From Arthrobacter sp. Edens01 (GTDB lineage: Bacteria > Actinomycetota > Actinomycetes > Actinomycetales > Micrococcaceae), in NCBI RefSeq assembly GCF_001307035.1, contig NZ_LKIU01000005.1, positions 1,164,300 through 1,228,299 on the forward strand: a stretch of 64,000 bases of DNA, given 5' to 3'. Position 1 is the stretch's first letter. Every line of letters starts with the position of its first letter. The notes under the pieces are model-generated. The model searched no databases, was not told the origin of the DNA, and worked only from the letters and a program-made list of their open reading frames with translations. Below, one piece after another: positions 1-64,000 of the stretch. Made by a program: the position numbers and the translations under genes.

Positions 1-302
1 GCCGCCAGCGCCCAGGAAAGCGAGCCGGCGAAGGCGTAACCGAGGCAGCTGAGGGCGTAAACGAGGGCACCGGCAGCTGCGATCCGGGTCCGGGCGAAGG
101 CATCGGTCAGCCGTCCGGCAACGGGCCGCGCTGCGACCGAGACGGTCAGCTCCACAGCAATGAGCACCCCGATGGCGGCACTGCCGATTTCCAGTTCGAT
201 TCCTGCCCACAGCGGGATCAGGAAGTCCACCAGCTCAGCTGAGCCTCCCAGCGCAGCCGCCGCCGCTGAGACAGCTCTGCGGGAGCCAGGCCTGTTTCTC
301 AT
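1..302 (-). CDS. MFS transporter, N-terminal part (cut by window edge)
   Basis: Only the first 100 codons are inside the window. The protein begins MRNRPGSRR and continues with an alanine-rich hydrophobic helix, an acidic loop and a second helix followed by R-P-V-A-G-R-L-T-D. That fits the loop between helices 2 and 3 of major facilitator permeases (G-x-L-x-D-R-x-G-R-R type). It is therefore probably an inner-membrane drug or metabolite exporter; the substrate cannot be told. The ATG at 302 lies six bases after TACGCT (minus strand 314-309), so the transcript is probably leaderless. It is divergent from the phzF-like gene with about 70 bp between the starts. Confidence 0.7.
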   Translation of the reverse strand, partial: MRNRPGSRRAVSAAAAALGGSAELVDFLIPLWAGIELEIGSAAIGVLIAVELTVSVAARPVAGRLTDAFARTRIAAAGALVYALSCLGYAFAGSLSWALA

Positions 303-308
303 GCGCTG

Positions 309-314
309 AGCGTA
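309..314 (-). promoter_or_regulatory. -10 hexamer of leaderless MFS transcript
   Basis: TACGCT on the minus strand ends six bases before the ATG at 302, so the predicted first transcribed base is the A of the start codon. No clear -35 is visible. The same spacing occurs at seven other genes in the window. Confidence 0.5.
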
Positions 315-359
315 GCCGACCCGTGCGGCATGCCTTTCCGCGCCGACACGCCGAAGCAC

Positions 360-365
360 TACAGT
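360..365 (+). promoter_or_regulatory. -10 hexamer of leaderless phzF-like transcript
   Basis: TACAGT is followed by six bases and then the ATG at 372. No ribosome-binding site precedes that ATG, which fits a leaderless mRNA. It also argues against the earlier in-frame ATG at 330, which would lie upstream of the promoter. Confidence 0.55.
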
Positions 366-371
366 GTCCGC

Positions 372-1208
372 ATGAGACAACGGTGGTTCAAACAGGTAGA
401 CGTCTTCGGTAAAAAGCCGTACCAGGGCAACCCATTGGCCGTGGTGCTGGACGGGGAAGACCTCGACGATGAGGCAATGCTCCAGTTCGCCCGCTGGACG
501 AACCTCTCGGAGACGACGTTCGTCCTGCCGGCAACGCAGGACGAGGCTGATTACCGGGTGCGGATCTTCACGCCCGGGGGCGAAATCCCGTTCGCAGGTC
601 ATCCGACGCTCGGCACCTGCCATGCGTGGACCGAAGCCGGCAACACTCCGATGAAGCCCGGACTGGTGGTCCAGGAATGCGGCATCGGTTTGGTTCCGCT
701 TCGGGTCAATGCCGGGCTGGCTGCCTTTGCTGCACCGCGGCTGCTGCGGACCGGTCCGGTGGAGCCCGATGTCCTGGCCCGGGTGACGGCAGCCCTGGGA
801 CTCACTCCGGACCAGGTCCTGGACCATCAGTGGGTGGACAACGGCCCGGGCTGGCTGGGACTGCTGCTGCCTGACGCGGAGACTGTTCTGTCTGTGCAGC
901 CCGATCACGCTGCACTCGGTGGACTGAGGGTGGGGCTGATCGGGCGGCAGCCGGAAGCCGCCGAGACGGACTTCGAAGTGCGCGCCTTTGCACCTGGTCT
1001 CGGGGTCTCCGAAGATCCGGTCACCGGCAGCCTCAACGCCGGCCTGGCGCAGTGGCTGATCGGCCAGGGCATTGCGGAGGAACGCTATACGGTCACCCAG
1101 GGCACCGCCGTCCACCGGTCCGGCCTGGTGCGCGTCTTCACCCGCGAAGGCCGCATCTGGATCGGCGGCGAGTCCGTCACCTGCATTGACGGCTCCGTTT
1201 CGCTCTAA
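372..1208 (+). CDS. PhzF family protein (isomerase/epimerase-like)
   Basis: A 278-residue protein of the PhzF/diaminopimelate-epimerase-fold superfamily. The visible signatures are N-P-L-A-V-V near residue 20, the catalytic glutamate in NLSETTFVLP (about 45), the glycine/histidine motif PFAGHPTLGTCH (about 80) and E-D-P-V-T-G-S near residue 217, which lines the active site between the two duplicated halves. Family members isomerise small acids, with PhzF acting on a phenazine precursor. No phenazine genes are nearby, so this is a generic homologue of unknown substrate. The start at 372 is chosen because a -10 hexamer lies immediately upstream. Confidence 0.88.
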   Translation: MRQRWFKQVDVFGKKPYQGNPLAVVLDGEDLDDEAMLQFARWTNLSETTFVLPATQDEADYRVRIFTPGGEIPFAGHPTLGTCHAWTEAGNTPMKPGLVVQECGIGLVPLRVNAGLAAFAAPRLLRTGPVEPDVLARVTAALGLTPDQVLDHQWVDNGPGWLGLLLPDAETVLSVQPDHAALGGLRVGLIGRQPEAAETDFEVRAFAPGLGVSEDPVTGSLNAGLAQWLIGQGIAEERYTVTQGTAVHRSGLVRVFTREGRIWIGGESVTCIDGSVSL

Positions 1209-1230
1209 CAGTTCACCTAGCGCATCATGC

Positions 1231-1294
1231 CCATCGAGATGACACTTACGGCTCTTTTCAGCGCTGAAAGGAGCCGTAAGTGTCATCTCGATGG
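1231..1294. repeat. 64-bp near-perfect palindrome between phzF-like gene and rarA
   Basis: Bases 1231-1262 are the reverse complement of 1263-1294 with a single exception, T1255 opposite G1270, which would be a G-U pair in RNA. The outer 24 bp on each side are perfect, and the centre TTTCAGCGCTGAAA is itself a palindrome. It lies 22 bases after the phzF-like stop and ends seven bases before the -10 of rarA. It could end the phzF-like transcript, although no T-run follows. It could also be a dispersed palindromic element or an operator. Confidence 0.85.
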
Positions 1295-1300
1295 CGCGGG

Positions 1301-1306
1301 TAGCCT
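1301..1306 (+). promoter_or_regulatory. -10 hexamer of leaderless rarA transcript
   Basis: TAGCCT is followed by six bases and the GTG start at 1313. No Shine-Dalgarno sequence is present. The long palindrome 1231-1294 occupies the whole upstream promoter region including the -35 position. Confidence 0.5.
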
Positions 1307-1312
1307 TGAAGC

Positions 1313-2707
1313 GTGAATGACTTGTTCAACAGCGGCGAGGACCAGGACCTGCAGGACCACGACGACGACGCCACGGAGGGCGACTCCCGTCAGCGCCCGC
1401 GCAGCCCGCTGGCGGTACGGATGCGCCCCCGCAGCCTCGACGAGGTGGTGGGGCAGCAGCACCTGCTGGCGCCCGGGTCACCCCTGCGGACCCTCGCCGA
1501 AGCTCCGCAGGGAGGACCAGCCGGCCCTTCCTCGGTGATGCTCTGGGGCCCGCCCGGCACCGGCAAGACCACCCTGGCGCACGTCGTAGCCCGCGGGCCC
1601 GGGCGCAAATTCGTTGAACTCTCGGCAATCACCTCCGGCGTCAAGGACGTCCGGCGGGTCATGGACGAGGCCCTGACCGCCAGGGACCTGCACGGTGTCA
1701 CAACCGTCCTGTTCCTGGACGAAATCCACCGCTTCAACAAGGCCCAGCAGGACGCACTTCTGCCCGGTGTGGAGAACCGCTGGGTAGTACTTATCGCGGC
1801 CACTACCGAGAATCCGTCCTTCTCAGTGGTGTCGCCGCTGCTCTCACGGTCCCTGCTGCTGACCCTGAAACCGCTCACGGAAGAAGACATCGCTGCGCTG
1901 CTGGTCCGCGCAGTCCAGGATGAACGCGGGCTGGCCGGGCGGGTTGAACTCAGCGACGAAGCGCTGGAACACCTGGTCCGTCTTGCCGCGGGGGACGCAC
2001 GCCGCGGGCTGACCGCGCTCGAAGCCGCAGCCGGCGTCGCCTATTCGGAACGGGACCCGGACGTTGAAGTACCGGTTGTGCTGCTGACCCATGCCGAACA
2101 GGCACTGGATGTTGCAGCCCTGCGCTACGACCGGGCGGGGGATCAGCACTATGACGTCACCAGCGCCTTCATCAAGTCGCTGCGCGGATCCGACGTGGAC
2201 GCCGCCCTGCATTACCTGGCGAAAATGCTCGAAGCGGGGGAGGACCCCCGGTTTATCTCGCGCAGGCTGATGATCTCCGCGGCCGAAGACGTGGGTATGG
2301 CGGATCCGACGGCGCTGCAGACGGCGGTGGCCGCCGCCCAGGCGGTTCAGATGATCGGTATGCCGGAGGGACGGCTGATCCTTGCGGAGGCGGTGGTCCA
2401 TATCGCCACTGCTCCTAAATCCAATGCCGCTTACAAGGCGATCGGCGCGGCTACGGCAGACGTACGCGCCGGCTACGGGAAAGGTATCCCTGCGCACCTG
2501 CGCGACGCCCATTATCCAGGTGCCAAGCAGCTGGGCCACGGCAAGGGCTACGTGTATTCGCATGATGAGCCGCACGGCGTGGCGAAACAGCAGTACCCGC
2601 CGGATGACCTCGTGGGGAAGGACTACTACAAGCCCACCGCGAACGGCGCGGAGCGGGACATCGCTGCCCGGCTGGAGCGCCTGCGCGGGATCATCCGCGG
2701 ACAGTAG
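1313..2707 (+). CDS. rarA: Replication-associated recombination protein A (AAA+ ATPase)
   Basis: A 464-residue RarA/MgsA-family ATPase related to clamp-loader subunits and eukaryotic WRNIP1. It acts at stalled replication forks and gapped DNA. Walker A is GPPGTGKTT (residues 79-87), Walker B is LFLDEIHRF (about 133-141), and the sensor-1 stretch A-T-T-E-N-P-S-F is near 165. The C-terminal half carries the tetramerisation region ([10 protein letters not shown] and [14 protein letters not shown]). The N-terminal 30 residues are acidic and variable. It is alone on its transcript, with a leaderless GTG start. Confidence 0.95.
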
Positions 2708-2805
2708 CGGACCGGGGACGGACACTGTCGGACCCTGTCGGGCAGGGAACGGGCAGGGAACAGCGCCCCGCGGTGCGCGGCCCGTACCCGAAGGCCCGCG
2801 CATGC

Positions 2806-2811
2806 TAGGAT
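2806..2811 (+). promoter_or_regulatory. Candidate -10 of rpsD promoter
   Basis: TAGGAT would place the transcription start near 2818, leaving a leader of about 208 bases before rpsD. The -35 region is weak. The assignment rests on the hexamer and on its position ahead of the structured leader. Confidence 0.4.
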
Positions 2812-2817
2812 TGATGG

Positions 2818-3025
2818 TTGACTGGCAAGCGCACTGCCGGACAATCCCACCTCATCTCCGGATTAGCGTCCGGACGCGGTGGGACTGTGTCCGGTAACTG
2901 CGTTGCAGCAGAAGGCAGCGGTTGGCCGGAGCTCTCCCTAATGGAGGCCAGTGACTACGCATTAGCCGTGCACGGCGGGTTTCCCGGCGCGTACGGCAAA
3001 ACCGCCAAAACAGTGAAAGGTGAAC
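2818..3025 (+). promoter_or_regulatory. Long, structured 5' leader of rpsD
   Basis: The 318 bases between rarA and rpsD hold no convincing gene. The leader contains a two-part hairpin in which 2845-2851 (TCCCACC) pairs with 2878-2884 (GGTGGGA), and within it TCCGGA at 2857-2862 pairs with TCCGGA at 2869-2874. A TTG-started frame of 71 codons (2818-3033) runs through the region and overlaps the rpsD start, but its third-position GC is low for this genome. Ribosomal protein S4 represses its own mRNA in other bacteria, so an autoregulatory leader is a reasonable inference. Confidence 0.4.
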
Positions 3026-3652
3026 GTGGCTAATTCAACACGTGCACGCCGTCAGGCCCGCGCTTCGCGCGCCCTCGGCATTGCTTTGACCCCCAAGGCA
3101 GCAAAGTACTTCGAGCGCCGGCCTTACCCCCCGGGTGAGCACGGCCGCGCACGCCGCAAGCAGGACAGCGACTACGCAGTCCGCCTGCGCGAAAAGCAGC
3201 GCCTGCGCGCACAGTACGGCATCCGCGAAGCACAGATGACCCGTGTCTTCGAAGAAGCCCGCCGCACCGCCGGTCTGACCGGTGAAAACCTGATCGAGCT
3301 TCTCGAGATGCGTCTTGACGCCCTCGTGCTGCGTGCCGGCTTCGCCCGGACGATCGCCCAGGCCCGCCAGCTGGTTGTGCACCGCCACATCATGGTTGAC
3401 GGCGCCCGCGTGGACCGCCCGTCGTTCCGCGTGTCCGAAGGCCAGCTCATCCATGTGCACCAGCGCAGCGAGACCATGACGCCGTTCCAGGTTGCCGCTG
3501 CCGGCGCCCACCGCGACGTCCTGCCCGCTGTTCCGGGTTACCTGGATGTCTCCCTGGACAAGCTGCAGGCTCGCCTGGTTCGCCGCCCGAAGCGCTCGGA
3601 AGTCCCCGTGACCTGCGAAGAGCAGCTCGTGGTGGAATACTACGCACGCTAA
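3026..3652 (+). CDS. rpsD: 30S ribosomal protein S4
   Basis: A 208-residue S4, the primary 16S rRNA-binding protein that starts assembly of the 5' domain. The N-terminus (ANSTRARRQ), the R-R-P-Y-P-P-G-E-H-G-R-A-R motif and the S4 RNA-binding domain (about 98-160, RLDALVLRAGFARTIAQARQ) are all present. The start is GTG 3026, with AAAGG at 3016-3020 as ribosome-binding site. The short N-terminal arm without zinc-binding cysteines is the C-minus form. It stands apart from the ribosomal protein operons, as is common in Micrococcales. Confidence 0.97.
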   Translation: MANSTRARRQARASRALGIALTPKAAKYFERRPYPPGEHGRARRKQDSDYAVRLREKQRLRAQYGIREAQMTRVFEEARRTAGLTGENLIELLEMRLDALVLRAGFARTIAQARQLVVHRHIMVDGARVDRPSFRVSEGQLIHVHQRSETMTPFQVAAAGAHRDVLPAVPGYLDVSLDKLQARLVRRPKRSEVPVTCEEQLVVEYYAR

Positions 3653-3695
3653 TTCGACTGTTTTCCCGGTTTCCGGGAGACATGCGCGAAAATGG

Positions 3696-3733
3696 AACAG
3701 CCCGTGGCCTTTGTGCCGCGGGCTGTTTCATTT
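3696..3733 (+). terminator. Intrinsic terminator of rpsD
   Basis: A 13-bp stem (3696-3708 with 3715-3727, one G-U pair) has a six-base loop and is followed by TTTCATTT. It lies 44 bases after the rpsD stop. Confidence 0.85.
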
Positions 3734-3851
3734 CGTGCAGGCCCCCGGCCACAGGCCGGTGCGGGAACGCGCCGCCGCCAAGTAAGTGTCCTGTCCCGTC
3801 AGTGGGTAAGGTACATAGCGGAAACTCTTCGAATACAACCCAAGGAGAACC

Positions 3852-4226
3852 ATGTCAGGTGGAGATATTGCCGGTCTGATCGCAGCCGGGGTTTTTGCCG
3901 TGCTGGTTGCACTGCTGGCCGTCCCCATCCTCAAGCTTGGGAAGGTGTTCGACGAGCTTCGCGGATCGATCAAGACCCTGAGCGATGAGACCACTCCGCT
4001 GATCGACGAGGTGACCACCACGGTGTCCACCACCAACCTGCAGCTGCAGAAGGTGGACGGCATCTCCTCCAACGTCTCCGATGCCTCTGCAAACGTCTCT
4101 GCGCTGACTTCCCTGGTCGCCGCCACGGTCGGTTCGCCGCTGATCAAGGTTTCCGCCTTCACCTACGGAGTCCGCACCGCACTTGCTTCACGCCGGCCCG
4201 CCGGACGCGGCCGCCGCAGCCGCTAA
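3852..4226 (+). CDS. DUF948 domain-containing membrane protein
   Basis: A 124-residue protein. The first 27 residues form a single hydrophobic helix (I-A-A-G-V-F-A-V-L-V-A-L-L-A-V-P). An amphipathic, probably coiled-coil region follows (about 30-95, rich in T, S, V and D), and the tail ends in basic residues. This is the DUF948 (YtxG-like) pattern of a membrane-anchored coiled coil; the function is unknown. AAGGAGA precedes the ATG. It is the first gene of a probable transcript running into the next small gene and alaS, an order widely kept in Actinobacteria. Confidence 0.8.
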   Translation: MSGGDIAGLIAAGVFAVLVALLAVPILKLGKVFDELRGSIKTLSDETTPLIDEVTTTVSTTNLQLQKVDGISSNVSDASANVSALTSLVAATVGSPLIKVSAFTYGVRTALASRRPAGRGRRSR

Positions 4227-4262
4227 GGCCAACCGCCACGCAGTCCACAATAGGAGCAGCAC

Positions 4263-4517
4263 ATGATTAAGCGTGTTTTCTGGATGTCGATCGGCATCAC
4301 GATCGGCGTGATTGCGGTCCGCCGCATCTCCGACGCCAAGCAGACCCTTGGCCCGGCCGGCCTCAACCGCGCCGTTGGCACTGCAGCCGACGCCCTGCAC
4401 GATTTCACCGACGCCTTCCGCGACGCCATGACCACCCGTGAAGGCGAGCTCCGCTCCGCCCTGGGCCTGGAAACCACGGACACGGTCGCCCAGACCATGT
4501 CTTCGGCCCGCCGCTGA
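4263..4517 (+). CDS. Small membrane protein of unknown function upstream of alaS
   Basis: An 84-residue protein with one N-terminal transmembrane segment (about 4-20, V-F-W-M-S-I-G-I-T-I-G-V-I-A-V). A conserved-looking region (R-R-I-S-D-A-K-Q-T-L-G-P-A-G-L) and a soluble acidic tail follow. It resembles the short proteins found between the DUF948 gene and alaS in other Actinobacteria. It lies 36 bp after the DUF948 gene and 61 bp before alaS. No enzymatic motif is visible. Confidence 0.7.
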   Translation: MIKRVFWMSIGITIGVIAVRRISDAKQTLGPAGLNRAVGTAADALHDFTDAFRDAMTTREGELRSALGLETTDTVAQTMSSARR

Positions 4518-4578
4518 CTTTCTTCCACCGCGCAGCCGCCCTGCGCGGAATTGATTTACCAGAAGGGTAAGAACCACC

Positions 4579-7272
4579 ATGAAGTCCCACGAGATCGCAC
4601 GCCGCTGGCTGGATTTCTTCAGCAGGAAGGGCCACACGGTCGTTCCCTCCGCGTCGCTCGTCACCACCGACCCCTCGCTGCTTTTCACCGTCGCGGGCAT
4701 GGTGCCCTTCATCCCGTACCTCACGGCACGGGAGACCCCTCCGTACAGCCGGGCCACCAGCGTCCAGAAGTGCATCCGCACAGCAGACATCGAAGAGGTC
4801 GGCAAGACGGCGCGCCACGGCACCTTCTTCCAGATGGCCGGCAACTTCTCCTTCGGTGACTACTTCAAGGAAGACGCCATCACCTTTGCCTGGGAGCTGC
4901 TGACCAGCCCCGTGGCAGAGGGCGGCTACGGCCTTGACCCCGAGCGCCTCTGGGTCACCGTCTACGAGGACGGCGACGAGCGCGACGACGAGGCCCGCGC
5001 CATTTGGCGGGACAAGATCGGCGTCCCGAACGAGCGCATCATCGGCACCGGCAAGGCAGACAACTACTGGAACACCGGCCAGGCCGGCCCCGGCGGTCCC
5101 TGCTCGGAGATCTACTACGACCGAGGCCCGGCCTACGGCCTCGAAGGCGGACCGGCAGTCGACGAGACGCGGTACATCGAGATCTGGAACCTCGTCTTTA
5201 TGCAGTACCAGCTCTCCGAGGTCCGTTCGAAGACGGACTTCGACGTCGCAGGTGAACTGCCGAAGAAGAACATCGACACAGGCCTTGGCCTGGAACGCCT
5301 CGCGATGATCCTGCAGGGCGTCGAGAACATGTACGAGACGGACCAGGTCCGCCCGGTCCTGGACAAGGCAGCCGAGCTCTCCGGTAAGGCCTACACCTCC
5401 GCCGAGGATCCCTCGGACCCGCACCACGCCGATGACGTGAAGATGCGGGTTGTGGCCGACCACATCCGCTCGGCCCTTATGCTGATCTCCGACGGCGTTA
5501 CCCCGTCCAACGAAGGCCGCGGCTACGTGCTGCGCCGCCTGATCCGCCGCGCCGTCCGCGCCATGCGCCTGCTCGGCGTGGAAACCGCTGTGCTGCCCGA
5601 GCTGCTGCCCGTCTCCCGCGACGCCATGAAGGGCACCTACCCGGAGGTCGAGACCGACTTCGCCCGCATTTCCCGCATCGCCTACGCCGAGGAAAAGGCT
5701 TTCCTGCGCACCATCGCCTCGGGCACCGAACGCCTCGAAGCCGCAGTGCAGGAGTCCAAGGCTGCGGGCAAGCCGCTCTCCGGCGCCGACGCCTTCGCGC
5801 TGCATGACACCTACGGGTTCCCGATCGACCTCACCCTCGAAATGGCAGAAGAAGCCGGCCTGAAGGTGGACGAAGCAGGTTTCCGTTCCCTGATGCAGGA
5901 ACAGCGCCAGCGCGCCCAGGCAGATGCCCGCGGCAAGAAGCACGGCCACTCGGACATGTCCGTGTTCAACGAACTGCTGAAGTCCGGCAACACCGTGTTC
6001 ACCGGCTACGACGAGCTCGCCACCGAGTCTTCCGTCCGCGGCATCGTGTCCAACGGCCAGTCAGTCTCCTACGCAGGCCAGGGCACCGAGATCGAGCTGG
6101 TCCTGGACGAAACCCCGTTCTACGCAGAAGCCGGCGGCCAGGCTGCCGACGTCGGGCTCATTACCGGCGACGGCTTCGTCGTTGAGGTCTCCGATGTCCA
6201 GCGCCCGGTCAAGGGCCTCACTGTCCACAAGGCAGTGGTCCGCGAAGGTGAAATCTCCGCGGGCGCCCTGGCCCAGGCCGTGGTTGATGCCGAGCAGCGG
6301 CACGCCGCCGAGCAGGCGCACTCCGGTACGCACATTGTGCACGCCGCCCTGCACCAGATCCTCGGCCCGGAAGCGCTGCAGCGCGGTTCCTTCAACAAGG
6401 CCGGTTACCTGCGCTTCGACTTCTCCTGGGGCGAAGGCCTTTCCGATGCCGCCAAGTCGGAAATCGAAGAGGTCTCCAACCTGGCCATCCGCAGCAACCA
6501 CAAGGTCGAAACCAAGATCATGTCCCTGGCAGATGCCAAGGCGCTGGGAGCTACCGCCCTGTTCGGTGAAGCATACGGCGACCAGGTGCGTGTGGTGGAG
6601 ATCGACGGCGCATGGTCCCGCGAACTCTGCGGCGGCACGCACGTTGACTCCACTTCCCGGATCGGTTCCCTAACGCTGCTCGGTGAGCAGTCCGTAGGCT
6701 CGGGTAACCGCCGCGTGGAAGCCTTTGTTGGCATGGATGCCTTCCGGCACCTCGCCGCTGAGCGCGCACTTGTCAACGAGCTCTCCGAAATGCTCAAGGT
6801 CCCCTCTGTCCAGGTGCCGGAACGCGTGGCAGCCACCCTCGCGAAGCTGAAGCAGGTTGAGAAGGAACTCGAACGACTGCGCCGCGACCAGCTTGCAGCT
6901 TCTGCTGCTGCGCTGGTGGGCACGGCCGTGGACATTGACGGAGTCCGCCTCCTGGCACACGACGCCGGCACGGTGTCCGGTGCCGATGACCTTCGGACGC
7001 TCGCCCTGGATCTGCGCAGCCGCCTTGGCAGCGAAGCAGCCGTGACGGCAGTAGCCGGTGCAGCCAACGGCCGCCCGGTGGTGATCGTGGCCACGAATGA
7101 GGCGGCCCGTGCAGCAGGAGTCAAGGCCGGTGCCCTGGTGAAAACCGCAGCCGGTGTCCTTGGAGGAGGCGGCGGCGGCAAGGACGACGTCGCCCAGGGC
7201 GGCGGATCGGATGCTGCCAGGATCTCCGAGGCGCTGGGAGCAATCCGCGCAGCAGTGGCGAACCGGGGTTAG
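4579..7272 (+). CDS. alaS: Alanine--tRNA ligase
   Basis: An 897-residue class II synthetase that charges tRNA-Ala. The N-terminal catalytic core begins SHEIARRWLDFFSRKGH and contains F-F-Q-M-A-G-N-F-S-F-G-D and GPGGPCSEIYYDRG. The editing domain has the metal-binding H-S-G-T-H (about residue 582) and CGGTH (about 683). The C-terminal DHHA1-like domain ends with a glycine-rich G-G-G-G-G-G-K-D-D. The full set of motifs is intact. It is followed after seven bases by ruvX, so the two are co-transcribed. Confidence 0.98.
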   Translation: MKSHEIARRWLDFFSRKGHTVVPSASLVTTDPSLLFTVAGMVPFIPYLTARETPPYSRATSVQKCIRTADIEEVGKTARHGTFFQMAGNFSFGDYFKEDAITFAWELLTSPVAEGGYGLDPERLWVTVYEDGDERDDEARAIWRDKIGVPNERIIGTGKADNYWNTGQAGPGGPCSEIYYDRGPAYGLEGGPAVDETRYIEIWNLVFMQYQLSEVRSKTDFDVAGELPKKNIDTGLGLERLAMILQGVENMYETDQVRPVLDKAAELSGKAYTSAEDPSDPHHADDVKMRVVADHIRSALMLISDGVTPSNEGRGYVLRRLIRRAVRAMRLLGVETAVLPELLPVSRDAMKGTYPEVETDFARISRIAYAEEKAFLRTIASGTERLEAAVQESKAAGKPLSGADAFALHDTYGFPIDLTLEMAEEAGLKVDEAGFRSLMQEQRQRAQADARGKKHGHSDMSVFNELLKSGNTVFTGYDELATESSVRGIVSNGQSVSYAGQGTEIELVLDETPFYAEAGGQAADVGLITGDGFVVEVSDVQRPVKGLTVHKAVVREGEISAGALAQAVVDAEQRHAAEQAHSGTHIVHAALHQILGPEALQRGSFNKAGYLRFDFSWGEGLSDAAKSEIEEVSNLAIRSNHKVETKIMSLADAKALGATALFGEAYGDQVRVVEIDGAWSRELCGGTHVDSTSRIGSLTLLGEQSVGSGNRRVEAFVGMDAFRHLAAERALVNELSEMLKVPSVQVPERVAATLAKLKQVEKELERLRRDQLAASAAALVGTAVDIDGVRLLAHDAGTVSGADDLRTLALDLRSRLGSEAAVTAVAGAANGRPVVIVATNEAARAAGVKAGALVKTAAGVLGGGGGGKDDVAQGGGSDAARISEALGAIRAAVANRG

Positions 7273-7279
7273 TACCACA

Positions 7280-7849
7280 GTGTCCGGCTACCCGCGCGGA
7301 ACGAAGCTCGGCGTCGATGTTGGACTGGCACGCGTCGGGGTCGCCTCCTGCGACCCCGACGGCCTGCTGGCCACCCCCGTGCGCACGTTGAAACGCGATG
7401 CCAAGAAGAACAGCGATATCCAGGTGCTGGTGAGGGAAGCTGCCGAGCGGGGAACCGTCGAGTTCTTTGTCGGCCTGCCGCAGAGCATGAAGGGCACGGA
7501 AACAGCTTCCACCGCGATGGCCCGAGACTATGCCCAGGTCCTCGCAGAGTTCCTGGATAAGGCAGGACTGGACGTGCCTGTCCGGCTTATTGATGAGCGG
7601 CTGAGCACAGTGAGCGCACACCGCTCCCTGCGGGAAGCTGGCTTGGACACAAGAAATCACCGTAGAGTAGTAGACCAAGTGGCCGCTGTGGGTATATTGC
7701 AGCAGGCCATTGACATGCAGCGTTCCCTGGGACGCGATGTGGGGGTGCCGGTCACACTGCGCCGGAGCAAGCGATCTGCTGCTCCGGCCCCGAACGAGGA
7801 GCCAACTATTTCCGAGGAAAGCCGCCCCGAAAGCGATACGGCGTCGTGA
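7280..7849 (+). CDS. ruvX: Putative pre-16S rRNA nuclease / Holliday junction resolvase YqgF
   Basis: A 189-residue RNase H-like nuclease of the YqgF/RuvX family. The catalytic region starts K-L-G-V-D-V-G-L-A-R-V-G-V-A, with the first acidic residue at about 12. VGLPQSMKGTE and LIDERLSTVSA supply the remaining conserved positions. Family members mature the 5' end of 16S rRNA. The GTG at 7280 is chosen because the family begins shortly before the first aspartate; longer frames would overlap alaS. It overlaps mltG by four bases (GTGA). Confidence 0.93.
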   Translation: MSGYPRGTKLGVDVGLARVGVASCDPDGLLATPVRTLKRDAKKNSDIQVLVREAAERGTVEFFVGLPQSMKGTETASTAMARDYAQVLAEFLDKAGLDVPVRLIDERLSTVSAHRSLREAGLDTRNHRRVVDQVAAVGILQQAIDMQRSLGRDVGVPVTLRRSKRSAAPAPNEEPTISEESRPESDTAS

Positions 7850-9189
7850 GCCACAGGTACCCCGACTCCCACGGTGCAGAAGAGCATCCGGACCATGTGC
7901 CCGGCGTGAACCGCGATGCCCAGCACCCGGATGACCAGTATGCGGATGCCTACGCGGAGGGGCACTACGAAGAGCCGCAGTACCAGGATGCCCGTTACGC
8001 AGAGGCACAGTACGCGGAGGCCTACAGCGGGACCGGGCACCATGAACCGGCTCCCGCCGTGCAGACTTTCTTTGCTGAGGATGAGGCTCCCAGCAGGCGC
8101 AGCCGCCGCCCAACCCGCGCCAAGCAGCGCCGCCGGCGGCGCCGGACAATCGTTATGGTCCTAGTCCTCGCGGTCTTCGCCGGTGCTGTCTTCGGACTGA
8201 CCGTCTTCCTCCGTGACCTGCTGGGCATGAACGAGGTCAAGGACTATGAGGGACCGGGGGAGGGAACTGTCTCTTTCGTGGTCCAGCCCGGTGACGGGCC
8301 CCTGGTGATCGGCAACAACCTTGCCGGCCAGGACATCGTCGCGAACAGCAAGACTTTCCTCGAGGTCTTCCAGCAGGAATCCCAGGGCCGGGAGATCCAG
8401 CCGGGAACCTTCGAGATGCGTTACCAGATGAGTTCCTCAGGGGCACTGGAAGCCCTGCTGGGTGACGGGGGGACGGCAGTTCACTACGCCGCAATCGACC
8501 GTGACCTGCGCCAGAGCGAGACCTTTGACAAGCTCGTCGAATCCACCGGCATTCCGTTGGAGACGTTCACTGCCCTGGCACAGAATCCGCAGGACTTTGG
8601 CCTGCCGGCCCAGGCAGTCAGCCTGGAAGGCTACCTCTTCCCCGGTGAGTACCGGTTCCCGGTGGACATGACCGCCGAGGACATTATTGGCGAAATGACC
8701 CAGAACGCGTTTGCCGCTCTTGAGGACGCAGGCATCACGGACCCGACGCAGCAGTACGAGGTGCTGACCAAGGCCAGTATCATCCAGGCGGAGGCAGGGG
8801 AGGCCGACTACGCCACAGTGGCAGGTGCAATCGAGAACCGCCTGCGTGCCGACAATACGGAGACCAACGGACTCATCCAGTCCGATGCGACGGTGACCTA
8901 CGGCCTGAACCGCAAGAGCTACAACCTCACACCGGAGGAGAAGGCGGACACCTCAAACCGCTGGAACACCTATGCGAACCCGGGCCTGCCGGTGGGACCG
9001 ATCGGCTCTCCCAGCGAGGAAGCGATCGACGCTGCCGCCAACCCGGCGGACGTTCCCTACTTCTACTGGGTGACGGTCAACCTGGACTCCGGGGAGACCA
9101 AGTTCTCCAGCACGCTGGCCGAACACGGACGCTACGTTGCCGAGTACCAGGAATGGTGCGGCACGCAGAAAGCCGGAAGGTGCGAATAG
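7846..9189 (+). CDS. mltG: Endolytic murein transglycosylase
   Basis: A 447-residue YceG/MltG protein that cuts nascent peptidoglycan strands in the periplasm-facing compartment. A cytoplasmic N-terminal region of about 85 residues is rich in Y, A, E and H and ends in a run of arginines. One transmembrane helix follows (about 100-122), then the extracellular YceG domain. In that domain, I-I-Q-A-E-A-G-E-A-D-Y contains the catalytic glutamate, and S-D-A-T-V-T-Y-G-L and Y-A-N-P-G-L-P-V-G-P-I are typical. It starts with GTG overlapping the ruvX stop. Confidence 0.94.
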   Translation: MSHRYPDSHGAEEHPDHVPGVNRDAQHPDDQYADAYAEGHYEEPQYQDARYAEAQYAEAYSGTGHHEPAPAVQTFFAEDEAPSRRSRRPTRAKQRRRRRRTIVMVLVLAVFAGAVFGLTVFLRDLLGMNEVKDYEGPGEGTVSFVVQPGDGPLVIGNNLAGQDIVANSKTFLEVFQQESQGREIQPGTFEMRYQMSSSGALEALLGDGGTAVHYAAIDRDLRQSETFDKLVESTGIPLETFTALAQNPQDFGLPAQAVSLEGYLFPGEYRFPVDMTAEDIIGEMTQNAFAALEDAGITDPTQQYEVLTKASIIQAEAGEADYATVAGAIENRLRADNTETNGLIQSDATVTYGLNRKSYNLTPEEKADTSNRWNTYANPGLPVGPIGSPSEEAIDAAANPADVPYFYWVTVNLDSGETKFSSTLAEHGRYVAEYQEWCGTQKAGRCE

Positions 9190-10095
9190 TTGCCTGGCCG
9201 CAAACGCGCGGCGGTACTGGGACATCCGATTGGGCATTCCCGGTCCCCCCAGCTTCACCGTGCCGCGTATGAGTACCTGGGTTTTGACTGCAGCTATGAG
9301 GCGATTGACGTAGAGGAAGCAGCCGCAGCGGACTTCGCTGCGGCTGCCCGTCAGGACCCGGCATGGAACGGACTGTCCGTCACCATGCCGCTGAAGGCTG
9401 CCATGGCTGCCGCCGTCGACCACCTGGATCCGCTGGCACACGCCCTTGGTGTGCTGAACACCGTCACATTTGACCATGGACCCGGCGGGGCCGTGCTCAC
9501 CGGCTGGAACACCGACGTCCTCGGGCTGGTTAACGCCCTGCGCCATGCCGGCGCCGGGGACGCGCCCCGCGGAATTGTCCTGGGGGCCGGTGGAACCGCG
9601 TGTGCCGCCGTGGCCGCATTCTCCCGGATGGGCTGCACCGCTGTGGACGTCTACGCCCGCAGCCATCAGCGCGGGGACCAGGCGCAGAATACCCAATCAC
9701 GGGGATCGGCCCAGGCGGCCAACGTATCGAAGGTCGGTGCCGCGCTTGGCATCACCGTCAATCTGCACCCCTGGAACGACGCTGCACAGGCGTGCACGGA
9801 GGCCGACGTCGTCATCTGCACCCTCCCGCCGCGCGGAGCAGATGCCCTTGCTGACGCCTTTAACGCGCTCGGTGCTGCCCGCACCGGCGCCGTCCTGCTG
9901 GATGCTGCCTACGACCCGTGGCCCAGCCGGATCGCGCAGGCCTGGGAAAGCGCCGGAGGAACGATCGTGCCGGGCCTTGAAATGCTTCTGTACCAGGCAG
10001 TGGAACAGGTCCGTCTGTTTACCGGGAACGCGTTCCGCGACGAGGACGCCGTCATAAACGTGATGTGTGACGCAGTGGGACTGCCTGCGCGCTGA
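9190..10095 (+). CDS. aroE: Shikimate dehydrogenase
   Basis: A 301-residue NADP-dependent enzyme reducing 3-dehydroshikimate to shikimate. [17 protein letters not shown] (about 11) is the substrate-binding signature. The catalytic lysine is in V-T-M-P-L-K-A, and [10 protein letters not shown] begins the dinucleotide fold near 125. The start is TTG directly after the mltG stop with no spacer, which suggests translational coupling. A stretch of about 20 polar residues after S-H-Q-R-G-D-Q-A looks like a lineage-specific loop. Confidence 0.93.
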
Positions 10096-10127
10096 ACGCA
10101 CCTTCCGAACGTGGCAGTATTGAAGCC

Positions 10128-11339
10128 ATGTTGCGTTGGTTGACCGCCGGTGAGTCCCATGGGCCTGCACTGGTTGGAATTATTGAGGGCGTCCCCGCGG
10201 GCGTCGAGGTAAGCACCCCGTCCATCCAGGAAGCACTGGCCCGCCGCCGTCTTGGCTACGGCCGCGGCGCCCGGATGAAGTTCGAACAGGACGAGGTCCG
10301 CATCCTTGGGGGTGTCCGCCACGGACTGACCCAGGGCGGCCCGGTGGCGATCGAGGTCGGCAATACGGAGTGGCCCAAGTGGGAGCAGATCATGGCATCT
10401 GATCCTGTGGCCCCGGAAATCCTTGAGGGCCAGGCACGCAACGCCCCGCTGACCCGGCCCCGCCCGGGACACGCGGATTTCACCGGTATGCAGAAGTATG
10501 GCTTCAGCGAGGCCCGGCCGGTACTTGAGAGGGCCAGCGCCCGGGAGACCGCAGCCCGTGTGGCGCTTGGCGCCGTCGCCTCAGCCTTCCTGAACCAGCT
10601 CGGCGTCGAACTGGTCAGCCACACTGTCTCGATCGCCGGCGTCGGTTCCCCGGAAGGCTCCGCGCTGCCGCTGCCCGCCGACGTCGCAGCACTGGATGAA
10701 AACCCCATGCGCTGCTTTGACCCTGCAGTCACCGAAGCGATGGTTGCCGAGGTGGATGCCGCGCACAAGGAAGGCGAAACGCTGGGCGGCGTCGTCGAGG
10801 TGCTGGCCTACGGACTCCCGCCGGGACTGGGCAGCTACGTCCACTGGGACCGCCGTCTGGACGCACGCCTGGCCGGAGCCCTGATGGGTATCCAGGCCAT
10901 CAAGGGCGTTGAAGTGGGCGACGGTTTCCTCACGGCATCCCGCCGCGGCTCGGCAGCCCACGACGAGATCCTGCAGGATGAACTGGGACGGGTTGTCCGC
11001 TCCGGCAACCGTGCCGGGGGCATCGAGGGCGGCATGAGCGTTGGCGAAGTGCTGCGCGTCCGTGCAGCCATGAAGCCCATTGCCACCGTTCCCCGTGCCC
11101 TGAAGACGGTGGACGTCGCTACCGGCGAGCCCGCCCGCGCACACCACCAGCGTTCGGACGTCTGTGCCGTGCCCGCTGCCGGCGTGGTTGCCGAAGCCAT
11201 GGTTGCCCTGGTGCTGGCTGAGGCCATGACGGAAAAGTTCGGCGGTGATTCGGTGGTGGAGACCGCAAGGAACCTGCGGACCTACCTTGAGAACATTCCG
11301 GAGTTCCTCGCCTCGACCGGTACCGTTACAGGTGCCTGA
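10128..11339 (+). CDS. aroC: Chorismate synthase
   Basis: A 403-residue FMN-dependent enzyme that makes chorismate from EPSP, the last step of the shikimate pathway. Signature stretches are [13 protein letters not shown] at the start, R-P-G-H-A-D-F-T-G near 110, [14 protein letters not shown] near 137 and [11 protein letters not shown] near 345. No Shine-Dalgarno sequence precedes the ATG. CAGTAT ends seven bases before it, so an internal leaderless transcript is possible. Its 3' end overlaps aroK by eight bases. Confidence 0.97.
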
Positions 11340-11847
11340 TAAGCACCTGGTCCTAATCGGGCTCATGGCAGCCGGCAAATCCGTTGTCGGCCGCTCACTG
11401 GCAGCCCGCCACTCACTGCCGTACGTTGATACTGATCAGCTGGTAGTGGAGGAACACGGACCTATCCCGGAGATTTTCGCGCGCCACAGTGAACGCTTCT
11501 TCCGCGAGGCAGAGGCGCAGGCAGTGGCCGGTGCGCTCGGTTCCCCTAAACGCTCGGTGATCTCCCTGGGCGGCGGAGCCGTCCTGAACACCGGAACCCA
11601 GCAGCTGCTGGATCGCGCTACGGTGGTATTCCTGGACACGGATCTGGCCACGGTGCTGCCGCGCATTTCGCGCACCGCCCACCGGCCGCTGCTGGCCGGC
11701 GACCCCGCGGCGCGGTGGAGTGCGCTGGCCGAGGTCCGCAGGCCAATATACGAATCGCTGGCAGACATAGTCATAGATACCAGGGGCCTGGCAGTAGCCG
11801 AGGTGGTGGAACGCATCACCGCAGCCCTGGACGAAGGAGAGAACTAA
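11332..11847 (+). CDS. aroK: Shikimate kinase
   Basis: A 171-residue P-loop kinase phosphorylating shikimate at the 3-hydroxyl. The P-loop is [11 protein letters not shown] (about 9-19). D-T-D-Q-L binds shikimate, and the Walker-B-like S-L-G-G-G-A-V and the lid R-T-A-H-R-P-L-L follow. The GTG at 11332, overlapping the end of aroC, is chosen because the family begins about eight residues before the P-loop. It abuts aroB with no spacer. Confidence 0.94.
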
Positions 11848-12969
<1,122 letters not shown>

Positions 12970-12985
12970 GGAATCGCCGAACAGG

Positions 12986-12991
12986 TAGAAT
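12986..12991 (+). promoter_or_regulatory. Candidate -10 of an efp promoter
   Basis: TAGAAT lies in the 71-bp gap between aroB and efp and would start transcription near 12998, giving a leader of about 43 bases. The -35 is poor. It would let efp-nusB be expressed independently of the aro genes. Confidence 0.35.
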
Positions 12992-13040
12992 GGTCGACGG
13001 ATAAGACTCGAAGCAGAAGCGAAACGACGAAAGAGAAACT

Positions 13041-13604
13041 GTGGCAACGACCAACGACATCAAGAACGGCACCGTGCTGAAGCTTGAAGGCAACCTCTGG
13101 AGCATCATTGAGTTCCAGCACGTAAAGCCGGGCAAGGGTGGTGCGTTTGTCCGTACCAAGATGCGCAACGTCCGTTCGGGCAAAGTCGTCGACAAGACGT
13201 TCAACGCGGGCATCAAGATCGAAACCGCCACGGTTGACCGCCGCGATTACCAGTACCTGTACAAGGACGGCGAAGACTACGTCTTCATGGACACCTCGGA
13301 CTACGACCAGCTCACTGTCCCGGGCTCGATCGTCGGCGATTACGCCAACTTCATGCTTGAGTCCATGATGGTCACCATCGCCATGCACGAAGGTGCGCCG
13401 CTGTACATCGAACTTCCGGCTTCCGTGGTCCTGGAGATCACCTACACCGAACCGGGCCTGCAGGGCGACCGCTCCACCGGCGGCACCAAGCCCGCCACCG
13501 TGGAAACCGGCTACGAAATCCAGGTTCCGCTGTTCCTGGAAACCGGCACAAAGGTGAAGGTTGATACCCGCACCGGCGACTACCTGGGACGCGTTAACGA
13601 GTGA
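13041..13604 (+). CDS. efp: Elongation factor P
   Basis: A 187-residue EF-P with three beta-barrel domains, which rescues ribosomes stalled at consecutive prolines. The N-terminal KOW-like domain has the tip loop V-K-P-G-K-G-G-A-F near residue 33, where the conserved lysine enters the peptidyl-transferase centre. The C-terminal signature [12 protein letters not shown] is intact. No modification genes are nearby. The start is GTG preceded by GAAAGAGAAA. It overlaps nusB by four bases. Confidence 0.97.
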
Positions 13605-14011
13605 GTGCACGCAGTAAAGCAAGAACACGGGCACTTGAGGTGCTCTTCGAAGCGGAACAGCGATCCATGTCTCCGCTCGAGTCCCTGCGTTCCCGCCGGG
13701 AAAAGACGGACCAGGTAATCAACCCCTACACCATGGACCTGGTGGAAGGCGTGATTGCCAAGCAGGAGCAGATCGACGAGTTCCTGAGCACCTATTCCCA
13801 GGGCTGGCCGCTGGAACGGATGCCTGCGGTTGACCGCATCATCCTGCGCCTGGGCAGCTGGGAGCTGCTGTACAACGACGAAGTCCCGGACAAGGTTGCC
13901 ATCAGCGAAGCCGTTGAACTGGCCAAGTCCCTCTCCACGGACGAGTCGCCGGCGTTCATCAACGGGCTCCTTAGCCGCCTTCATCAGCTGAAGGACTCGC
14001 TGCTGGCCTAG
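13601..14011 (+). CDS. nusB: Transcription antitermination factor NusB
   Basis: A 136-residue all-helical NusB, which binds the boxA element of rRNA leaders with S10 and helps antitermination of rrn operons. The typical stretches are [12 protein letters not shown] at the start, A-V-D-R-I-I-L-R near 80 and [12 protein letters not shown] near 103. GTG at 13601 overlaps the efp stop codon. A strong hairpin follows, ending this transcript. Confidence 0.96.
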
Positions 14012-14031
14012 CGTCCGGCGAATCATGCACT

Positions 14032-14065
14032 ATGCCCGGCAGGGTTTGCCTGCCGGGCATTTGCG
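14032..14065. terminator. Terminator between nusB and the convergent PrsW gene
   Basis: A perfect 12-bp stem (14032-14043 with 14049-14060) has a five-base loop and is followed on the plus strand by TTGCG. It lies 20 bases after the nusB stop and 27 bases beyond the 3' end of the convergent gene, so it may serve both directions. Confidence 0.75.
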
Positions 14066-14091
14066 TGCCCGGCGGCGGTCGCCGGCAGAGG

Positions 14092-15285
14092 TCAGTACCG
14101 GCGTCCTGCGGCGGTAACGCTCAGCAGGCTGGTCCTGGTGCGGGTGAGGGCTGCCAGGAGCAGGTGCTCGCGCTGCAGGTTCTTTTCCAGGTCCCTGCCG
14201 TTGACCAGCTGCTGGCGGGTAAGGGCCAGGTGCGTCGCTTCGCGGATGAACGTGCGCATGGGGGCCTTCGCTCCGAATGCCCCCGCCCAGTGCAGTGCCC
14301 GGCGGCGTCCGGCGGGAGTGGAGAGCAGGTTCACTTCAGCCGGAGTGAACCAGCCGGCCGCTGCATATTCGCCCAGCCGCTGCCTTGTGAGGCGCTGTTC
14401 CTGGCGCCGGAGCCAGGTCACCCCGCCTACCGCCAGCGCAAACAGCGGCACCTGGAGCAGGAAGTAGAAAACGAAGAAGTCGTCGGCTACCAATGCCATG
14501 CCGCCGTTCCAGAACATGTGTCCCGCCACGGCGGCAGCCAGCCCGGCAAGGAAACCAACCACGATCCGCCAGGCTCCGGGTTTGCGGACGGCGATGCCCA
14601 GTGAAAGGCCGATCGCAGCCGTAAAGAGCACATGAGCGAACGGAGAGAAGAGTCCGCGCAGCACAAAGACGAACCCGAGCTGCAGCCCCACGCCGCCGGC
14701 TTCGAACAGTGCGGCACTGAAGTAGAGGATGTTCTCGGTGAAGGCGAAGCCGGCGCCAACCACGCCCGCATAGACAATGCCGTCCAGCGGCCCGTCGAAA
14801 TGGGAGCGGCGGACAAAGACCAGCAACAGAACGCCCAGACCCTTGGCTGCTTCCTCCACGAGCGGTGCCTGGATCACGGTGGTGATCACGTCCGCCGGCG
14901 TAAGCGGCAGCAGAACCACCAGGACCTCGTTTACGGCACCGCCCAGGAGCAGTGTTATGGCAACCGAGACGCCGGCGCCCCAGAGGAACGCGAAAACAAG
15001 TGCGCCCCGTGGTTCCGGTTCCCAGCGGTCAATCCAGTGCAGGCCCAGCAGGCAGATGCCCAGCGGAATCAGGGCCAGCACACCGCACAGAATGAACGCC
15101 TCGCTGCCCAGCGTCGCAAAAAGAAACAATCCAACCAGCACCAGCACAATGCCGGCAGCGGTAATGAGCAGCACGTTGAGGACGCCCGTCGTGCCGCGGG
15201 CAGGGGAGGGGACGCTGAGTTCGGGAACCTGGCCGGCCGGCTGCTCCGGGAGCTGGGAATACCCGCTTCCGGGCTGGAACGTCAT
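14092..15285 (-). CDS. PrsW family intramembrane metalloprotease
   Basis: A 397-residue membrane protein with about eight to nine hydrophobic helices after a short proline-rich N-terminus. Hallmarks of the PrsW family are the E-E-x-x-K motif in A-P-L-V-E-E-A-A-K-G (about 150), F-A-H-V-L-F-T-A (about 216) and A-G-H-M-F-W-N (about 255), which provide the putative metal ligands. PrsW cleaves an anti-sigma factor in Bacillus; the target here is unknown. The soluble C-terminus (about 290-397) is basic. The gene stands alone, divergent from pyrR. Confidence 0.87.
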   Translation of the reverse strand: MTFQPGSGYSQLPEQPAGQVPELSVPSPARGTTGVLNVLLITAAGIVLVLVGLFLFATLGSEAFILCGVLALIPLGICLLGLHWIDRWEPEPRGALVFAFLWGAGVSVAITLLLGGAVNEVLVVLLPLTPADVITTVIQAPLVEEAAKGLGVLLLVFVRRSHFDGPLDGIVYAGVVGAGFAFTENILYFSAALFEAGGVGLQLGFVFVLRGLFSPFAHVLFTAAIGLSLGIAVRKPGAWRIVVGFLAGLAAAVAGHMFWNGGMALVADDFFVFYFLLQVPLFALAVGGVTWLRRQEQRLTRQRLGEYAAAGWFTPAEVNLLSTPAGRRRALHWAGAFGAKAPMRTFIREATHLALTRQQLVNGRDLEKNLQREHLLLAALTRTRTSLLSVTAAGRRY

Positions 15286-15360
15286 GGGCGCATGCCTGTC
15301 ATGGACCCAAGAATATACGGCTCACCTGCTGTGATAGCTTTGAAAGGCATTCAACCTTTA

Positions 15361-15389
15361 AGTCCGTCCTGTGAGGCGGGGAAGGAGGA
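15361..15389 (+). promoter_or_regulatory. PyrR-binding RNA loop overlapping the pyrR ribosome-binding site
   Basis: GTCCTGTGAGGC at 15366-15377 matches the Bacillus PyrR-binding consensus RTCCNGNGAGGY at every defined position. It is flanked by short complementary bases (CCG and CGG) that can close a loop. The pyrR Shine-Dalgarno AAGGAGG follows within five bases. No terminator hairpin lies between this site and pyrR, so binding by PyrR would act on translation, as shown for Mycobacterium smegmatis. Confidence 0.75.
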
Positions 15390-15397
15390 AGCAGAAT

Positions 15398-15979
15398 ATG
15401 GATCTTGTCGATCCCCAGCAGGCCGCCGCGGCTGCCCGTACCGTTCTGACTTCAGCTGACATTGACCGCGTGCTGACACGCATCGCCCACGAAATCCTTG
15501 AAGCAAACAAGGGCGGCACCGATCTGGTGCTGATGGGCATTCCACGCAGGGGCTATCCGCTGGCACGCCGGCTTGCAGCCAAGATCTCCGCTGCGGATCC
15601 CACCCTCGACGCCGACGCCATCACCGGGCAGCTGGACGTCACCATGTTCCGCGATGACCTGGCGCACCAGCCGACCCGTCCGCCGCACCCCACCGAGCTT
15701 CCCGCCAGCGGGATTGACGGCAAGGTAGTGGTCCTGGTGGATGACGTGCTGTATTCGGGCCGCACTATCCGTGCAGCGCTCGACGCACTGATCGACCTTG
15801 GCCGGCCCCGCGCCGTGCGCCTGGCAGTGCTGGTGGACCGCGGACACCGCGAACTTCCAATCCGGGCAGACCACGTTGGCAAGAACCTGCCGACCGCTGC
15901 CGTTGAAAAGGTCCGGGTGCGGCTTACCGAAACGGACCAGCCTGCCGTGGATGAAGTCGTGATCGAAGGCACTGCGTGA
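15398..15979 (+). CDS. pyrR: Bifunctional pyr operon regulator / uracil phosphoribosyltransferase
   Basis: A 193-residue type I phosphoribosyltransferase. The PRPP loop is [13 protein letters not shown] near 111-123, and [12 protein letters not shown] near 46 is also typical. In other bacteria PyrR binds pyr mRNA when UMP is bound and so lowers operon expression. The ATG at 15398 is chosen because a strong AAGGAGGA precedes it by eight bases. The alternative GTG at 15371 lies inside the RNA-binding loop. It overlaps pyrB by four bases. Confidence 0.95.
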
Positions 15980-16974
15980 AACACCTGCTCTCCACCCTGG
16001 ACCTGTCCTACCAGGACGCCATCTCCATCCTCGACACGGCAGAGGCCATGGCCGCTGTGGGGGAGCGGGAAGTCAAGAAGCTCCCTGCCCTCCGCGGCCG
16101 GACAGTGGTCAACCTGTTCTTCGAGGATTCAACCCGGACCCGGATTTCCTTCGAAGCCGCTGCCAAGCGCCTCTCTGCTGACGTCATCAACTTCTCGGCC
16201 AAGGGATCCTCGGTGTCCAAGGGCGAATCGCTCAAGGACACCGCGCAGACCCTGGCCGCAATCGGAGCGGACGCGGTCGTCATCCGGCACGGTGCGTCCG
16301 GTGCACCGGCCCGGCTGGCCAACTCCGGCTGGATTGACGCCGCCGTCCTGAACGCCGGGGACGGTACGCATGAGCATCCCACCCAGGCGCTGCTGGATGC
16401 CTTCACGATGCGCAGGCACTGGGCGCAGCTGCACGGAACGCCGTCACAGGGCACCGACCTGAAGGGCATGCACGTGGCAATCGTGGGAGACATCCTGCAT
16501 TCCCGTGTGGCACGGTCGGATCTCTGGCTGCTCAAGACCCTCGGAGCCGAAGTCACCCTGGTGGCCCCGCCCACACTGCTGCCCTTCGGCGTCGAATCCT
16601 GGCCCTGCAAGGTCAGCTATTCCCTGGACGAAACCCTCGAAACCAGACCCGACGCCGTGATGATGCTGCGGGTCCAGGCCGAGCGCATGCATTCAGCATT
16701 CTTCCCCACGGTCCGGGAGTATTCCCGGCGATGGGGCTTCGACGACGTCCGCCTTGACCGTCTGGACACCCTTGGCCTGGACAATACGATCCTGCTGCAC
16801 CCCGGCCCCATGAACCGCGGGCTGGAAATCTCCTCCCGGGCTGCCGATTCCCCTCGGGCAACCGTTCTGGCCCAGGTCAGCAACGGCGTCTCGGTCCGTA
16901 TGGCCGCCCTCTACCTGCTGCTCTCCGGTGAGGGCAGCTCCCAGCGCACGACACAGGAAGTATCCGCACAGTGA
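15976..16974 (+). CDS. pyrB: Aspartate carbamoyltransferase catalytic subunit
   Basis: A 332-residue enzyme condensing carbamoyl phosphate with aspartate, the committed step of pyrimidine synthesis. The carbamoyl-phosphate loop S-T-R-T lies in [12 protein letters not shown] (about 50-61). [10 protein letters not shown] is near 134, and the C-terminal [10 protein letters not shown] motif is near 275. No regulatory pyrI is present, and in this lineage PyrB usually works with the adjacent dihydroorotase. It starts with GTG overlapping pyrR and overlaps pyrC by four bases. Confidence 0.97.
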
Positions 16975-18350
16975 AAACTGCAACACCTGCACCTGCCGCC
17001 CAGCCAATCCTCTCAGCCAACGGCACCTACCTGATCCGCGGTGCGTCGCTGCTGGGCGCCCAGACGGCTGACCTGCTGATCCAGGACGGCCTGATCGCGG
17101 CCGTAGGCCAGGACCTCGAAGCGCCCGAAGGTGCCGTCACCGTCGAGGCAGCCGGCCTGGTGGCGCTGCCCGGCATGGTCGACCTGCACACCCACCTGCG
17201 CGAGCCGGGACGCGAAGACGCCGAGACTGTTGAAACCGGTACCCGTGCCGCCGCACTGGGCGGATTTACCTCGGTGCACGCCATGGCCAACTCAAATCCG
17301 GTGGCAGACACCGCCGGAGTGGTGGAGCAGGTCTACAGCCTGGGTCTGAAGTCCGGCTGGGTGGACGTGCGCCCGGTCGGGGCTGTCACCGTTGGCCTCA
17401 AGGGGGAACGGCTGGCTGAACTCGGGGCCATGGCAGACTCCCGCGCCCGGGTCCGGGTCTTCTCCGACGACGGCATGTGCGTCCATGACCCTGTGCTGAT
17501 GCGGCGGGCACTGGAGTACGTGAAGGCGTTCGACGGCGTTGTTGCCCAGCACGCGCAGGAACCCCGCATGACCGAGGGCGCGCAGATGCACGAAGGTGAC
17601 GTCAGCGCTGTCCTGGGGCTGCCGGGCTGGCCGGCCGTCGCTGAGGAATCCATCATTGCCCGCGACGTGCTGCTGGCACAGCACACCGGCTCCCGCCTGC
17701 ACGTCTGCCACGTCTCCACCGCAGGATCGGTGGAAATCATCCGGTGGGCCAAGGAACGGGGCATCAATGTCACCGCAGAGGTGACACCGCACCACCTGCT
17801 GCTGACGGACGAAGCCGTGCGCAGCTACGACCCGGTGTACAAGGTCAACCCGCCGCTGCGCACTGAATCCGATGTGCAGGCACTGCGCCGGGGCCTGGCC
17901 GACGGCACGATCGACATCGTTGGAACCGACCACGCCCCGCACCCCAGCGAACACAAGGAATGCGAATGGGCGCAGGCCGCCATGGGCATGACGGGCCTTG
18001 AGACGGCGCTTTCCGTGGTGCAGGCGACCATGATCGACACCGGCCTGATGGACTGGGCAGGATTCGCCCGCGTGACATCCGCCACTCCGGCGCGGATCGG
18101 AGGCGTGAGGACGCAGGGAAGACCGCTGGAAAGCGGCGAACCGGCCAACGTCATATTGGTTGACCCGGCTGCGCGGCGCACCGTGGACCCCCATAAGATG
18201 GCAACCATGGGTAAGAACAGTCCGTACGCCGGACTCGAGCTGCCCGGCCAGGTCCGAGCCACCTTCTACGCAGGCCATCCGACAGTCCTCGAGGGAGCAC
18301 TCAACGGCCCCCGTGCCGCCGCAGCTGAGGAGACACCGTGGATTGGGTAA
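16971..18350 (+). CDS. pyrC: Dihydroorotase
   Basis: A 459-residue amidohydrolase cyclising carbamoyl-aspartate to dihydroorotate. The first metal motif is [11 protein letters not shown] (about 71). Later motifs include H-V-C-H-V-S-T and V-G-T-D-H-A-P-H (about 320) with the catalytic aspartate. The length and HTHLREPG form mark it as a class I enzyme. Its last 13 bases overlap the next reading frame, so the pyr genes are read as one coupled unit. Confidence 0.96.
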
Positions 18351-18853
18351 TTTTCCTTATCGGTGTAGTCGTCGCGGCAGCTGCAATCATGGCGCTTTTC
18401 GCGCTCGGCTGGCGCGGCCGCAGGCAGCGGCAGTCAGACATCCCGCGGCCCCTGCCGCTTCCCGAAGAACTTGAGCTGCCGCGCTTCGAGGCTGACGGCC
18501 AGTACGTGGCCACCACCACCGCCGGTGACTGGCTGGACCGCGTGGCGGTGTACGGCCTGGGCGTGAAGTCCGTGGCGACCGCCGCAGTCTTCGACGAAGG
18601 CCTGCTCTTCGCCCGCCACGGGGCACCGGACGTCTGGATCCCGCGGGCAGACCTGCGCGGAGTCCGCCTGGAGCGCGGCATGGCCGGCAAGTTCGTGGAG
18701 AAGGAGGGCCTGGTCATGGTGACCTGGCAGCTCGGACCCAAGCGGGTCGACACCGGGTTCCGTACCCGTGCGGCCGACCACAAGAACCCCCTGGTTTCGG
18801 CGATCAAGGCGCTGGGCCCGGAATCAGCAACATCTAGCGAGGAACAACTGTGA
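18338..18853 (+). CDS. Membrane-anchored protein of the pyr operon, function unknown
   Basis: A 171-residue protein with one N-terminal transmembrane segment (about 3-23). A basic stretch, a proline-rich linker and a soluble domain of about 125 residues follow. That domain ([12 protein letters not shown] and [15 protein letters not shown]) resembles bacterial PH-like folds. Proteins of this kind sit between pyrC and carA in many Actinobacteria, but no role is known to me. It overlaps pyrC by 13 bases and carA by four, so expression is tied to pyrimidine synthesis. Confidence 0.75.
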
Positions 18854-20027
18854 CAGTGAACCAAACCCCCGCCCCGAGAACAGCTGTCCTCATGCTGGAG
18901 GACGGCCGCAGCTTCCGCGGCCGCAGCTACGGGGCCACGGGCACCGCCCTGGGCGAGGCAGTCTTCGCCACCGGCATGACCGGCTACCAGGAGACCATCA
19001 CGGACCCCTCCTACGCCCGGCAGCTGGTTGTCCAGACCGCACCCCACATCGGCAACACCGGTGTGAACAGCGACGACGCCGAGTCCCGCCGCATCTGGGT
19101 GGCCGGCTACATCGTCCGCGACGCGGCACGCAAACCCTCCAACTGGCGCTCCGAGCGCACGCTCGACGAGGACCTGGCAGCCCAGGGCGTCGTCGGAATC
19201 TCGGGTGTGGACACCCGCGCCATCACCCGGCACCTTCGCGAACGCGGCGCCATGAAGGCCGGGATCTTCTCCGGCGAAGCAGCGCAGCGCACTGACGCCG
19301 AGCTGCTCGCCGAGGTCCGTGCGCAGGAAGCCATGGCCGGCTCCCGCCTGGCCGAGGAAGTCAGCATCGAGGCCAGCTACGTCATTGAACCTTCCGCCCA
19401 TGGGTGGGAGGGCGAGCCCCTCTTCACCGTTGCTGCCCTGGACCTGGGCATCAAGTCCATGACCCCGGTGCGCTTCGCAGAACGCGGCGTGCGGGTGCAC
19501 GTGCTGCCCGCCTCCGCCACCCTTGAAGACGTCCAGGCACTGAACCCCGACGGCGTCTTTATGTCCAACGGCCCCGGCGACCCCGCCACCGCGGATAACC
19601 AGGTCAAGCTGCTGCGCGACGTGCTGGACACCGGCACTCCGTTCTTCGGCATCTGCTTCGGCAACCAGATTCTGGGCCGCGCCCTGGGCTTCGGTACCTA
19701 CAAGCTGCCCTACGGCCACCGCGGCATCAACCAGCCGGTCCTGGACCGGCGCACCGGCAAGGTGGAAATCACCAGCCAGAACCACGGTTTCGCCGTCGAC
19801 GCCCCGCTGGACGGCCCGGTCACCGCCCCCGAAGCACGCTTCGGCAAGGTGGAGGTCAGCCACATCAGCCTCAACGACAACGTGGTGGAAGGCCTCGCCT
19901 GCCTGGACATCCCCGCATTCTCCGTCCAGTACCACCCCGAAGCCGCCGCCGGCCCGCACGACTCCGCCTACCTGTTCGACCGCTTCGTCGACCTGATGGC
20001 CTCCAGCAAGAACAAGGAATCCCGCTA

Positions 20028-20028
<1 letters not shown>
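18850..20028 (+). CDS. carA: Carbamoyl phosphate synthase small subunit
   Basis: A 392-residue glutamine amidotransferase that supplies ammonia to CarB. The N-terminal CPSase domain begins [14 protein letters not shown]. The class I amidotransferase domain has the nucleophile cysteine in [12 protein letters not shown] (about 275) and the His-Glu pair in V-Q-Y-H-P-E-A. The GTG start overlaps the preceding gene by four bases, and the TAA stop shares one base with the carB ATG. Confidence 0.97.
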
Positions 20029-23316
<3,288 letters not shown>

Positions 23317-23324
<8 letters not shown>

Positions 23325-24180
23325 GCACAGCACTGAAGCTGCCGGCAGGCGCGCACCGTTTGGTGCGCGCCTGCGGGCGGCCATGGACACCCGCGGACCG
23401 CTTTGCGTTGGCATCGATCCCCACCCCGGCCTCCTGGCCGCGTGGGGCCTGAATGACGACGCCGCCGGACTGGAGCGCTTTTCCCTCACCGTCCTGGAGG
23501 CGGTGGGGGAGCAGGCTGCTGCCCTGAAGCCGCAGGTTGCACTCTATGAACGCCACGGTTCGGCGGGCATCGCCGTACTTGAGCGCCTGCTGGCGGCGTG
23601 CGCCGAGACCGGGGTTCTGTCCATCGCGGATGCAAAACGCGGGGACATTGGCTCGACCATGGCGGCCTACGCTGACGCATGGCTGCGGGACGGGTCTCCG
23701 CTGGCTGCCGACTCGGTAACGCTTAGCCCCTACCTTGGCTACGAGTCGCTGCGCCCGGCGCTGGACCTTGCTGCAGCCATGGGCAGGGGAGTCTTTGTCC
23801 TGGGACTGACCTCGAACCCGGAGGGTTCCACAGTGCAGCACGTCGGGGCGGACCGTTCCGTGGCGGCACGGATCGTGGATGCCGCAGCGGCGGAAAACGC
23901 TGCGGCCGGGACCCTCGGATCTACGGGGCTGGTGGTCGGAGCTACTGTCGGTTCCGCCCTGTCGGACCTGGGAATTGACCTGGCTGCTGCCAACGCGCCG
24001 ATCCTGGCCCCCGGCCTTGGTGCACAGGGCGCAACGGGGGAGGACCTAAGGAAAACCTTCGGAGCGGCGTACGCCAATGTGCTGGCCACCTCCAGCCGCG
24101 ACATCCTCAAAGCCGGCCCGGAGCGCCAGGCACTCCGTGAGGCGGCCTCCCGCACGCTGGACGGCCTGCCGCAGCCATAG
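23317..24180 (+). CDS. pyrF: Orotidine 5'-phosphate decarboxylase (mycobacterial type)
   Basis: A 287-residue type 2 OMP decarboxylase making UMP. The catalytic D-x-K-x-x-D array is in [13 protein letters not shown] (about 99-111). [15 protein letters not shown] near 27 and L-T-S-N-P-E-G-S near 160 are typical of the long actinobacterial form. TTG at 23317, overlapping the carB stop, is chosen because the family needs the F-G-A-R-L helix upstream of the ATG at 23383. No dihydroorotate dehydrogenase gene lies in this operon. Confidence 0.92.
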
Positions 24181-24213
24181 TGGAAACCGGTACGGCTTCC
24201 GTGCCGGTTTCCA
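24181..24213 (+). terminator. Hairpin ending the pyr operon
   Basis: A 15-bp stem with one G-U pair (24181-24195 with 24199-24213) and a three-base loop starts directly after the pyrF stop codon. TTGCATT follows, a weak T-tract that doubles as the start of the next promoter. Confidence 0.8.
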
Positions 24214-24242
24214 TTGCATTGCCCGCATCTGGCGGATAGGTT
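24214..24242 (+). promoter_or_regulatory. Promoter of mihF-gmk-rpoZ
   Basis: TTGCAT (24214-24219), a 17-base spacer and TAGGTT (24237-24242) form a good housekeeping promoter. The predicted start is near 24249, giving a leader of about 74 bases. It begins at the last base of the pyr terminator stem. Confidence 0.55.
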
Positions 24243-24322
24243 CGGACCCTAGCCCAAGAAACCGCAAAGCCGCCGGTCACACCCCGTTTGACGGGCGGTC
24301 AGTCTTCGCCCGGGAGAGCCAA

Positions 24323-24640
24323 TTGAACCTCAAACCACTGACTGAAGCAGAGCGCACCAGGGCGCGGGAGAAGGCCACCGCCGCCCGCACCGTGCGGGCC
24401 GACATCAAGGCCAAAATCAAGTCCGGAGAACTCTCGGTCCAGGAAGTCATAGTTTCCCGTTCCTCGGAGGAAGCCGTGGGCCGGCTGAAGGTCGTGGACC
24501 TGCTGCGGGCACTGCCTGGTGTGGGGGAGCGCCGCGCAGCTGGAATAATGGCTACCGTGGGTATTGCCCCCACCCGCCGGGTGAGGGGACTTGGCGTCCA
24601 CCAGCGCAAGGCGCTGATCGAATTACTGGAGTCCGACTAA
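24323..24640 (+). CDS. mihF: Integration host factor, actinobacterial type (mIHF)
   Basis: A 105-residue nucleoid-associated protein of the mIHF family, unrelated in sequence to enterobacterial IHF. It is helical, with a basic N-terminus and the helix-two-turn-helix region [16 protein letters not shown] (about 63-78), which contacts the DNA backbone. Family members are essential in mycobacteria and compact DNA. The TTG at 24323 follows GGGAGAG and gives the usual length. It is placed between pyrF and gmk, the normal location. Confidence 0.93.
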
Positions 24641-24704
24641 GCCACCGGCCGCCCACCGCGGCGGCAGCGGCGTCGGACCTCAACAAACACAAAGTGAGGT
24701 CTAC

Positions 24705-25274
24705 GTGTCGCAACCGCGGCTGACAGTTCTGGCAGGTCCCACCGCCGTTGGCAAAGGCACTGTGTCCACCTATATCCGGGACAACTATCCCGAAGTCTGG
24801 CTTTCCGTCTCCGCCACCACCCGGGCCCCGCGCCCGGGCGAGGAAAACGGAGTCCACTATTTCTTCGTCACCGCCGACGAGTTCGATGACCTGGTGGAGG
24901 AAGGCCAAATGCTTGAATGGGCCGTAGTCCACGGCCACAACCGCTACGGCACGCTGCGTCGGACCGTGGAGTCCGCCATGGCCGAGGGCCGCTCGGTGCT
25001 CCTGGAGATCGACCTGCAGGGAGCACGCCAGGTCAAGAAGTCAATGCCGGAGGCGAATTTCGTGTTCCTGGCGCCGCCGTCGTGGGACGAAATGGTCCGC
25101 CGTCTGGTCGGGCGGGGCACCGAAACACCCGAGGAGCAGCAGCGGCGGCTGGAAACCGCTAAACTGGAACTTGCTGCCGAGCCCGAGTTCGATCACACTG
25201 TCATCAATGATGACGTTCAGCGGGCTGCAGCAGAGCTCGTTTCACTCATGGGGATCAGCCCTCGCCAACGCTGA
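24705..25274 (+). CDS. gmk: Guanylate kinase
   Basis: A 189-residue kinase converting GMP to GDP. The P-loop is [12 protein letters not shown] (about 7-18). The GMP-binding stretch is [19 protein letters not shown] (about 33-51), and L-L-E-I-D-L-Q-G-A is the Walker B region. The alanine in the P-loop (TAVGKGT rather than SGVGKGT) is common in Actinobacteria. It starts with GTG, with AAAGTGAGG upstream. Confidence 0.96.
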
Positions 25275-25313
25275 GCTGCTGTTCTTGATCCGCACGAAAA
25301 CTTTGGAGATCTT

Positions 25314-25574
25314 TTGTCTACCCAGCCTGAAGGCATCATCAACCCGCCGATCGACGACCTGCTGACGGCCGCTGATTCGAAGTACGCCCTGGTCATCTAC
25401 GGTGCCAAGCGCGCCCGCCAGATCAACGCCTACTACTCCCAGCTGCACGAGGGCCTGTTCGAGTACGTTGGCCCGCTGGTGGAAACCAAGCTGAACGAAA
25501 AGCCGCTGTCCATCGCCCTGCGCGAGATCAACGACGGCATGCTGGTAGTCCGCGCCAACGAAACCGCCGAGTAA
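25314..25574 (+). CDS. rpoZ: RNA polymerase omega subunit
   Basis: An 86-residue omega subunit that stabilises the beta' subunit in RNA polymerase. P-P-I-D-D-L-L near residue 10 and the helix [18 protein letters not shown] (about 22-39) are diagnostic. It starts with TTG 39 bp after gmk, preceded by TTTGGAGAT. The gmk-rpoZ-coaBC order is standard. Confidence 0.95.
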
Positions 25575-25607
25575 GGCACATACCCACGGCTAGGAGGTAG
25601 GACAGGC

Positions 25608-26888
25608 GTGCGCATTGTCCTGGGGGTGGGCGGCGGCATCGCAGCCTACAAGGCAGCGTCACTGCTGCGCCTGTTCACCGAAGCCGGCCACAGCGTCCAG
25701 GTGGTGCCCACCGAGGCATCCACCCGGTTCGTGGGCATAGCCACCTGGGAAGCCCTCTCGGGCCACCCGGTCAGCACCACGGTGTTCGACGCCGTGGATA
25801 CCGTCAACCACGTCCGGCTCGGCCACGAGGCTGACCTGATTGTGGTGGCACCTGCCACAGCCGACCTGCTGGCCAAGGCGGCAGCAGGTCTTGCTGCCGA
25901 CCTCCTGACCAACACGCTCCTGATGGCACGCGGGCCGGTGTTCTTCGCGCCCGCGATGCACACGGAGATGTGGAACCACCCCGCCACCCAGGCAAACGTG
26001 GCAACACTGCGTGCCCGCGGCGCCGTCGTGATGGATCCTGCAACGGGACGCCTGACCGGCAAGGACTCCGGTCCGGGACGGCTGCCTGAGCCGGAAGACA
26101 TCTTCGCTGCAGCTCTGGCTGCGGCGCGGACGGATTCCGTGCCCGCCGGCCCGTCCGGCCTGCTGTCCGGAAAGACTGTAACGGTCACCGCCGGCGGCAC
26201 GCGGGAACCCCTGGATCCCGTGCGTTTCCTCGGCAACCGGTCGTCCGGCAAACAGGGAGCTGCCATTGCGGAAGCTGCCCTGGCTGAAGGCGCCCGTGTC
26301 CGTTTTATTGCCGCGCATCTGGAAGTTCCGGTACCCCGGGGCGTGGAACTGGTCCAGGTCGAGACCGCCCTGGAACTTCGGGAAGCCGTTCACGAAGCCG
26401 CTCATTCCACGGACGTACTGGTGATGTCCGCCGCCGTAGCTGATTTTCGGCCCGGTGAGAACGCGGAAACCAAGATCAAAAAGCGCGACGACGGCTCCGA
26501 CCCCGTTATCACGCTGGTACGTAACCCGGACATCCTGGCCGAGACCGTCCAGAACCGCGCCGAGACCGGGGCCGGGCCGGCACTGATTGTCGGGTTCGCT
26601 GCAGAAACCGGCGACGGCAGCGGTTCGGTGCTTGAATACGGCCGCCGCAAGCTGGAACGAAAGGGCTGTGACCTCCTGGTACTGAACCAGGTGGGCCGGT
26701 CGCTTGTTTTTGGCCAAGACAGCACCGAGGTGCGCATCCTGTCCCCGCATGACGACCCCCAGGCCGAGCCGGCAGCACTGACCGGCAGCAAGGCTGAGAT
26801 CGCCCGGCACCTAATGGAGCGCATTGCTGCCGAGTTCTCCGGATCATCCCGGGGCCGCGACGGCAGCATCCCGGTCCCGCCCGGCTGA
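25608..26888 (+). CDS. coaBC: Bifunctional phosphopantothenoylcysteine decarboxylase / phosphopantothenate--cysteine ligase
   Basis: A 426-residue fusion catalysing two steps of coenzyme A synthesis. The N-terminal FMN-binding CoaC part (1-180) begins I-V-L-G-V-G-G-G-I-A-A-Y-K-A-A and has A-P-A-T-A-D-L-L-A-K and P-A-M-H-T-E-M-W, where H replaces the usual N, as in other Actinobacteria. The C-terminal CoaB part starts with V-T-A-G-G-T-R-E-P-L-D-P-V-R-F-L and uses CTP in this family. It starts with GTG after AGGAGG. Confidence 0.96.
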   Translation: MRIVLGVGGGIAAYKAASLLRLFTEAGHSVQVVPTEASTRFVGIATWEALSGHPVSTTVFDAVDTVNHVRLGHEADLIVVAPATADLLAKAAAGLAADLLTNTLLMARGPVFFAPAMHTEMWNHPATQANVATLRARGAVVMDPATGRLTGKDSGPGRLPEPEDIFAAALAAARTDSVPAGPSGLLSGKTVTVTAGGTREPLDPVRFLGNRSSGKQGAAIAEAALAEGARVRFIAAHLEVPVPRGVELVQVETALELREAVHEAAHSTDVLVMSAAVADFRPGENAETKIKKRDDGSDPVITLVRNPDILAETVQNRAETGAGPALIVGFAAETGDGSGSVLEYGRRKLERKGCDLLVLNQVGRSLVFGQDSTEVRILSPHDDPQAEPAALTGSKAEIARHLMERIAAEFSGSSRGRDGSIPVPPG

Positions 26889-26974
26889 TCCCTTCCTGCA
26901 TTTCCCCAGCATGTTTCACCCTGTGTAGCACTGCGACCCTGTATGACCGTGCATGGCACGGCTTGACCCCAGAC

Positions 26975-26987
26975 GGGGACTGTCCCC
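26975..26987. repeat. 13-bp palindrome at the metK promoter
   Basis: GGGGAC, one T, then GTCCCC: a perfect inverted repeat lying at about -34 to -22 relative to the predicted metK transcription start. It could be an operator or simply a small hairpin-forming sequence. No SAM riboswitch core is visible in this 120-base gap. Confidence 0.6.
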
Positions 26988-26996
26988 GGAACGAAG

Positions 26997-27002
26997 TAGA
27001 GT
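26997..27002 (+). promoter_or_regulatory. -10 hexamer of leaderless metK transcript
   Basis: TAGAGT is followed by six bases and the GTG at 27009. There is no Shine-Dalgarno sequence. The -35 position is covered by the palindrome at 26975-26987. Confidence 0.5.
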
Positions 27003-27008
27003 AAACCC

Positions 27009-28235
27009 GTGACTTCCAGCAATACGACTGCCCCCGCCGATACCCGCGCACTGCGGCTCTTCACGTCCGAATCCGTGACCGAGGGCCACCCGGACAAGAT
27101 TTGCGACCAGATCAGTGACGCCATCCTGGATGGGCTGCTGAAGGCAGACCCCGAATCGCGTGTTGCCGTGGAGACCCTGGTAACCACCGGGCTGGTCCAC
27201 GTTGCCGGCGAGGTCACCACCGAGGGTTATGTCGAAATCCCGCAGCTGGTGCGCGACACCATCCTGGAAATTGGTTACGACTCTTCTGCCAACGGGTTCG
27301 ACGGTGCACGCTGCGGCGTTTCCGTCTCGATCGGGCAGCAGTCACCTGAGATCGCTTCACGGGTCTTTAACTCGGTAGAGAACCGGTCGGGCGAGGCGCA
27401 GGACCCCTTCGACGCCCAGGGTGCCGGCGACCAGGGCATTATGTTCGGCTTTGCCAGCGACGAGACCAGCGTCCTGATGCCGACTCCGATCTGGCTAGCA
27501 CACCGCCTCTCTGAGCGGCTGACCAGGGTCCGCAAGGACGGAACACTTCCCTACCTCCGTCCGGACGGCAAGACCCAGGTGACCATTGGGTACGAGGGCG
27601 ACCGTCCGGTTTCAGTGGACTCGGTAGTCGTCTCCACGCAGCACGCAGCGGAGCTGGAACAGGCCCAGCTGCGCCAGGACATGATTGAGCACGTGGTGAA
27701 TCCGGTGCTGGCAGGGACGGAACTGGATACCTCCGGGGTCCGGCACATCATCAATCCCGGCGGACCGTTCGTCATTGGCGGACCGGTGGGAGACGCCGGC
27801 CTGACCGGACGCAAAATCATCGTGGACACCTACGGCGGATTCTCCCGCCACGGCGGCGGTGCCTTCAGCGGCAAGGACCCGAGCAAGGTGGACCGTTCAG
27901 CTGCCTACGCGATGCGCTGGGTTGCCAAGAACGTTGTGGCCGCAGGGCTGGCCCGCCGGGCAGAAATCCAGATCGCCTACGCGATTGGCATGGCCCGTCC
28001 GGTCGGCATCTACGTAGAGACCTTCGGCACGGAAACCGTTGACCCGATGAAGATCTCCCAGGCCATCAACGAGGTCTTCGACCTGCGGCCCCTGGGTATC
28101 ATCAACGCCCTCGACCTCAAGCGTCCCATCTACCAGAAGACTGCAGCCCACGGACACTTTGGCCGCGAGGACGAAGGCTTCACCTGGGAACGCCTCGACA
28201 AGGTCGAGGAACTGCGCCGCTGGTTTAACGCCTAG
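27009..28235 (+). CDS. metK: S-adenosylmethionine synthase
   Basis: A 408-residue enzyme making SAM from methionine and [19 protein letters not shown] (about 20-35) contains the catalytic [15 protein letters not shown] (about 137) and [19 protein letters not shown] (about 280) complete the family signatures. The predicted transcript is leaderless with a GTG start. priA follows after only five bases, so the two are probably co-transcribed. Confidence 0.97.
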
Positions 28236-28240
28236 TACCC

Positions 28241-30514
28241 ATGGAAGAGCGTCCGTTCCAGCGCGCGTCGAAGGATGGGCGCGCTTCGCCGGAACGGAGC
28301 GCCTCTGCCGACCAGCCCGCGGCAAGGAAACCGGGTACCGGCGAAGACCAGGGCGTGCAGCTGTCCCTGCTGCACGGCTTCGCGCCGCCCGCAGCACCCG
28401 TGGGCAAGTCCCTGCCCGCCCCGGAGCTGCCGATTGCCAGGGTCCTGCTGGATTCCCCGCTGCCCCACCTGGACCGGCCTTTTGATTATCTGGTTCCGGC
28501 AGAGCTCGACGGCGATGCAGTGCCCGGCGTCCGGGTCAAGGTCCGCTTTGGCGGGCAGGAGCTCCCCGGATTCCTCACCGAACGGCTTGCCACCACTGTT
28601 ACCACTGCCCGGCTGGTCAGCCTGGGCAAAGTCGTCTCGGGAGTCCCCGTACTGAGCCCTGAGGTCCTCTCCCTGGCCGAGGCTGTTGCTGCACGGTATG
28701 CCGGCAGCGTCCACGATGTGCTCCGCGTGGCGGTGCCTCCCCGCGTGGCGCGGGTGGAGAAGGAGTTCTCCGGCCGTACCCCCGGCGTCCGCGTCCCGGA
28801 GGCGCCGGACGGTGCCCGGCCGGACGGTGCCCGGCCGGACGGTGCCCGGCCGGACGGTGCGCAGCCGGGGAAGGAATCAGGTACGGATAACGACGCCGCG
28901 CCTGCTCGGGATGCCGCCGCGAGCCCTTACCGCCGCTACCCGCACGGCCCCCGCTTCCTGAGCCACCTCGCAGCCGGCCACAGTCCGAGGGCAGTACTGA
29001 GTTCCCTGCGCGGCTACGGCCCGGATGCCTGGCCGGAAGAGATCGCGGCAGCCGTGGAAGCCACCCTGCTCTCCGGGCGAGGCGCCGTCGTTGTGGTCCC
29101 GGACCAGAAAGACCTTGCCCGTGTCATGGCGGCACTCGAGCAGCGCATTCCCAACGGAACCGCGGTGCGGCTGACCGCCGAGGACGGACCCACGCCGCGC
29201 TACCGGAGCTTCCTGCAGCTCCTCTACGGGGATGCCGCCGTGGCTGTCGGCACCCGCTCTGCTGCCTACGCACCCGTGGCCAACCTCGGCCTGGTGTGTA
29301 TCTGGGACGACGCCGATGACCTGCATGCAGAACAGCGCGCTCCCTATCAGCACGCCCGCGACGTACTGCTGCTGCGCGCGGAAGCTGCAGGCGCCGCGAT
29401 GCTCGTTGCCTCACATACCCGCAGCACGGAGGCCCAGCGGCTCGTCGAATCCGGGTGGGCTGCAGCGCTGAACGCTGAACGCCCCGTAGTCCGGGCTTCC
29501 ACACCACGGGTGATGAGCACCGCCGATACCTTCAACATGGAGCGTGATCCGCTGGCGGCCCGTGCCCGGATTCCCCACGCAGCCTGGAAAGCCGCACAGG
29601 ACGGGCTGAAGCACGGTCCGGTCCTGGTGCAGGTGGCCCGGACCGGGTTTTCCCCGGCGCTTTCCTGCCAGGACTGCCGGGAACCGGCCCGCTGCCGCCA
29701 GTGCCAGGGTCCGCTGGCTCAAAGCCGGAGGAACTCTCCGCCCGCCTGCCGCTGGTGTGCGCGGCCGGAACCCCGGTGGCACTGTCCGCACTGCGGCAGC
29801 TTCCGGCTGCGGGCCTCCACCGCCGGCGCCGGCCGGACGGCCGAAGAACTTGGACGCGCTTTCCCCTCGGTAACCGTCGTCTCCTCAGCCGGTGACCATA
29901 TCCGGGCCGAGGTCCCGGACACGCCCGCGCTGGTAGTGGCTACCCCCGGCGCGGAACCCGTGGCGCCGTCGGGCTATGCCGCAGCGCTGCTGCTGGACGG
30001 AACCATGATGCTCTCCCGGCAATCCCTGCGTGCCCAGGAAGAAACCCTGCGCCGCTGGCTCACTGCGGCGGCACTGGTGCGTCCGGCAGCGGACGGGGGA
30101 GTTGTGGTCGTGACCGCGGATGACACCGCCACGGTTGGGCACCTGCTGCGCTGGGATCCGGCAGGAGCTGCGGAGCGCGAACTCGCACTCCGCCGTGAGC
30201 TGGGGCTTCCTCCGGCAGTCCGCTATGCCGAACTGTCCGGTTCCCGGGATGCCCTGGACGCTTTCGCGTCCCGCCTGGAGCTGCCCCGGGACGCCCGGAC
30301 CGTAGGCCCGGCGCCCGTGGAGGAACCGCCGTCGTACCGTGGCGAGGACGCTGAAACCCTCAACGGGGCAGCCCGCTGGCGCACCCTGTGCTTCTTCCCG
30401 TACGGGGAGGCCCCGGCCGTCACATCGGCAATGCGGGCCGCGAAGGCAGCACTTTCAGCCCGCCGTACGGGCGACCCGGTCTATGTCCGGGTCGATGCGC
30501 CGGATGGCCTCTAA
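28241..30514 (+). CDS. priA: Primosomal protein N' (PriA), actinobacterial helicase-inactive type
   Basis: A 757-residue PriA homologue used in replication restart. The N-terminal DNA-binding domain begins A-R-V-L-L-D-S-P-L-P-H-L-D-R-P-F-D-Y near 66. The helicase region keeps V-V-V-P-D-Q-K-D-L but lacks a GxGKT Walker A, as is usual in Actinobacteria, so it is unlikely to unwind DNA. Zinc-binding cysteines are present near 470-525 (C-Q-D-C, C-R-Q-C, C-R-W-C, C-P-H-C). A tandem repeat inserts P-D-G-A-R copies near 189-208. Its stop overlaps that of the convergent hsp20. Confidence 0.9.
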   Translation: MEERPFQRASKDGRASPERSASADQPAARKPGTGEDQGVQLSLLHGFAPPAAPVGKSLPAPELPIARVLLDSPLPHLDRPFDYLVPAELDGDAVPGVRVKVRFGGQELPGFLTERLATTVTTARLVSLGKVVSGVPVLSPEVLSLAEAVAARYAGSVHDVLRVAVPPRVARVEKEFSGRTPGVRVPEAPDGARPDGARPDGARPDGAQPGKESGTDNDAAPARDAAASPYRRYPHGPRFLSHLAAGHSPRAVLSSLRGYGPDAWPEEIAAAVEATLLSGRGAVVVVPDQKDLARVMAALEQRIPNGTAVRLTAEDGPTPRYRSFLQLLYGDAAVAVGTRSAAYAPVANLGLVCIWDDADDLHAEQRAPYQHARDVLLLRAEAAGAAMLVASHTRSTEAQRLVESGWAAALNAERPVVRASTPRVMSTADTFNMERDPLAARARIPHAAWKAAQDGLKHGPVLVQVARTGFSPALSCQDCREPARCRQCQGPLAQSRRNSPPACRWCARPEPRWHCPHCGSFRLRASTAGAGRTAEELGRAFPSVTVVSSAGDHIRAEVPDTPALVVATPGAEPVAPSGYAAALLLDGTMMLSRQSLRAQEETLRRWLTAAALVRPAADGGVVVVTADDTATVGHLLRWDPAGAAERELALRRELGLPPAVRYAELSGSRDALDAFASRLELPRDARTVGPAPVEEPPSYRGEDAETLNGAARWRTLCFFPYGEAPAVTSAMRAAKAALSARRTGDPVYVRVDAPDGL
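28805..28864 (+). repeat. Four 15-bp tandem repeats inside priA
   Basis: The unit CCGGACGGTGCCCGG occurs three times exactly and a fourth time with two changes at its end (CCGGACGGTGCGCAG). It encodes P-D-G-A-R repeats in frame, in a loop between the N-terminal and helicase-like domains. It is a likely slippage site. Confidence 0.95.
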
Positions 30515-30930
30515 GCGGCTTCCGGAGCGCTGCCCCGGTACTGCACGGGGACACTGCGCTGGTGGCCAGATTCCGCGAGGGGGATGTGAAGGCTGAGAAT
30601 GCCGTTGGCATAGTGCGGGGCGATCCGGTCCGCTGCCACTCTGCTGCCCACCGGAACGCGCCGCAGGATCATTCCGTCCTCCCGCTCACGGACATCCCAG
30701 CGGGTCTCGCGGTCCAGGCCGCGGAGGGAACGGTGCGCCCTGATCAGCAGGAAGTGGCCGTCCAGTTCCACCGAGAGGGAACCCGGATCAATGCCGGGCA
30801 GGTCCGCATTGAGCACCAGATACCCGCCGTCGCGGTACAGGTCGACGGCGGTTCCGCCGCGTGCCTGGCTGCGGGCTTCCAGCATGGCTCTTAGACGTTC
30901 CCGGTCCCTGGGCGCGGGCCCCGTGGGCAT
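30511..30930 (-). CDS. Hsp20/alpha-crystallin family small heat-shock protein
   Basis: A 139-residue small chaperone that holds unfolding proteins. The alpha-crystallin domain runs from about 30 to 120 (V-D-L-Y-R-D-G-G-Y-L-V-L-N-A-D-L-P-G-I and A-N-G-I-L-S-L-H-I-P). G-I-L-S-L-H is the usual A-x-x-x-x-G-V-L-x-x-x-x-P signature. AGGAG lies nine bases before the ATG at 30930; two earlier ATGs at 30939 and 30936 are too close to it. No HspR or CIRCE element is seen upstream. Its stop codon overlaps the priA stop in the sequence CTAA. Confidence 0.88.
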   Translation of the reverse strand: MPTGPAPRDRERLRAMLEARSQARGGTAVDLYRDGGYLVLNADLPGIDPGSLSVELDGHFLLIRAHRSLRGLDRETRWDVREREDGMILRRVPVGSRVAADRIAPHYANGILSLHIPLAESGHQRSVPVQYRGSAPEAA

Positions 30931-31005
30931 TGTCATCATCTCCTGAAAAAACGCTGTGCCGGTGTAGCAATTTTAGGAGCGGTAGGGCTCACGGTCCGAA
31001 TCCTC

Positions 31006-31011
31006 TACAGT
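31006..31011 (+). promoter_or_regulatory. -10 hexamer of leaderless DinB-like transcript
   Basis: TACAGT is followed by six bases and the ATG at 31018. The in-frame GTG at 31012 would lie within the spacer, so 31018 is preferred. Confidence 0.5.
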
Positions 31012-31017
31012 GTGGCA

Positions 31018-31539
31018 ATGGCCATAACCCCCGATACCAAGAACTGGACCTGGGTCCTGGACCGGACCTGCCCCGAATGCGGTTTCACTGCATCGGAGAC
31101 GAACTTTGAAGACATACCCCGAATGCTCCGGGCCAATGCCGACGCCTGGCAGGACGTTCTCGAGCGGACGGACGCGGCCCAGCGGCCGGATGAGAGCACC
31201 TGGTCCCCGCTTGAATACGCCGCGCATGTCCGCGACCTGTGCGAGGTCTACCGGATGCGGCTGCTGCTGATGGTGGACACGGACGGAGCGGAGTTTGCTG
31301 ACTGGGACCAGGACGCAACCGCCGTCGCAGAGCGCTATGGCGAGCAGGATCCTGCCCGTGTGGCCGCAGACCTTGCAGACGAAGCGGAAGCCACAGCGGC
31401 AGCTTTTGCCGCCGTCGAGCCGCAGGACCGCTCGCGCCGTGGAAGCCGCTCGGACGGCAGTACCTTTACGGTCGAGTCCCTGGCACGGTACTTCATGCAT
31501 GATGCCGCCCACCACCTGTGGGACGTCCGGATCCGCTGA
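31018..31539 (+). CDS. DinB-like (YfiT/bacillithiol-transferase-fold) metalloprotein
   Basis: A 173-residue protein of the DinB superfamily, four-helix bundles with a metal bound by three histidines. The likely ligands are H in L-E-Y-A-A-H-V-R-D-L (about 69) and two in Y-F-M-H-D-A-A-H-H-L-W-D (about 160-165). Actinobacterial members include mycothiol-dependent transferases and maleylpyruvate isomerases; the substrate here is unknown. It begins W-T-W-V-L-D-R-T-C-P-E-C, with a Cys pair that is unusual for the fold. It is divergent from hsp20. Confidence 0.82.
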   Translation: MAITPDTKNWTWVLDRTCPECGFTASETNFEDIPRMLRANADAWQDVLERTDAAQRPDESTWSPLEYAAHVRDLCEVYRMRLLLMVDTDGAEFADWDQDATAVAERYGEQDPARVAADLADEAEATAAAFAAVEPQDRSRRGSRSDGSTFTVESLARYFMHDAAHHLWDVRIR

Positions 31540-31661
31540 CCGGACGGACGGGCTGTCCTGCCCGGGTAGAGGGCTGTCTTCGGGCAGGGTGCCGCGCATG
31601 ATAGACAGGTTGCTTATGTTCATTCTGCGCCCGGCCTGGCCAGGCGCCTGAAAGGAGATCC

Positions 31662-32675
31662 ATGTCCTACCCCGCGACAAGCCGCGAAATCCAGCTCGCT
31701 TCCCGTCCCGAGGGGTGGCCCGCCGACGAGAACTTCCGGCTGGCCGAGGCGAAGGTTCCGGAACTGCAGGACGGACAGATCCTGGTCCGCAACACGCTGA
31801 TGTCCGTGGACCCGTACATGCGCGGCCGCATGAACGACGCGAAGTCCTACGTCCCCCCGTTCCAGCTCGGTGCTCCGCTGGACGGCGGTGCCATAGGGGA
31901 GGTCGTTGAATCCCGTGCGGGGACCCACAAGGCGGGGGACACCGTCCTTCACAACCTCGGCTGGCGTGAATACGCTGTCCTGGATGCCAGGCGTGCCCGG
32001 GTCATTGACACCGGGATTGCCCCTGCCAGCGCATACCTTGGCGCCATGGGCCTCACCGGCCTGACCGCCTGGGCGGGCCTGACCAAGGTAGCCGGTTTCC
32101 GTGAGGGTGACGCAGTCTTCGTCTCCGGCGCGGCAGGAGCAGTCGGCTCGATCGCCGGACAGATCGCCAAGGCACTGGGGGCCAGCCGTGTCATCGGCAG
32201 TGCCGGTTCAGCCGAAAAGGTCCAGCGGCTCCGGGAGCTCGGCTTCGATGCCGCCTTCAATTACCACGACGGCCCGGTCAGGGACCAGCTGAAAGCAGCC
32301 GCAGAAGGCAACGGGATTGATGTCTACTTCGACAACGTCGGCGGAGACCACCTCGAGGCCGCGATTTCCGTCCTGAACAAGTACGGACGCGTGGCTATGT
32401 GCGGAGCCATCTCAGCCTACAACAGCACCGAACCGCAGTGCGCTCCCCGCAACCTGTTCCAGGCGATCGGCAAGGAACTGACTCTCCGCGGTTTCATCGC
32501 CAGCAGTTACAACGAGTACGCCGGTCAGTTCGCGGAACTCATGGCCGGCTGGCTTCGGGACGGAAAGGTCAGCTACGACGAGACGTTCGTGGACGGACTT
32601 GCAAACGCACCGCAGGCATTCATCGACCTGATGAAGGGCGCCAACACGGGCAAGATGGTGGTCCGGCTTTCCTAG
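31662..32675 (+). CDS. NADP-dependent medium-chain oxidoreductase (2-alkenal/prostaglandin reductase-like)
   Basis: A 337-residue zinc-free MDR enzyme. The N-terminal GroES-like domain contains M-S-V-D-P-Y-M-R-G-R-M-N-D (about 46). The Rossmann domain has V-S-G-A-A-G-A-V-G-S-I-A-G-Q (about 152) and Y-F-D-N-V-G-G-D-H-L-E-A (about 222). These stretches mark the YncB/leukotriene B4 dehydrogenase group, which reduces reactive alpha,beta-unsaturated aldehydes and ketones. AAAGGAG precedes the ATG. Its stop codon and that of the convergent glycosyltransferase share the bases CTAG. Confidence 0.92.
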   Translation: MSYPATSREIQLASRPEGWPADENFRLAEAKVPELQDGQILVRNTLMSVDPYMRGRMNDAKSYVPPFQLGAPLDGGAIGEVVESRAGTHKAGDTVLHNLGWREYAVLDARRARVIDTGIAPASAYLGAMGLTGLTAWAGLTKVAGFREGDAVFVSGAAGAVGSIAGQIAKALGASRVIGSAGSAEKVQRLRELGFDAAFNYHDGPVRDQLKAAAEGNGIDVYFDNVGGDHLEAAISVLNKYGRVAMCGAISAYNSTEPQCAPRNLFQAIGKELTLRGFIASSYNEYAGQFAELMAGWLRDGKVSYDETFVDGLANAPQAFIDLMKGANTGKMVVRLS

Positions 32676-33769
32676 CGGTTCGCCCTGCGCGTCCGGGCCG
32701 TGAACAGGCTGGCGGCTTCCTCCGCTGCTTCAAGGAGCTGCTTCGCAGAGGCCTCCCAGTCGTATTCCGCGGCCCGGACCAATCCGGCAGCTGATGCTTT
32801 CCTCCAGCGCTCCGGGTCTGAGAGGCGCCGGACCGCACCGGCAAACTCCTGCGGACTGTCCGGATCCACCAGCAGGGCCGCTCCGCCGGAAACCTCCCGG
32901 AAGATGGGTGTGTCTGCGGCAATGACCGGCGTACCCGTCGCCATCGATTCGATGATGGGCAGCCCGTAGCCCTCAGCCTTGGAGAGGGTAACGAGCGCTG
33001 TGGCGCGGCGAAGCAGGGCATCATATTCCGCGTCGGTGACCCCGTTATGGAACACCACCCGGTCAGGATCCGCCGTCAGCGCGGCCAGTTCGGCCTGGCG
33101 CTGCGGCGGGATCCGGCTCAGGAGGTGCAGTGTGTAGCCCGGCATGGAATCCACCGCCCGGACGATGGTCTCCACGTTCTTGTAGGGCATAAAGGAACCC
33201 ATGTAGAGCAGCGTCTTCTCCGGCGGCCGGGAAACGTCCCGCGGAACCGTACCCGGCTGGGGTGCGTTGGAAACCATCCGCACCGGCCGGCGGGTCAGGC
33301 TGTGCCGGGCCATCAGATCCCGGGTTGTCCGGCTAATCGTGGCAACCACGTCGGCCCGGTTAAGCAGCAGGCGCTGCGGCCAGTAAGCCAGGTGGTACAA
33401 ACGCCATAGCAGGCGCACGGGCAGCGGCAGGAATCCAGGCGGCGTCGGGTTCTGGTAGTAGATCAGGTCATGGAGGGTCAGGATCAGCGGGTACCGCCTG
33501 CCCCACGTTCCCATGGTCTGCATGGGACACACCACGACGTCGGCTCCAAGCCGGTTGATCCGTCCGGCCACAAAAAGCTCGGCAGGGGAGAGCGGGGAGT
33601 TGATCTTCGTCCAGGGCACAGCCGGCAGGAGCGCCAGCTGGCGCTCGTCGCTGATCAGCATCCGAACGTCCGCATGGCGGGAAACGGCTTCGATCAGGCT
33701 CGCTCCGTAGCGGCTGATGCCGTCGTGCTGGTCAGTGCGGGTGAAACGGGCGTCAAAGACGATTCTCAT
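32672..33769 (-). CDS. Glycosyltransferase family 4-type protein
   Basis: A 365-residue GT-B fold retaining glycosyltransferase. The C-terminal half has L-L-Y-M-G-S-F-M-P-Y-K-N-V (about 187) and the nucleotide-sugar E-x7-E region S-K-A-E-G-Y-G-L-P-I-I-E-S-M (about 265). The N-terminus I-V-F-D-A-R-F-T-R-T-D-Q-H-D-G-I is typical of mannosyl or glucosyl transferases of cell-envelope glycans. The acceptor is unknown. It is the last gene of a minus-strand unit with the hydrolase and aldo/keto reductase, each pair overlapping. Confidence 0.88.
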   Translation of the reverse strand: MRIVFDARFTRTDQHDGISRYGASLIEAVSRHADVRMLISDERQLALLPAVPWTKINSPLSPAELFVAGRINRLGADVVVCPMQTMGTWGRRYPLILTLHDLIYYQNPTPPGFLPLPVRLLWRLYHLAYWPQRLLLNRADVVATISRTTRDLMARHSLTRRPVRMVSNAPQPGTVPRDVSRPPEKTLLYMGSFMPYKNVETIVRAVDSMPGYTLHLLSRIPPQRQAELAALTADPDRVVFHNGVTDAEYDALLRRATALVTLSKAEGYGLPIIESMATGTPVIAADTPIFREVSGGAALLVDPDSPQEFAGAVRRLSDPERWRKASAAGLVRAAEYDWEASAKQLLEAAEEAASLFTARTRRANR

Positions 33770-34692
33770 GCGCTGTGGTGCCTCCGGTCCAGGAAATCGG
33801 TGATCAGGGCCGCTGCGGCATCCGGTGCTTCGTAGTGAACCAGGTGGCCGACCCCCTCCAGGATCTCGAGTTCGCCGTCGGGCACCAGTTCCGCGAGGCG
33901 CCGCTGGGCAGGAACGGATCCCAGGTCATCCCGGTCTGCAGCAATCAGAAGCACAGGCATGCGCAGCCGGGCAGCGGAGTCCCGAACGGTTTCGGAAATG
34001 GAGGACCGGAACGCTTCCAGCACGACGGCGCGGGACGCGAAGGCGCTGAAGTAGGCATCATGCTGGGCATGGATCCAGCGGCGCAGCCCGGGGTTGCGGG
34101 TCTTGGCCATCAGTACGCTCATGCCGCGGACGATCAGCGGGTTGGCCAGCAGAGCACGGCCCGGTTTCTCCGGAAGTTTTGCTGCGGCCAGGTAGTACAG
34201 TTCCGCGAGCTTGCTGGTGAAACCCTTCGGACCCTCCAGGGCAGGCTCGCAGATGGGGTTGACCAGGACGAGCTCGCTTATGAGTTCCGGGTGTTCCGCG
34301 GCGGTCCGCGCTGCGATGATGGAGCCGAATGAGTGCCCCAGCAGGACGGTGTCCGGCCCCAGGTCCAGGGCAGTGAAAGCCGAACGCACAAAGCCGGCGT
34401 AGGCGGCGGCGTCGTGCGTTCCCGGCAGGACAGCCCCCTGCCCGAATCCGGGGAGATCAGGCAGGATCACCCGGTTGTTGGGGAGGGCTTCCACTAGCCG
34501 AAGCAGTCCGTGATGGTCGCCGCGGAAGCCGTGGACCATAAAGACCACCGGACCGGCGGGGGTAGCCGCAGGGAAATCCCAGAAGCGCTGTGCGGTGCCT
34601 TCAATGGGGATGGTCCTCACTGTGGCCTGCCGTTCGAAGGGTGCAGGGCCCGTGCCGGCGCTGCCGCGGCGGGGAAGGCGGAACAGCTGCAC
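33766..34692 (-). CDS. Alpha/beta hydrolase
   Basis: A 308-residue alpha/beta-fold hydrolase. The oxyanion stretch is F-M-V-H-G-F-R-G-D-H-H-G-L (about 51). The nucleophile serine is in L-L-G-H-S-F-G-S (about 119), with a likely aspartate in A-A-D-R-D-D and the catalytic histidine in G-V-G-H-L-V-H-Y-E (about 285). The substrate is unknown. It overlaps the glycosyltransferase start by four bases and shares one base with the aldo/keto reductase stop. Confidence 0.88.
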   Translation of the reverse strand: MQLFRLPRRGSAGTGPAPFERQATVRTIPIEGTAQRFWDFPAATPAGPVVFMVHGFRGDHHGLLRLVEALPNNRVILPDLPGFGQGAVLPGTHDAAAYAGFVRSAFTALDLGPDTVLLGHSFGSIIAARTAAEHPELISELVLVNPICEPALEGPKGFTSKLAELYYLAAAKLPEKPGRALLANPLIVRGMSVLMAKTRNPGLRRWIHAQHDAYFSAFASRAVVLEAFRSSISETVRDSAARLRMPVLLIAADRDDLGSVPAQRRLAELVPDGELEILEGVGHLVHYEAPDAAAALITDFLDRRHHSA

Positions 34693-35528
34693 TAGTTCAC
34701 CTCTGCGGGATTGGAGCCGGTCCTGCGCCCTGAATCCAGCCCGTCCAGGACTGCGGCGTGCTCAGGCTCCAGTTCGAAGGAGAAGATGTCCAGATTTGCG
34801 CTCATCCTGTCTTCGCTGCTGGCCTTCGGAATCACGGTATGCCCTGCCTGGACGTGCCAGCGCAGCACCACCTGTGCGGCAGTGCGGCCTATGCTGTTCG
34901 CGATCTCCACCACTGCCGGATCCTCAAGGACGGCGCCGCGGCCCAGCGGGCTCCAGGCCACCGTGCAGATTCCGTGGGCTTCGTGGAAGGACCGCAGTTC
35001 CTTCTGTGCGAGCCACGGATGGAGTTCAACCTGGTTCACGGCCGGGACGACTGCCGCGCTGTCCAGCAGCTCCTCAAGGTGCCCGCGGTTGAAGTTGGAG
35101 ACGCCAATGGCGCGGACCCGGCCGGATGCATACAGCTCCTCAAGGGCCTTGTAGGTCTGGAGGAACAGTCCGCGGTCCGGGCACGGCCAGTGAATCAGGT
35201 AAAGGTCCAGGTACTCGAAGCCAAGCTTTGCCATGGACACGTCAAACGCGCGCAGCGCGGCATCATAACCGTGATCCGTGTTCCAGACCTTGGATGTCAC
35301 GAAGAGGTCTTCCTGGACCACATGGCCGTTGTCCGTGAAGTTGCGGACTGCTTTGCCCACCCCTTCTTCGTTGCCGTAAAGGGCCGCCGTATCAATGTGG
35401 CGGTAGCCGGTGGAAAGCGCCGCGCTCACCAGCGGGGCGGTGTCCTGCGGGGGCACCTTGTAGGTTCCGTAGCCGGCCTGGTCCATAAGTACGCCGTTGT
35501 TCAGTGTCAGTTTTGGTGCCGGGTCCAT
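34692..35528 (-). CDS. Aldo/keto reductase
   Basis: A 278-residue NADPH-dependent reductase of the AKR superfamily, close to the 2,5-diketo-gluconate reductase group. The catalytic tetrad is visible: D in R-H-I-D-T-A (about 47), Y in A-L-Y-G-N-E (about 52), K in V-T-S-K-V-W (about 78) and H in Y-L-I-H-W-P-C-P (about 111). It is a monomeric cytosolic enzyme with a broad carbonyl range. It is the first gene of the minus-strand trio, with a predicted leaderless start. Confidence 0.93.
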   Translation of the reverse strand: MDPAPKLTLNNGVLMDQAGYGTYKVPPQDTAPLVSAALSTGYRHIDTAALYGNEEGVGKAVRNFTDNGHVVQEDLFVTSKVWNTDHGYDAALRAFDVSMAKLGFEYLDLYLIHWPCPDRGLFLQTYKALEELYASGRVRAIGVSNFNRGHLEELLDSAAVVPAVNQVELHPWLAQKELRSFHEAHGICTVAWSPLGRGAVLEDPAVVEIANSIGRTAAQVVLRWHVQAGHTVIPKASSEDRMSANLDIFSFELEPEHAAVLDGLDSGRRTGSNPAEVN

Positions 35529-35534
35529 GGAGTA

Positions 35535-35540
35535 ACTCTA
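35535..35540 (-). promoter_or_regulatory. -10 hexamer of leaderless aldo/keto reductase transcript
   Basis: TAGAGT on the minus strand ends six bases before the ATG at 35528. It would drive the aldo/keto reductase, hydrolase and glycosyltransferase genes. Confidence 0.5.
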
Positions 35541-35813
35541 CCGAGATGAGCCGGGCGTGCGCTCCCGTGATGGCGCGTGTAGCGTGAAGAGCCTGTAAAC
35601 GCCCCCTGACAAGCAGTTTTCCCAAAGTCATGGTGTTTATCGAAAAAGATTGATTCCATAGGGCCTTACGACGGTGCGCGCAGCACACGGCGAGGAAAAG
35701 GACACGGGATGCATGGAAACATGTCCGGCGCTCTTTGACTGGCACTCGACGCAGGTCCAACATCACTCAATATCCCAATGCACCAATGAGAAACTAACGG
35801 ATCGGAGGAGTCG

Positions 35814-36557
35814 ATGGTGACTCTAGGAGAGGTTTTTGTCAGCGAGATGCTGGGTACGGCAGCGCTGATAGTTCTGGGCTGCGGCGTAGTCGCCAACGTT
35901 GCCCTGGGCAAAACCAAAGGCAACGGCGGCGGCTTCCTGATGGTCAACTGGGGCTGGGGGCTCGGCGTCTTTGCCGGTGTCTACCTCTCAGTGATGTCGG
36001 GTGCGCACATCAACCCCGCAGTGACCGTGGGCGTCATCACCGGCGGCGCGGAAGAATTCGTGCCCGGCGTGGCAGTAACCATCGGATCCACCCTCACCTA
36101 TTTCGGCGGCCAGATGCTCGGCGCCATCATCGGCGCCTTTGTCGCCTGGCTGGCCTACAAGAAGCAGTTCGACGAAGAGCCCGATCCCGCGAACATCCTG
36201 GGTGTGTTCTCCACCGGTCCCGCAATCCGCTCCTACGGCTGGAACGTCGTCACGGAAGTCGTCGGCACGTTCATTCTGGTCTTCGTGATTGTCGCCTTCG
36301 CCGGAACACCCTCGGGGCTCGGCCCGCTCGCGGTTGGCCTGCTGGTGGTCGGTATTGGCGCCTCACTTGGCGGCCCCACCGGGTACGCCATCAACCCCGC
36401 CCGTGACCTTGGCCCCCGCATCGTCCACGCCCTGCTGCCCATCCGGAACAAGGGCAACAGCGACTGGGCCTACTCCTGGGTTCCGGTCGTCGGACCGCTC
36501 ATCGGCGGCGCACTGGGCGGCTGGGCCGGCGGTTTTATTCCGCTGCCGGACCTCTAA
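35814..36557 (+). CDS. glpF: Glycerol facilitator (aquaglyceroporin)
   Basis: A 247-residue MIP-family channel with six transmembrane helices and two half-helices. The two NPA boxes are G-A-H-I-N-P-A-V-T-V (about 65) and Y-A-I-N-P-A-R-D-L-G-P-R (about 193). The aspartate after the second NPAR marks glycerol-conducting members. GGAGGAG lies three bases before the ATG. The 285-base gap upstream holds a possible TTGACT -35 at 35735 with only a weak -10, and nothing else recognisable. It is followed by glpK after 47 bp. Confidence 0.93.
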   Translation: MVTLGEVFVSEMLGTAALIVLGCGVVANVALGKTKGNGGGFLMVNWGWGLGVFAGVYLSVMSGAHINPAVTVGVITGGAEEFVPGVAVTIGSTLTYFGGQMLGAIIGAFVAWLAYKKQFDEEPDPANILGVFSTGPAIRSYGWNVVTEVVGTFILVFVIVAFAGTPSGLGPLAVGLLVVGIGASLGGPTGYAINPARDLGPRIVHALLPIRNKGNSDWAYSWVPVVGPLIGGALGGWAGGFIPLPDL

Positions 36558-36604
36558 TCGTTACTGCGTCCGCAAAGACCTAAGACCTCAGAGGAGAGAC
36601 CCAC

Positions 36605-38131
36605 GTGACCGACAGCAAACAGCAGTACGTGATTGCAATCGACCAGGGCACCACCAGCAGCCGGGCGATTGTCTTCGATCACGACGGCAAGATCGTTTCC
36701 ACCGGCCAGAAGGAACACGAGCAGATATTCCCGCGCGCCGGCTGGGTCGAGCACGACCCGATGGAAATCTGGACCAACGTCCGCGAGGTCGTCGGCACTG
36801 CGCTTTCGAAGGCAAACCTGACGCGGCACGACATCGCGGCGGTCGGCATCACCAACCAGCGCGAGACCGCAGTGGTGTGGGACCGCAACACCGGCAAGCC
36901 CGTCTACAACGCAATCGTCTGGCAGGATACCCGGACCCAGCCGATCGTCGACGAGCTTGCCAGGGACGGCGGCCTGGAACGGTTCAAGGACACTGTTGGG
37001 CTGCCGCTGGCCACCTACTTCTCCGGCACCAAGATCAAGTGGATCCTGGACAACGTCGAGGGTGCCCGCGAGAAGGCCGAGAACGGTGACCTGATGTTCG
37101 GCAACACCGACTCGTGGGTGACCTGGAACCTGACCGGCGGCACCGACGGCGGCGTGCACATCACTGACGTCTCCAACGCCTCCCGGACCATGTTCATGGA
37201 CCTGGACACCCTGACCTGGGACCAGTCGATCCTCGACGTCTTCGGTGTCCCTGCGTCCATGCTTCCGGAAATCCGATCCTCCTCCGAGATCTACGGCAAG
37301 GTGCACGGCTCCCAGCTGCTGCGAGAGACTCCGGTTGCGGGCATCCTCGGTGATCAGCAGGCTGCAACCTTCGGCCAGGCCGCCTTCGGCGTCGGCGATG
37401 CCAAGAACACCTACGGCACCGGCAACTTCCTCATCTTCAACACCGGTGAGGAAAAGGTGATGTCCGAGAACGGACTGCTCACCACCGTCGCGTACAAGAT
37501 TGGCGATGCCGCACCGGTGTACGCACTCGAAGGCTCGATTGCCGTGACCGGTTCGCTGGTCCAGTGGCTGCGGGACAACCTTGGCATCATCAAGAGCGCG
37601 CCGGAAATCGAGAAGCTCGCCAGTGCCGTGGAAGACAACGGCGGCGTCTACATTGTCCCGGCGTTCTCCGGCCTGTTCGCACCGCACTGGCGTTCCGACG
37701 CCCGCGGCGCAATCGTGGGACTGACCCGGTTCGTGAACAAGAACCACATTGCCCGCGCAGCCCTGGAAGCCACGGCATTCCAGACCCGCGAGGTGCTGGA
37801 CGCAGTCAACGCCGATTCCGGTGTTCCGCTCACTGAAATGCGGGTCGACGGCGGCATGGTCGCCAATGATGCGCTGATGCAGTTCCAGGCCGACATCCTG
37901 GGCGTGGACGTCGTCCGCCCCGAGGTTGTGGAGACCACCGCACTCGGTGCCGCCTACGCGGCCGGACTGGCGGTCGGGTTCTGGAAGAACACCGACGAGC
38001 TGGCTGCCAACTGGAACGAAGGCAAGCGCTGGACGCCGAACATGGACGAGTCCGAGCGTGAGCGGCAGATGCGCCTCTGGAGCAAGGCCGTGACCCGGAC
38101 GTTCGACTGGGTTGACGAGGACGTGCTCTAG
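36605..38131 (+). CDS. glpK: Glycerol kinase
   Basis: A 508-residue FGGY-family kinase trapping glycerol as glycerol-3-phosphate. [15 protein letters not shown] (about 10-24) binds phosphate. G-I-T-N-Q-R-E-T and [10 protein letters not shown] are also present, and [11 protein letters not shown] near 415 is a family signature. No HPr-phosphorylation histidine was looked for in detail. It starts with GTG after GAGGAGAGA and forms a glpF-glpK operon. No glycerol-3-phosphate dehydrogenase gene is present here. Confidence 0.97.
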
Positions 38132-38160
38132 CGCAGGACGCCAGGCCTCCCGGCCGGAAC

Positions 38161-38198
38161 AAGCCGCTCCCGGATCAACGGATCCGGGAGCGGCTTTT
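38161..38198 (+). terminator. Intrinsic terminator of glpFK
   Basis: A perfect 16-bp stem (38161-38176 with 38181-38196) closes a four-base loop AACG and ends in TTTT. It lies 30 bases after the glpK stop and separates it from the monooxygenase cassette. Confidence 0.92.
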
Positions 38199-38224
38199 GC
38201 GTATGGGTCCTGGGTGTGTTGCGT

Positions 38225-38254
38225 TTGACCTGCGGGAACACCGCCCGGTAGCGT
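38225..38254 (+). promoter_or_regulatory. Promoter of the monooxygenase cassette
   Basis: TTGACC (38225-38230), an 18-base spacer and TAGCGT (38249-38254) predict a transcription start near 38261, seven bases before the ATG at 38268. Confidence 0.5.
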
Positions 38255-38267
38255 GCTGGCAGCATCA

Positions 38268-39677
38268 ATGGTGATGTGCATCACACAGAAGCGGGTCGCA
38301 GTGGCAGCTACAGCAGGTACAAACGAGGTCCGCACGGCGAGGCATCCGCTGCCGGTAGCGGTAATAGGTGCCGGCCCCAGCGGGCTGGCTGCCATGCGTG
38401 CCCTGTCCAAACGCGGACTCGGCGTCGTTGGCTTCGAGGCGCACAGCGACGTCGGCGGGCTGTGGAACATCTCGAACCCCTCCAGCACGGTGTACGAGTC
38501 CGCCCACCTGATCTCCTCCCGGACCACCACAGAATTCGCCGAGTTTCCGATGCCGGAGGGCACACCGGACTATCCGGGCCACCGGCACCTGCTGGAGTAC
38601 TTCCGTGCGTACGCAGGACACTTCGGGCTCACCGGCCGGATCCGGTTTGGCACCCGGGTCACCGCAGCCTTCCAAACGGACGACGGCGGATGGGAACTGG
38701 CCTGGGAGGGGCCGGAAGGTGTGGGAAGCGGCCGGTTCAGCGCCGTCGTCGTCGCGTCCGGCACCTTGCACACCCCGTACCTGCCGGCCTTCCGGGGAGA
38801 ATTCTCCGGGGAAATCCGCCATTCGGCCCAGTACAAGGAAGCCGTGGAGCTGGCCGGCAAACGGGTGCTCGTTGTGGGCGCGGGAAACAGCGGCTGCGAC
38901 ATAGCAGTGGATGCCGTGCACCATGCCGCTGCCGTGGATATCAGCGTCCGCCGGGGCTACTACTTTGTGCCGAAATACGTCTTTGGCCGGCCCACGGACA
39001 CCCTGAACCAGGGCAAACCCCTGCCGCGGCCGCTCAAGCAGTTCCTGGACAAGCGCCTGCTGCGCATGTTTACGGGAGACCCTGCCCGCTTCGGCTTCCC
39101 GAAGCCCGACTACCGGATCTACGAATCCCATCCCGTGGTCAACTCCCTGGTCCTGCACCATCTTGGCCACGGCGACCTGTCCGTCAAGCCGGACATCGAC
39201 CGGCTGGAGGGTTCCACCGTTCATTTTCGGGACGGGACGTCGGGGGAGTACGACCTGCTGCTCTGCGCCACCGGCTATGTGCTCAGCTATCCGTTCCTGG
39301 CCCCGGACCTGCTGGGCTGGACCGGGGCCTCACCCCAGCTGTACCTGAACATTTTCAGCCGCCAGGCGGAGAACCTGATGGTGGTGGGGATGGTTGAAGC
39401 CTCCGGGCTGGGCTGGGAAGGCAGATACCGCCAGGCCGAGCTGGTGGCAGCCTATCTCGCCGCGAAGCAGGAAAAGGCGGAGGTGGCCGCCGCGTTCGAC
39501 GCCGCTGTCAGCGGGCCGTCCCCGGATGTCACGGGCGGCTACCGCTATCTGGGACTGGACCGGATGAGCTACTACGTGAACAAGGATGCCTACCGGGCGG
39601 AGCTTGAGGCGCACCTTGACACGCTGGCAGCGCCGGCGGGCGCTTCCGTTCCCGCGCCGGCGGAGGTGAACCGCTGA
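38268..39677 (+). CDS. Flavin-containing monooxygenase
   Basis: A 469-residue class B flavoprotein monooxygenase. The FAD-binding glycine motif V-A-V-I-G-A-G-P-S-G-L-A-A is near 30. The FMO fingerprint F-x-G-x-x-x-H-x-x-x-Y is F-S-G-E-I-R-H-S-A-Q-Y (about 178). The NADPH glycine motif is V-L-V-V-G-A-G-N-S-G-C-D, and L-L-L-C-A-T-G-Y matches the ATG(G/Y) motif near 330. Such enzymes oxygenate sulfur, nitrogen or ketones; the substrate is unknown. The start is uncertain: ATG 38268, ATG 38274 and GTG 38301 are all possible. It overlaps the symporter gene by one base. Confidence 0.88.
   Translation: MVMCITQKRVAVAATAGTNEVRTARHPLPVAVIGAGPSGLAAMRALSKRGLGVVGFEAHSDVGGLWNISNPSSTVYESAHLISSRTTTEFAEFPMPEGTPDYPGHRHLLEYFRAYAGHFGLTGRIRFGTRVTAAFQTDDGGWELAWEGPEGVGSGRFSAVVVASGTLHTPYLPAFRGEFSGEIRHSAQYKEAVELAGKRVLVVGAGNSGCDIAVDAVHHAAAVDISVRRGYYFVPKYVFGRPTDTLNQGKPLPRPLKQFLDKRLLRMFTGDPARFGFPKPDYRIYESHPVVNSLVLHHLGHGDLSVKPDIDRLEGSTVHFRDGTSGEYDLLLCATGYVLSYPFLAPDLLGWTGASPQLYLNIFSRQAENLMVVGMVEASGLGWEGRYRQAELVAAYLAAKQEKAEVAAAFDAAVSGPSPDVTGGYRYLGLDRMSYYVNKDAYRAELEAHLDTLAAPAGASVPAPAEVNR
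38270..38285 (+). promoter_or_regulatory. CRP/GlxR-like binding site
   Basis: GGTGATGTGCATCACA matches the CRP-family consensus TGTGA-N6-TCACA at nine of ten defined positions. It lies at about +10 to +25 from the predicted transcription start, a place where binding would block transcription. Confidence 0.5.
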
Positions 39678-40603
39678 TGCCCATCGACGACGTCGTACTC
39701 AACTTTTCTCCCGGCTCGCTGGTGATCCTGAACGTGGTTTTGGCCGTGATCATCCTGGGCATTGCCCTGGAGGTCCGTCCCGCCGACTTCCGCACAGTGG
39801 CCAGGAGTCCGAAGGCCATCCTGCTTGGCATTGCCGCTCAGTACCTGCTTTTGCCTGCGGTGACCGTCTGCATTGCCCTGGCACTGCAGGTTCCGGCCTC
39901 AATTGCCCTGGGCATGATCCTGGTGGCCTGCTGCCCGCCGGGCGGTATTTCGAACGTGCTGACCCACCGCGCACAGGGCGATGTGGCGCTGTCCGCGTCC
40001 ATGACCGCTGTGTCCAACCTGGTGGCGATCATCGTGATGCCGCTCAACGTGGCCTTCTGGGCCGCGCTGAGCCCGTCCACGGACTCCCTGATGCGGGACT
40101 TTTCCCTGGACCGGGGCGGGATGCTGGTCCAGGTCCTGCTGATCATCGGCGTGCCGTTTGCGCTGGGCATGCCGCTGGCCCGCCGCTTTCCCGAGCTCAC
40201 GGACCGGCTGCGGCCCTGGGTGCAGCGGATCGGACTGGTGGCGCTGCTGGCGTTCATTGTTGCCGGAACCGCCAGCAACCTCGGCCCCCTGCGCGAGCAC
40301 CTCGGCACCATCTTCCTGGTGGTCGCCCTGCACGACGCCGTTGCGTTGGCCGTTGGATACTGGGCAGCCGCGGCCGTTCGCCTTGATGAAGCCAGCCGGC
40401 GGGCGGTGACGTTCGAGGTGGGTGCCCGAAACACCGGACTGGGACTGGGACTCACCCTGACCTTCTTCTCCGGGCTGGGCGGTATGGCCATGGTGGCTGC
40501 CTGGTGGGGGATCTGGGACATCCTGGCCGGCCTCGCCCTGGCCGCGTGGTGGCGCCGGCGTGATGCCCGGAAAGCCGCGAAGGCACAGGAGGCCGCACTG
40601 TGA
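39677..40603 (+). CDS. Bile acid:sodium symporter (SBF) family transporter
   Basis: A 308-residue membrane protein with eight to ten hydrophobic helices. The SBF signatures are A-C-C-P-P-G-G-I-S-N-V-L-T (about 92) with the crossover helix and T-F-E-V-G-A-R-N-T-G-L-G-L-G (about 243). Relatives import organic anions such as sterols, pantothenate precursors or keto acids with sodium. Overlaps on both sides (one base and four bases) place it in one operon with the monooxygenase and the SDR, suggesting it imports or exports their substrate. Confidence 0.88.
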   Translation: MPIDDVVLNFSPGSLVILNVVLAVIILGIALEVRPADFRTVARSPKAILLGIAAQYLLLPAVTVCIALALQVPASIALGMILVACCPPGGISNVLTHRAQGDVALSASMTAVSNLVAIIVMPLNVAFWAALSPSTDSLMRDFSLDRGGMLVQVLLIIGVPFALGMPLARRFPELTDRLRPWVQRIGLVALLAFIVAGTASNLGPLREHLGTIFLVVALHDAVALAVGYWAAAAVRLDEASRRAVTFEVGARNTGLGLGLTLTFFSGLGGMAMVAAWWGIWDILAGLALAAWWRRRDARKAAKAQEAAL

Positions 40604-41568
40604 GCCGGGTATGCGTGACCGGAGGCAACGGCTTCCTGGGCAGCGCCGTCGTGTCCCGGCTGGCGGCAGACCCTGCAGTGAGCCACGTCCTGAGCCTGGA
40701 CCTCCGGGAGCCCTCGGCTGAGCGGAAGGTTGACGGCGTGGTGTACGCGCTGGCGGACGTCTGCTCCCCGGACGTTTCCAAGGAGCTGCAGGAGCACCGG
40801 ATCGACACCGTGGTCCACTTGGCGGCGATCGTGAATCCCGGCAGGGACACCACCCGGGAGCAGGAGTACCGCGTCGATGTTACCGGGACGCAGAACGTAC
40901 TGGCCGCCTGCCTTGAATCAGGCGTGAAGCACGTGGTCATCTCATCCTCCGGCGCCGCCTACGGCTACCACGCAGACAACGCCCCGTGGCTGAACGAGTC
41001 CCACCCGCTGCGCGGCAATGACGAGTTTGGCTATTCCCGGCACAAACGCCTGGTCGAGGAGGAACTGGCCCGGCTGCGCACTGAGCACCCGGAACTGCGG
41101 CAGACCATCTTCCGGATCGGAACGATCCTGGGGGAGCGGGTCCGGAACCAGATCACGGCGCTGTTCGATGCGCCTCGGCTGCTGCGGGTGGCCGGCAGCG
41201 AGTCGCCGTTCGTCTTTATCTGGGACCAGGACGTCGCTGATGCCATGGCACAGGCCGTGATCACCGGACGCAGCGGGATCTTCAACGTGGCCGGCGACGG
41301 CGCCCTCACCGTCCGCGAGATCGCGGGGCTTCTGGGGAAACGGACACTGACGGTTCCCGCTCCGCTCCTGGCAGCCGGTCTCTGGGCGGGGCAAAAGCTG
41401 AAACTCACGGTGCACGGTCCGGAGCAGCTGCGGTTCCTGCGCTACCGTCCGGTCCTGGACAACACGGCCCTGAAACACGAGTTCGGCTTCACTCCCACGC
41501 GAACCAGCAGGGAAGCCTTCCTCGAGTTCAGGAAAGCGCGGGAGGCCGCCGGCGCCCGGCAACGATGA
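40600..41568 (+). CDS. NAD-dependent epimerase/dehydratase (extended SDR)
   Basis: A 322-residue extended short-chain dehydrogenase. The N-terminal dinucleotide motif is V-T-G-G-N-G-F-L-G-S (about 5-14), and the active-site Y-x-x-x-K is Y-S-R-H-K (about 145). H-L-A-A-I-V-N-P near 70 is typical of nucleotide-sugar epimerase relatives, which also include 3-beta-hydroxysteroid dehydrogenases. The substrate cannot be fixed. It starts with GTG overlapping the symporter gene. Confidence 0.88.
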   Translation: MSRVCVTGGNGFLGSAVVSRLAADPAVSHVLSLDLREPSAERKVDGVVYALADVCSPDVSKELQEHRIDTVVHLAAIVNPGRDTTREQEYRVDVTGTQNVLAACLESGVKHVVISSSGAAYGYHADNAPWLNESHPLRGNDEFGYSRHKRLVEEELARLRTEHPELRQTIFRIGTILGERVRNQITALFDAPRLLRVAGSESPFVFIWDQDVADAMAQAVITGRSGIFNVAGDGALTVREIAGLLGKRTLTVPAPLLAAGLWAGQKLKLTVHGPEQLRFLRYRPVLDNTALKHEFGFTPTRTSREAFLEFRKAREAAGARQR

Positions 41569-41625
41569 CGACGCCGCTGCCGGCCGCAGTGGATTGCGCG
41601 GCCGGCAGCGGATCCGCGGAAAGTG

Positions 41626-42669
41626 CTAGAAGTAGCTCACACCATTTGTCTTGAAGGGCAGCCCCAGCCCGCCGGCCACTTCCGCCACAACCTCGGGGCA
41701 AAAGAAGTACCACTTTAGTTCCGCGACCAGCGGGGCCCCGAAGGCCGGCCGCACCCGCAGGACGTCCGAGACCACCTCCGATGCCCCGGGGACATTCTTC
41801 TGCCGCTCCCACATCAGGATAATGTCCTCCCCGTCGAAGTGGTGGACTGTTGACCTGTGGATCTCGGCGGCATCCGGACCGAACGTGTCCGTCAGGGATC
41901 CGGCACGGATTTCCCCGTGTCCGGTTTCAGTGGCGTTGCCAACCACCTCGGACCGTCCGCTTGCCAGGAACAGGGACACCATGGCGTCAATGTCGTAGGC
42001 GTTGAACGCCGCGGCCAGCCGGCGCAGCAGCGCCTGGTGTCCGGGATGCCGGCCAGCGGCCCGCGGGCCGGGTGCCAAGGTTTCGGGGGAGGGTCCTGCA
42101 GAGTCCGTACGCGCCGCCCGCAGCGTGGTCCGGCCGCGGTGCAGGGCGGACTTGACGGCGCCGGGAGTCGTCTCCAGCATCCCGGCAATCTCGGCGAGGG
42201 AATAGGAGAACACATCCTTGAGGACCACACACGCCCGTTCCCGGGGAGGCAGCAGGTGCAGCAGCTGACGCAGTGCGGACTCCACTGCAAGGGCTGCCAG
42301 CGGATCCTCGGCCCCGTCATCAGGAAGGTCAAGGGCGGATTCTGTCCACTCAAGGGTCACCCGGCCGCTGCGGCGCAGTGAGTCGATCCACGTGTTCGTG
42401 GCGATACGGACAAGCCATGCCTGGGTATTGCGGATCGGCTCATACCGCTGCGATGCTTCCGCAAGGGCCTTCGTCAGGGTCTCCTGCAGCAGGTCCTCGG
42501 CGTCCCACACGGTGGGGGTCAGGCTGCGGCAGTAGGCGTACACCGAAGCCCGGACCGGTTCCAATGCCACCAGGAAATCGCGGCGGGCCTGCCGCAGGTC
42601 CACCCTGTTTTCTGCCAAAGCCTGCGTTTCGCCTGCCGCGCAGGCTTCGAAGTCCGTTCCCGCTGTCAT
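41626..42669 (-). CDS. ECF-type sigma-70 factor with C-terminal NTF2/SnoaL-like domain
   Basis: A 347-residue extracytoplasmic-function sigma factor. Region 2 is near 25-95 (D-A-E-D-L-L-Q-E-T-L-T-K-A, then W-L-V-R-I-A-T-N-T-W-I-D). Region 4 is near 135-190 (L-P-P-R-E-R-A-C-V-V-L-K-D-V-F and S-L-A-E-I-A-G-M-L-E-T). The last 130 residues look like an NTF2/SnoaL fold. Sigma factors of this kind usually lack a separate anti-sigma factor and may be regulated by the fused domain. The ATG at 42669 follows GAGGGG; a longer TTG start at 42696 is less likely. Confidence 0.87.
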   Translation of the reverse strand: MTAGTDFEACAAGETQALAENRVDLRQARRDFLVALEPVRASVYAYCRSLTPTVWDAEDLLQETLTKALAEASQRYEPIRNTQAWLVRIATNTWIDSLRRSGRVTLEWTESALDLPDDGAEDPLAALAVESALRQLLHLLPPRERACVVLKDVFSYSLAEIAGMLETTPGAVKSALHRGRTTLRAARTDSAGPSPETLAPGPRAAGRHPGHQALLRRLAAAFNAYDIDAMVSLFLASGRSEVVGNATETGHGEIRAGSLTDTFGPDAAEIHRSTVHHFDGEDIILMWERQKNVPGASEVVSDVLRVRPAFGAPLVAELKWYFFCPEVVAEVAGGLGLPFKTNGVSYF

Positions 42670-42715
42670 TACACATCCCCTCGCTCTCCCGCCCAAGGCG
42701 GTGCTTGATGAAAAT

Positions 42716-42732
42716 CATGGCACCGTGCCATG
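42716..42732. promoter_or_regulatory. 17-bp palindrome upstream of the ECF sigma gene
   Basis: CATGGCAC, one C, then GTGCCATG: a perfect inverted repeat centred 55 bases before the sigma start codon. Its size and symmetry fit a dimeric-repressor operator. No factor can be assigned. Confidence 0.5.
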
Positions 42733-42885
42733 CCCTTACCGGGTAGACGCACAGACAGGCCCAAAAGATACGCCGTAGCAGGCAGCGTCCGCCGCAGGGC
42801 TGAAGCGCAGGCGGGATCTGCGGATGTCCGGACCGTTGACCGTTACAGCCCTGTGGCGGGCACCGCCGTCGGGCGCTGCCTGTTG

Positions 42886-42891
42886 TAAAGT
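42886..42891 (+). promoter_or_regulatory. -10 hexamer of the leuS leader transcript
   Basis: TAAAGT is followed by six bases (GGAGAA) and the leader-peptide ATG at 42898, so the transcript is predicted to begin at that ATG. No good -35 is visible. Confidence 0.5.
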
Positions 42892-42897
42892 GGAGAA

Positions 42898-42924
42898 ATG
42901 ACCGCATTGCTCCTCCTTAGATAG
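42898..42924 (+). CDS. Leucine leader peptide in front of leuS
   Basis: A nine-codon ORF, ATG ACC GCA TTG CTC CTC CTT AGA TAG, encodes M-T-A-L-L-L-L-R. Four consecutive leucine codons read by different tRNA-Leu species and a rare AGA arginine codon precede the stop. The ATG sits six bases after TAAAGT, so it may be translated without a leader. The hairpins that follow directly and the downstream gene for leucyl-tRNA synthetase fit control by leucyl-tRNA charging. Too short for homology evidence; the case rests on codon content and context. Confidence 0.7.
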   Translation: MTALLLLR

Positions 42925-42975
42925 CCGCGTTTGTATCAAACGCGGCAGCCCCTTGCATCTGACGAGGGGCTTTTG
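42924..42975 (+). promoter_or_regulatory. Attenuator hairpins of leuS: pause hairpin plus intrinsic terminator
   Basis: Hairpin 1 begins at the last base of the leader stop codon and has a perfect 10-bp stem (42924-42933 with 42937-42946). Hairpin 2 follows at once, with a 7-bp stem (42947-42953 with 42965-42971) and a T-run (42971-42974), which is an intrinsic terminator. One alternative pairing is visible: 42909-42915 within the leucine codons can pair with 42964-42970, the 3' arm of the terminator, with one G-U. A classical 2:3 antiterminator is not obvious. About 95 bases then separate it from leuS. Confidence 0.65.
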
Positions 42976-43070
42976 TGTGTCTGGGGAAGAGTCAACAGCG
43001 CAGGCGGAACCGGCAGCACGCCGGAGTCCGCGGATCACCAGGATTTTCTTGAGGACAGAGGCGAAGCATA

Positions 43071-45569
<2,499 letters not shown>

Positions 45570-45571
45570 CC

Positions 45572-46651
45572 ATGATGGACTGGGCGGCGCTGCGCGGGCG
45601 GTGGTTCAAGTCCCGGGAAACCGGGGCCGCTGAGCCTGCATTCCGTCCGCGCGTCGCCGTCGTCACCGATTCCTCCTGTTCGCTGCCTGAGCAGTGGGCG
45701 GAGAGCCCGCAGCTGGCTTCGCTCGTGCGGGTTGTCTCGATGCCGGTCATGATCGGGGACCAGATTTACGGCGAGGGCACCGACAGGATGATCGGTGCCC
45801 TGGCGCTGGCCCTCGCCCAGGGACAGGACGTACGTACTTCCCGCCCGGCGCCTGGCCAGTTTGAAGCCCTCTACGCGAAGCTGGCGGCCGAGGGTTTCGA
45901 AGCCGTAGTCTCGGTCCATCTTTCCTCCAAGCTCTCCGGAACGGCGGATTCCGCCCGGCTTGCCGCCCGCACCGCCCCACTTCCGGTGACCGTGGTGGAC
46001 ACAGCATCGGTCGCCATGGGGCTTGGCTATGCCGTGCAGGATGCAGCCCGGGCAGCAGCTGCCGGAGCCGAAGCGGCCGGCGTCGTCGCCGCGGCGCGCG
46101 CCAGCGCTGAAGCCGCACACATCCTTTTCTATGTACCCAGCCTTGAGCAGCTTCGCCGCGGCGGCCGCATCGGCGCTGCAGCAGGCTGGTTTGGCACTCT
46201 CTTTGCCGTCAAACCGATTCTGGCGATCCGGGACGGACTGGTCGTTCCGCTGGAGCGCGTCCGGACCGCACCCAAGGCCCTGGCCCGGCTGGAAGAACTC
46301 TCCCGGGAGGAACTTGCCCGTCGTTCGGGAGCCGTCCGGGTCGCCGTCCATCATTTCGGAAATGAAGCAGAAGCCGAGCGCCTTGCGGCAGCCGTGATCC
46401 GGGAACGCCCAGACGCGGAGGTCATGCTCTGTCCGCTCCCGGCGGTGCTGGCAGCACATGCCGGGCTGGGTGTGCTGGCCGTGGCGATCGGGCCAAGCAG
46501 CGGCCGGGATTCGGCGGAAGACGCCATCTCCAGTTCCGGAAATCCAGCCGCCGAATCAGCTGACGCGCCGGTCCCTGAACCTGAAACCCCCGGTAGAGAC
46601 GCGCAGTCGGCAGCTCCGAACGATGCCGACCCTGGCCTGGACATCGACTGA
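45572..46651 (+). CDS. DegV family fatty-acid-binding protein
   Basis: A 359-residue DegV protein. The typical EDD fold opens with V-A-V-V-T-D-S-S-C-S-L-P (about 28), and V-H-L-S-S-K-L-S-G-T near 113 forms the lipid head-group site. G-G-R-I-G-A-A near 195 is also typical. In other bacteria DegV (FakB) proteins present fatty acids to a kinase; no fakA is seen here. The last 60 residues are acidic and disordered, longer than in most homologues. Two ATGs (45572 and 45575) are possible starts, coupled to leuS. Confidence 0.88.
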   Translation: MMDWAALRGRWFKSRETGAAEPAFRPRVAVVTDSSCSLPEQWAESPQLASLVRVVSMPVMIGDQIYGEGTDRMIGALALALAQGQDVRTSRPAPGQFEALYAKLAAEGFEAVVSVHLSSKLSGTADSARLAARTAPLPVTVVDTASVAMGLGYAVQDAARAAAAGAEAAGVVAAARASAEAAHILFYVPSLEQLRRGGRIGAAAGWFGTLFAVKPILAIRDGLVVPLERVRTAPKALARLEELSREELARRSGAVRVAVHHFGNEAEAERLAAAVIRERPDAEVMLCPLPAVLAAHAGLGVLAVAIGPSSGRDSAEDAISSSGNPAAESADAPVPEPETPGRDAQSAAPNDADPGLDID

Positions 46652-46757
46652 CCCCTATCCGCCCAGTCTCCCTGCACAACCCCGGCCCGCGTCCCGCCGG
46701 TCCACAGTGATGTTGGTTCCGCAGATTCGGTTCTGAAGGAAACCTACTCTGGCCTGC

Positions 46758-47741
46758 ATGGCCGATCACCGCTGGGACACCGAACCGCCTGCCATCCTTC
46801 CATCGCGGCTGGCCGCCCGGCGGCGTGCGGCGGGAAACGGGACCATGTTCAGCGGAGCAGAGGATCCTGGCGCAAACGCACCCGCGCCGGTCGGCGACGG
46901 GACCGTCAATGACCACCAGGTTCCGGTACCGGCGTCCGTTTCCGCAGGTGACTCCGGTACCGATTCCGCTGCTGACTCCCAGCGGCCGGCCAGACGGTGG
47001 CGTTTCCCGCTGGGCGCGGGAATCCTCGCTGCCTGCCTCATGCTTGCGGCAGCAGTGGCCCTTCCACTGCTGAGAGACCGGGACAGGGATCCCGTCCTTT
47101 CCGTGGAAATGGGAACAGACGTCTCTGCCGGGCGCATCGCGGATACCGGTGAGGCGGACCCGGAAGGGCAGGACAGCCCAGCCGGCAGCCCGCCGCCGCC
47201 GACTGAAACTATTGGGCCGGCTGACACTGCAGGGCCGGCTGCCGAACCAGGCAGCGCAGGGGACGGCCTGGTGGTGCACGTGGCCGGAGCCGTTGCCGCA
47301 CCGGGCATTGTGCGCATCCCTGAAGGCGGACGGGTTGCAGACGCCGTCGCTGCTGCCGGCGGAGCCACTGCGGACGCCGACCTTACCCGGGTCAATCTGG
47401 CTGCCCCGATGCCGGACGGGAGCATGGTGGTGGTTCCCGCGGAAGGGGACCCAGCCGGGGCACCCGTCGATGCAGCCGGGACTGCCCCCGGTACAGGGCC
47501 TGTTCCGGGGGCGGGGAGTCCCGGCGGGTCGCCGGGAACCCCCGGTGGTTCAGTGGTGAACCTGAACACGGCGTCGGAAGCGGAACTGCAGACGCTGCCC
47601 CGGGTTGGGCCCGTCCTGGCCGCCCGCATCATTACCTGGCGTACCGAGCATGGGCCGTTCCAGCGGGCGGAGGACCTGGACGCGGTCCCCGGCATCGGTG
47701 AGGCCATGCTCGCGGCTCTCCTGCCGCTGGTCGTGGTGTGA
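46758..47741 (+). CDS. comEA: ComEA family DNA-binding protein
   Basis: A 327-residue membrane-anchored DNA receptor. One transmembrane helix lies near 90-108, then a Pro/Gly-rich linker. A SLBB-like domain follows (V-V-H-V-A-G-A-V-A-A-P-G-I, about 172-230). The C-terminal double helix-hairpin-helix contains V-N-L-N-T-A-S-E-A-E-L-Q-T-L-P and V-P-G-I-G-E-A-M-L. It acts with ComEC in DNA uptake. TACTCT ends seven bases before the ATG, so a leaderless start is possible here too. Confidence 0.9.
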   Translation: MADHRWDTEPPAILPSRLAARRRAAGNGTMFSGAEDPGANAPAPVGDGTVNDHQVPVPASVSAGDSGTDSAADSQRPARRWRFPLGAGILAACLMLAAAVALPLLRDRDRDPVLSVEMGTDVSAGRIADTGEADPEGQDSPAGSPPPPTETIGPADTAGPAAEPGSAGDGLVVHVAGAVAAPGIVRIPEGGRVADAVAAAGGATADADLTRVNLAAPMPDGSMVVVPAEGDPAGAPVDAAGTAPGTGPVPGAGSPGGSPGTPGGSVVNLNTASEAELQTLPRVGPVLAARIITWRTEHGPFQRAEDLDAVPGIGEAMLAALLPLVVV

Positions 47742-47798
47742 TTCGGCTGGCCCAGCCCGCCAGCCTGCCGGCGCAGGGCCCGGCCAGAGGCCCGGCGA

Positions 47799-50468
47799 AT
47801 GGCGAGTAGGAGCCGGTGGCATAGATATACCGCGGCCGCCGTCGCGGGCACGGTGACCCAGCGCAGACAAGATGAAGGACGTGCCGCCTCGAGCCATGAT
47901 CCCCGGGAGGGAGCAGACACCCCAACCGGCAAGGGCGGACCGGCGGCGCTGGTCCCTCGCCTTCTCAGCGGACTGCGGCGCGGTGTGGTGCCTGCCGGCT
48001 GGCGCACCACCGGTGCGGCAGCCGGCAGCGGCCCGGATGTCCGTCCCAGCACCGAACTGCGGCTCGTGCCCGTAGCCGCCTGCGCCTGGGCCGGAGCTGC
48101 GGCGGCCGTGAGAGTTCCCGGGACGCTAACCCTGCTGGCCGCACTGGCCTCCGCTGCCCTCCTGGTGCTGTGCCTGCTGGCTGCCTGGCGCAATCCGAGG
48201 CCCGGAGTCCGCAGGCGGGCATCCGCAGTCCTGGCGCCGCTCGCTGTGCTTGTCCTGATAGCGAGTTCAGCGGGATCCGCTGCGGTGGCGCGTACGGCCG
48301 GCGCGGCGGGTGAGGCAGTCGCAGACGGAGCATCGATCACCGGAGAATTCACTGCCCGGGGTGACGCCCGGGCGGCAGCAGTGGACCGGTTCAGCGGCAA
48401 ACCGCGTTACCTGTTGGAAGCCGAGATGAACAGTTTTACCCGGCGGGGCGAACGCTCGGCTGCCCGGCTTCCGGTCCTAATCATCGGGGATGAGTCCTAC
48501 GCGGGTATCCACCTGGGCGATACCCTGGTGACCGCCGGGAAGCTCAGCGCCACCGAACCCGGCGACCGCTCGGCCGCACTGCTGCGGGCTTCGCGTGCCC
48601 CGGCGGTCAACCCTTCAGACGGGCTTCAGGGACTGGCCACGGACCTGAGGACAGGCTTCGCGCAGCGCTCAACCCTGCTGGGCGCCACCGATGCCGCCGG
48701 ACTTTTGCCCGGAATGGTCCTGGGCGACAGGTCTACGGCCGCGCCGGACCTTTCCACCGCCATGCAGGACACGGGACTCACACACCTCACCGCTGTTTCA
48801 GGAGCGAACTGCAGCTACCTGCTGGCCTTTATCTTCCTGGTCTCACGGCTGGTGCGGCTTCCGCGCGGCTGGGCGGCAACCGCGGCCGTGGCGGCACTTG
48901 CGTGCTTCGTACTTGTGGTCCGGCCGGACGCCAGCGTGCTTCGGGCAGCGGTTATGGGGTCCATCGGCACAGTTGCCGTGCTCACCGGACGCGGGAAGGT
49001 GCCGGCCGCCCTGCTTTGCCTGTGTGCCACGGTACTGCTGGTTGTGGACCCCTGGCTCAGCGGAAGCTATGCCTTCATCCTTTCCGTGTGTGCGACCGCC
49101 GGGCTGATCTTCCTTGGTCCGCGTCTCACCGCCGCCCTTGCACGTTTCCTTCCACGGCCGGTGGCAGTGCTCACCGCGGTTCCCCTTGCCGCGCAGGTCG
49201 CATGTGCACCTGTGCTGGTGCTGCTGCAGCCCAACCTTCCGGCGTACTCGCTGCCTGCCAACATCGCCGCCGCACCGGTGGTCCCCTTCGTGACTATCGC
49301 CGGGATGGCTGCGGTTGTGCTGGGCCATCTTGCTCCGCCCCTGGACTATCCGCTGCTCGCAGCCGCAGGGGCCGGCGCCGGCTGGGTAGCAGGCGTCGCC
49401 CGCTTCTTTGCACAGGCGCCCGGCGCGCTGCTGCCCTGGCTGCCTGGCCCTGCGGGAGCCGGCCTGATGGCAGCGGCGGCGGCCATTCTCACCGTCTGCA
49501 TCGTCCGGACCGGTCAGTCTTCGGAACGAACGCGGGCGGACGCCGGCGCACCCGCTGGTCCACTCCGAAAGCATGGACTTCTTTTCCGCCGCTGGACGAC
49601 CGTTTTCCTCTCGCTGGTGCTGGCTTCCCTGGCGGCGGTGGCCCTGGCGGCGGGGTGGCGGCTCATTGTTCCGGCCCCAGGCCCGCCGAAGGATTGGCTG
49701 GCGGCTGCCTGCGATGTAGGCCAGGGGGATGCCCTGGCAGTGAGGACCGGGCCCCGGTCGGCGATTCTCATCGATGCGGGCCCCGATCCGTCTGCTCTCG
49801 ATGAGTGCCTGGACCGGCTGGACATCGACACCCTGGACCTGCTGGTCATCTCCCATCTGCATACGGACCATTACGCCGGGGGACCTGCCGCCGGCGACGG
49901 CAGGGAAGTGCGGGCCCTGGCATACTCGTCGGCAGAATCCGGGGTGCCCGAAGAGATAGCCGGCCTCGGCCGGGAGCTGGCAGTTAAGCCGGAGCGCCTC
50001 GGCACAGGCATGAACGGGATCATTGGCGGGGTCCGCTGGAAAGTCCTTTGGCCGCAGGCGGACGCAGCACTCCCGGCACCGCCCGGAATGAGTGAAAACG
50101 ATGCAAGTGCCGTCCTTTTGATCAGCAGCGGCGGACTGAACTTCCTCTTCACCGGCGACCTGGAGGAAGAGGCAGCGCTGAAGATGCTGCGTGCCAGTCC
50201 GGAACTCCGAACCGAAACGGTGCACGTGCTCAAGGTTGCCCACCACGGCGCACGCAACTCCGGTCCGGTGCTGCCGGATGAGCTCCGGCCTTTGCTGGCT
50301 CTGATATCGGTCGGGAAGGAGAACACCTACGGCCATCCTGCACCGGAGACGCTGAAGAGCCTTGAACTGGCCGGTTCGCAGGTGGCCCGCACCGATCTGC
50401 TGGGCAGCTTCTTTCTGCACATCGACGACGGCAAACTGCTGGTCAGCGGGCTGGGGTCAGGGTGGTGA
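47799..50468 (+). CDS. comEC: ComEC/Rec2 family competence protein
   Basis: An 889-residue polytopic protein forming the DNA channel of natural transformation. The hydrophobic part spans about 90-610 with the Competence domain (L-T-A-V-S-G-A-N-C-S-Y-L-L-A, about 330). A metallo-beta-lactamase-like domain follows (C-D-V-G-Q-G-D-A-L near 645, S-H-L-H-T-D-H-Y-A-G near 686, F-T-G-D-L-E-E near 785). The MBL part may be the nuclease that degrades the non-entering strand. The ATG start is uncertain because no strong ribosome-binding site precedes it. It is complete, but no other competence genes are in the window. Confidence 0.9.
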   Translation: MASRSRWHRYTAAAVAGTVTQRRQDEGRAASSHDPREGADTPTGKGGPAALVPRLLSGLRRGVVPAGWRTTGAAAGSGPDVRPSTELRLVPVAACAWAGAAAAVRVPGTLTLLAALASAALLVLCLLAAWRNPRPGVRRRASAVLAPLAVLVLIASSAGSAAVARTAGAAGEAVADGASITGEFTARGDARAAAVDRFSGKPRYLLEAEMNSFTRRGERSAARLPVLIIGDESYAGIHLGDTLVTAGKLSATEPGDRSAALLRASRAPAVNPSDGLQGLATDLRTGFAQRSTLLGATDAAGLLPGMVLGDRSTAAPDLSTAMQDTGLTHLTAVSGANCSYLLAFIFLVSRLVRLPRGWAATAAVAALACFVLVVRPDASVLRAAVMGSIGTVAVLTGRGKVPAALLCLCATVLLVVDPWLSGSYAFILSVCATAGLIFLGPRLTAALARFLPRPVAVLTAVPLAAQVACAPVLVLLQPNLPAYSLPANIAAAPVVPFVTIAGMAAVVLGHLAPPLDYPLLAAAGAGAGWVAGVARFFAQAPGALLPWLPGPAGAGLMAAAAAILTVCIVRTGQSSERTRADAGAPAGPLRKHGLLFRRWTTVFLSLVLASLAAVALAAGWRLIVPAPGPPKDWLAAACDVGQGDALAVRTGPRSAILIDAGPDPSALDECLDRLDIDTLDLLVISHLHTDHYAGGPAAGDGREVRALAYSSAESGVPEEIAGLGRELAVKPERLGTGMNGIIGGVRWKVLWPQADAALPAPPGMSENDASAVLLISSGGLNFLFTGDLEEEAALKMLRASPELRTETVHVLKVAHHGARNSGPVLPDELRPLLALISVGKENTYGHPAPETLKSLELAGSQVARTDLLGSFFLHIDDGKLLVSGLGSGW

Positions 50469-50474
50469 CCGGCT

Positions 50475-51797
50475 TCAGGCGGAACTGTCCGGACGCGCCA
50501 GGGCCGTTCGCAGATCGGTCATGGCTGCGGCAAAGCCGTTCGCGCTGGCGTGCACATCGCTGGCCGCGCCCAACCAGCCGTCCTCCATGACACAAATCAC
50601 GGCATAGGCGGCGTTGGATGCCAGGGATGCTTCATACGCGGGGTCGCCGCCCAGGCTGGAGTACTGCGGACTGGCAGCGAGCCAGTCCCGGATTGTTGCC
50701 ATGATCTGCGTGCCGGCATCAACCAGGGTTGTGGTTCCTGCGTCCCGGGCTGCGGGCTGTTTGCGGGATAGTTCCGCCCGCAGCCGAGCAACTTCGGAGT
50801 TGATGCTGCTGTACCCGAGGGAAGCAAAAACGAGCGCGAAAGCACCAGTTGCGGTGTCTCTGCCGTGCCTGGAAAGAACTTCTTCGGCTGTTTCCTGCGG
50901 CAGTACTCTCAACGGCCGGCCGACGATGGCCGCATCCCGCGAAGGAAAGTAATTGAAAAACGTGCTGCGCGAGATGACTGCTTCTTGGCAGATCTCGTCG
51001 ACTGTGACGGCTGCGAAGCCGCGCTCCAGTGCCCCGCGGGCTGCGGCCAGCTCGATGCGGTTTTCCGTGTCACGGCGCTTTCGCTCCCTCAGCCCGGTAC
51101 CCGGGGCAGAAGTGTCCGCGGATCCGGGCGGCCGTACGTCGGGACGGCTGACCGGACGGGACGGATCATTGACTCCAACCATGTCCCGCAGGGCATCGGC
51201 GGCCGTGAGGCACGCGGAAAGAGGCTCGGCAAGGTCACGCAGCGGAATGGTCCACCCGTTCGAGGCGGCATAAATCGCCGCATAGGCTGCGGTCACCGTC
51301 AGCACCGCTTCAGTCCGGGGTTTGCCCGGGAGGCGTGCATGCTGAGGATTGGCACGCAGCCATCCTTCAACGGTGTCGGTGAGGCCATTCTGGATGGAGA
51401 TGAGCCCTGCGGAGTACTGCCGCATAGCTGCGGGCTGTTCAGTAATCAGCCGGGTACGGTCCCGCAGAATGTCAGAATTGGGCGTCCGGGTGACGAGGCC
51501 CGGAACCTGCATTTCCAGCAGGCCACGCACCAGGTCTTCCGGGTGCCTGGAAAGAATCGGGTGCGTTACCTCGGGTCCCGGCACGTCCAGAGGTTTACCC
51601 AGAATCGCTGCGTCGCGCGAAGGGAAATGGTTGAAGAACGTGCTCCGGGAAATATCAGCCCGGGAACAGATCATTTCCACCGTGACCCGCTCAAAGCCGT
51701 GTTCAAGTGCTGCGTCCATCGCCGCCCGGGCAACAACGGAACGAGGCTGCCGGCGCGAGGGTTTGCGGCGGGAAGGGGTGCCGTCGACTGCGGCCAC
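50475..51797 (-). CDS. Tandem TetR-type regulator (two fused TetR modules)
   Basis: A 440-residue protein with two complete TetR/AcrR modules. The first has its helix-turn-helix at about 37-58 and the second at about 265-287. Both end in I-S-R-S-T-F-F-N-[HY]-F-P-S-R-D, and 19 of 22 residues around this point are identical. Each module is followed by an alpha-helical ligand domain with an A-A-Y-A-like segment, and a proline-rich linker joins them. The GTG at 51797 is preceded by AGAGGAG. The gene lies on the opposite strand between comEC and holA. The ligand and target are unknown. Confidence 0.85.
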   Translation of the reverse strand: MAAVDGTPSRRKPSRRQPRSVVARAAMDAALEHGFERVTVEMICSRADISRSTFFNHFPSRDAAILGKPLDVPGPEVTHPILSRHPEDLVRGLLEMQVPGLVTRTPNSDILRDRTRLITEQPAAMRQYSAGLISIQNGLTDTVEGWLRANPQHARLPGKPRTEAVLTVTAAYAAIYAASNGWTIPLRDLAEPLSACLTAADALRDMVGVNDPSRPVSRPDVRPPGSADTSAPGTGLRERKRRDTENRIELAAARGALERGFAAVTVDEICQEAVISRSTFFNYFPSRDAAIVGRPLRVLPQETAEEVLSRHGRDTATGAFALVFASLGYSSINSEVARLRAELSRKQPAARDAGTTTLVDAGTQIMATIRDWLAASPQYSSLGGDPAYEASLASNAAYAVICVMEDGWLGAASDVHASANGFAAAMTDLRTALARPDSSA

Positions 51798-52028
51798 AGA
51801 ATCACTCTCCTCTAGGCGTGCCTCCGCAACATTAGCCGCAGGACGCGGACGCGGACAAACGCTGCCCGCGGTGCCGCAGCCACTGTTCACCGGAGGGCTG
51901 CCCGGGATGGCCGGCCCCGGCAGTGGATGTGGCAAAAACGACGACGGCGGAAGTTGGCGGGCGCGGTCCACCGTGGCAATGTTGGGTGTGATTGATCCCC
52001 CTCATACCAGTCCAGGAGCAGTGCATCC

Positions 52029-53048
52029 GTGAATCCGGCCGTGCCCAAGAAATCTTCCGCCAAGCAGGCGGCAGGTACCGTCTCCTGGCGGCAGGCCGCG
52101 CCCGCACCTGTAGTGCTGCTGACCGGGCCCGAAGACTACCTCGCCGGACGGGCGATGGAGAATATCCGCCTTCAGCAGCGGAGCCAGGCGCCGGACACCG
52201 AGGTCATCCGGATTGACGCGGCGGCCTACACCGCAGGTGAACTGACGCTGATTGCCAGCCCGTCGCTGTTTGGCGAGGCAAAACTCATCGAGGCCGGCAA
52301 CCTGGCCCACATGAGCGAAGAGTTCCTCAATGACACGCTGGCCTACCTTTCCGATCCGGCCCCGGACACAGTTTTGGTACTGCACCATTCGGGCGGAAAC
52401 CGCGGAAAGAAGCTGCTCGACGCCGTGAAGGCGGGCAAAGCGCCGGTTATCGACTGCCAGCCCTTCAAGAAGGACTCCGACAAGGCCGACTTCGTTTCCC
52501 AGGAATTCAAGGCGGCAAAACGCAGAATCGACGGCGAAGCTGTCCGTGCCCTGGTCAGCGCAGTGGGCTCCAGCCTCGCTGAACTGGCTGCCGCCTGCCA
52601 GCAGCTCATGAACGACTCCTCCGGGGCGATCACGGAAGAGCTGGTGGAGAAATACTACGGCGGCCGGGTGGAGGCAACAGCGTTCAAGGTGGCCGACGCA
52701 GCACTTGCGGGCCGCGCAGGCGCCGCACTTTCCATGCTTCGCCATGCCCTCGCGACCGGAGTGGATCCAGTGCCGCTGGTTGCAGCACTGGCAATGAAGG
52801 TCCGAGCTGTGGCCAAAGTCGCGGACCTCAGGGGATCCTCCGGAGCGCTGGCCAAGGAACTCGGGATGGCGCCGTGGCAGGTGGACCAGGCACGGCGTGA
52901 TGCCCAGCGCTTCACCTCCGAATCGCTCATCAAAGCCGTGCAGGTCCTGGCCGAGGCAGATGCCCAGGTAAAGGGCGCCGGACGGGATCCGGTGTACGCA
53001 GTGGAGCGGGCTGTAACGGTCATTGCCCTGGCCGCGTCCGGCCGCTAG
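52029..53048 (+). CDS. holA: DNA polymerase III subunit delta
   Basis: A 339-residue clamp-loader delta subunit that opens the beta clamp. The N-terminal domain begins V-V-L-L-T-G-P-E-D-Y-L-A-G-R-A (about 24), and D-T-V-L-V-L-H-H-S-G-G is near 112. The C-terminal collar helices contain A-L-A-M-K-V-R-A-V-A-K-V. There is no intact P-loop, as expected for delta. It starts with GTG after CCAGGAGC. In many Actinobacteria it directly follows comEC; here the tandem TetR gene intervenes. Confidence 0.92.
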   Translation: MNPAVPKKSSAKQAAGTVSWRQAAPAPVVLLTGPEDYLAGRAMENIRLQQRSQAPDTEVIRIDAAAYTAGELTLIASPSLFGEAKLIEAGNLAHMSEEFLNDTLAYLSDPAPDTVLVLHHSGGNRGKKLLDAVKAGKAPVIDCQPFKKDSDKADFVSQEFKAAKRRIDGEAVRALVSAVGSSLAELAAACQQLMNDSSGAITEELVEKYYGGRVEATAFKVADAALAGRAGAALSMLRHALATGVDPVPLVAALAMKVRAVAKVADLRGSSGALAKELGMAPWQVDQARRDAQRFTSESLIKAVQVLAEADAQVKGAGRDPVYAVERAVTVIALAASGR

Positions 53049-53372
53049 CACCGGGTCTGTCTAAACCAGGCCATCAGGCACCAGAGCCCGCGCAGAAGAC
53101 CGGCCCTCCGTTCCGGGCCCCGCGTTGAGCTGGATTCCCTGCACTCCGGGACTTTCTTCCCTCCTGAGCTGGTCATGGGGCTTTTTCCTCCGACTTGGGT
53201 ATTTCACTGCCGGTTAGGGACATTCCTGCGCGGCGCTGCGGCGGGAAAGTCCCACACTGGCAGGCCTGTCCCAAACTGTCCGAAAAAGAGGACCCCGGAC
53301 CGTTCACGGTGCGGGACGCCACCCGGCAACAGACACCGGGGGAGCACGCCGCCCTGCGCCTGCCAAACATGC
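53049..53372. other. Intergenic region between holA and rpsT without recognisable gene
   Basis: About 320 bases with no coding frame showing the codon bias of the genome. It includes GGGAC (53217-53221) and GTCCC about 30 bases later, which could close a loose stem, but nothing I can assign. The rpsT terminator lies at its right edge. Confidence 0.6.
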
Positions 53373-53402
53373 AAAAACGGCCGGTCCCGAAGGACCGGCC
53401 GT
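53373..53402 (-). terminator. Intrinsic terminator of rpsT
   Basis: A perfect 11-bp stem (53377-53387 with 53392-53402) closes a loop that reads TTCG on the minus strand, followed by TTTTT on that strand. It lies 30 bases past the rpsT stop. Confidence 0.9.
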
Positions 53403-53432
53403 ACTTTGTAAAACTAAGGGTGATGCTCCCGC

Positions 53433-53693
53433 TTAGAGCGCGTTGACCTTCTTGGAGATGGCCGACTTGCGGTTAGCAGCGTTGTTCTTGTGGATAACGC
53501 CCTTGCTGACAGCCTTGTCCAGCTTGCGGGTAGCAGCCTGCAGGGCTGCCTGAGCCGCTTCCTTGTCAGCAGCGGTGACAGCGTTATCCACGTTGCGGAT
53601 AAGCGTCTTCAGCTCGGACTTCACCGAGTTGTTGCGCTGACGCGCCTTCTCGTTGGTGAGGATGCGCTTCTTCTGGGACTTAATATTGGCCAC
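53433..53693 (-). CDS. rpsT: 30S ribosomal protein S20
   Basis: An 86-residue, very basic helical protein that binds 16S rRNA. It begins [16 protein letters not shown] and ends [14 protein letters not shown], both typical. It starts with GTG preceded by AGAGAG at about nine bases. It is monocistronic, with its own terminator. The 218 bp upstream, up to the MazF-like gene, hold its promoter, which I could not pin down. Confidence 0.97.
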
Positions 53694-53911
53694 TTATAAA
53701 CTCTCTTTGTATTGCGGACTTGGTCGGTGAGGGAATTTCAGACCAGACATTGACTGAGCGGCGTGGGGATACCGTAATGGCGCCCGGCCTGAAGTGCCCG
53801 TCGACCTGCGCGGACACACAGCAATAAATGTTAGCAGAACTTCGCCGCCGGTGTGGAACCCGGCACGGAACAGGGGAGTGGCCGACCCGCGCCGGCTTCA
53901 GCTGGCCCGGT

Positions 53912-54529
53912 TTACCGGCGCCGCGCTGAGAGGCTCTTCGCGACCCGGTTGAAGACCTCTCGGTCAACAACTGCGCCCTGCCTGCGGATGGCTGAGGGCT
54001 CCAGGGTAAGGATCCGGTTCAGCTTTACTTCGCTGGGCCGGCCCTTGCTGTCCCATGCTCCGGTTCCTATATCAATGTAGTCCGGATCCGACACGCCTGA
54101 GTTGTTCCGGTCCCGGGACGTGAGCATAAGACCCAGAAGCCTGGTGCCGCTGCGGCCGATCAGCAGCACCGGACGGTCTTTGCCCTGCGCAGGGTCGTCC
54201 TCGTAGGGCACCCATGCCCAGACCACTTCACCCGGATCGGGAGCTCCATCCGGTTTGGGTGCATAGACCGGGTCGACGCGTCCGGTGTAATCCCCGGCGT
54301 ACCGGCCGGCGGAGGCGGAAGGGGCGGAAGGGGCGGAAGCGGGCGAAGGCGCAGAGGGGCGGGGTGAAGCAGCCGGGCGCTTCCCGGAGCCATTCCGAGA
54401 GGCCATACCAGCGGTATCACTGCCCTGGCCCCCGGTTCGAGGCGTCCGTGCAGGCCCAGGCGCCAGCTGCCGCGCAATACGCAGTGCGGTGCGGGCCAGG
54501 CCGAAAAGATTACGGGAAGAAAAAGCCAT
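53912..54529 (-). CDS. PemK/MazF-like protein with long disordered N-terminus
   Basis: A 205-residue protein. The C-terminal half (about 95-205) matches the PemK/MazF barrel: D-P-G-E-V-V-W-A-W-V-P-Y-E near 97, the active-site-like K-D-R-P-V-L-L-I-G-R near 117, and R-P-S-E-V-K-L-N-R-I near 165. The N-terminal 90 residues begin with a basic amphipathic helix and then a Pro/Ser/Ala-rich stretch, which toxins normally lack. No antitoxin gene adjoins it. It may be a domesticated member; toxicity is not implied. The start is predicted to be leaderless. Confidence 0.82.
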   Translation of the reverse strand: MAFSSRNLFGLARTALRIARQLAPGPARTPRTGGQGSDTAGMASRNGSGKRPAASPRPSAPSPASAPSAPSASAGRYAGDYTGRVDPVYAPKPDGAPDPGEVVWAWVPYEDDPAQGKDRPVLLIGRSGTRLLGLMLTSRDRNNSGVSDPDYIDIGTGAWDSKGRPSEVKLNRILTLEPSAIRRQGAVVDREVFNRVAKSLSARRR

Positions 54530-54535
54530 GCCGCC

Positions 54536-54541
54536 ATCCTA
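54536..54541 (-). promoter_or_regulatory. -10 hexamer of leaderless MazF-like transcript
   Basis: TAGGAT on the minus strand ends six bases before the ATG at 54529, with no ribosome-binding site between. Confidence 0.5.
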
Positions 54542-54733
54542 GGTGTCTCGTCCCGCAGGCAGGGACGGCCCGGCATCTGCAAACAGTTCGGGTCCGGCGG
54601 GGTAAACGTGGGAGACTGTTAACTTAGAAACCACTCCCACTTCGTACAATCCCTGCGTGCGAGCGGCGCATCCGGTGCAAACACGCACCCGGGACGGTGC
54701 CGAAGCCATGCAAACAGTAAAGGAACCGCCACA

Positions 54734-56587
54734 GTGTCACCTCTGGCCCGCTTCTCACCGGTGCCTGCCGCGACGGATCCGGCGATCATTCGGAATTTCT
54801 GCATCATCGCCCACATCGACCATGGCAAGTCCACCCTGGCCGACCGCATGCTTCAGTCGACCGGTGTGGTTGAGCACCGGAACATGAAGGCCCAGTACCT
54901 GGACCGCATGGACATCGAGCGCGAACGCGGCATCACCATCAAGTCGCAGGCCGTGCGCATGCCGTGGGAAGTCGACGGCGAGTCCTACGCGCTGAACATG
55001 ATCGATACCCCGGGCCACGTGGACTTCACCTATGAGGTGTCCCGTTCGCTGGCCGCGTGCGAAGGTGCCATCCTCCTGGTGGACGCAGCGCAGGGCATCG
55101 AGGCCCAGACACTTGCGAACCTGTACCTGGCGATGGAAAACGACCTGACCATCATTCCGGTCCTGAACAAGATCGACCTGCCGGCAGCGCAGCCGGAGAA
55201 GTACGCCGAGGAACTGGCGAAGCTGATCGGCGGGGATCCGGAGGACGTACTGAAGGTCTCCGGCAAGACCGGTGTGGGCGTCGAAGCCCTGCTGGACAAG
55301 ATTGTCCGCGACATTCCCGCGCCCGTAGGTGACCCGGACGCCCCGGCACGCGCGATGATCTTCGACTCGGTGTACGACACCTACCGCGGCGTGGTCACCT
55401 ACGTCCGCGTAATCGACGGTTCGCTGTCGCCCCGCGAACGCATCCAGATGATGTCCACCCGTGCCAGCCACGAACTGCTGGAAATCGGCGTCAGCTCTCC
55501 CGAACCCACCCCGTCCAAGGGACTGGGCGTCGGCGAGGTGGGCTACCTGATCACCGGTGTGAAGGACGTGCGGCTCTCCAAGGTGGGCGACACCGTCACC
55601 AACCTGAACAAGCCGGCAGCTGAATCGCTTCCCGGCTATGCCGATCCCAAGCCCATGGTTTTCTCCGGCCTGTACCCCATCGACGGCGCGGATTATCCGG
55701 TGCTGCGTGACGCGCTGGAAAAGCTGATGCTCAATGACGCCGCGCTGGTGTACGAGCCCGAGACGTCCGCGGCGCTGGGCTTCGGTTTCCGCGTTGGCTT
55801 CCTGGGCCTGCTGCACCTTGAAATTACCCGGGAGCGGCTCGAGCGCGAGTACAACCTGGACCTGATCTCCACTGCCCCGAACGTGGAGTACGAGGTGACG
55901 CTCGAGGACAACAAGGTAGTCACGGTCACCAACCCCAGCGAGTACCCCGAGGGCAAGATCAAAGAGGTCCGCGAACCGATGGTTGCGGCCACCATCCTGG
56001 CGCCGAGCGAATTCGTCGGCGCGATCATGGAGCTGTGCCAGTCCCGCCGCGGCGTCCTGGGCGGCATGGACTATCTCTCCGAAGACCGGGTGGAAATCCG
56101 GTACCGCCTGCCGCTGGCCGAGATCGTTTTCGACTTTTTCGACGTCCTCAAGTCCAAGACACGCGGCTACGCCTCCCTGGACTGGAAGGCCGACGGCGAG
56201 CAGGTTGCTGACCTGGTCAAGGTGGACATCCTCCTCCAGGGCGAGCAGGTTGATGCGTTCAGCTCAATCACCCACAAGGACAAGGCGTACTCCTACGGCG
56301 TCATGATGACCGGCAAACTGCGTGAACTCATCCCGAGGCAGCAGTTTGAGGTCCCGATCCAGGCTGCCATCGGTTCGCGCATCATTGCCCGCGAATCCAT
56401 CCGCGCGATCCGCAAGGACGTGCTTGCCAAGTGCTACGGCGGCGACATCAGCCGTAAGCGCAAGCTGCTGGAGAAGCAGAAGGAAGGCAAGAAGCGCATG
56501 AAGATGGTTGGCCGCGTGGAAGTTCCGCAGGAAGCCTTCGTGGCCGCCCTGTCATCCGACGAGTCCAAGGACAAATCCAAGAAGTGA
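54734..56587 (+). CDS. lepA: Elongation factor 4 (LepA)
   Basis: A 617-residue translational GTPase that binds ribosomes and is linked to back-translocation and 30S assembly. G1 is A-H-I-D-H-G-K-S-T (about 28), G2 is R-E-R-G-I-T-I, G3 is D-T-P-G-H-V-D (about 93), and G4 is N-K-I-D (about 147). The LepA-specific C-terminal domain ([15 protein letters not shown] near 570) is complete. It starts with GTG after AAAGGA. It overlaps hemW by four bases. Confidence 0.97.
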
Positions 56588-57813
56588 CACCCAGCGCTCT
56601 GCCCCTCGGGGATCCCGCGCCAAAGGACGGACTCCTTCCGCCCGACGCAGCAGCCGCGGCTGCAGAACGGAAATTCGGACTCTACGTCCATATTCCGTTC
56701 TGCGCCGTTCGCTGCGGCTACTGCGACTTCAACACCTACACCGCCACTGAACTCGGCGGAGGTGCCTCCCAGGACGCCTATGCAGCGACTGCACAGCAGG
56801 AGGTCCGCTTTGCCGCCAAGGCGCTGGCGGCGTCGGGAATCCCGGAACGCCGGATCGAAACTGTGTTCTTCGGCGGCGGCACCCCAACCCTGCTTCCCGC
56901 TGAAGACCTGGCCGCCATCCTCGGCACCGCCGTCGAGCAGTGGGGCCTGGCGCCTGGGGCTGAAGTCACCACGGAAGCCAATCCCGATTCCGTGACGCCC
57001 GAGTCCCTGCAGCTGCTGGCCGACGCCGGGTTTACCCGGGTGTCCTTCGGGATGCAGTCAGCTGTGCCTCATGTGCTTGCCGTGCTGGACCGCACCCATA
57101 CGCCGTCCCGCGTTCCGCAGGCCGTGCAGTGGGCGCGCGACGCCGGCCTGAAGGTGAGCGTGGACCTGATCTACGGCACGCCGGGGGAGTCACTGGCTGA
57201 CTGGAAGCACTCGGTCGAAGAAGCCCTGAGCTACGAGCCTGACCATATCTCGGCCTACGCCCTGATCGTCGAAGAGGGCACCAAGCTGGCCGCGCGCATG
57301 CGCCGCGGCGAGGTCCCGCCGATTGACGACGACGACCACGCGGACAAATACCTGCTGGCGGAGGAGCTCTTCGCCGCGGCCGGGCTGCACTGGTACGAGG
57401 TCAGCAACTGGGCTCGCACACCGCAGGATGCCTGCCGGCACAATCTCGCCTACTGGCGCAGTGATGACTGGTGGGGCATCGGCCCCGGGGCACACTCGCA
57501 CGTGGGAGGAGTCCGCTGGTGGAATGCAAAGCATCCCTCGGCCTATGCCGGCCGGATTGCTGCGGGGGAGTCGCCCGCCGTCGGGCGCGAAACCCTGGAT
57601 GCGGATACCCGCTACCTCGAAGACGTCATGCTGCGCACCCGGCTGGCCGAAGGCCTGCCACGCGAGGTGCTGCGGCCGGAAGGACGGCACGAGATTGCCG
57701 GACTGATCGCCGACGGTCTGGTGGAGCCCCGCGCAGCCATGGCGGGCACGGTACTGCTCACCCTGAAGGGCAGGCTCCTGGCCGACGCTGTGGTGCGCCG
57801 GCTGCTGCCCTAG
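56584..57813 (+). CDS. hemW: Radical SAM heme chaperone HemW
   Basis: A 409-residue radical SAM protein formerly annotated as oxygen-independent coproporphyrinogen oxidase. The cluster motif C-x3-C-x2-C is in [12 protein letters not shown] (about 41-52), and F-F-G-G-G-T-P-T-L is near 97. HemW proteins bind heme and deliver it rather than oxidise porphyrins. It lacks the fourth N-terminal cysteine of true HemN. The lepA-hemW pair is conserved in Actinobacteria. Confidence 0.93.
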
Positions 57814-57856
57814 GGAAACCCCGGCGCTTTTGCAGCGGCAGCGGGTTCCCGGCTGC

Positions 57857-58282
57857 CTAACGGATCCGGCGCAGGTTGAACCGGTAGCGGTACGGGCGGC
57901 CCCGGTTGCATTCAATTCCGGCTATGACGGAGAAGACGGCAACGGCAATCCAGATCAGCGCGTTGAGGATGGCGAAGTAGCCACCCACTACGGGGATAAA
58001 GGAAAGCAGCCAGGCCACCAGCGCCAGGATGGTGGGAGGCAGTGTGAAGTTCAGCGCTTCCTTGGATTCCTGTGCAGTGAACGGCCCGCGGTCGCGGAAC
58101 ACCAGGTAAATGATGAGCGAAGGAACGAAGCCGAGGATGCCGCCGAAGTGCGACAGTGTTGCCCACTGCCGGTCTTCCGAAGCTGTCAGCGGGAGGGCGT
58201 TTGCCGGTGCGCCCTGGTAGTCCGGGCGCGCCGGTGAACCGTTGTTTTCCGGTTGCGGATGGTTCGGGCGTGGGTTGGACAC
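57857..58282 (-). CDS. DUF4870 domain-containing membrane protein
   Basis: A 141-residue protein of the DUF4870 (Tic20-like) family, with a polar proline/asparagine-rich N-terminus of about 40 residues and three hydrophobic segments. The family stretch A-T-L-S-H-F-G-G-I-L-G-F-V-P-S-L-I near 46 and F-T-A-Q-E-S-K-E-A-L-N-F near 73 are clear. Function unknown. It starts with GTG after AAAGGA. It is oriented against hemW and is followed upstream by a repeat-rich gap. Confidence 0.85.
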   Translation of the reverse strand: MSNPRPNHPQPENNGSPARPDYQGAPANALPLTASEDRQWATLSHFGGILGFVPSLIIYLVFRDRGPFTAQESKEALNFTLPPTILALVAWLLSFIPVVGGYFAILNALIWIAVAVFSVIAGIECNRGRPYRYRFNLRRIR

Positions 58283-58322
58283 GGTTTATTCCTTTGACTC
58301 TCAGATGACGCAGGGCTGCCCC

Positions 58323-58404
58323 CGCGGGAACCTGTTGTTAGACAAGGGTACTGGGTTCCGGCGCGGGAACGGGCACTGGCGGTTCCTGCGCGCCGCGCGG
58401 GAAC
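58323..58404. repeat. Three CGCGGGAAC direct repeats between the DUF4870 and DUF3097 genes
   Basis: Exact copies lie at 58323-58331, 58362-58370 and 58396-58404. The last is part of the hairpin 58378-58408. The spacing (39 and 34 bases) is close to three or four helical turns. Confidence 0.7.
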
Positions 58405-58408
58405 CGCC
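58378..58408 (-). terminator. Hairpin after the DUF3097 gene
   Basis: A 14-bp stem with one G-U pair (58378-58391 with 58395-58408) and a three-base loop lies 14 bases after the DUF3097 stop. No T-run follows on the minus strand, so termination is uncertain. Confidence 0.45.
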
Positions 58409-58422
58409 CGGCTACGGACGGA

Positions 58423-59265
58423 TCAGGGCACGGTCAGGAAGTCGATGACCTCTTCCACACGTCCCAGCAGGGCAGGCTCCAGGTCCGCGTAGGTCCGGAC
58501 GGAACCAAGCAGCTTCTTCCAGCCCAGGGCGACGTCTGTGTGGTCGCGGTGCGGCCAGCCAAGTCCCTTCAGGATCCCGGTCTTCCAGTCTTCATGGCGC
58601 GGTACTACCGGCCAGGCCCGCAGGCCTATGACGTCCGGCTTGATGGCCTGCCACACGTCGACATACGGGTGGCCGACAATAAGTACGTTCCCGGCGGCAC
58701 CGGGGACCTTCATGGCTTCGGCCGCAATCCTTGATTCCTTGGATCCCGCAACCAGGTGATCCACCAAGATGCCCAGGCGCCTGCCGGGTCCGGGGGAGAA
58801 GTCCCGCACCACCGAAGCAAGATCGTCCACGCCGTGGAGGGGCTCGACGACGATGCCTTCGATCCGAAGGTCATCTCCCCAGACCTTCTCCACCAGTTCG
58901 GCGTCGTGCTTGCCTTCCACCCAGATCCTGGATGCCCTGGCCGTGCGGGCACGTACATTTTCGACGGCGACCGATCCCGAAGCGGTACGCCGTGCGGCAG
59001 GAGCGGCGGCCTTGAGCGCGGGAACAACTTCCACGGGTTCCCCTTCGAGGAGGAAACCGAAGCCGAGTTCAAAGGAGCGGGTGCGTCCGCGGGCGTCCTC
59101 GAGAACAACCACATGCATTCCGCCGGACTTCTCCGTACGGATGACCGCACCTACCCACCCGGTTTGGACCTCCTCGAGAACCAGGCCCTTCTCGGCGCCG
59201 ACCTGCCGCAGTGCCTTTCGGGCCGGAGCGGAAATGTCCTGCGGCCCCCACTGGTAGCTGGGCAT
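58423..59265 (-). CDS. DUF3097 family protein
   Basis: A 280-residue protein of the actinobacterial DUF3097 family. It starts M-P-S-Y-Q-W-G-P-Q-D, a typical family opening. A TOPRIM-like stretch is visible: I-W-V-E-G-K-H-D-A-E-L-V-E-K-V-W (about 110) and V-L-I-V-G-H-P-Y-V-D-V-W (about 195). The real role is unknown. ATG at 59265 is chosen over longer starts because those would run into the CIRCE element and GAGG lies four bases before it. Confidence 0.88.
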   Translation of the reverse strand: MPSYQWGPQDISAPARKALRQVGAEKGLVLEEVQTGWVGAVIRTEKSGGMHVVVLEDARGRTRSFELGFGFLLEGEPVEVVPALKAAAPAARRTASGSVAVENVRARTARASRIWVEGKHDAELVEKVWGDDLRIEGIVVEPLHGVDDLASVVRDFSPGPGRRLGILVDHLVAGSKESRIAAEAMKVPGAAGNVLIVGHPYVDVWQAIKPDVIGLRAWPVVPRHEDWKTGILKGLGWPHRDHTDVALGWKKLLGSVRTYADLEPALLGRVEEVIDFLTVP

Positions 59266-59357
59266 AAAACCTCGTTCCTGGAGACGGGGAGGAGCACCTG
59301 CGCTGGGTGCAGGCACGGAAGATTCAATGCTAGCAACGGCAGCGGAAGGTATTAGAC

Positions 59358-59384
59358 TTAGCACTTAGGTATGCCGAGTGCTAA
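59358..59384. promoter_or_regulatory. CIRCE heat-shock operator
   Basis: TTAGCACTT-N9-GAGTGCTAA matches the CIRCE consensus TTAGCACTC-N9-GAGTGCTAA with one mismatch in the left arm. It lies 45 bases before hrcA and is the binding site of the HrcA repressor, so hrcA-dnaJ is autoregulated. Confidence 0.93.
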
Positions 59385-59429
59385 GCCAGCAACTCGGAAC
59401 GGGAGTCAGTCAGCGAGGGAGGGAAAACC

Positions 59430-60443
59430 ATGAGCGAACCACGCCGGCTCGAGGTGCTCCGGGCCATTGTTGAAGACTACGTGCATTCCCGGGAACCCGT
59501 AGGTTCCAAGGCCCTGGTGGAACGGCACCACCTTGGTGTCTCCTCTGCCACAATCCGCAATGACATGGCTGTCCTCGAAGAAGAGGGCCTGATCGTTGCT
59601 CCGCACACATCCGCCGGGCGAATCCCCACCGATAAGGGCTACCGGCTGTTCGTCGACCAGCTCTCGGACCTGAAGCCGCTGTCGGCTGCCGAGCGGCGGG
59701 CCATCCAAACCCTGCTCGAAGGCGCAGAGGACATTGACGACATCCTTGACCGGACGGTGCGCCTGCTCTCGCAGCTGACCAACCAGGTGGCAGTCGTGCA
59801 GTATCCGCACCTGGGGAACGCCAAGGTACGGCACATTGAATTTGTGCTGCTGGCGCCTGCCCAGGTGCTCGTGGTCCTGATCTCTACAACCGGACGGGTA
59901 GAGCAGCGGGTGATCACCGTGCCGGGGCCGGTGACGGAACAGGCGCTGCACGAACTTCGTCAGCATTTCCTGCAGGCGCTGGCGGGAACCACCCTCACCA
60001 GGATCACCTCCCACCTCACGGATGCAGTGGCCACCGTTCCGGTGCAGCTGCGCGGAGTTGCCCAGGCGCTTGGGCAAAGCCTGGAACAGCTTGCCGGAAT
60101 CAACAGGGAAGACCGGATGGTCATGGCCGGCACAGCCAACCTGGCCCGGGCCACCGGTGACTTCCCGCTGACAATCGGGCCCATCCTGGAAGCACTGGAG
60201 GAGCAGGTGGTTATGCTTCGTCTGCTGTCCGAGATGGAACAGGATGCCAGGGGCGTTTCGGTGCGGATTGGCTCAGAGAATCCCTATGGCTCCCTGTCCG
60301 AGGCATCCGTTGTAGCTACTGGGTACGGGCCGGACGCTTCCGCTATGGTAGGAATCCTCGGTCCCACCCGGATGGACTATCCCAACACCATGGCGGCGGT
60401 TCGAGCCGTTGCCCGCTACCTTTCCCGGGTCCTGAACACCTGA
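59430..60443 (+). CDS. hrcA: Heat-inducible transcription repressor HrcA
   Basis: A 337-residue repressor of class I heat-shock genes. The winged-helix N-terminus contains [19 protein letters not shown] (about 7-25) and [13 protein letters not shown] (about 39-51), the recognition helix. [10 protein letters not shown] is near 66. The C-terminal GAF-like domain forms dimers. GGGAGGG precedes the ATG. The CIRCE operator lies just upstream. dnaJ follows after 91 bp. Confidence 0.97.
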
Positions 60444-60534
60444 CCCCCAGAGACCGGCAGCCCCTCCGGGCGCTGCCTGCATGACTAGAGAACCCGCCAG
60501 GCGGGGCACGCAACACAGGAAGCGATGTGCACGA

Positions 60535-61674
60535 GTGAGTGATCACTACCAGGTACTCGGCGTGAGCCGGGATGCCACCGGCGAAGAAATCAAGAAGGCC
60601 TACCGCAAGCTTGCCCGCAAGCTGCACCCGGATGTGAATACCGCTCCCGGCGCCGCGGACGAATTCAAGGCTGTTACCCACGCCTACGAGGTTCTCTCGG
60701 ACCCGCAGAAGCGGCGCGTCTACGACACCACCGGCCAGGAAAACGGCACGGACAACGGTTTCGGAGGCGGCTTCAGCGGCCAGGGATTCGGGTTCCAGGA
60801 CATCTTCGACACCTTCTTCGGCGGAGGAGCGCCCGGCGGCGGGCGCGGACCGGCCTCGCGTACCCGGCGGGGCCAGGACGCCCTGATCAACGTACGCATC
60901 GACCTGAAGGATGCCGTCTTCGGCACCAACAAGAAGATCGACGTCGAGACTGCCGTGCTCTGCCCCACCTGCGAAGGCTCCTGCTGCCAGCCCGGAACCT
61001 CGCCGCGCACCTGCGACATCTGCCACGGCAGCGGACAGGTTCAGCGTGCCGTGCGCTCGATCCTGGGCCAGGTCATGACCACCGCACCCTGCGGTTCCTG
61101 CCAGGGCTTCGGCACGGTCATTCCGGACCCCTGCCATGAGTGTGCGGGTGAAGGACGCGTCCGCAGCCGCCGCACCCTAACCATCAAGGTTCCCGCCGGT
61201 GTCGCCACCGGAACCCGCATCCAGCTCAGCGGCCGGGGTGAAGCCGGCACCGCCGGCGGACCCCAGGGTGATCTGTACGTTGAGATCCGTGTCAACGCTG
61301 ATCCGGTATTCATGCGCGACGGCGATGACCTCCACGCCACCCTGACGGTGCCCATGACAGCCGCTGCCCTGGGCACGGTCATCACTATGGAAACCTTCGA
61401 CGGCGAACGCGAGATCAATATCAAGGCCGGGACCCAGTCCGGTGAAGTCACTACCCTCAAGGGGCTCGGCGTGACGCACCTTCGGGGCTACGGCCGCGGC
61501 GATCTCCTGGTGCACGTCCAGGTCGAAACCCCGCAAAAGCTGGATTCAGCGCAGGAAGAGCTGCTGCGGCGCCTTGCCGAACTCCGCGGGGAACAGTTTG
61601 CCGAGGGCCGGGTGTCCGGAGGCAACAGCGCCGGAGTCTTCGCGAAGCTGCGCGACCGCCTGGGCAACCACTAG
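60535..61674 (+). CDS. dnaJ: Molecular chaperone DnaJ
   Basis: A 379-residue type I J-protein, a co-chaperone of DnaK. The J domain (1-70) has H-P-D in K-L-H-P-D-V-N (about 33). A G/F-rich linker follows, and then the zinc domain with four C-x-x-C pairs (about 143-205). The first repeat reads C-P-T-C-E-G-S-C, with cysteine replacing the last glycine. GTG at 60535 is chosen because the J domain starts there. It is the hrcA-linked copy (often dnaJ2). It is followed by rsmE. Confidence 0.95.
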
Positions 61675-61689
61675 GCATCGGCGCCTCAC

Positions 61690-62466
61690 ATGACCAATCC
61701 GATCTTCTTCGGCGATCCCGAACTTGTGGCAGCGTCCGGACCGGGAAGCGTCTTTGCGCTGACTGGTCCGGAGGCGCGGCATGCGGTTGCAGTCAAGAGA
61801 CTCTCCCCGGGTGAGGACGTTGACATAGTAGACGGCGCCGGGCGGAGGCTGCGGGGGACAGTACGGTCGGCAGATCCTGCCCTGCTGGAAATCGATGTCC
61901 ATGAAGCGGAGTCAGAACCCGAGCCGCAGTATGAGTTCACGCTCGTGCAGGCTCTGGCCAAGGGCGACCGGGATGAACAGGCCATCGAAGCCGCAACCGA
62001 ACTCGGAGTGGATGCAGTCCTTCCGTGGCAGTCTGAACGCAGTATCGTCCGCTGGCGGGCGGAAAAGGCTGCCAAAGGCCAGGCAAAATGGCGTGCCGTA
62101 GTCACCTCGGCGGCCAAGCAGTCCCGCAGGTCCCGGATTCCCCGGGTGCTGGACACCGCGGACAGCAAGTCCCTGGCCGCCCGCCTGGCAGGAATGGACC
62201 TTGTCCTGGTCCTGCACGAAGAGGCAGACATGCCCCTGTCCCTGGCGCTGGAAACTCCCGGCAGCGGAGATGATTTGCCGGCGGCACGCGTCCGCTCCGT
62301 CGCCGTTGTTGTGGGACCGGAAGGGGGCATCAGCCCCGCTGAACTTCAGGAGCTGCGTGCAGCAGGAGCAGTAGCGGTTCGGCTTGGACCGCACGTCCTG
62401 CGTTCTTCAAGCGCAGGACCGGCCGCGCTCGTGCTGCTGAACCATTTGCTGGGACGCTGGGAATAG
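61690..62466 (+). CDS. rsmE: 16S rRNA (uracil-1498-N3)-methyltransferase
   Basis: A 258-residue SPOUT methyltransferase that methylates U1498 in the 30S subunit. An N-terminal PUA-like domain (about 1-75, H-A-V-A-V-K-R-L-S-P-G) precedes the knotted domain, with V-V-V-G-P-E-G-G-I-S-P-A-E-L (about 203-216) and L-G-P-H-V-L-R-S-S (about 238). It lies 15 bp after dnaJ and belongs to the same operon. Confidence 0.94.
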   Translation: MTNPIFFGDPELVAASGPGSVFALTGPEARHAVAVKRLSPGEDVDIVDGAGRRLRGTVRSADPALLEIDVHEAESEPEPQYEFTLVQALAKGDRDEQAIEAATELGVDAVLPWQSERSIVRWRAEKAAKGQAKWRAVVTSAAKQSRRSRIPRVLDTADSKSLAARLAGMDLVLVLHEEADMPLSLALETPGSGDDLPAARVRSVAVVVGPEGGISPAELQELRAAGAVAVRLGPHVLRSSSAGPAALVLLNHLLGRWE

Positions 62467-62481
62467 GTCCCGCCCGCCGGT

Positions 62482-63402
62482 TTAGTAGACCGTAATCCGC
62501 TTGGAATCTTCGTTCGATCCCTTGCCGTGGAAGACCCGCAGGTTGTATTCCCCGGGTTCGAGTTCAACAACCACCTCAAACATTGCCGTCTCACCGGCTT
62601 CCGCGTCGAGCTGGATGTTACCGGACTTCAGGGGCTGGGATTCCGGACGTCCGTTGAGGACCCGGTCCACGCTCCAGGACAGCTGTTCATCGCGCGCCAC
62701 CGCGGAGCCGCTGACCGTGACGGACGTTTCCGCGCCGTCACCCTCCTGGGGGCTGATAATCCAGATCGGCGCCGGGAGTGTTTTGTCCCGCTCCAGGGCC
62801 GGTTCAAGGTCTTCGTGGCCAAAAGCCTGGTAGCCCGCCTTGCCGTCCACCAGCACCACAACGCTGGTGTTGTATCCGGCGGCGGTCAGGCCCGCGTTGG
62901 CTGCAGCAGCAGTGGCCGTGTACACCAGCTGCTGCACGGCGCGGTGAGCCATGCCGGCATCCAGCGAAGGCTTGAACGCATCAGAGGTGATATCCACGGT
63001 GATGACGTTCTTGCTGGAAATCGAAGCAGTAACCTTTGATGCCGCCGCCCACGGCGTGAAGTAGTCAGCGTCACGGGGAGTAGCTGCCGTCATGGCGTGC
63101 ACGGCCTCGCCGATCGGGTCACCGGTGTTTTCGGAGGGCAGGAATTCCCGGTAGAGCTGGACGTCAGAACCGTTGAGGCCGAGCCAGTACACCGGCATAA
63201 CCACCTTGGACGCTGTCTCCTCTGCCGGTGCCGATACCGCCATTGGATGGTCTTCCGTCGCCGAAGCTGCACCGAAAGAACTGGGCATGCTGGTGGTGGG
63301 CAGTTCAGCCACCACGCCGCAGGAGCCGAGCAAAAGCGGTGCCGCGGCCGCCGCCAGGAAAAGGCGGGTGCGGCCTGAGCGGCGATTCTGCTGCCTGGTC
63401 AT
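62482..63402 (-). CDS. GerMN-domain lipoprotein with C-terminal Gmad2-like domain
   Basis: A 306-residue secreted lipoprotein. The signal peptide has a basic start (T-R-Q-Q-N-R-R-S-G-R-T-R), a hydrophobic core and the lipobox L-L-G-S-C near residue 28. The middle contains a GerMN-like domain (about 67-185), and the C-terminus an Ig-like Gmad2 domain (about 200-306, V-T-V-S-G-S-A-V-A-R-D-E). The function is unknown; related domains occur in spore-germination and LpqB-type proteins. AGGAGAG precedes the ATG at 63402. It lies opposite to rsmE and phoH. Confidence 0.88.
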   Translation of the reverse strand: MTRQQNRRSGRTRLFLAAAAAPLLLGSCGVVAELPTTSMPSSFGAASATEDHPMAVSAPAEETASKVVMPVYWLGLNGSDVQLYREFLPSENTGDPIGEAVHAMTAATPRDADYFTPWAAASKVTASISSKNVITVDITSDAFKPSLDAGMAHRAVQQLVYTATAAAANAGLTAAGYNTSVVVLVDGKAGYQAFGHEDLEPALERDKTLPAPIWIISPQEGDGAETSVTVSGSAVARDEQLSWSVDRVLNGRPESQPLKSGNIQLDAEAGETAMFEVVVELEPGEYNLRVFHGKGSNEDSKRITVY

Positions 63403-63810
63403 GGCTCTCCTGCCTTCCGTTACTGGTGCCTGGTGTCCGGAGACCGCAGACGGTGCGTGGGGGAACCGGCGGGGTGGTTCCCGTCCGGAGCATGCCATCC
63501 AGCTTGGCACAGCGGAACAACCCAAAACCGGGACTTGATGGTTCTGTGCCGGGACTGAAACCTGATTGAGACCCAGACGATGCCAAGCCGAGACATACGC
63601 TGTAATACACGTCACACAGCCCGTTCCTGCAGAGGCGGCCGCAGTCCGGATATGCGCCTGCAGCGAAGAAGTCCGGCGCACAGACGTGCCGATCCGGTAG
63701 AATTAAGTAGGCTGTGCACACTGTTTACCGAAGGCCCCCTAGGGCCAGGCGCAGCCAAATATGAATCCAGTCTTCCAAAAGGGGCGATGAGAGGCCGAGG
63801 GGCCGCATAT
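63403..63810. other. Divergent promoter region of the GerMN lipoprotein and phoH
   Basis: A 408-base gap without a supported gene. TAGAAT at 63698-63703 is a plausible -10 for phoH with a transcription start near 63710 and a leader of about 100 bases. The -35 is weak. The leader holds GGCCCCCTAGGGCC, a partial palindrome, at about 63734-63747. No riboswitch could be recognised. Confidence 0.5.
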
Positions 63811-64000
63811 ATGACCGAATCTTCAGCAGGAATCGGCACCATCCGCGAGGACCAGCAGACGATCGTCTTTGACTCAACTGAGCATATGGTCCAGTCACTG
63901 GGGGCGAACGACGAGGCCCTGAAAATCATCGAGACTTCCTTCCCGGAGGTTAATCTCCATGTCCGGGGCAACGAACTCTCCGTTTCCGGCCCGGCCTCCG
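63811..64000 (+). CDS. PhoH-like protein, N-terminal part (cut by window edge)
   Basis: The first 63 codons are visible. The sequence D-E-A-L-K-I-I-E-T-S-F-P-E-V-N-L-H-V-R-G-N-E-L is the conserved N-terminal strand-helix of PhoH/YbeZ ATPases. Those proteins pair with the endoribonuclease YbeY and usually follow rsmE in this cluster. The P-loop lies beyond the window. ATG 63811 is preferred because the family starts near there; an in-frame ATG at 63787 is possible. Confidence 0.82.
   Translation, partial: MTESSAGIGTIREDQQTIVFDSTEHMVQSLGANDEALKIIETSFPEVNLHVRGNELSVSGPAS

Follow-up and report, generated by a model that had tools for sequence, protein, structure and literature searches.

A probable leucine-responsive attenuator upstream of leuS in Arthrobacter sp. 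Edens01 and related actinobacteria

Can the supply of leucine decide whether RNA polymerase enters leuS in Arthrobacter sp. Edens01, and through which RNA structure would it do so? The question is raised by a short leucine-rich upstream open reading frame (uORF) followed by two hairpins, H1 and the terminator T, in front of the gene. Attenuators of the E. coli trp type pair a terminator with a leader peptide that carries regulatory codons. In this study, we analyzed the locus in a window of 64,000 nucleotides (contig NZ_LKIU01000005.1, positions 1,164,300 to 1,228,299), compared its leader with those of related genomes, and folded the leaders with and without a ribosome. We consider it likely that leuS is controlled by a leucine-responsive transcription attenuator that works through the ribosome, with H1 as antiterminator.

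Architecture of the leuS leader

The features of the locus are listed in Table 1. The eight-residue ORF that an initial annotation had placed six bases after TAAAGT is present there (bases 42892-42897 lie between) and consists of eight codons and a stop (ATG ACC GCA TTG CTC CTC CTT AGA TAG). No -35 match was found upstream of TAAAGT. From the spacing to the -10 element, we infer a leaderless transcript starting at the uORF AUG. The stop codon does adjoin a perfect 10-bp hairpin, as had been described: the G of UAG is the first base of H1, whose arms are 42924-42933 and 42937-42946. The terminator follows with zero spacer. Its place and T-run agree with the initial annotation, while the stem had been counted too short: it has nine pairs instead of seven (42947-42955 with 42963-42971), one of them G-U. 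The tail motif GGGGCTTTTGTGTG occurred in 39 of 57 family elements checked. T ends 99 bases upstream of the leuS start codon, a GTG.

Table 1. Features of the leuS leader and adjoining genes (positions in the window)
Feature	Position	Strand	Basis
-10 promoter element TAAAGT (TANNNT type)	42886..42891	+	Start-codon spacing common to parsed leuS elements
Leader peptide uORF MTALLLLR*, probably leaderless	42898..42924	+	Leucine retained via synonymous codons in relatives
Regulatory leucine codons TTG CTC CTC CTT	42907..42918	+	Leucine conservation in 102 distinct leuS elements
H1 hairpin, proposed antiterminator, perfect 10 bp, loop TAT	42924..42946	+	Parsing, covariation
T, intrinsic terminator hairpin, 9 pairs, 7-nt loop	42947..42971	+	Terminator scan, parsing, covariation
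U-rich tail of T, TTTGTGTGTC	42972..42981	+	Sequence
leuS, leucyl-tRNA synthetase, controlled gene	43071..45569	+	NCBIfam TIGR00396, 974 bits, above cut-off
Divergent ECF-type sigma-70 family gene	41626-42696	-	Sigma-70 superfamily model above cut-off

A terminator scan of 42600-43300 yielded four sites on both strands together, compared with a mean of 0.6 in shuffled sequences, and T was the sole site on the plus strand. The leader 42898-43070 folded more stably than 200 of 200 dinucleotide shuffles (z -4.39). That T might terminate an upstream gene was rejected: the neighbor on that side is transcribed in the opposite direction, and T therefore ends no nearby plus-strand gene. Membership in the T-box or another Rfam leader family was also rejected. 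Five Rfam matches to E 5 in 41500-44000 all scored far below the gathering scores, and in 12 related loci nothing reached the gathering threshold.

Conservation and relatives of the element

A scan of named genomes for leuS relatives gave at least 80 loci. By pattern scans upstream of such loci, the same layout was found in Arthrobacter, Pseudarthrobacter, Nocardioides, Marmoricola, Nonomuraea, Thermoactinospora, and others. A covariance model (R1) was built from leuS leaders only, namely that of the window and 24 from named genomes. L010 and L072 had been left out before a set of 28 leaders including the window was formed; the 25-row alignment dropped L035 (no parsed terminator), L002, and L051 from it. 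R1 matched in 29 of 29 genomes of the genus, 79 of 149 of the family, and 33 of 396 of the phylum, where some matches were ilvB or leuA leaders. R1 also matched 31 of the 80 listed leuS loci of named genomes. The leucine run and both hairpins, whose conservation the initial annotation had suggested scoring, were retained among the relatives matched. No R1 match was present in 70 of the 149 family genomes searched or at 49 of the 80 listed leuS loci, some of the latter having little upstream DNA to search. The family and phylum scans were run with stricter filters, so that a miss there says little about whether the element is absent. R1 missed a degenerate form with one leucine codon at a Glutamicibacter locus (L010).

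For further analysis, 129 elements were extracted from 36 of 36 phylum match rows, 64 of 98 family match rows (34 being left out), and 31 named loci, with overlaps and a duplicate of the window merged. leuS was located within 1.5 kb downstream of 110 of them. Parsing succeeded for 104 of these 110 leuS elements (unparsed: L068, L149, L159, L163, L165, L179), 102 of which were distinct. The other 19 elements, mostly weak matches, preceded ilvB (12), leuA (4), cimA encoding citramalate synthase (1), and a leuS start cut at a contig end, as judged by eye (L148), or were spurious (L108). All four leuA products and the citramalate synthase passed the curated NCBIfam cut-offs, as did 8 of the 12 ilvB products (TIGR00118); the remaining four ilvB sequences, all cut fragments, scored 507-530 against a cut-off of 538. 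Thus, a model built from leuS leaders alone also recovers ilvB, leuA, and cimA leaders, more weakly. In several phylum genomes, the layout is kept with a different terminator having an ACCCTCC-type 5′ arm, both before leuS (L084, L085, L088, L102) and before ilvB (L105, L109, L111, L150, L151). The weak match before the citramalate synthase gene (L143:535-635) has a short uORF ahead of two hairpins, with valine and isoleucine codons and not leucine codons.

Searching the window's own genome with R1 gave the leuS element only and missed the ilvB and leuA leaders. The ilvB leader (L243:1132-1240) is like the leuS leader in architecture: its uORF encodes MQIVTVVLSKRVA*, CTT AGC AAG CGCGTG opens H1, and T follows directly. 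In the leuA leader (L247:1321-1392), TAGTCT and six bases precede a GTG-start uORF that encodes LLLS and contains CTC CTC CTT AGC TGC CGCGG; no terminator was seen by eye in this stretch, which is of the LEU-element type. The CTT-AGC core is common to this leader and the leuS leaders.

The leader peptide is under coding constraint. Counted from the last leucine codon, codons -2 and -1 encode leucine in 90 of the 102 distinct leuS elements each, and the spelling varies at both: CTC 32, CTT 30, CTG 25, and CTA 3 at -2, and CTG 39, CTC 27, CTT 19, and TTG 5 at -1. The amino acid at codon -3 is not constant. At the last leucine codon, CTT is used in 88 elements, CTA in 8, CTC in 4, and CTG in 2. 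Altogether, leucine accounts for 294 of 830 residues after the start, and in 15 of the 102 elements there are just one or two leucine codons; one codon has been lost in L137. The initial annotation had named missing leucine codons in close relatives as evidence against its reading; there, leucine is retained via synonymous codons. The geometry is kept as well. TANNNT stands at -10 in 101 of the 102 distinct elements, and the start codon lies 12-13 nt past the first -10 base in 103 of the 104 parsed elements and 14 nt past it in one, a spacing that detection favored. The core CTTNNNNAGCCG was present in 76 of 102 elements. In 78 of 102, H1 begins 8 nt past the first base of the last leucine codon. 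The stop follows the last leucine by two codons in 66 elements and by five in 27, with minimum distances from stop to T of 20 nt and 18 nt, respectively. In one element (L121:1501-1606), UAG has become CAG and the stop now lies in the distal side of H1, at 9 nt from T, which offers a natural test of the model.

Both hairpins show covariation. In 97 distinct aligned rows, both sides had changed in 10 of 10 modelled pairs of H1 and in 5 of 7 of T, with a covariation score of 0.462 compared with 0.170 after shuffling and at most 0.114 in slid-partner controls; this alignment of matches includes ilvB, leuA, and cimA leaders and two poor rows, and was fitted to the structure, hence favors it. In the 25-row MAFFT alignment, made with no structure used, 9 of 17 pairs were doubly changed, compared with 4.6 after shuffling.

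H1 and T also abut. Their linker measures 0-2 nt in 98 of 104 parsed elements, short linkers being partly given by construction since the search spanned only 0-5 nt. A hairpin of -6 kcal/mol or better whose base lay no more than 2 nt from the terminator was found in 84 of 102 attenuators and at 1 of 55 other terminator-like sites, which came from 864 kb of the genome with the window among them. With the limit set at -9 kcal/mol, the counts were 68 of 102 and 1 of 55, and hairpins of this strength occurred 15, 25, and 40 nt further upstream of 5, 3, and 3 of the 55 sites. This contrast is descriptive because the attenuators are mutually related and were gathered by a model with H1 next to T. 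A looser control based on minimum free energy (MFE) folds, asking for a paired base within 3 nt of T, gave 95 of 102 attenuators and 21 of 36 other terminators, several of which are themselves attenuators (e.g. in L002 and L051); this measure is loose in GC-rich DNA.

Judged from its conservation, the element is real and functional. A leucine-responsive attenuator, as the initial annotation had proposed for leuS, is well supported because of conservation, synonymous leucine codons, covariation, and the related ilvB, leuA, and cimA leaders; that proposal had given H1 no role, and here our reading departs from it. The same synonymous codons and covariation, and the fact that a model of leuS leaders alone picks up those of ilvB, leuA, and cimA, speak against an unregulated early terminator or a promoter-proximal transcript lacking a leucine response, the least probable of all readings.

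Ribosome position and the proposed role of H1

Pair probabilities were calculated for the 102 distinct elements, assuming that a ribosome covers 12 nt beyond the first A-site base. The median probability of H1 was 0.995 in the ribosome-free leader (at least 0.5 in 96 of 102), 0.993 with a ribosome stalled at the first leucine codon of the run (87 of 102), 0.167 at the last leucine codon (9 of 102), and 0.000 at the stop (2 of 102). The corresponding medians of T were 0.983, 0.991, 0.990, and 0.978. T fell below 0.5 in 4 of 102 ribosome-free leaders (L072, L125, L172, and L128, which is identical to the window leader), in 2 of 102 when the stop was occupied (L072, L099), and in 0 of 102 at either leucine stall. 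MFE folds of the ilvB leader from the same genome gave a like pattern. A stall at the first leucine codon permits H1 and a ribosome at the stop blocks it, so the stalling position decides H1 in these predictions; folding with and without a ribosome mask, which the initial annotation had recommended, places H1 under ribosome control in silico. While a ribosome was on the uORF, no structure in the mask folding of the 102 elements competed generally with T. An antiterminator sharing base pairs with T, as in classical trp-type attenuators, was not found; its lack had been remarked on before and is borne out by T medians of 0.98-0.99 in all four ribosome states. The leader does combine other properties of a leader-peptide attenuator, i.e. 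a presumably translated uORF with leucine codons, a terminator before the gene, and a structure controlled in silico by ribosome position.

As H1 forms at the first-leucine stall and is blocked at the stop, and T is nearly always possible, the modelling makes H1 a probable antiterminator, although it has no pairs in common with T. The transcript would begin at the uORF AUG and be translated at once. With ample charged tRNA-Leu, the ribosome would reach UAG and cover the 5′ arm of H1; H1 would stay open, T would form, and transcription would stop before leuS. With scarce charged tRNA-Leu, the ribosome would stall on the leucine codons, H1 would fold, T would fail, and RNA polymerase would enter leuS. 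That a stall means read-through is suggested by the biology of leuS and of the biosynthetic ilvB and leuA leaders, and this sign of the response is also the one proposed for M. tuberculosis ilvB1 and in the model of C. glutamicum ilvBNC (PMC13236596, PMC11857589, both in excerpt).

How H1 would defeat T we can only infer. Blocking in the exit channel is proposed because the two hairpins share no pairs. To close the lower stem of T, its 5′ arm would have to enter the exit channel of RNA polymerase; H1, only 0-2 nt from this arm, would take that space and keep the lower stem open. For phage P7, a protein filling the exit channel has been reported to keep terminator hairpins from forming (PMC6624301, excerpt). 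Against the attenuator with H1 as antiterminator stands that H1 and T can coexist by base pairing, and thermodynamics alone therefore predicts termination whenever the uORF carries a ribosome. Also, leader-codon mutations in S. coelicolor ilvB were without effect on regulation, as cited in PMC1262725. Further points against it are the few elements in which T drops below 0.5, those with just one or two leucine codons, the losses in L137 and L121, and the family genomes and named loci that gave no match. Among the titles and abstract openings of the open-licence literature, we found none describing a hairpin adjoining a terminator as antiterminator. We put forward H1 as a steric antiterminator, removed by the ribosome at the stop, as a tentative reading with somewhat less than an even chance of being right.

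In a different reading, H1 would be a mere pause hairpin synchronizing ribosome and polymerase, and regulation would arise from timing or ribosome contact instead of from blocking T. Hairpin pauses fall roughly 10-14 nt after the hairpin, and pyrimidine-G steps are common 10-14 nt past H1, with 38 of 102 at offset 10. The peak is broad, however (31-38 of 102 at offsets 10, 11, 12, and 14), and a sharp hairpin-pause signature was not adopted for this reason. A pause is also attributed to a portion of one leader hairpin in the C. glutamicum model (PMC11857589, excerpt), but a pause alone does not give a leucine-dependent outcome, and we regard this reading as unlikely.

More improbable still is a second, translational layer like that of the leuA LEU element, in which the anti-Shine-Dalgarno-like leucine run would pair with the leuS ribosome-binding site in read-through transcripts. 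The MFE fold of 42898-43070 does pair the leucine run with the leuS start region, and leuA LEU elements have been described with a comparable stem (PMC1262725), but the leucine run would pair with any purine-rich site.

The initial annotation had pointed to an alternative pairing between the leucine codons and the 3′ arm of T, which would make the codons the antiterminator, so that read-through would occur with no ribosome. This pairing exists in the ribosome-free MFE fold of the window leader up to T: 42909-42915 pair with 42964-42970, and the pairing continues between 42917-42922 and 42957-42962 (UUAGAU opposite AUCUGA in the T loop), in line with the low T probability of L128 given above. 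Five-pair windows between leucine run and T 3′ arm contain 90-91% standard pairs in the 25 aligned leaders, and L020 and other single elements have a long contiguous pairing. Pairs beside CUU/GAG are slightly more frequent than in shuffles (93 compared with 83.7 in 82 elements, a level reached by 44 of 1000 shuffles, relatedness uncorrected). Yet such pairing is expected of pyrimidine-rich leucine codons. It is the MFE structure in only 2 of 20 distinct genus variants, is broken or non-MFE in the sister species L137, L183, and L194, which fold T instead, and shows no general co-evolution of the leucine run with its own T: a median fraction of 0.59 of other elements' T pair equally well or better. 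We therefore rejected it as a conserved switch. It cannot read leucine either, since mask folding shows that a ribosome on the leucine codons or the stop hides it, and it is a very remote candidate for the antiterminator. The AGA codon (42919-42921) can pair with UCU of the terminator loop (42958-42960), and AGG with CCU is present in another genus subclade; several sister species break this pairing.

For H1 as antiterminator, the unusual and testable point is that it would work without competing for base pairs. If true, leuS, ilvB, and related actinobacterial genes would all rely on this steric device, which would also account for attenuators of these bacteria that lack a classical antiterminator.

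Comparison with known leader-peptide attenuators

The Streptomyces precedent named in the initial annotation is real: leuS attenuators were predicted in two Streptomyces in 2005 (PMC1262725). In S. lividans, RNA-seq in 2021 described the peptide LeuL2, MRAVRLLLSEPR, upstream of leuS as leaderless and followed by a hairpin and uridines (PMC8079986, excerpt). As far as that excerpt goes, LeuL2 and the leuS elements studied here are alike in having a leaderless leucine-rich uORF, a hairpin, a terminator, and leuS; L089-L091 and L094 encode MRAVRLLLSEPR itself, and the core CTTNNNNAGCCGCG is common. LeuL2-type elements differ in that the uORF ends at TGA three codons later and H1 is longer. R1 finds both types alike: 12 of the 33 matched phylum genomes belong to families f5 (11) and f7 (1), whose uORFs read MRAVRLLLSEPR or similar, f5 presumably being Streptomyces judging by this peptide. 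Since R1 matches leaders with the Streptomyces LeuL2 peptide, the Arthrobacter leader belongs to a kind of switch already known, leucine-specific ribosome-mediated attenuation. The 2005 prediction includes an antiterminator in addition to a terminator. No description of a leuS attenuator in Micrococcaceae was found in the open-licence literature searched, nor a mention of leuS by term search of PMC2965389. The present analysis thus widens the range of the leucine attenuator, predicted in Streptomyces, to include Micrococcaceae as well as other actinobacteria, and points to one architecture common to leuS, ilvB, leuA, and cimA leaders.

The actinobacterial leuA LEU element likewise has a uORF with a leucine run; unlike the leuS element, it was described with no terminator, and a pseudoknot and Shine-Dalgarno pairing were proposed (PMC1262725). 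Compared with trp-type attenuators of E. coli, a conserved antiterminator competing for base pairs is missing in the leuS element.

Also similar are the C. glutamicum ilvBNC leader with the ilvB-II motif and M. tuberculosis ilvB1, each with a uORF carrying codons for branched-chain amino acids, where a stall permits the antiterminator and a ribosome at the stop prevents it (PMC11857589, PMC10272879, PMC13236596). In the ilvB1 proposal, the antiterminator is hidden by a ribosome at the stop and forms upon stalling; the M. tuberculosis structures are called mutually exclusive, whereas H1 and T of leuS abut and have no common pairs (PMC13236596, excerpt). In C. glutamicum, the ilvBNC uORF starts one nucleotide from the RNA start, and the antiterminator hairpin lies just before the terminator with an overlap in a GCC triplet (PMC11857589, excerpt); terminator-stem mutations raised operon expression seven- to eight-fold according to the work cited (PMC11857589, PMC10272879). 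H1 holds the position of this antiterminator without pairs common to T. The 2005 survey left open how actinobacterial attenuators with missing components work (PMC1262725), and a model of abutting hairpins makes this question testable.
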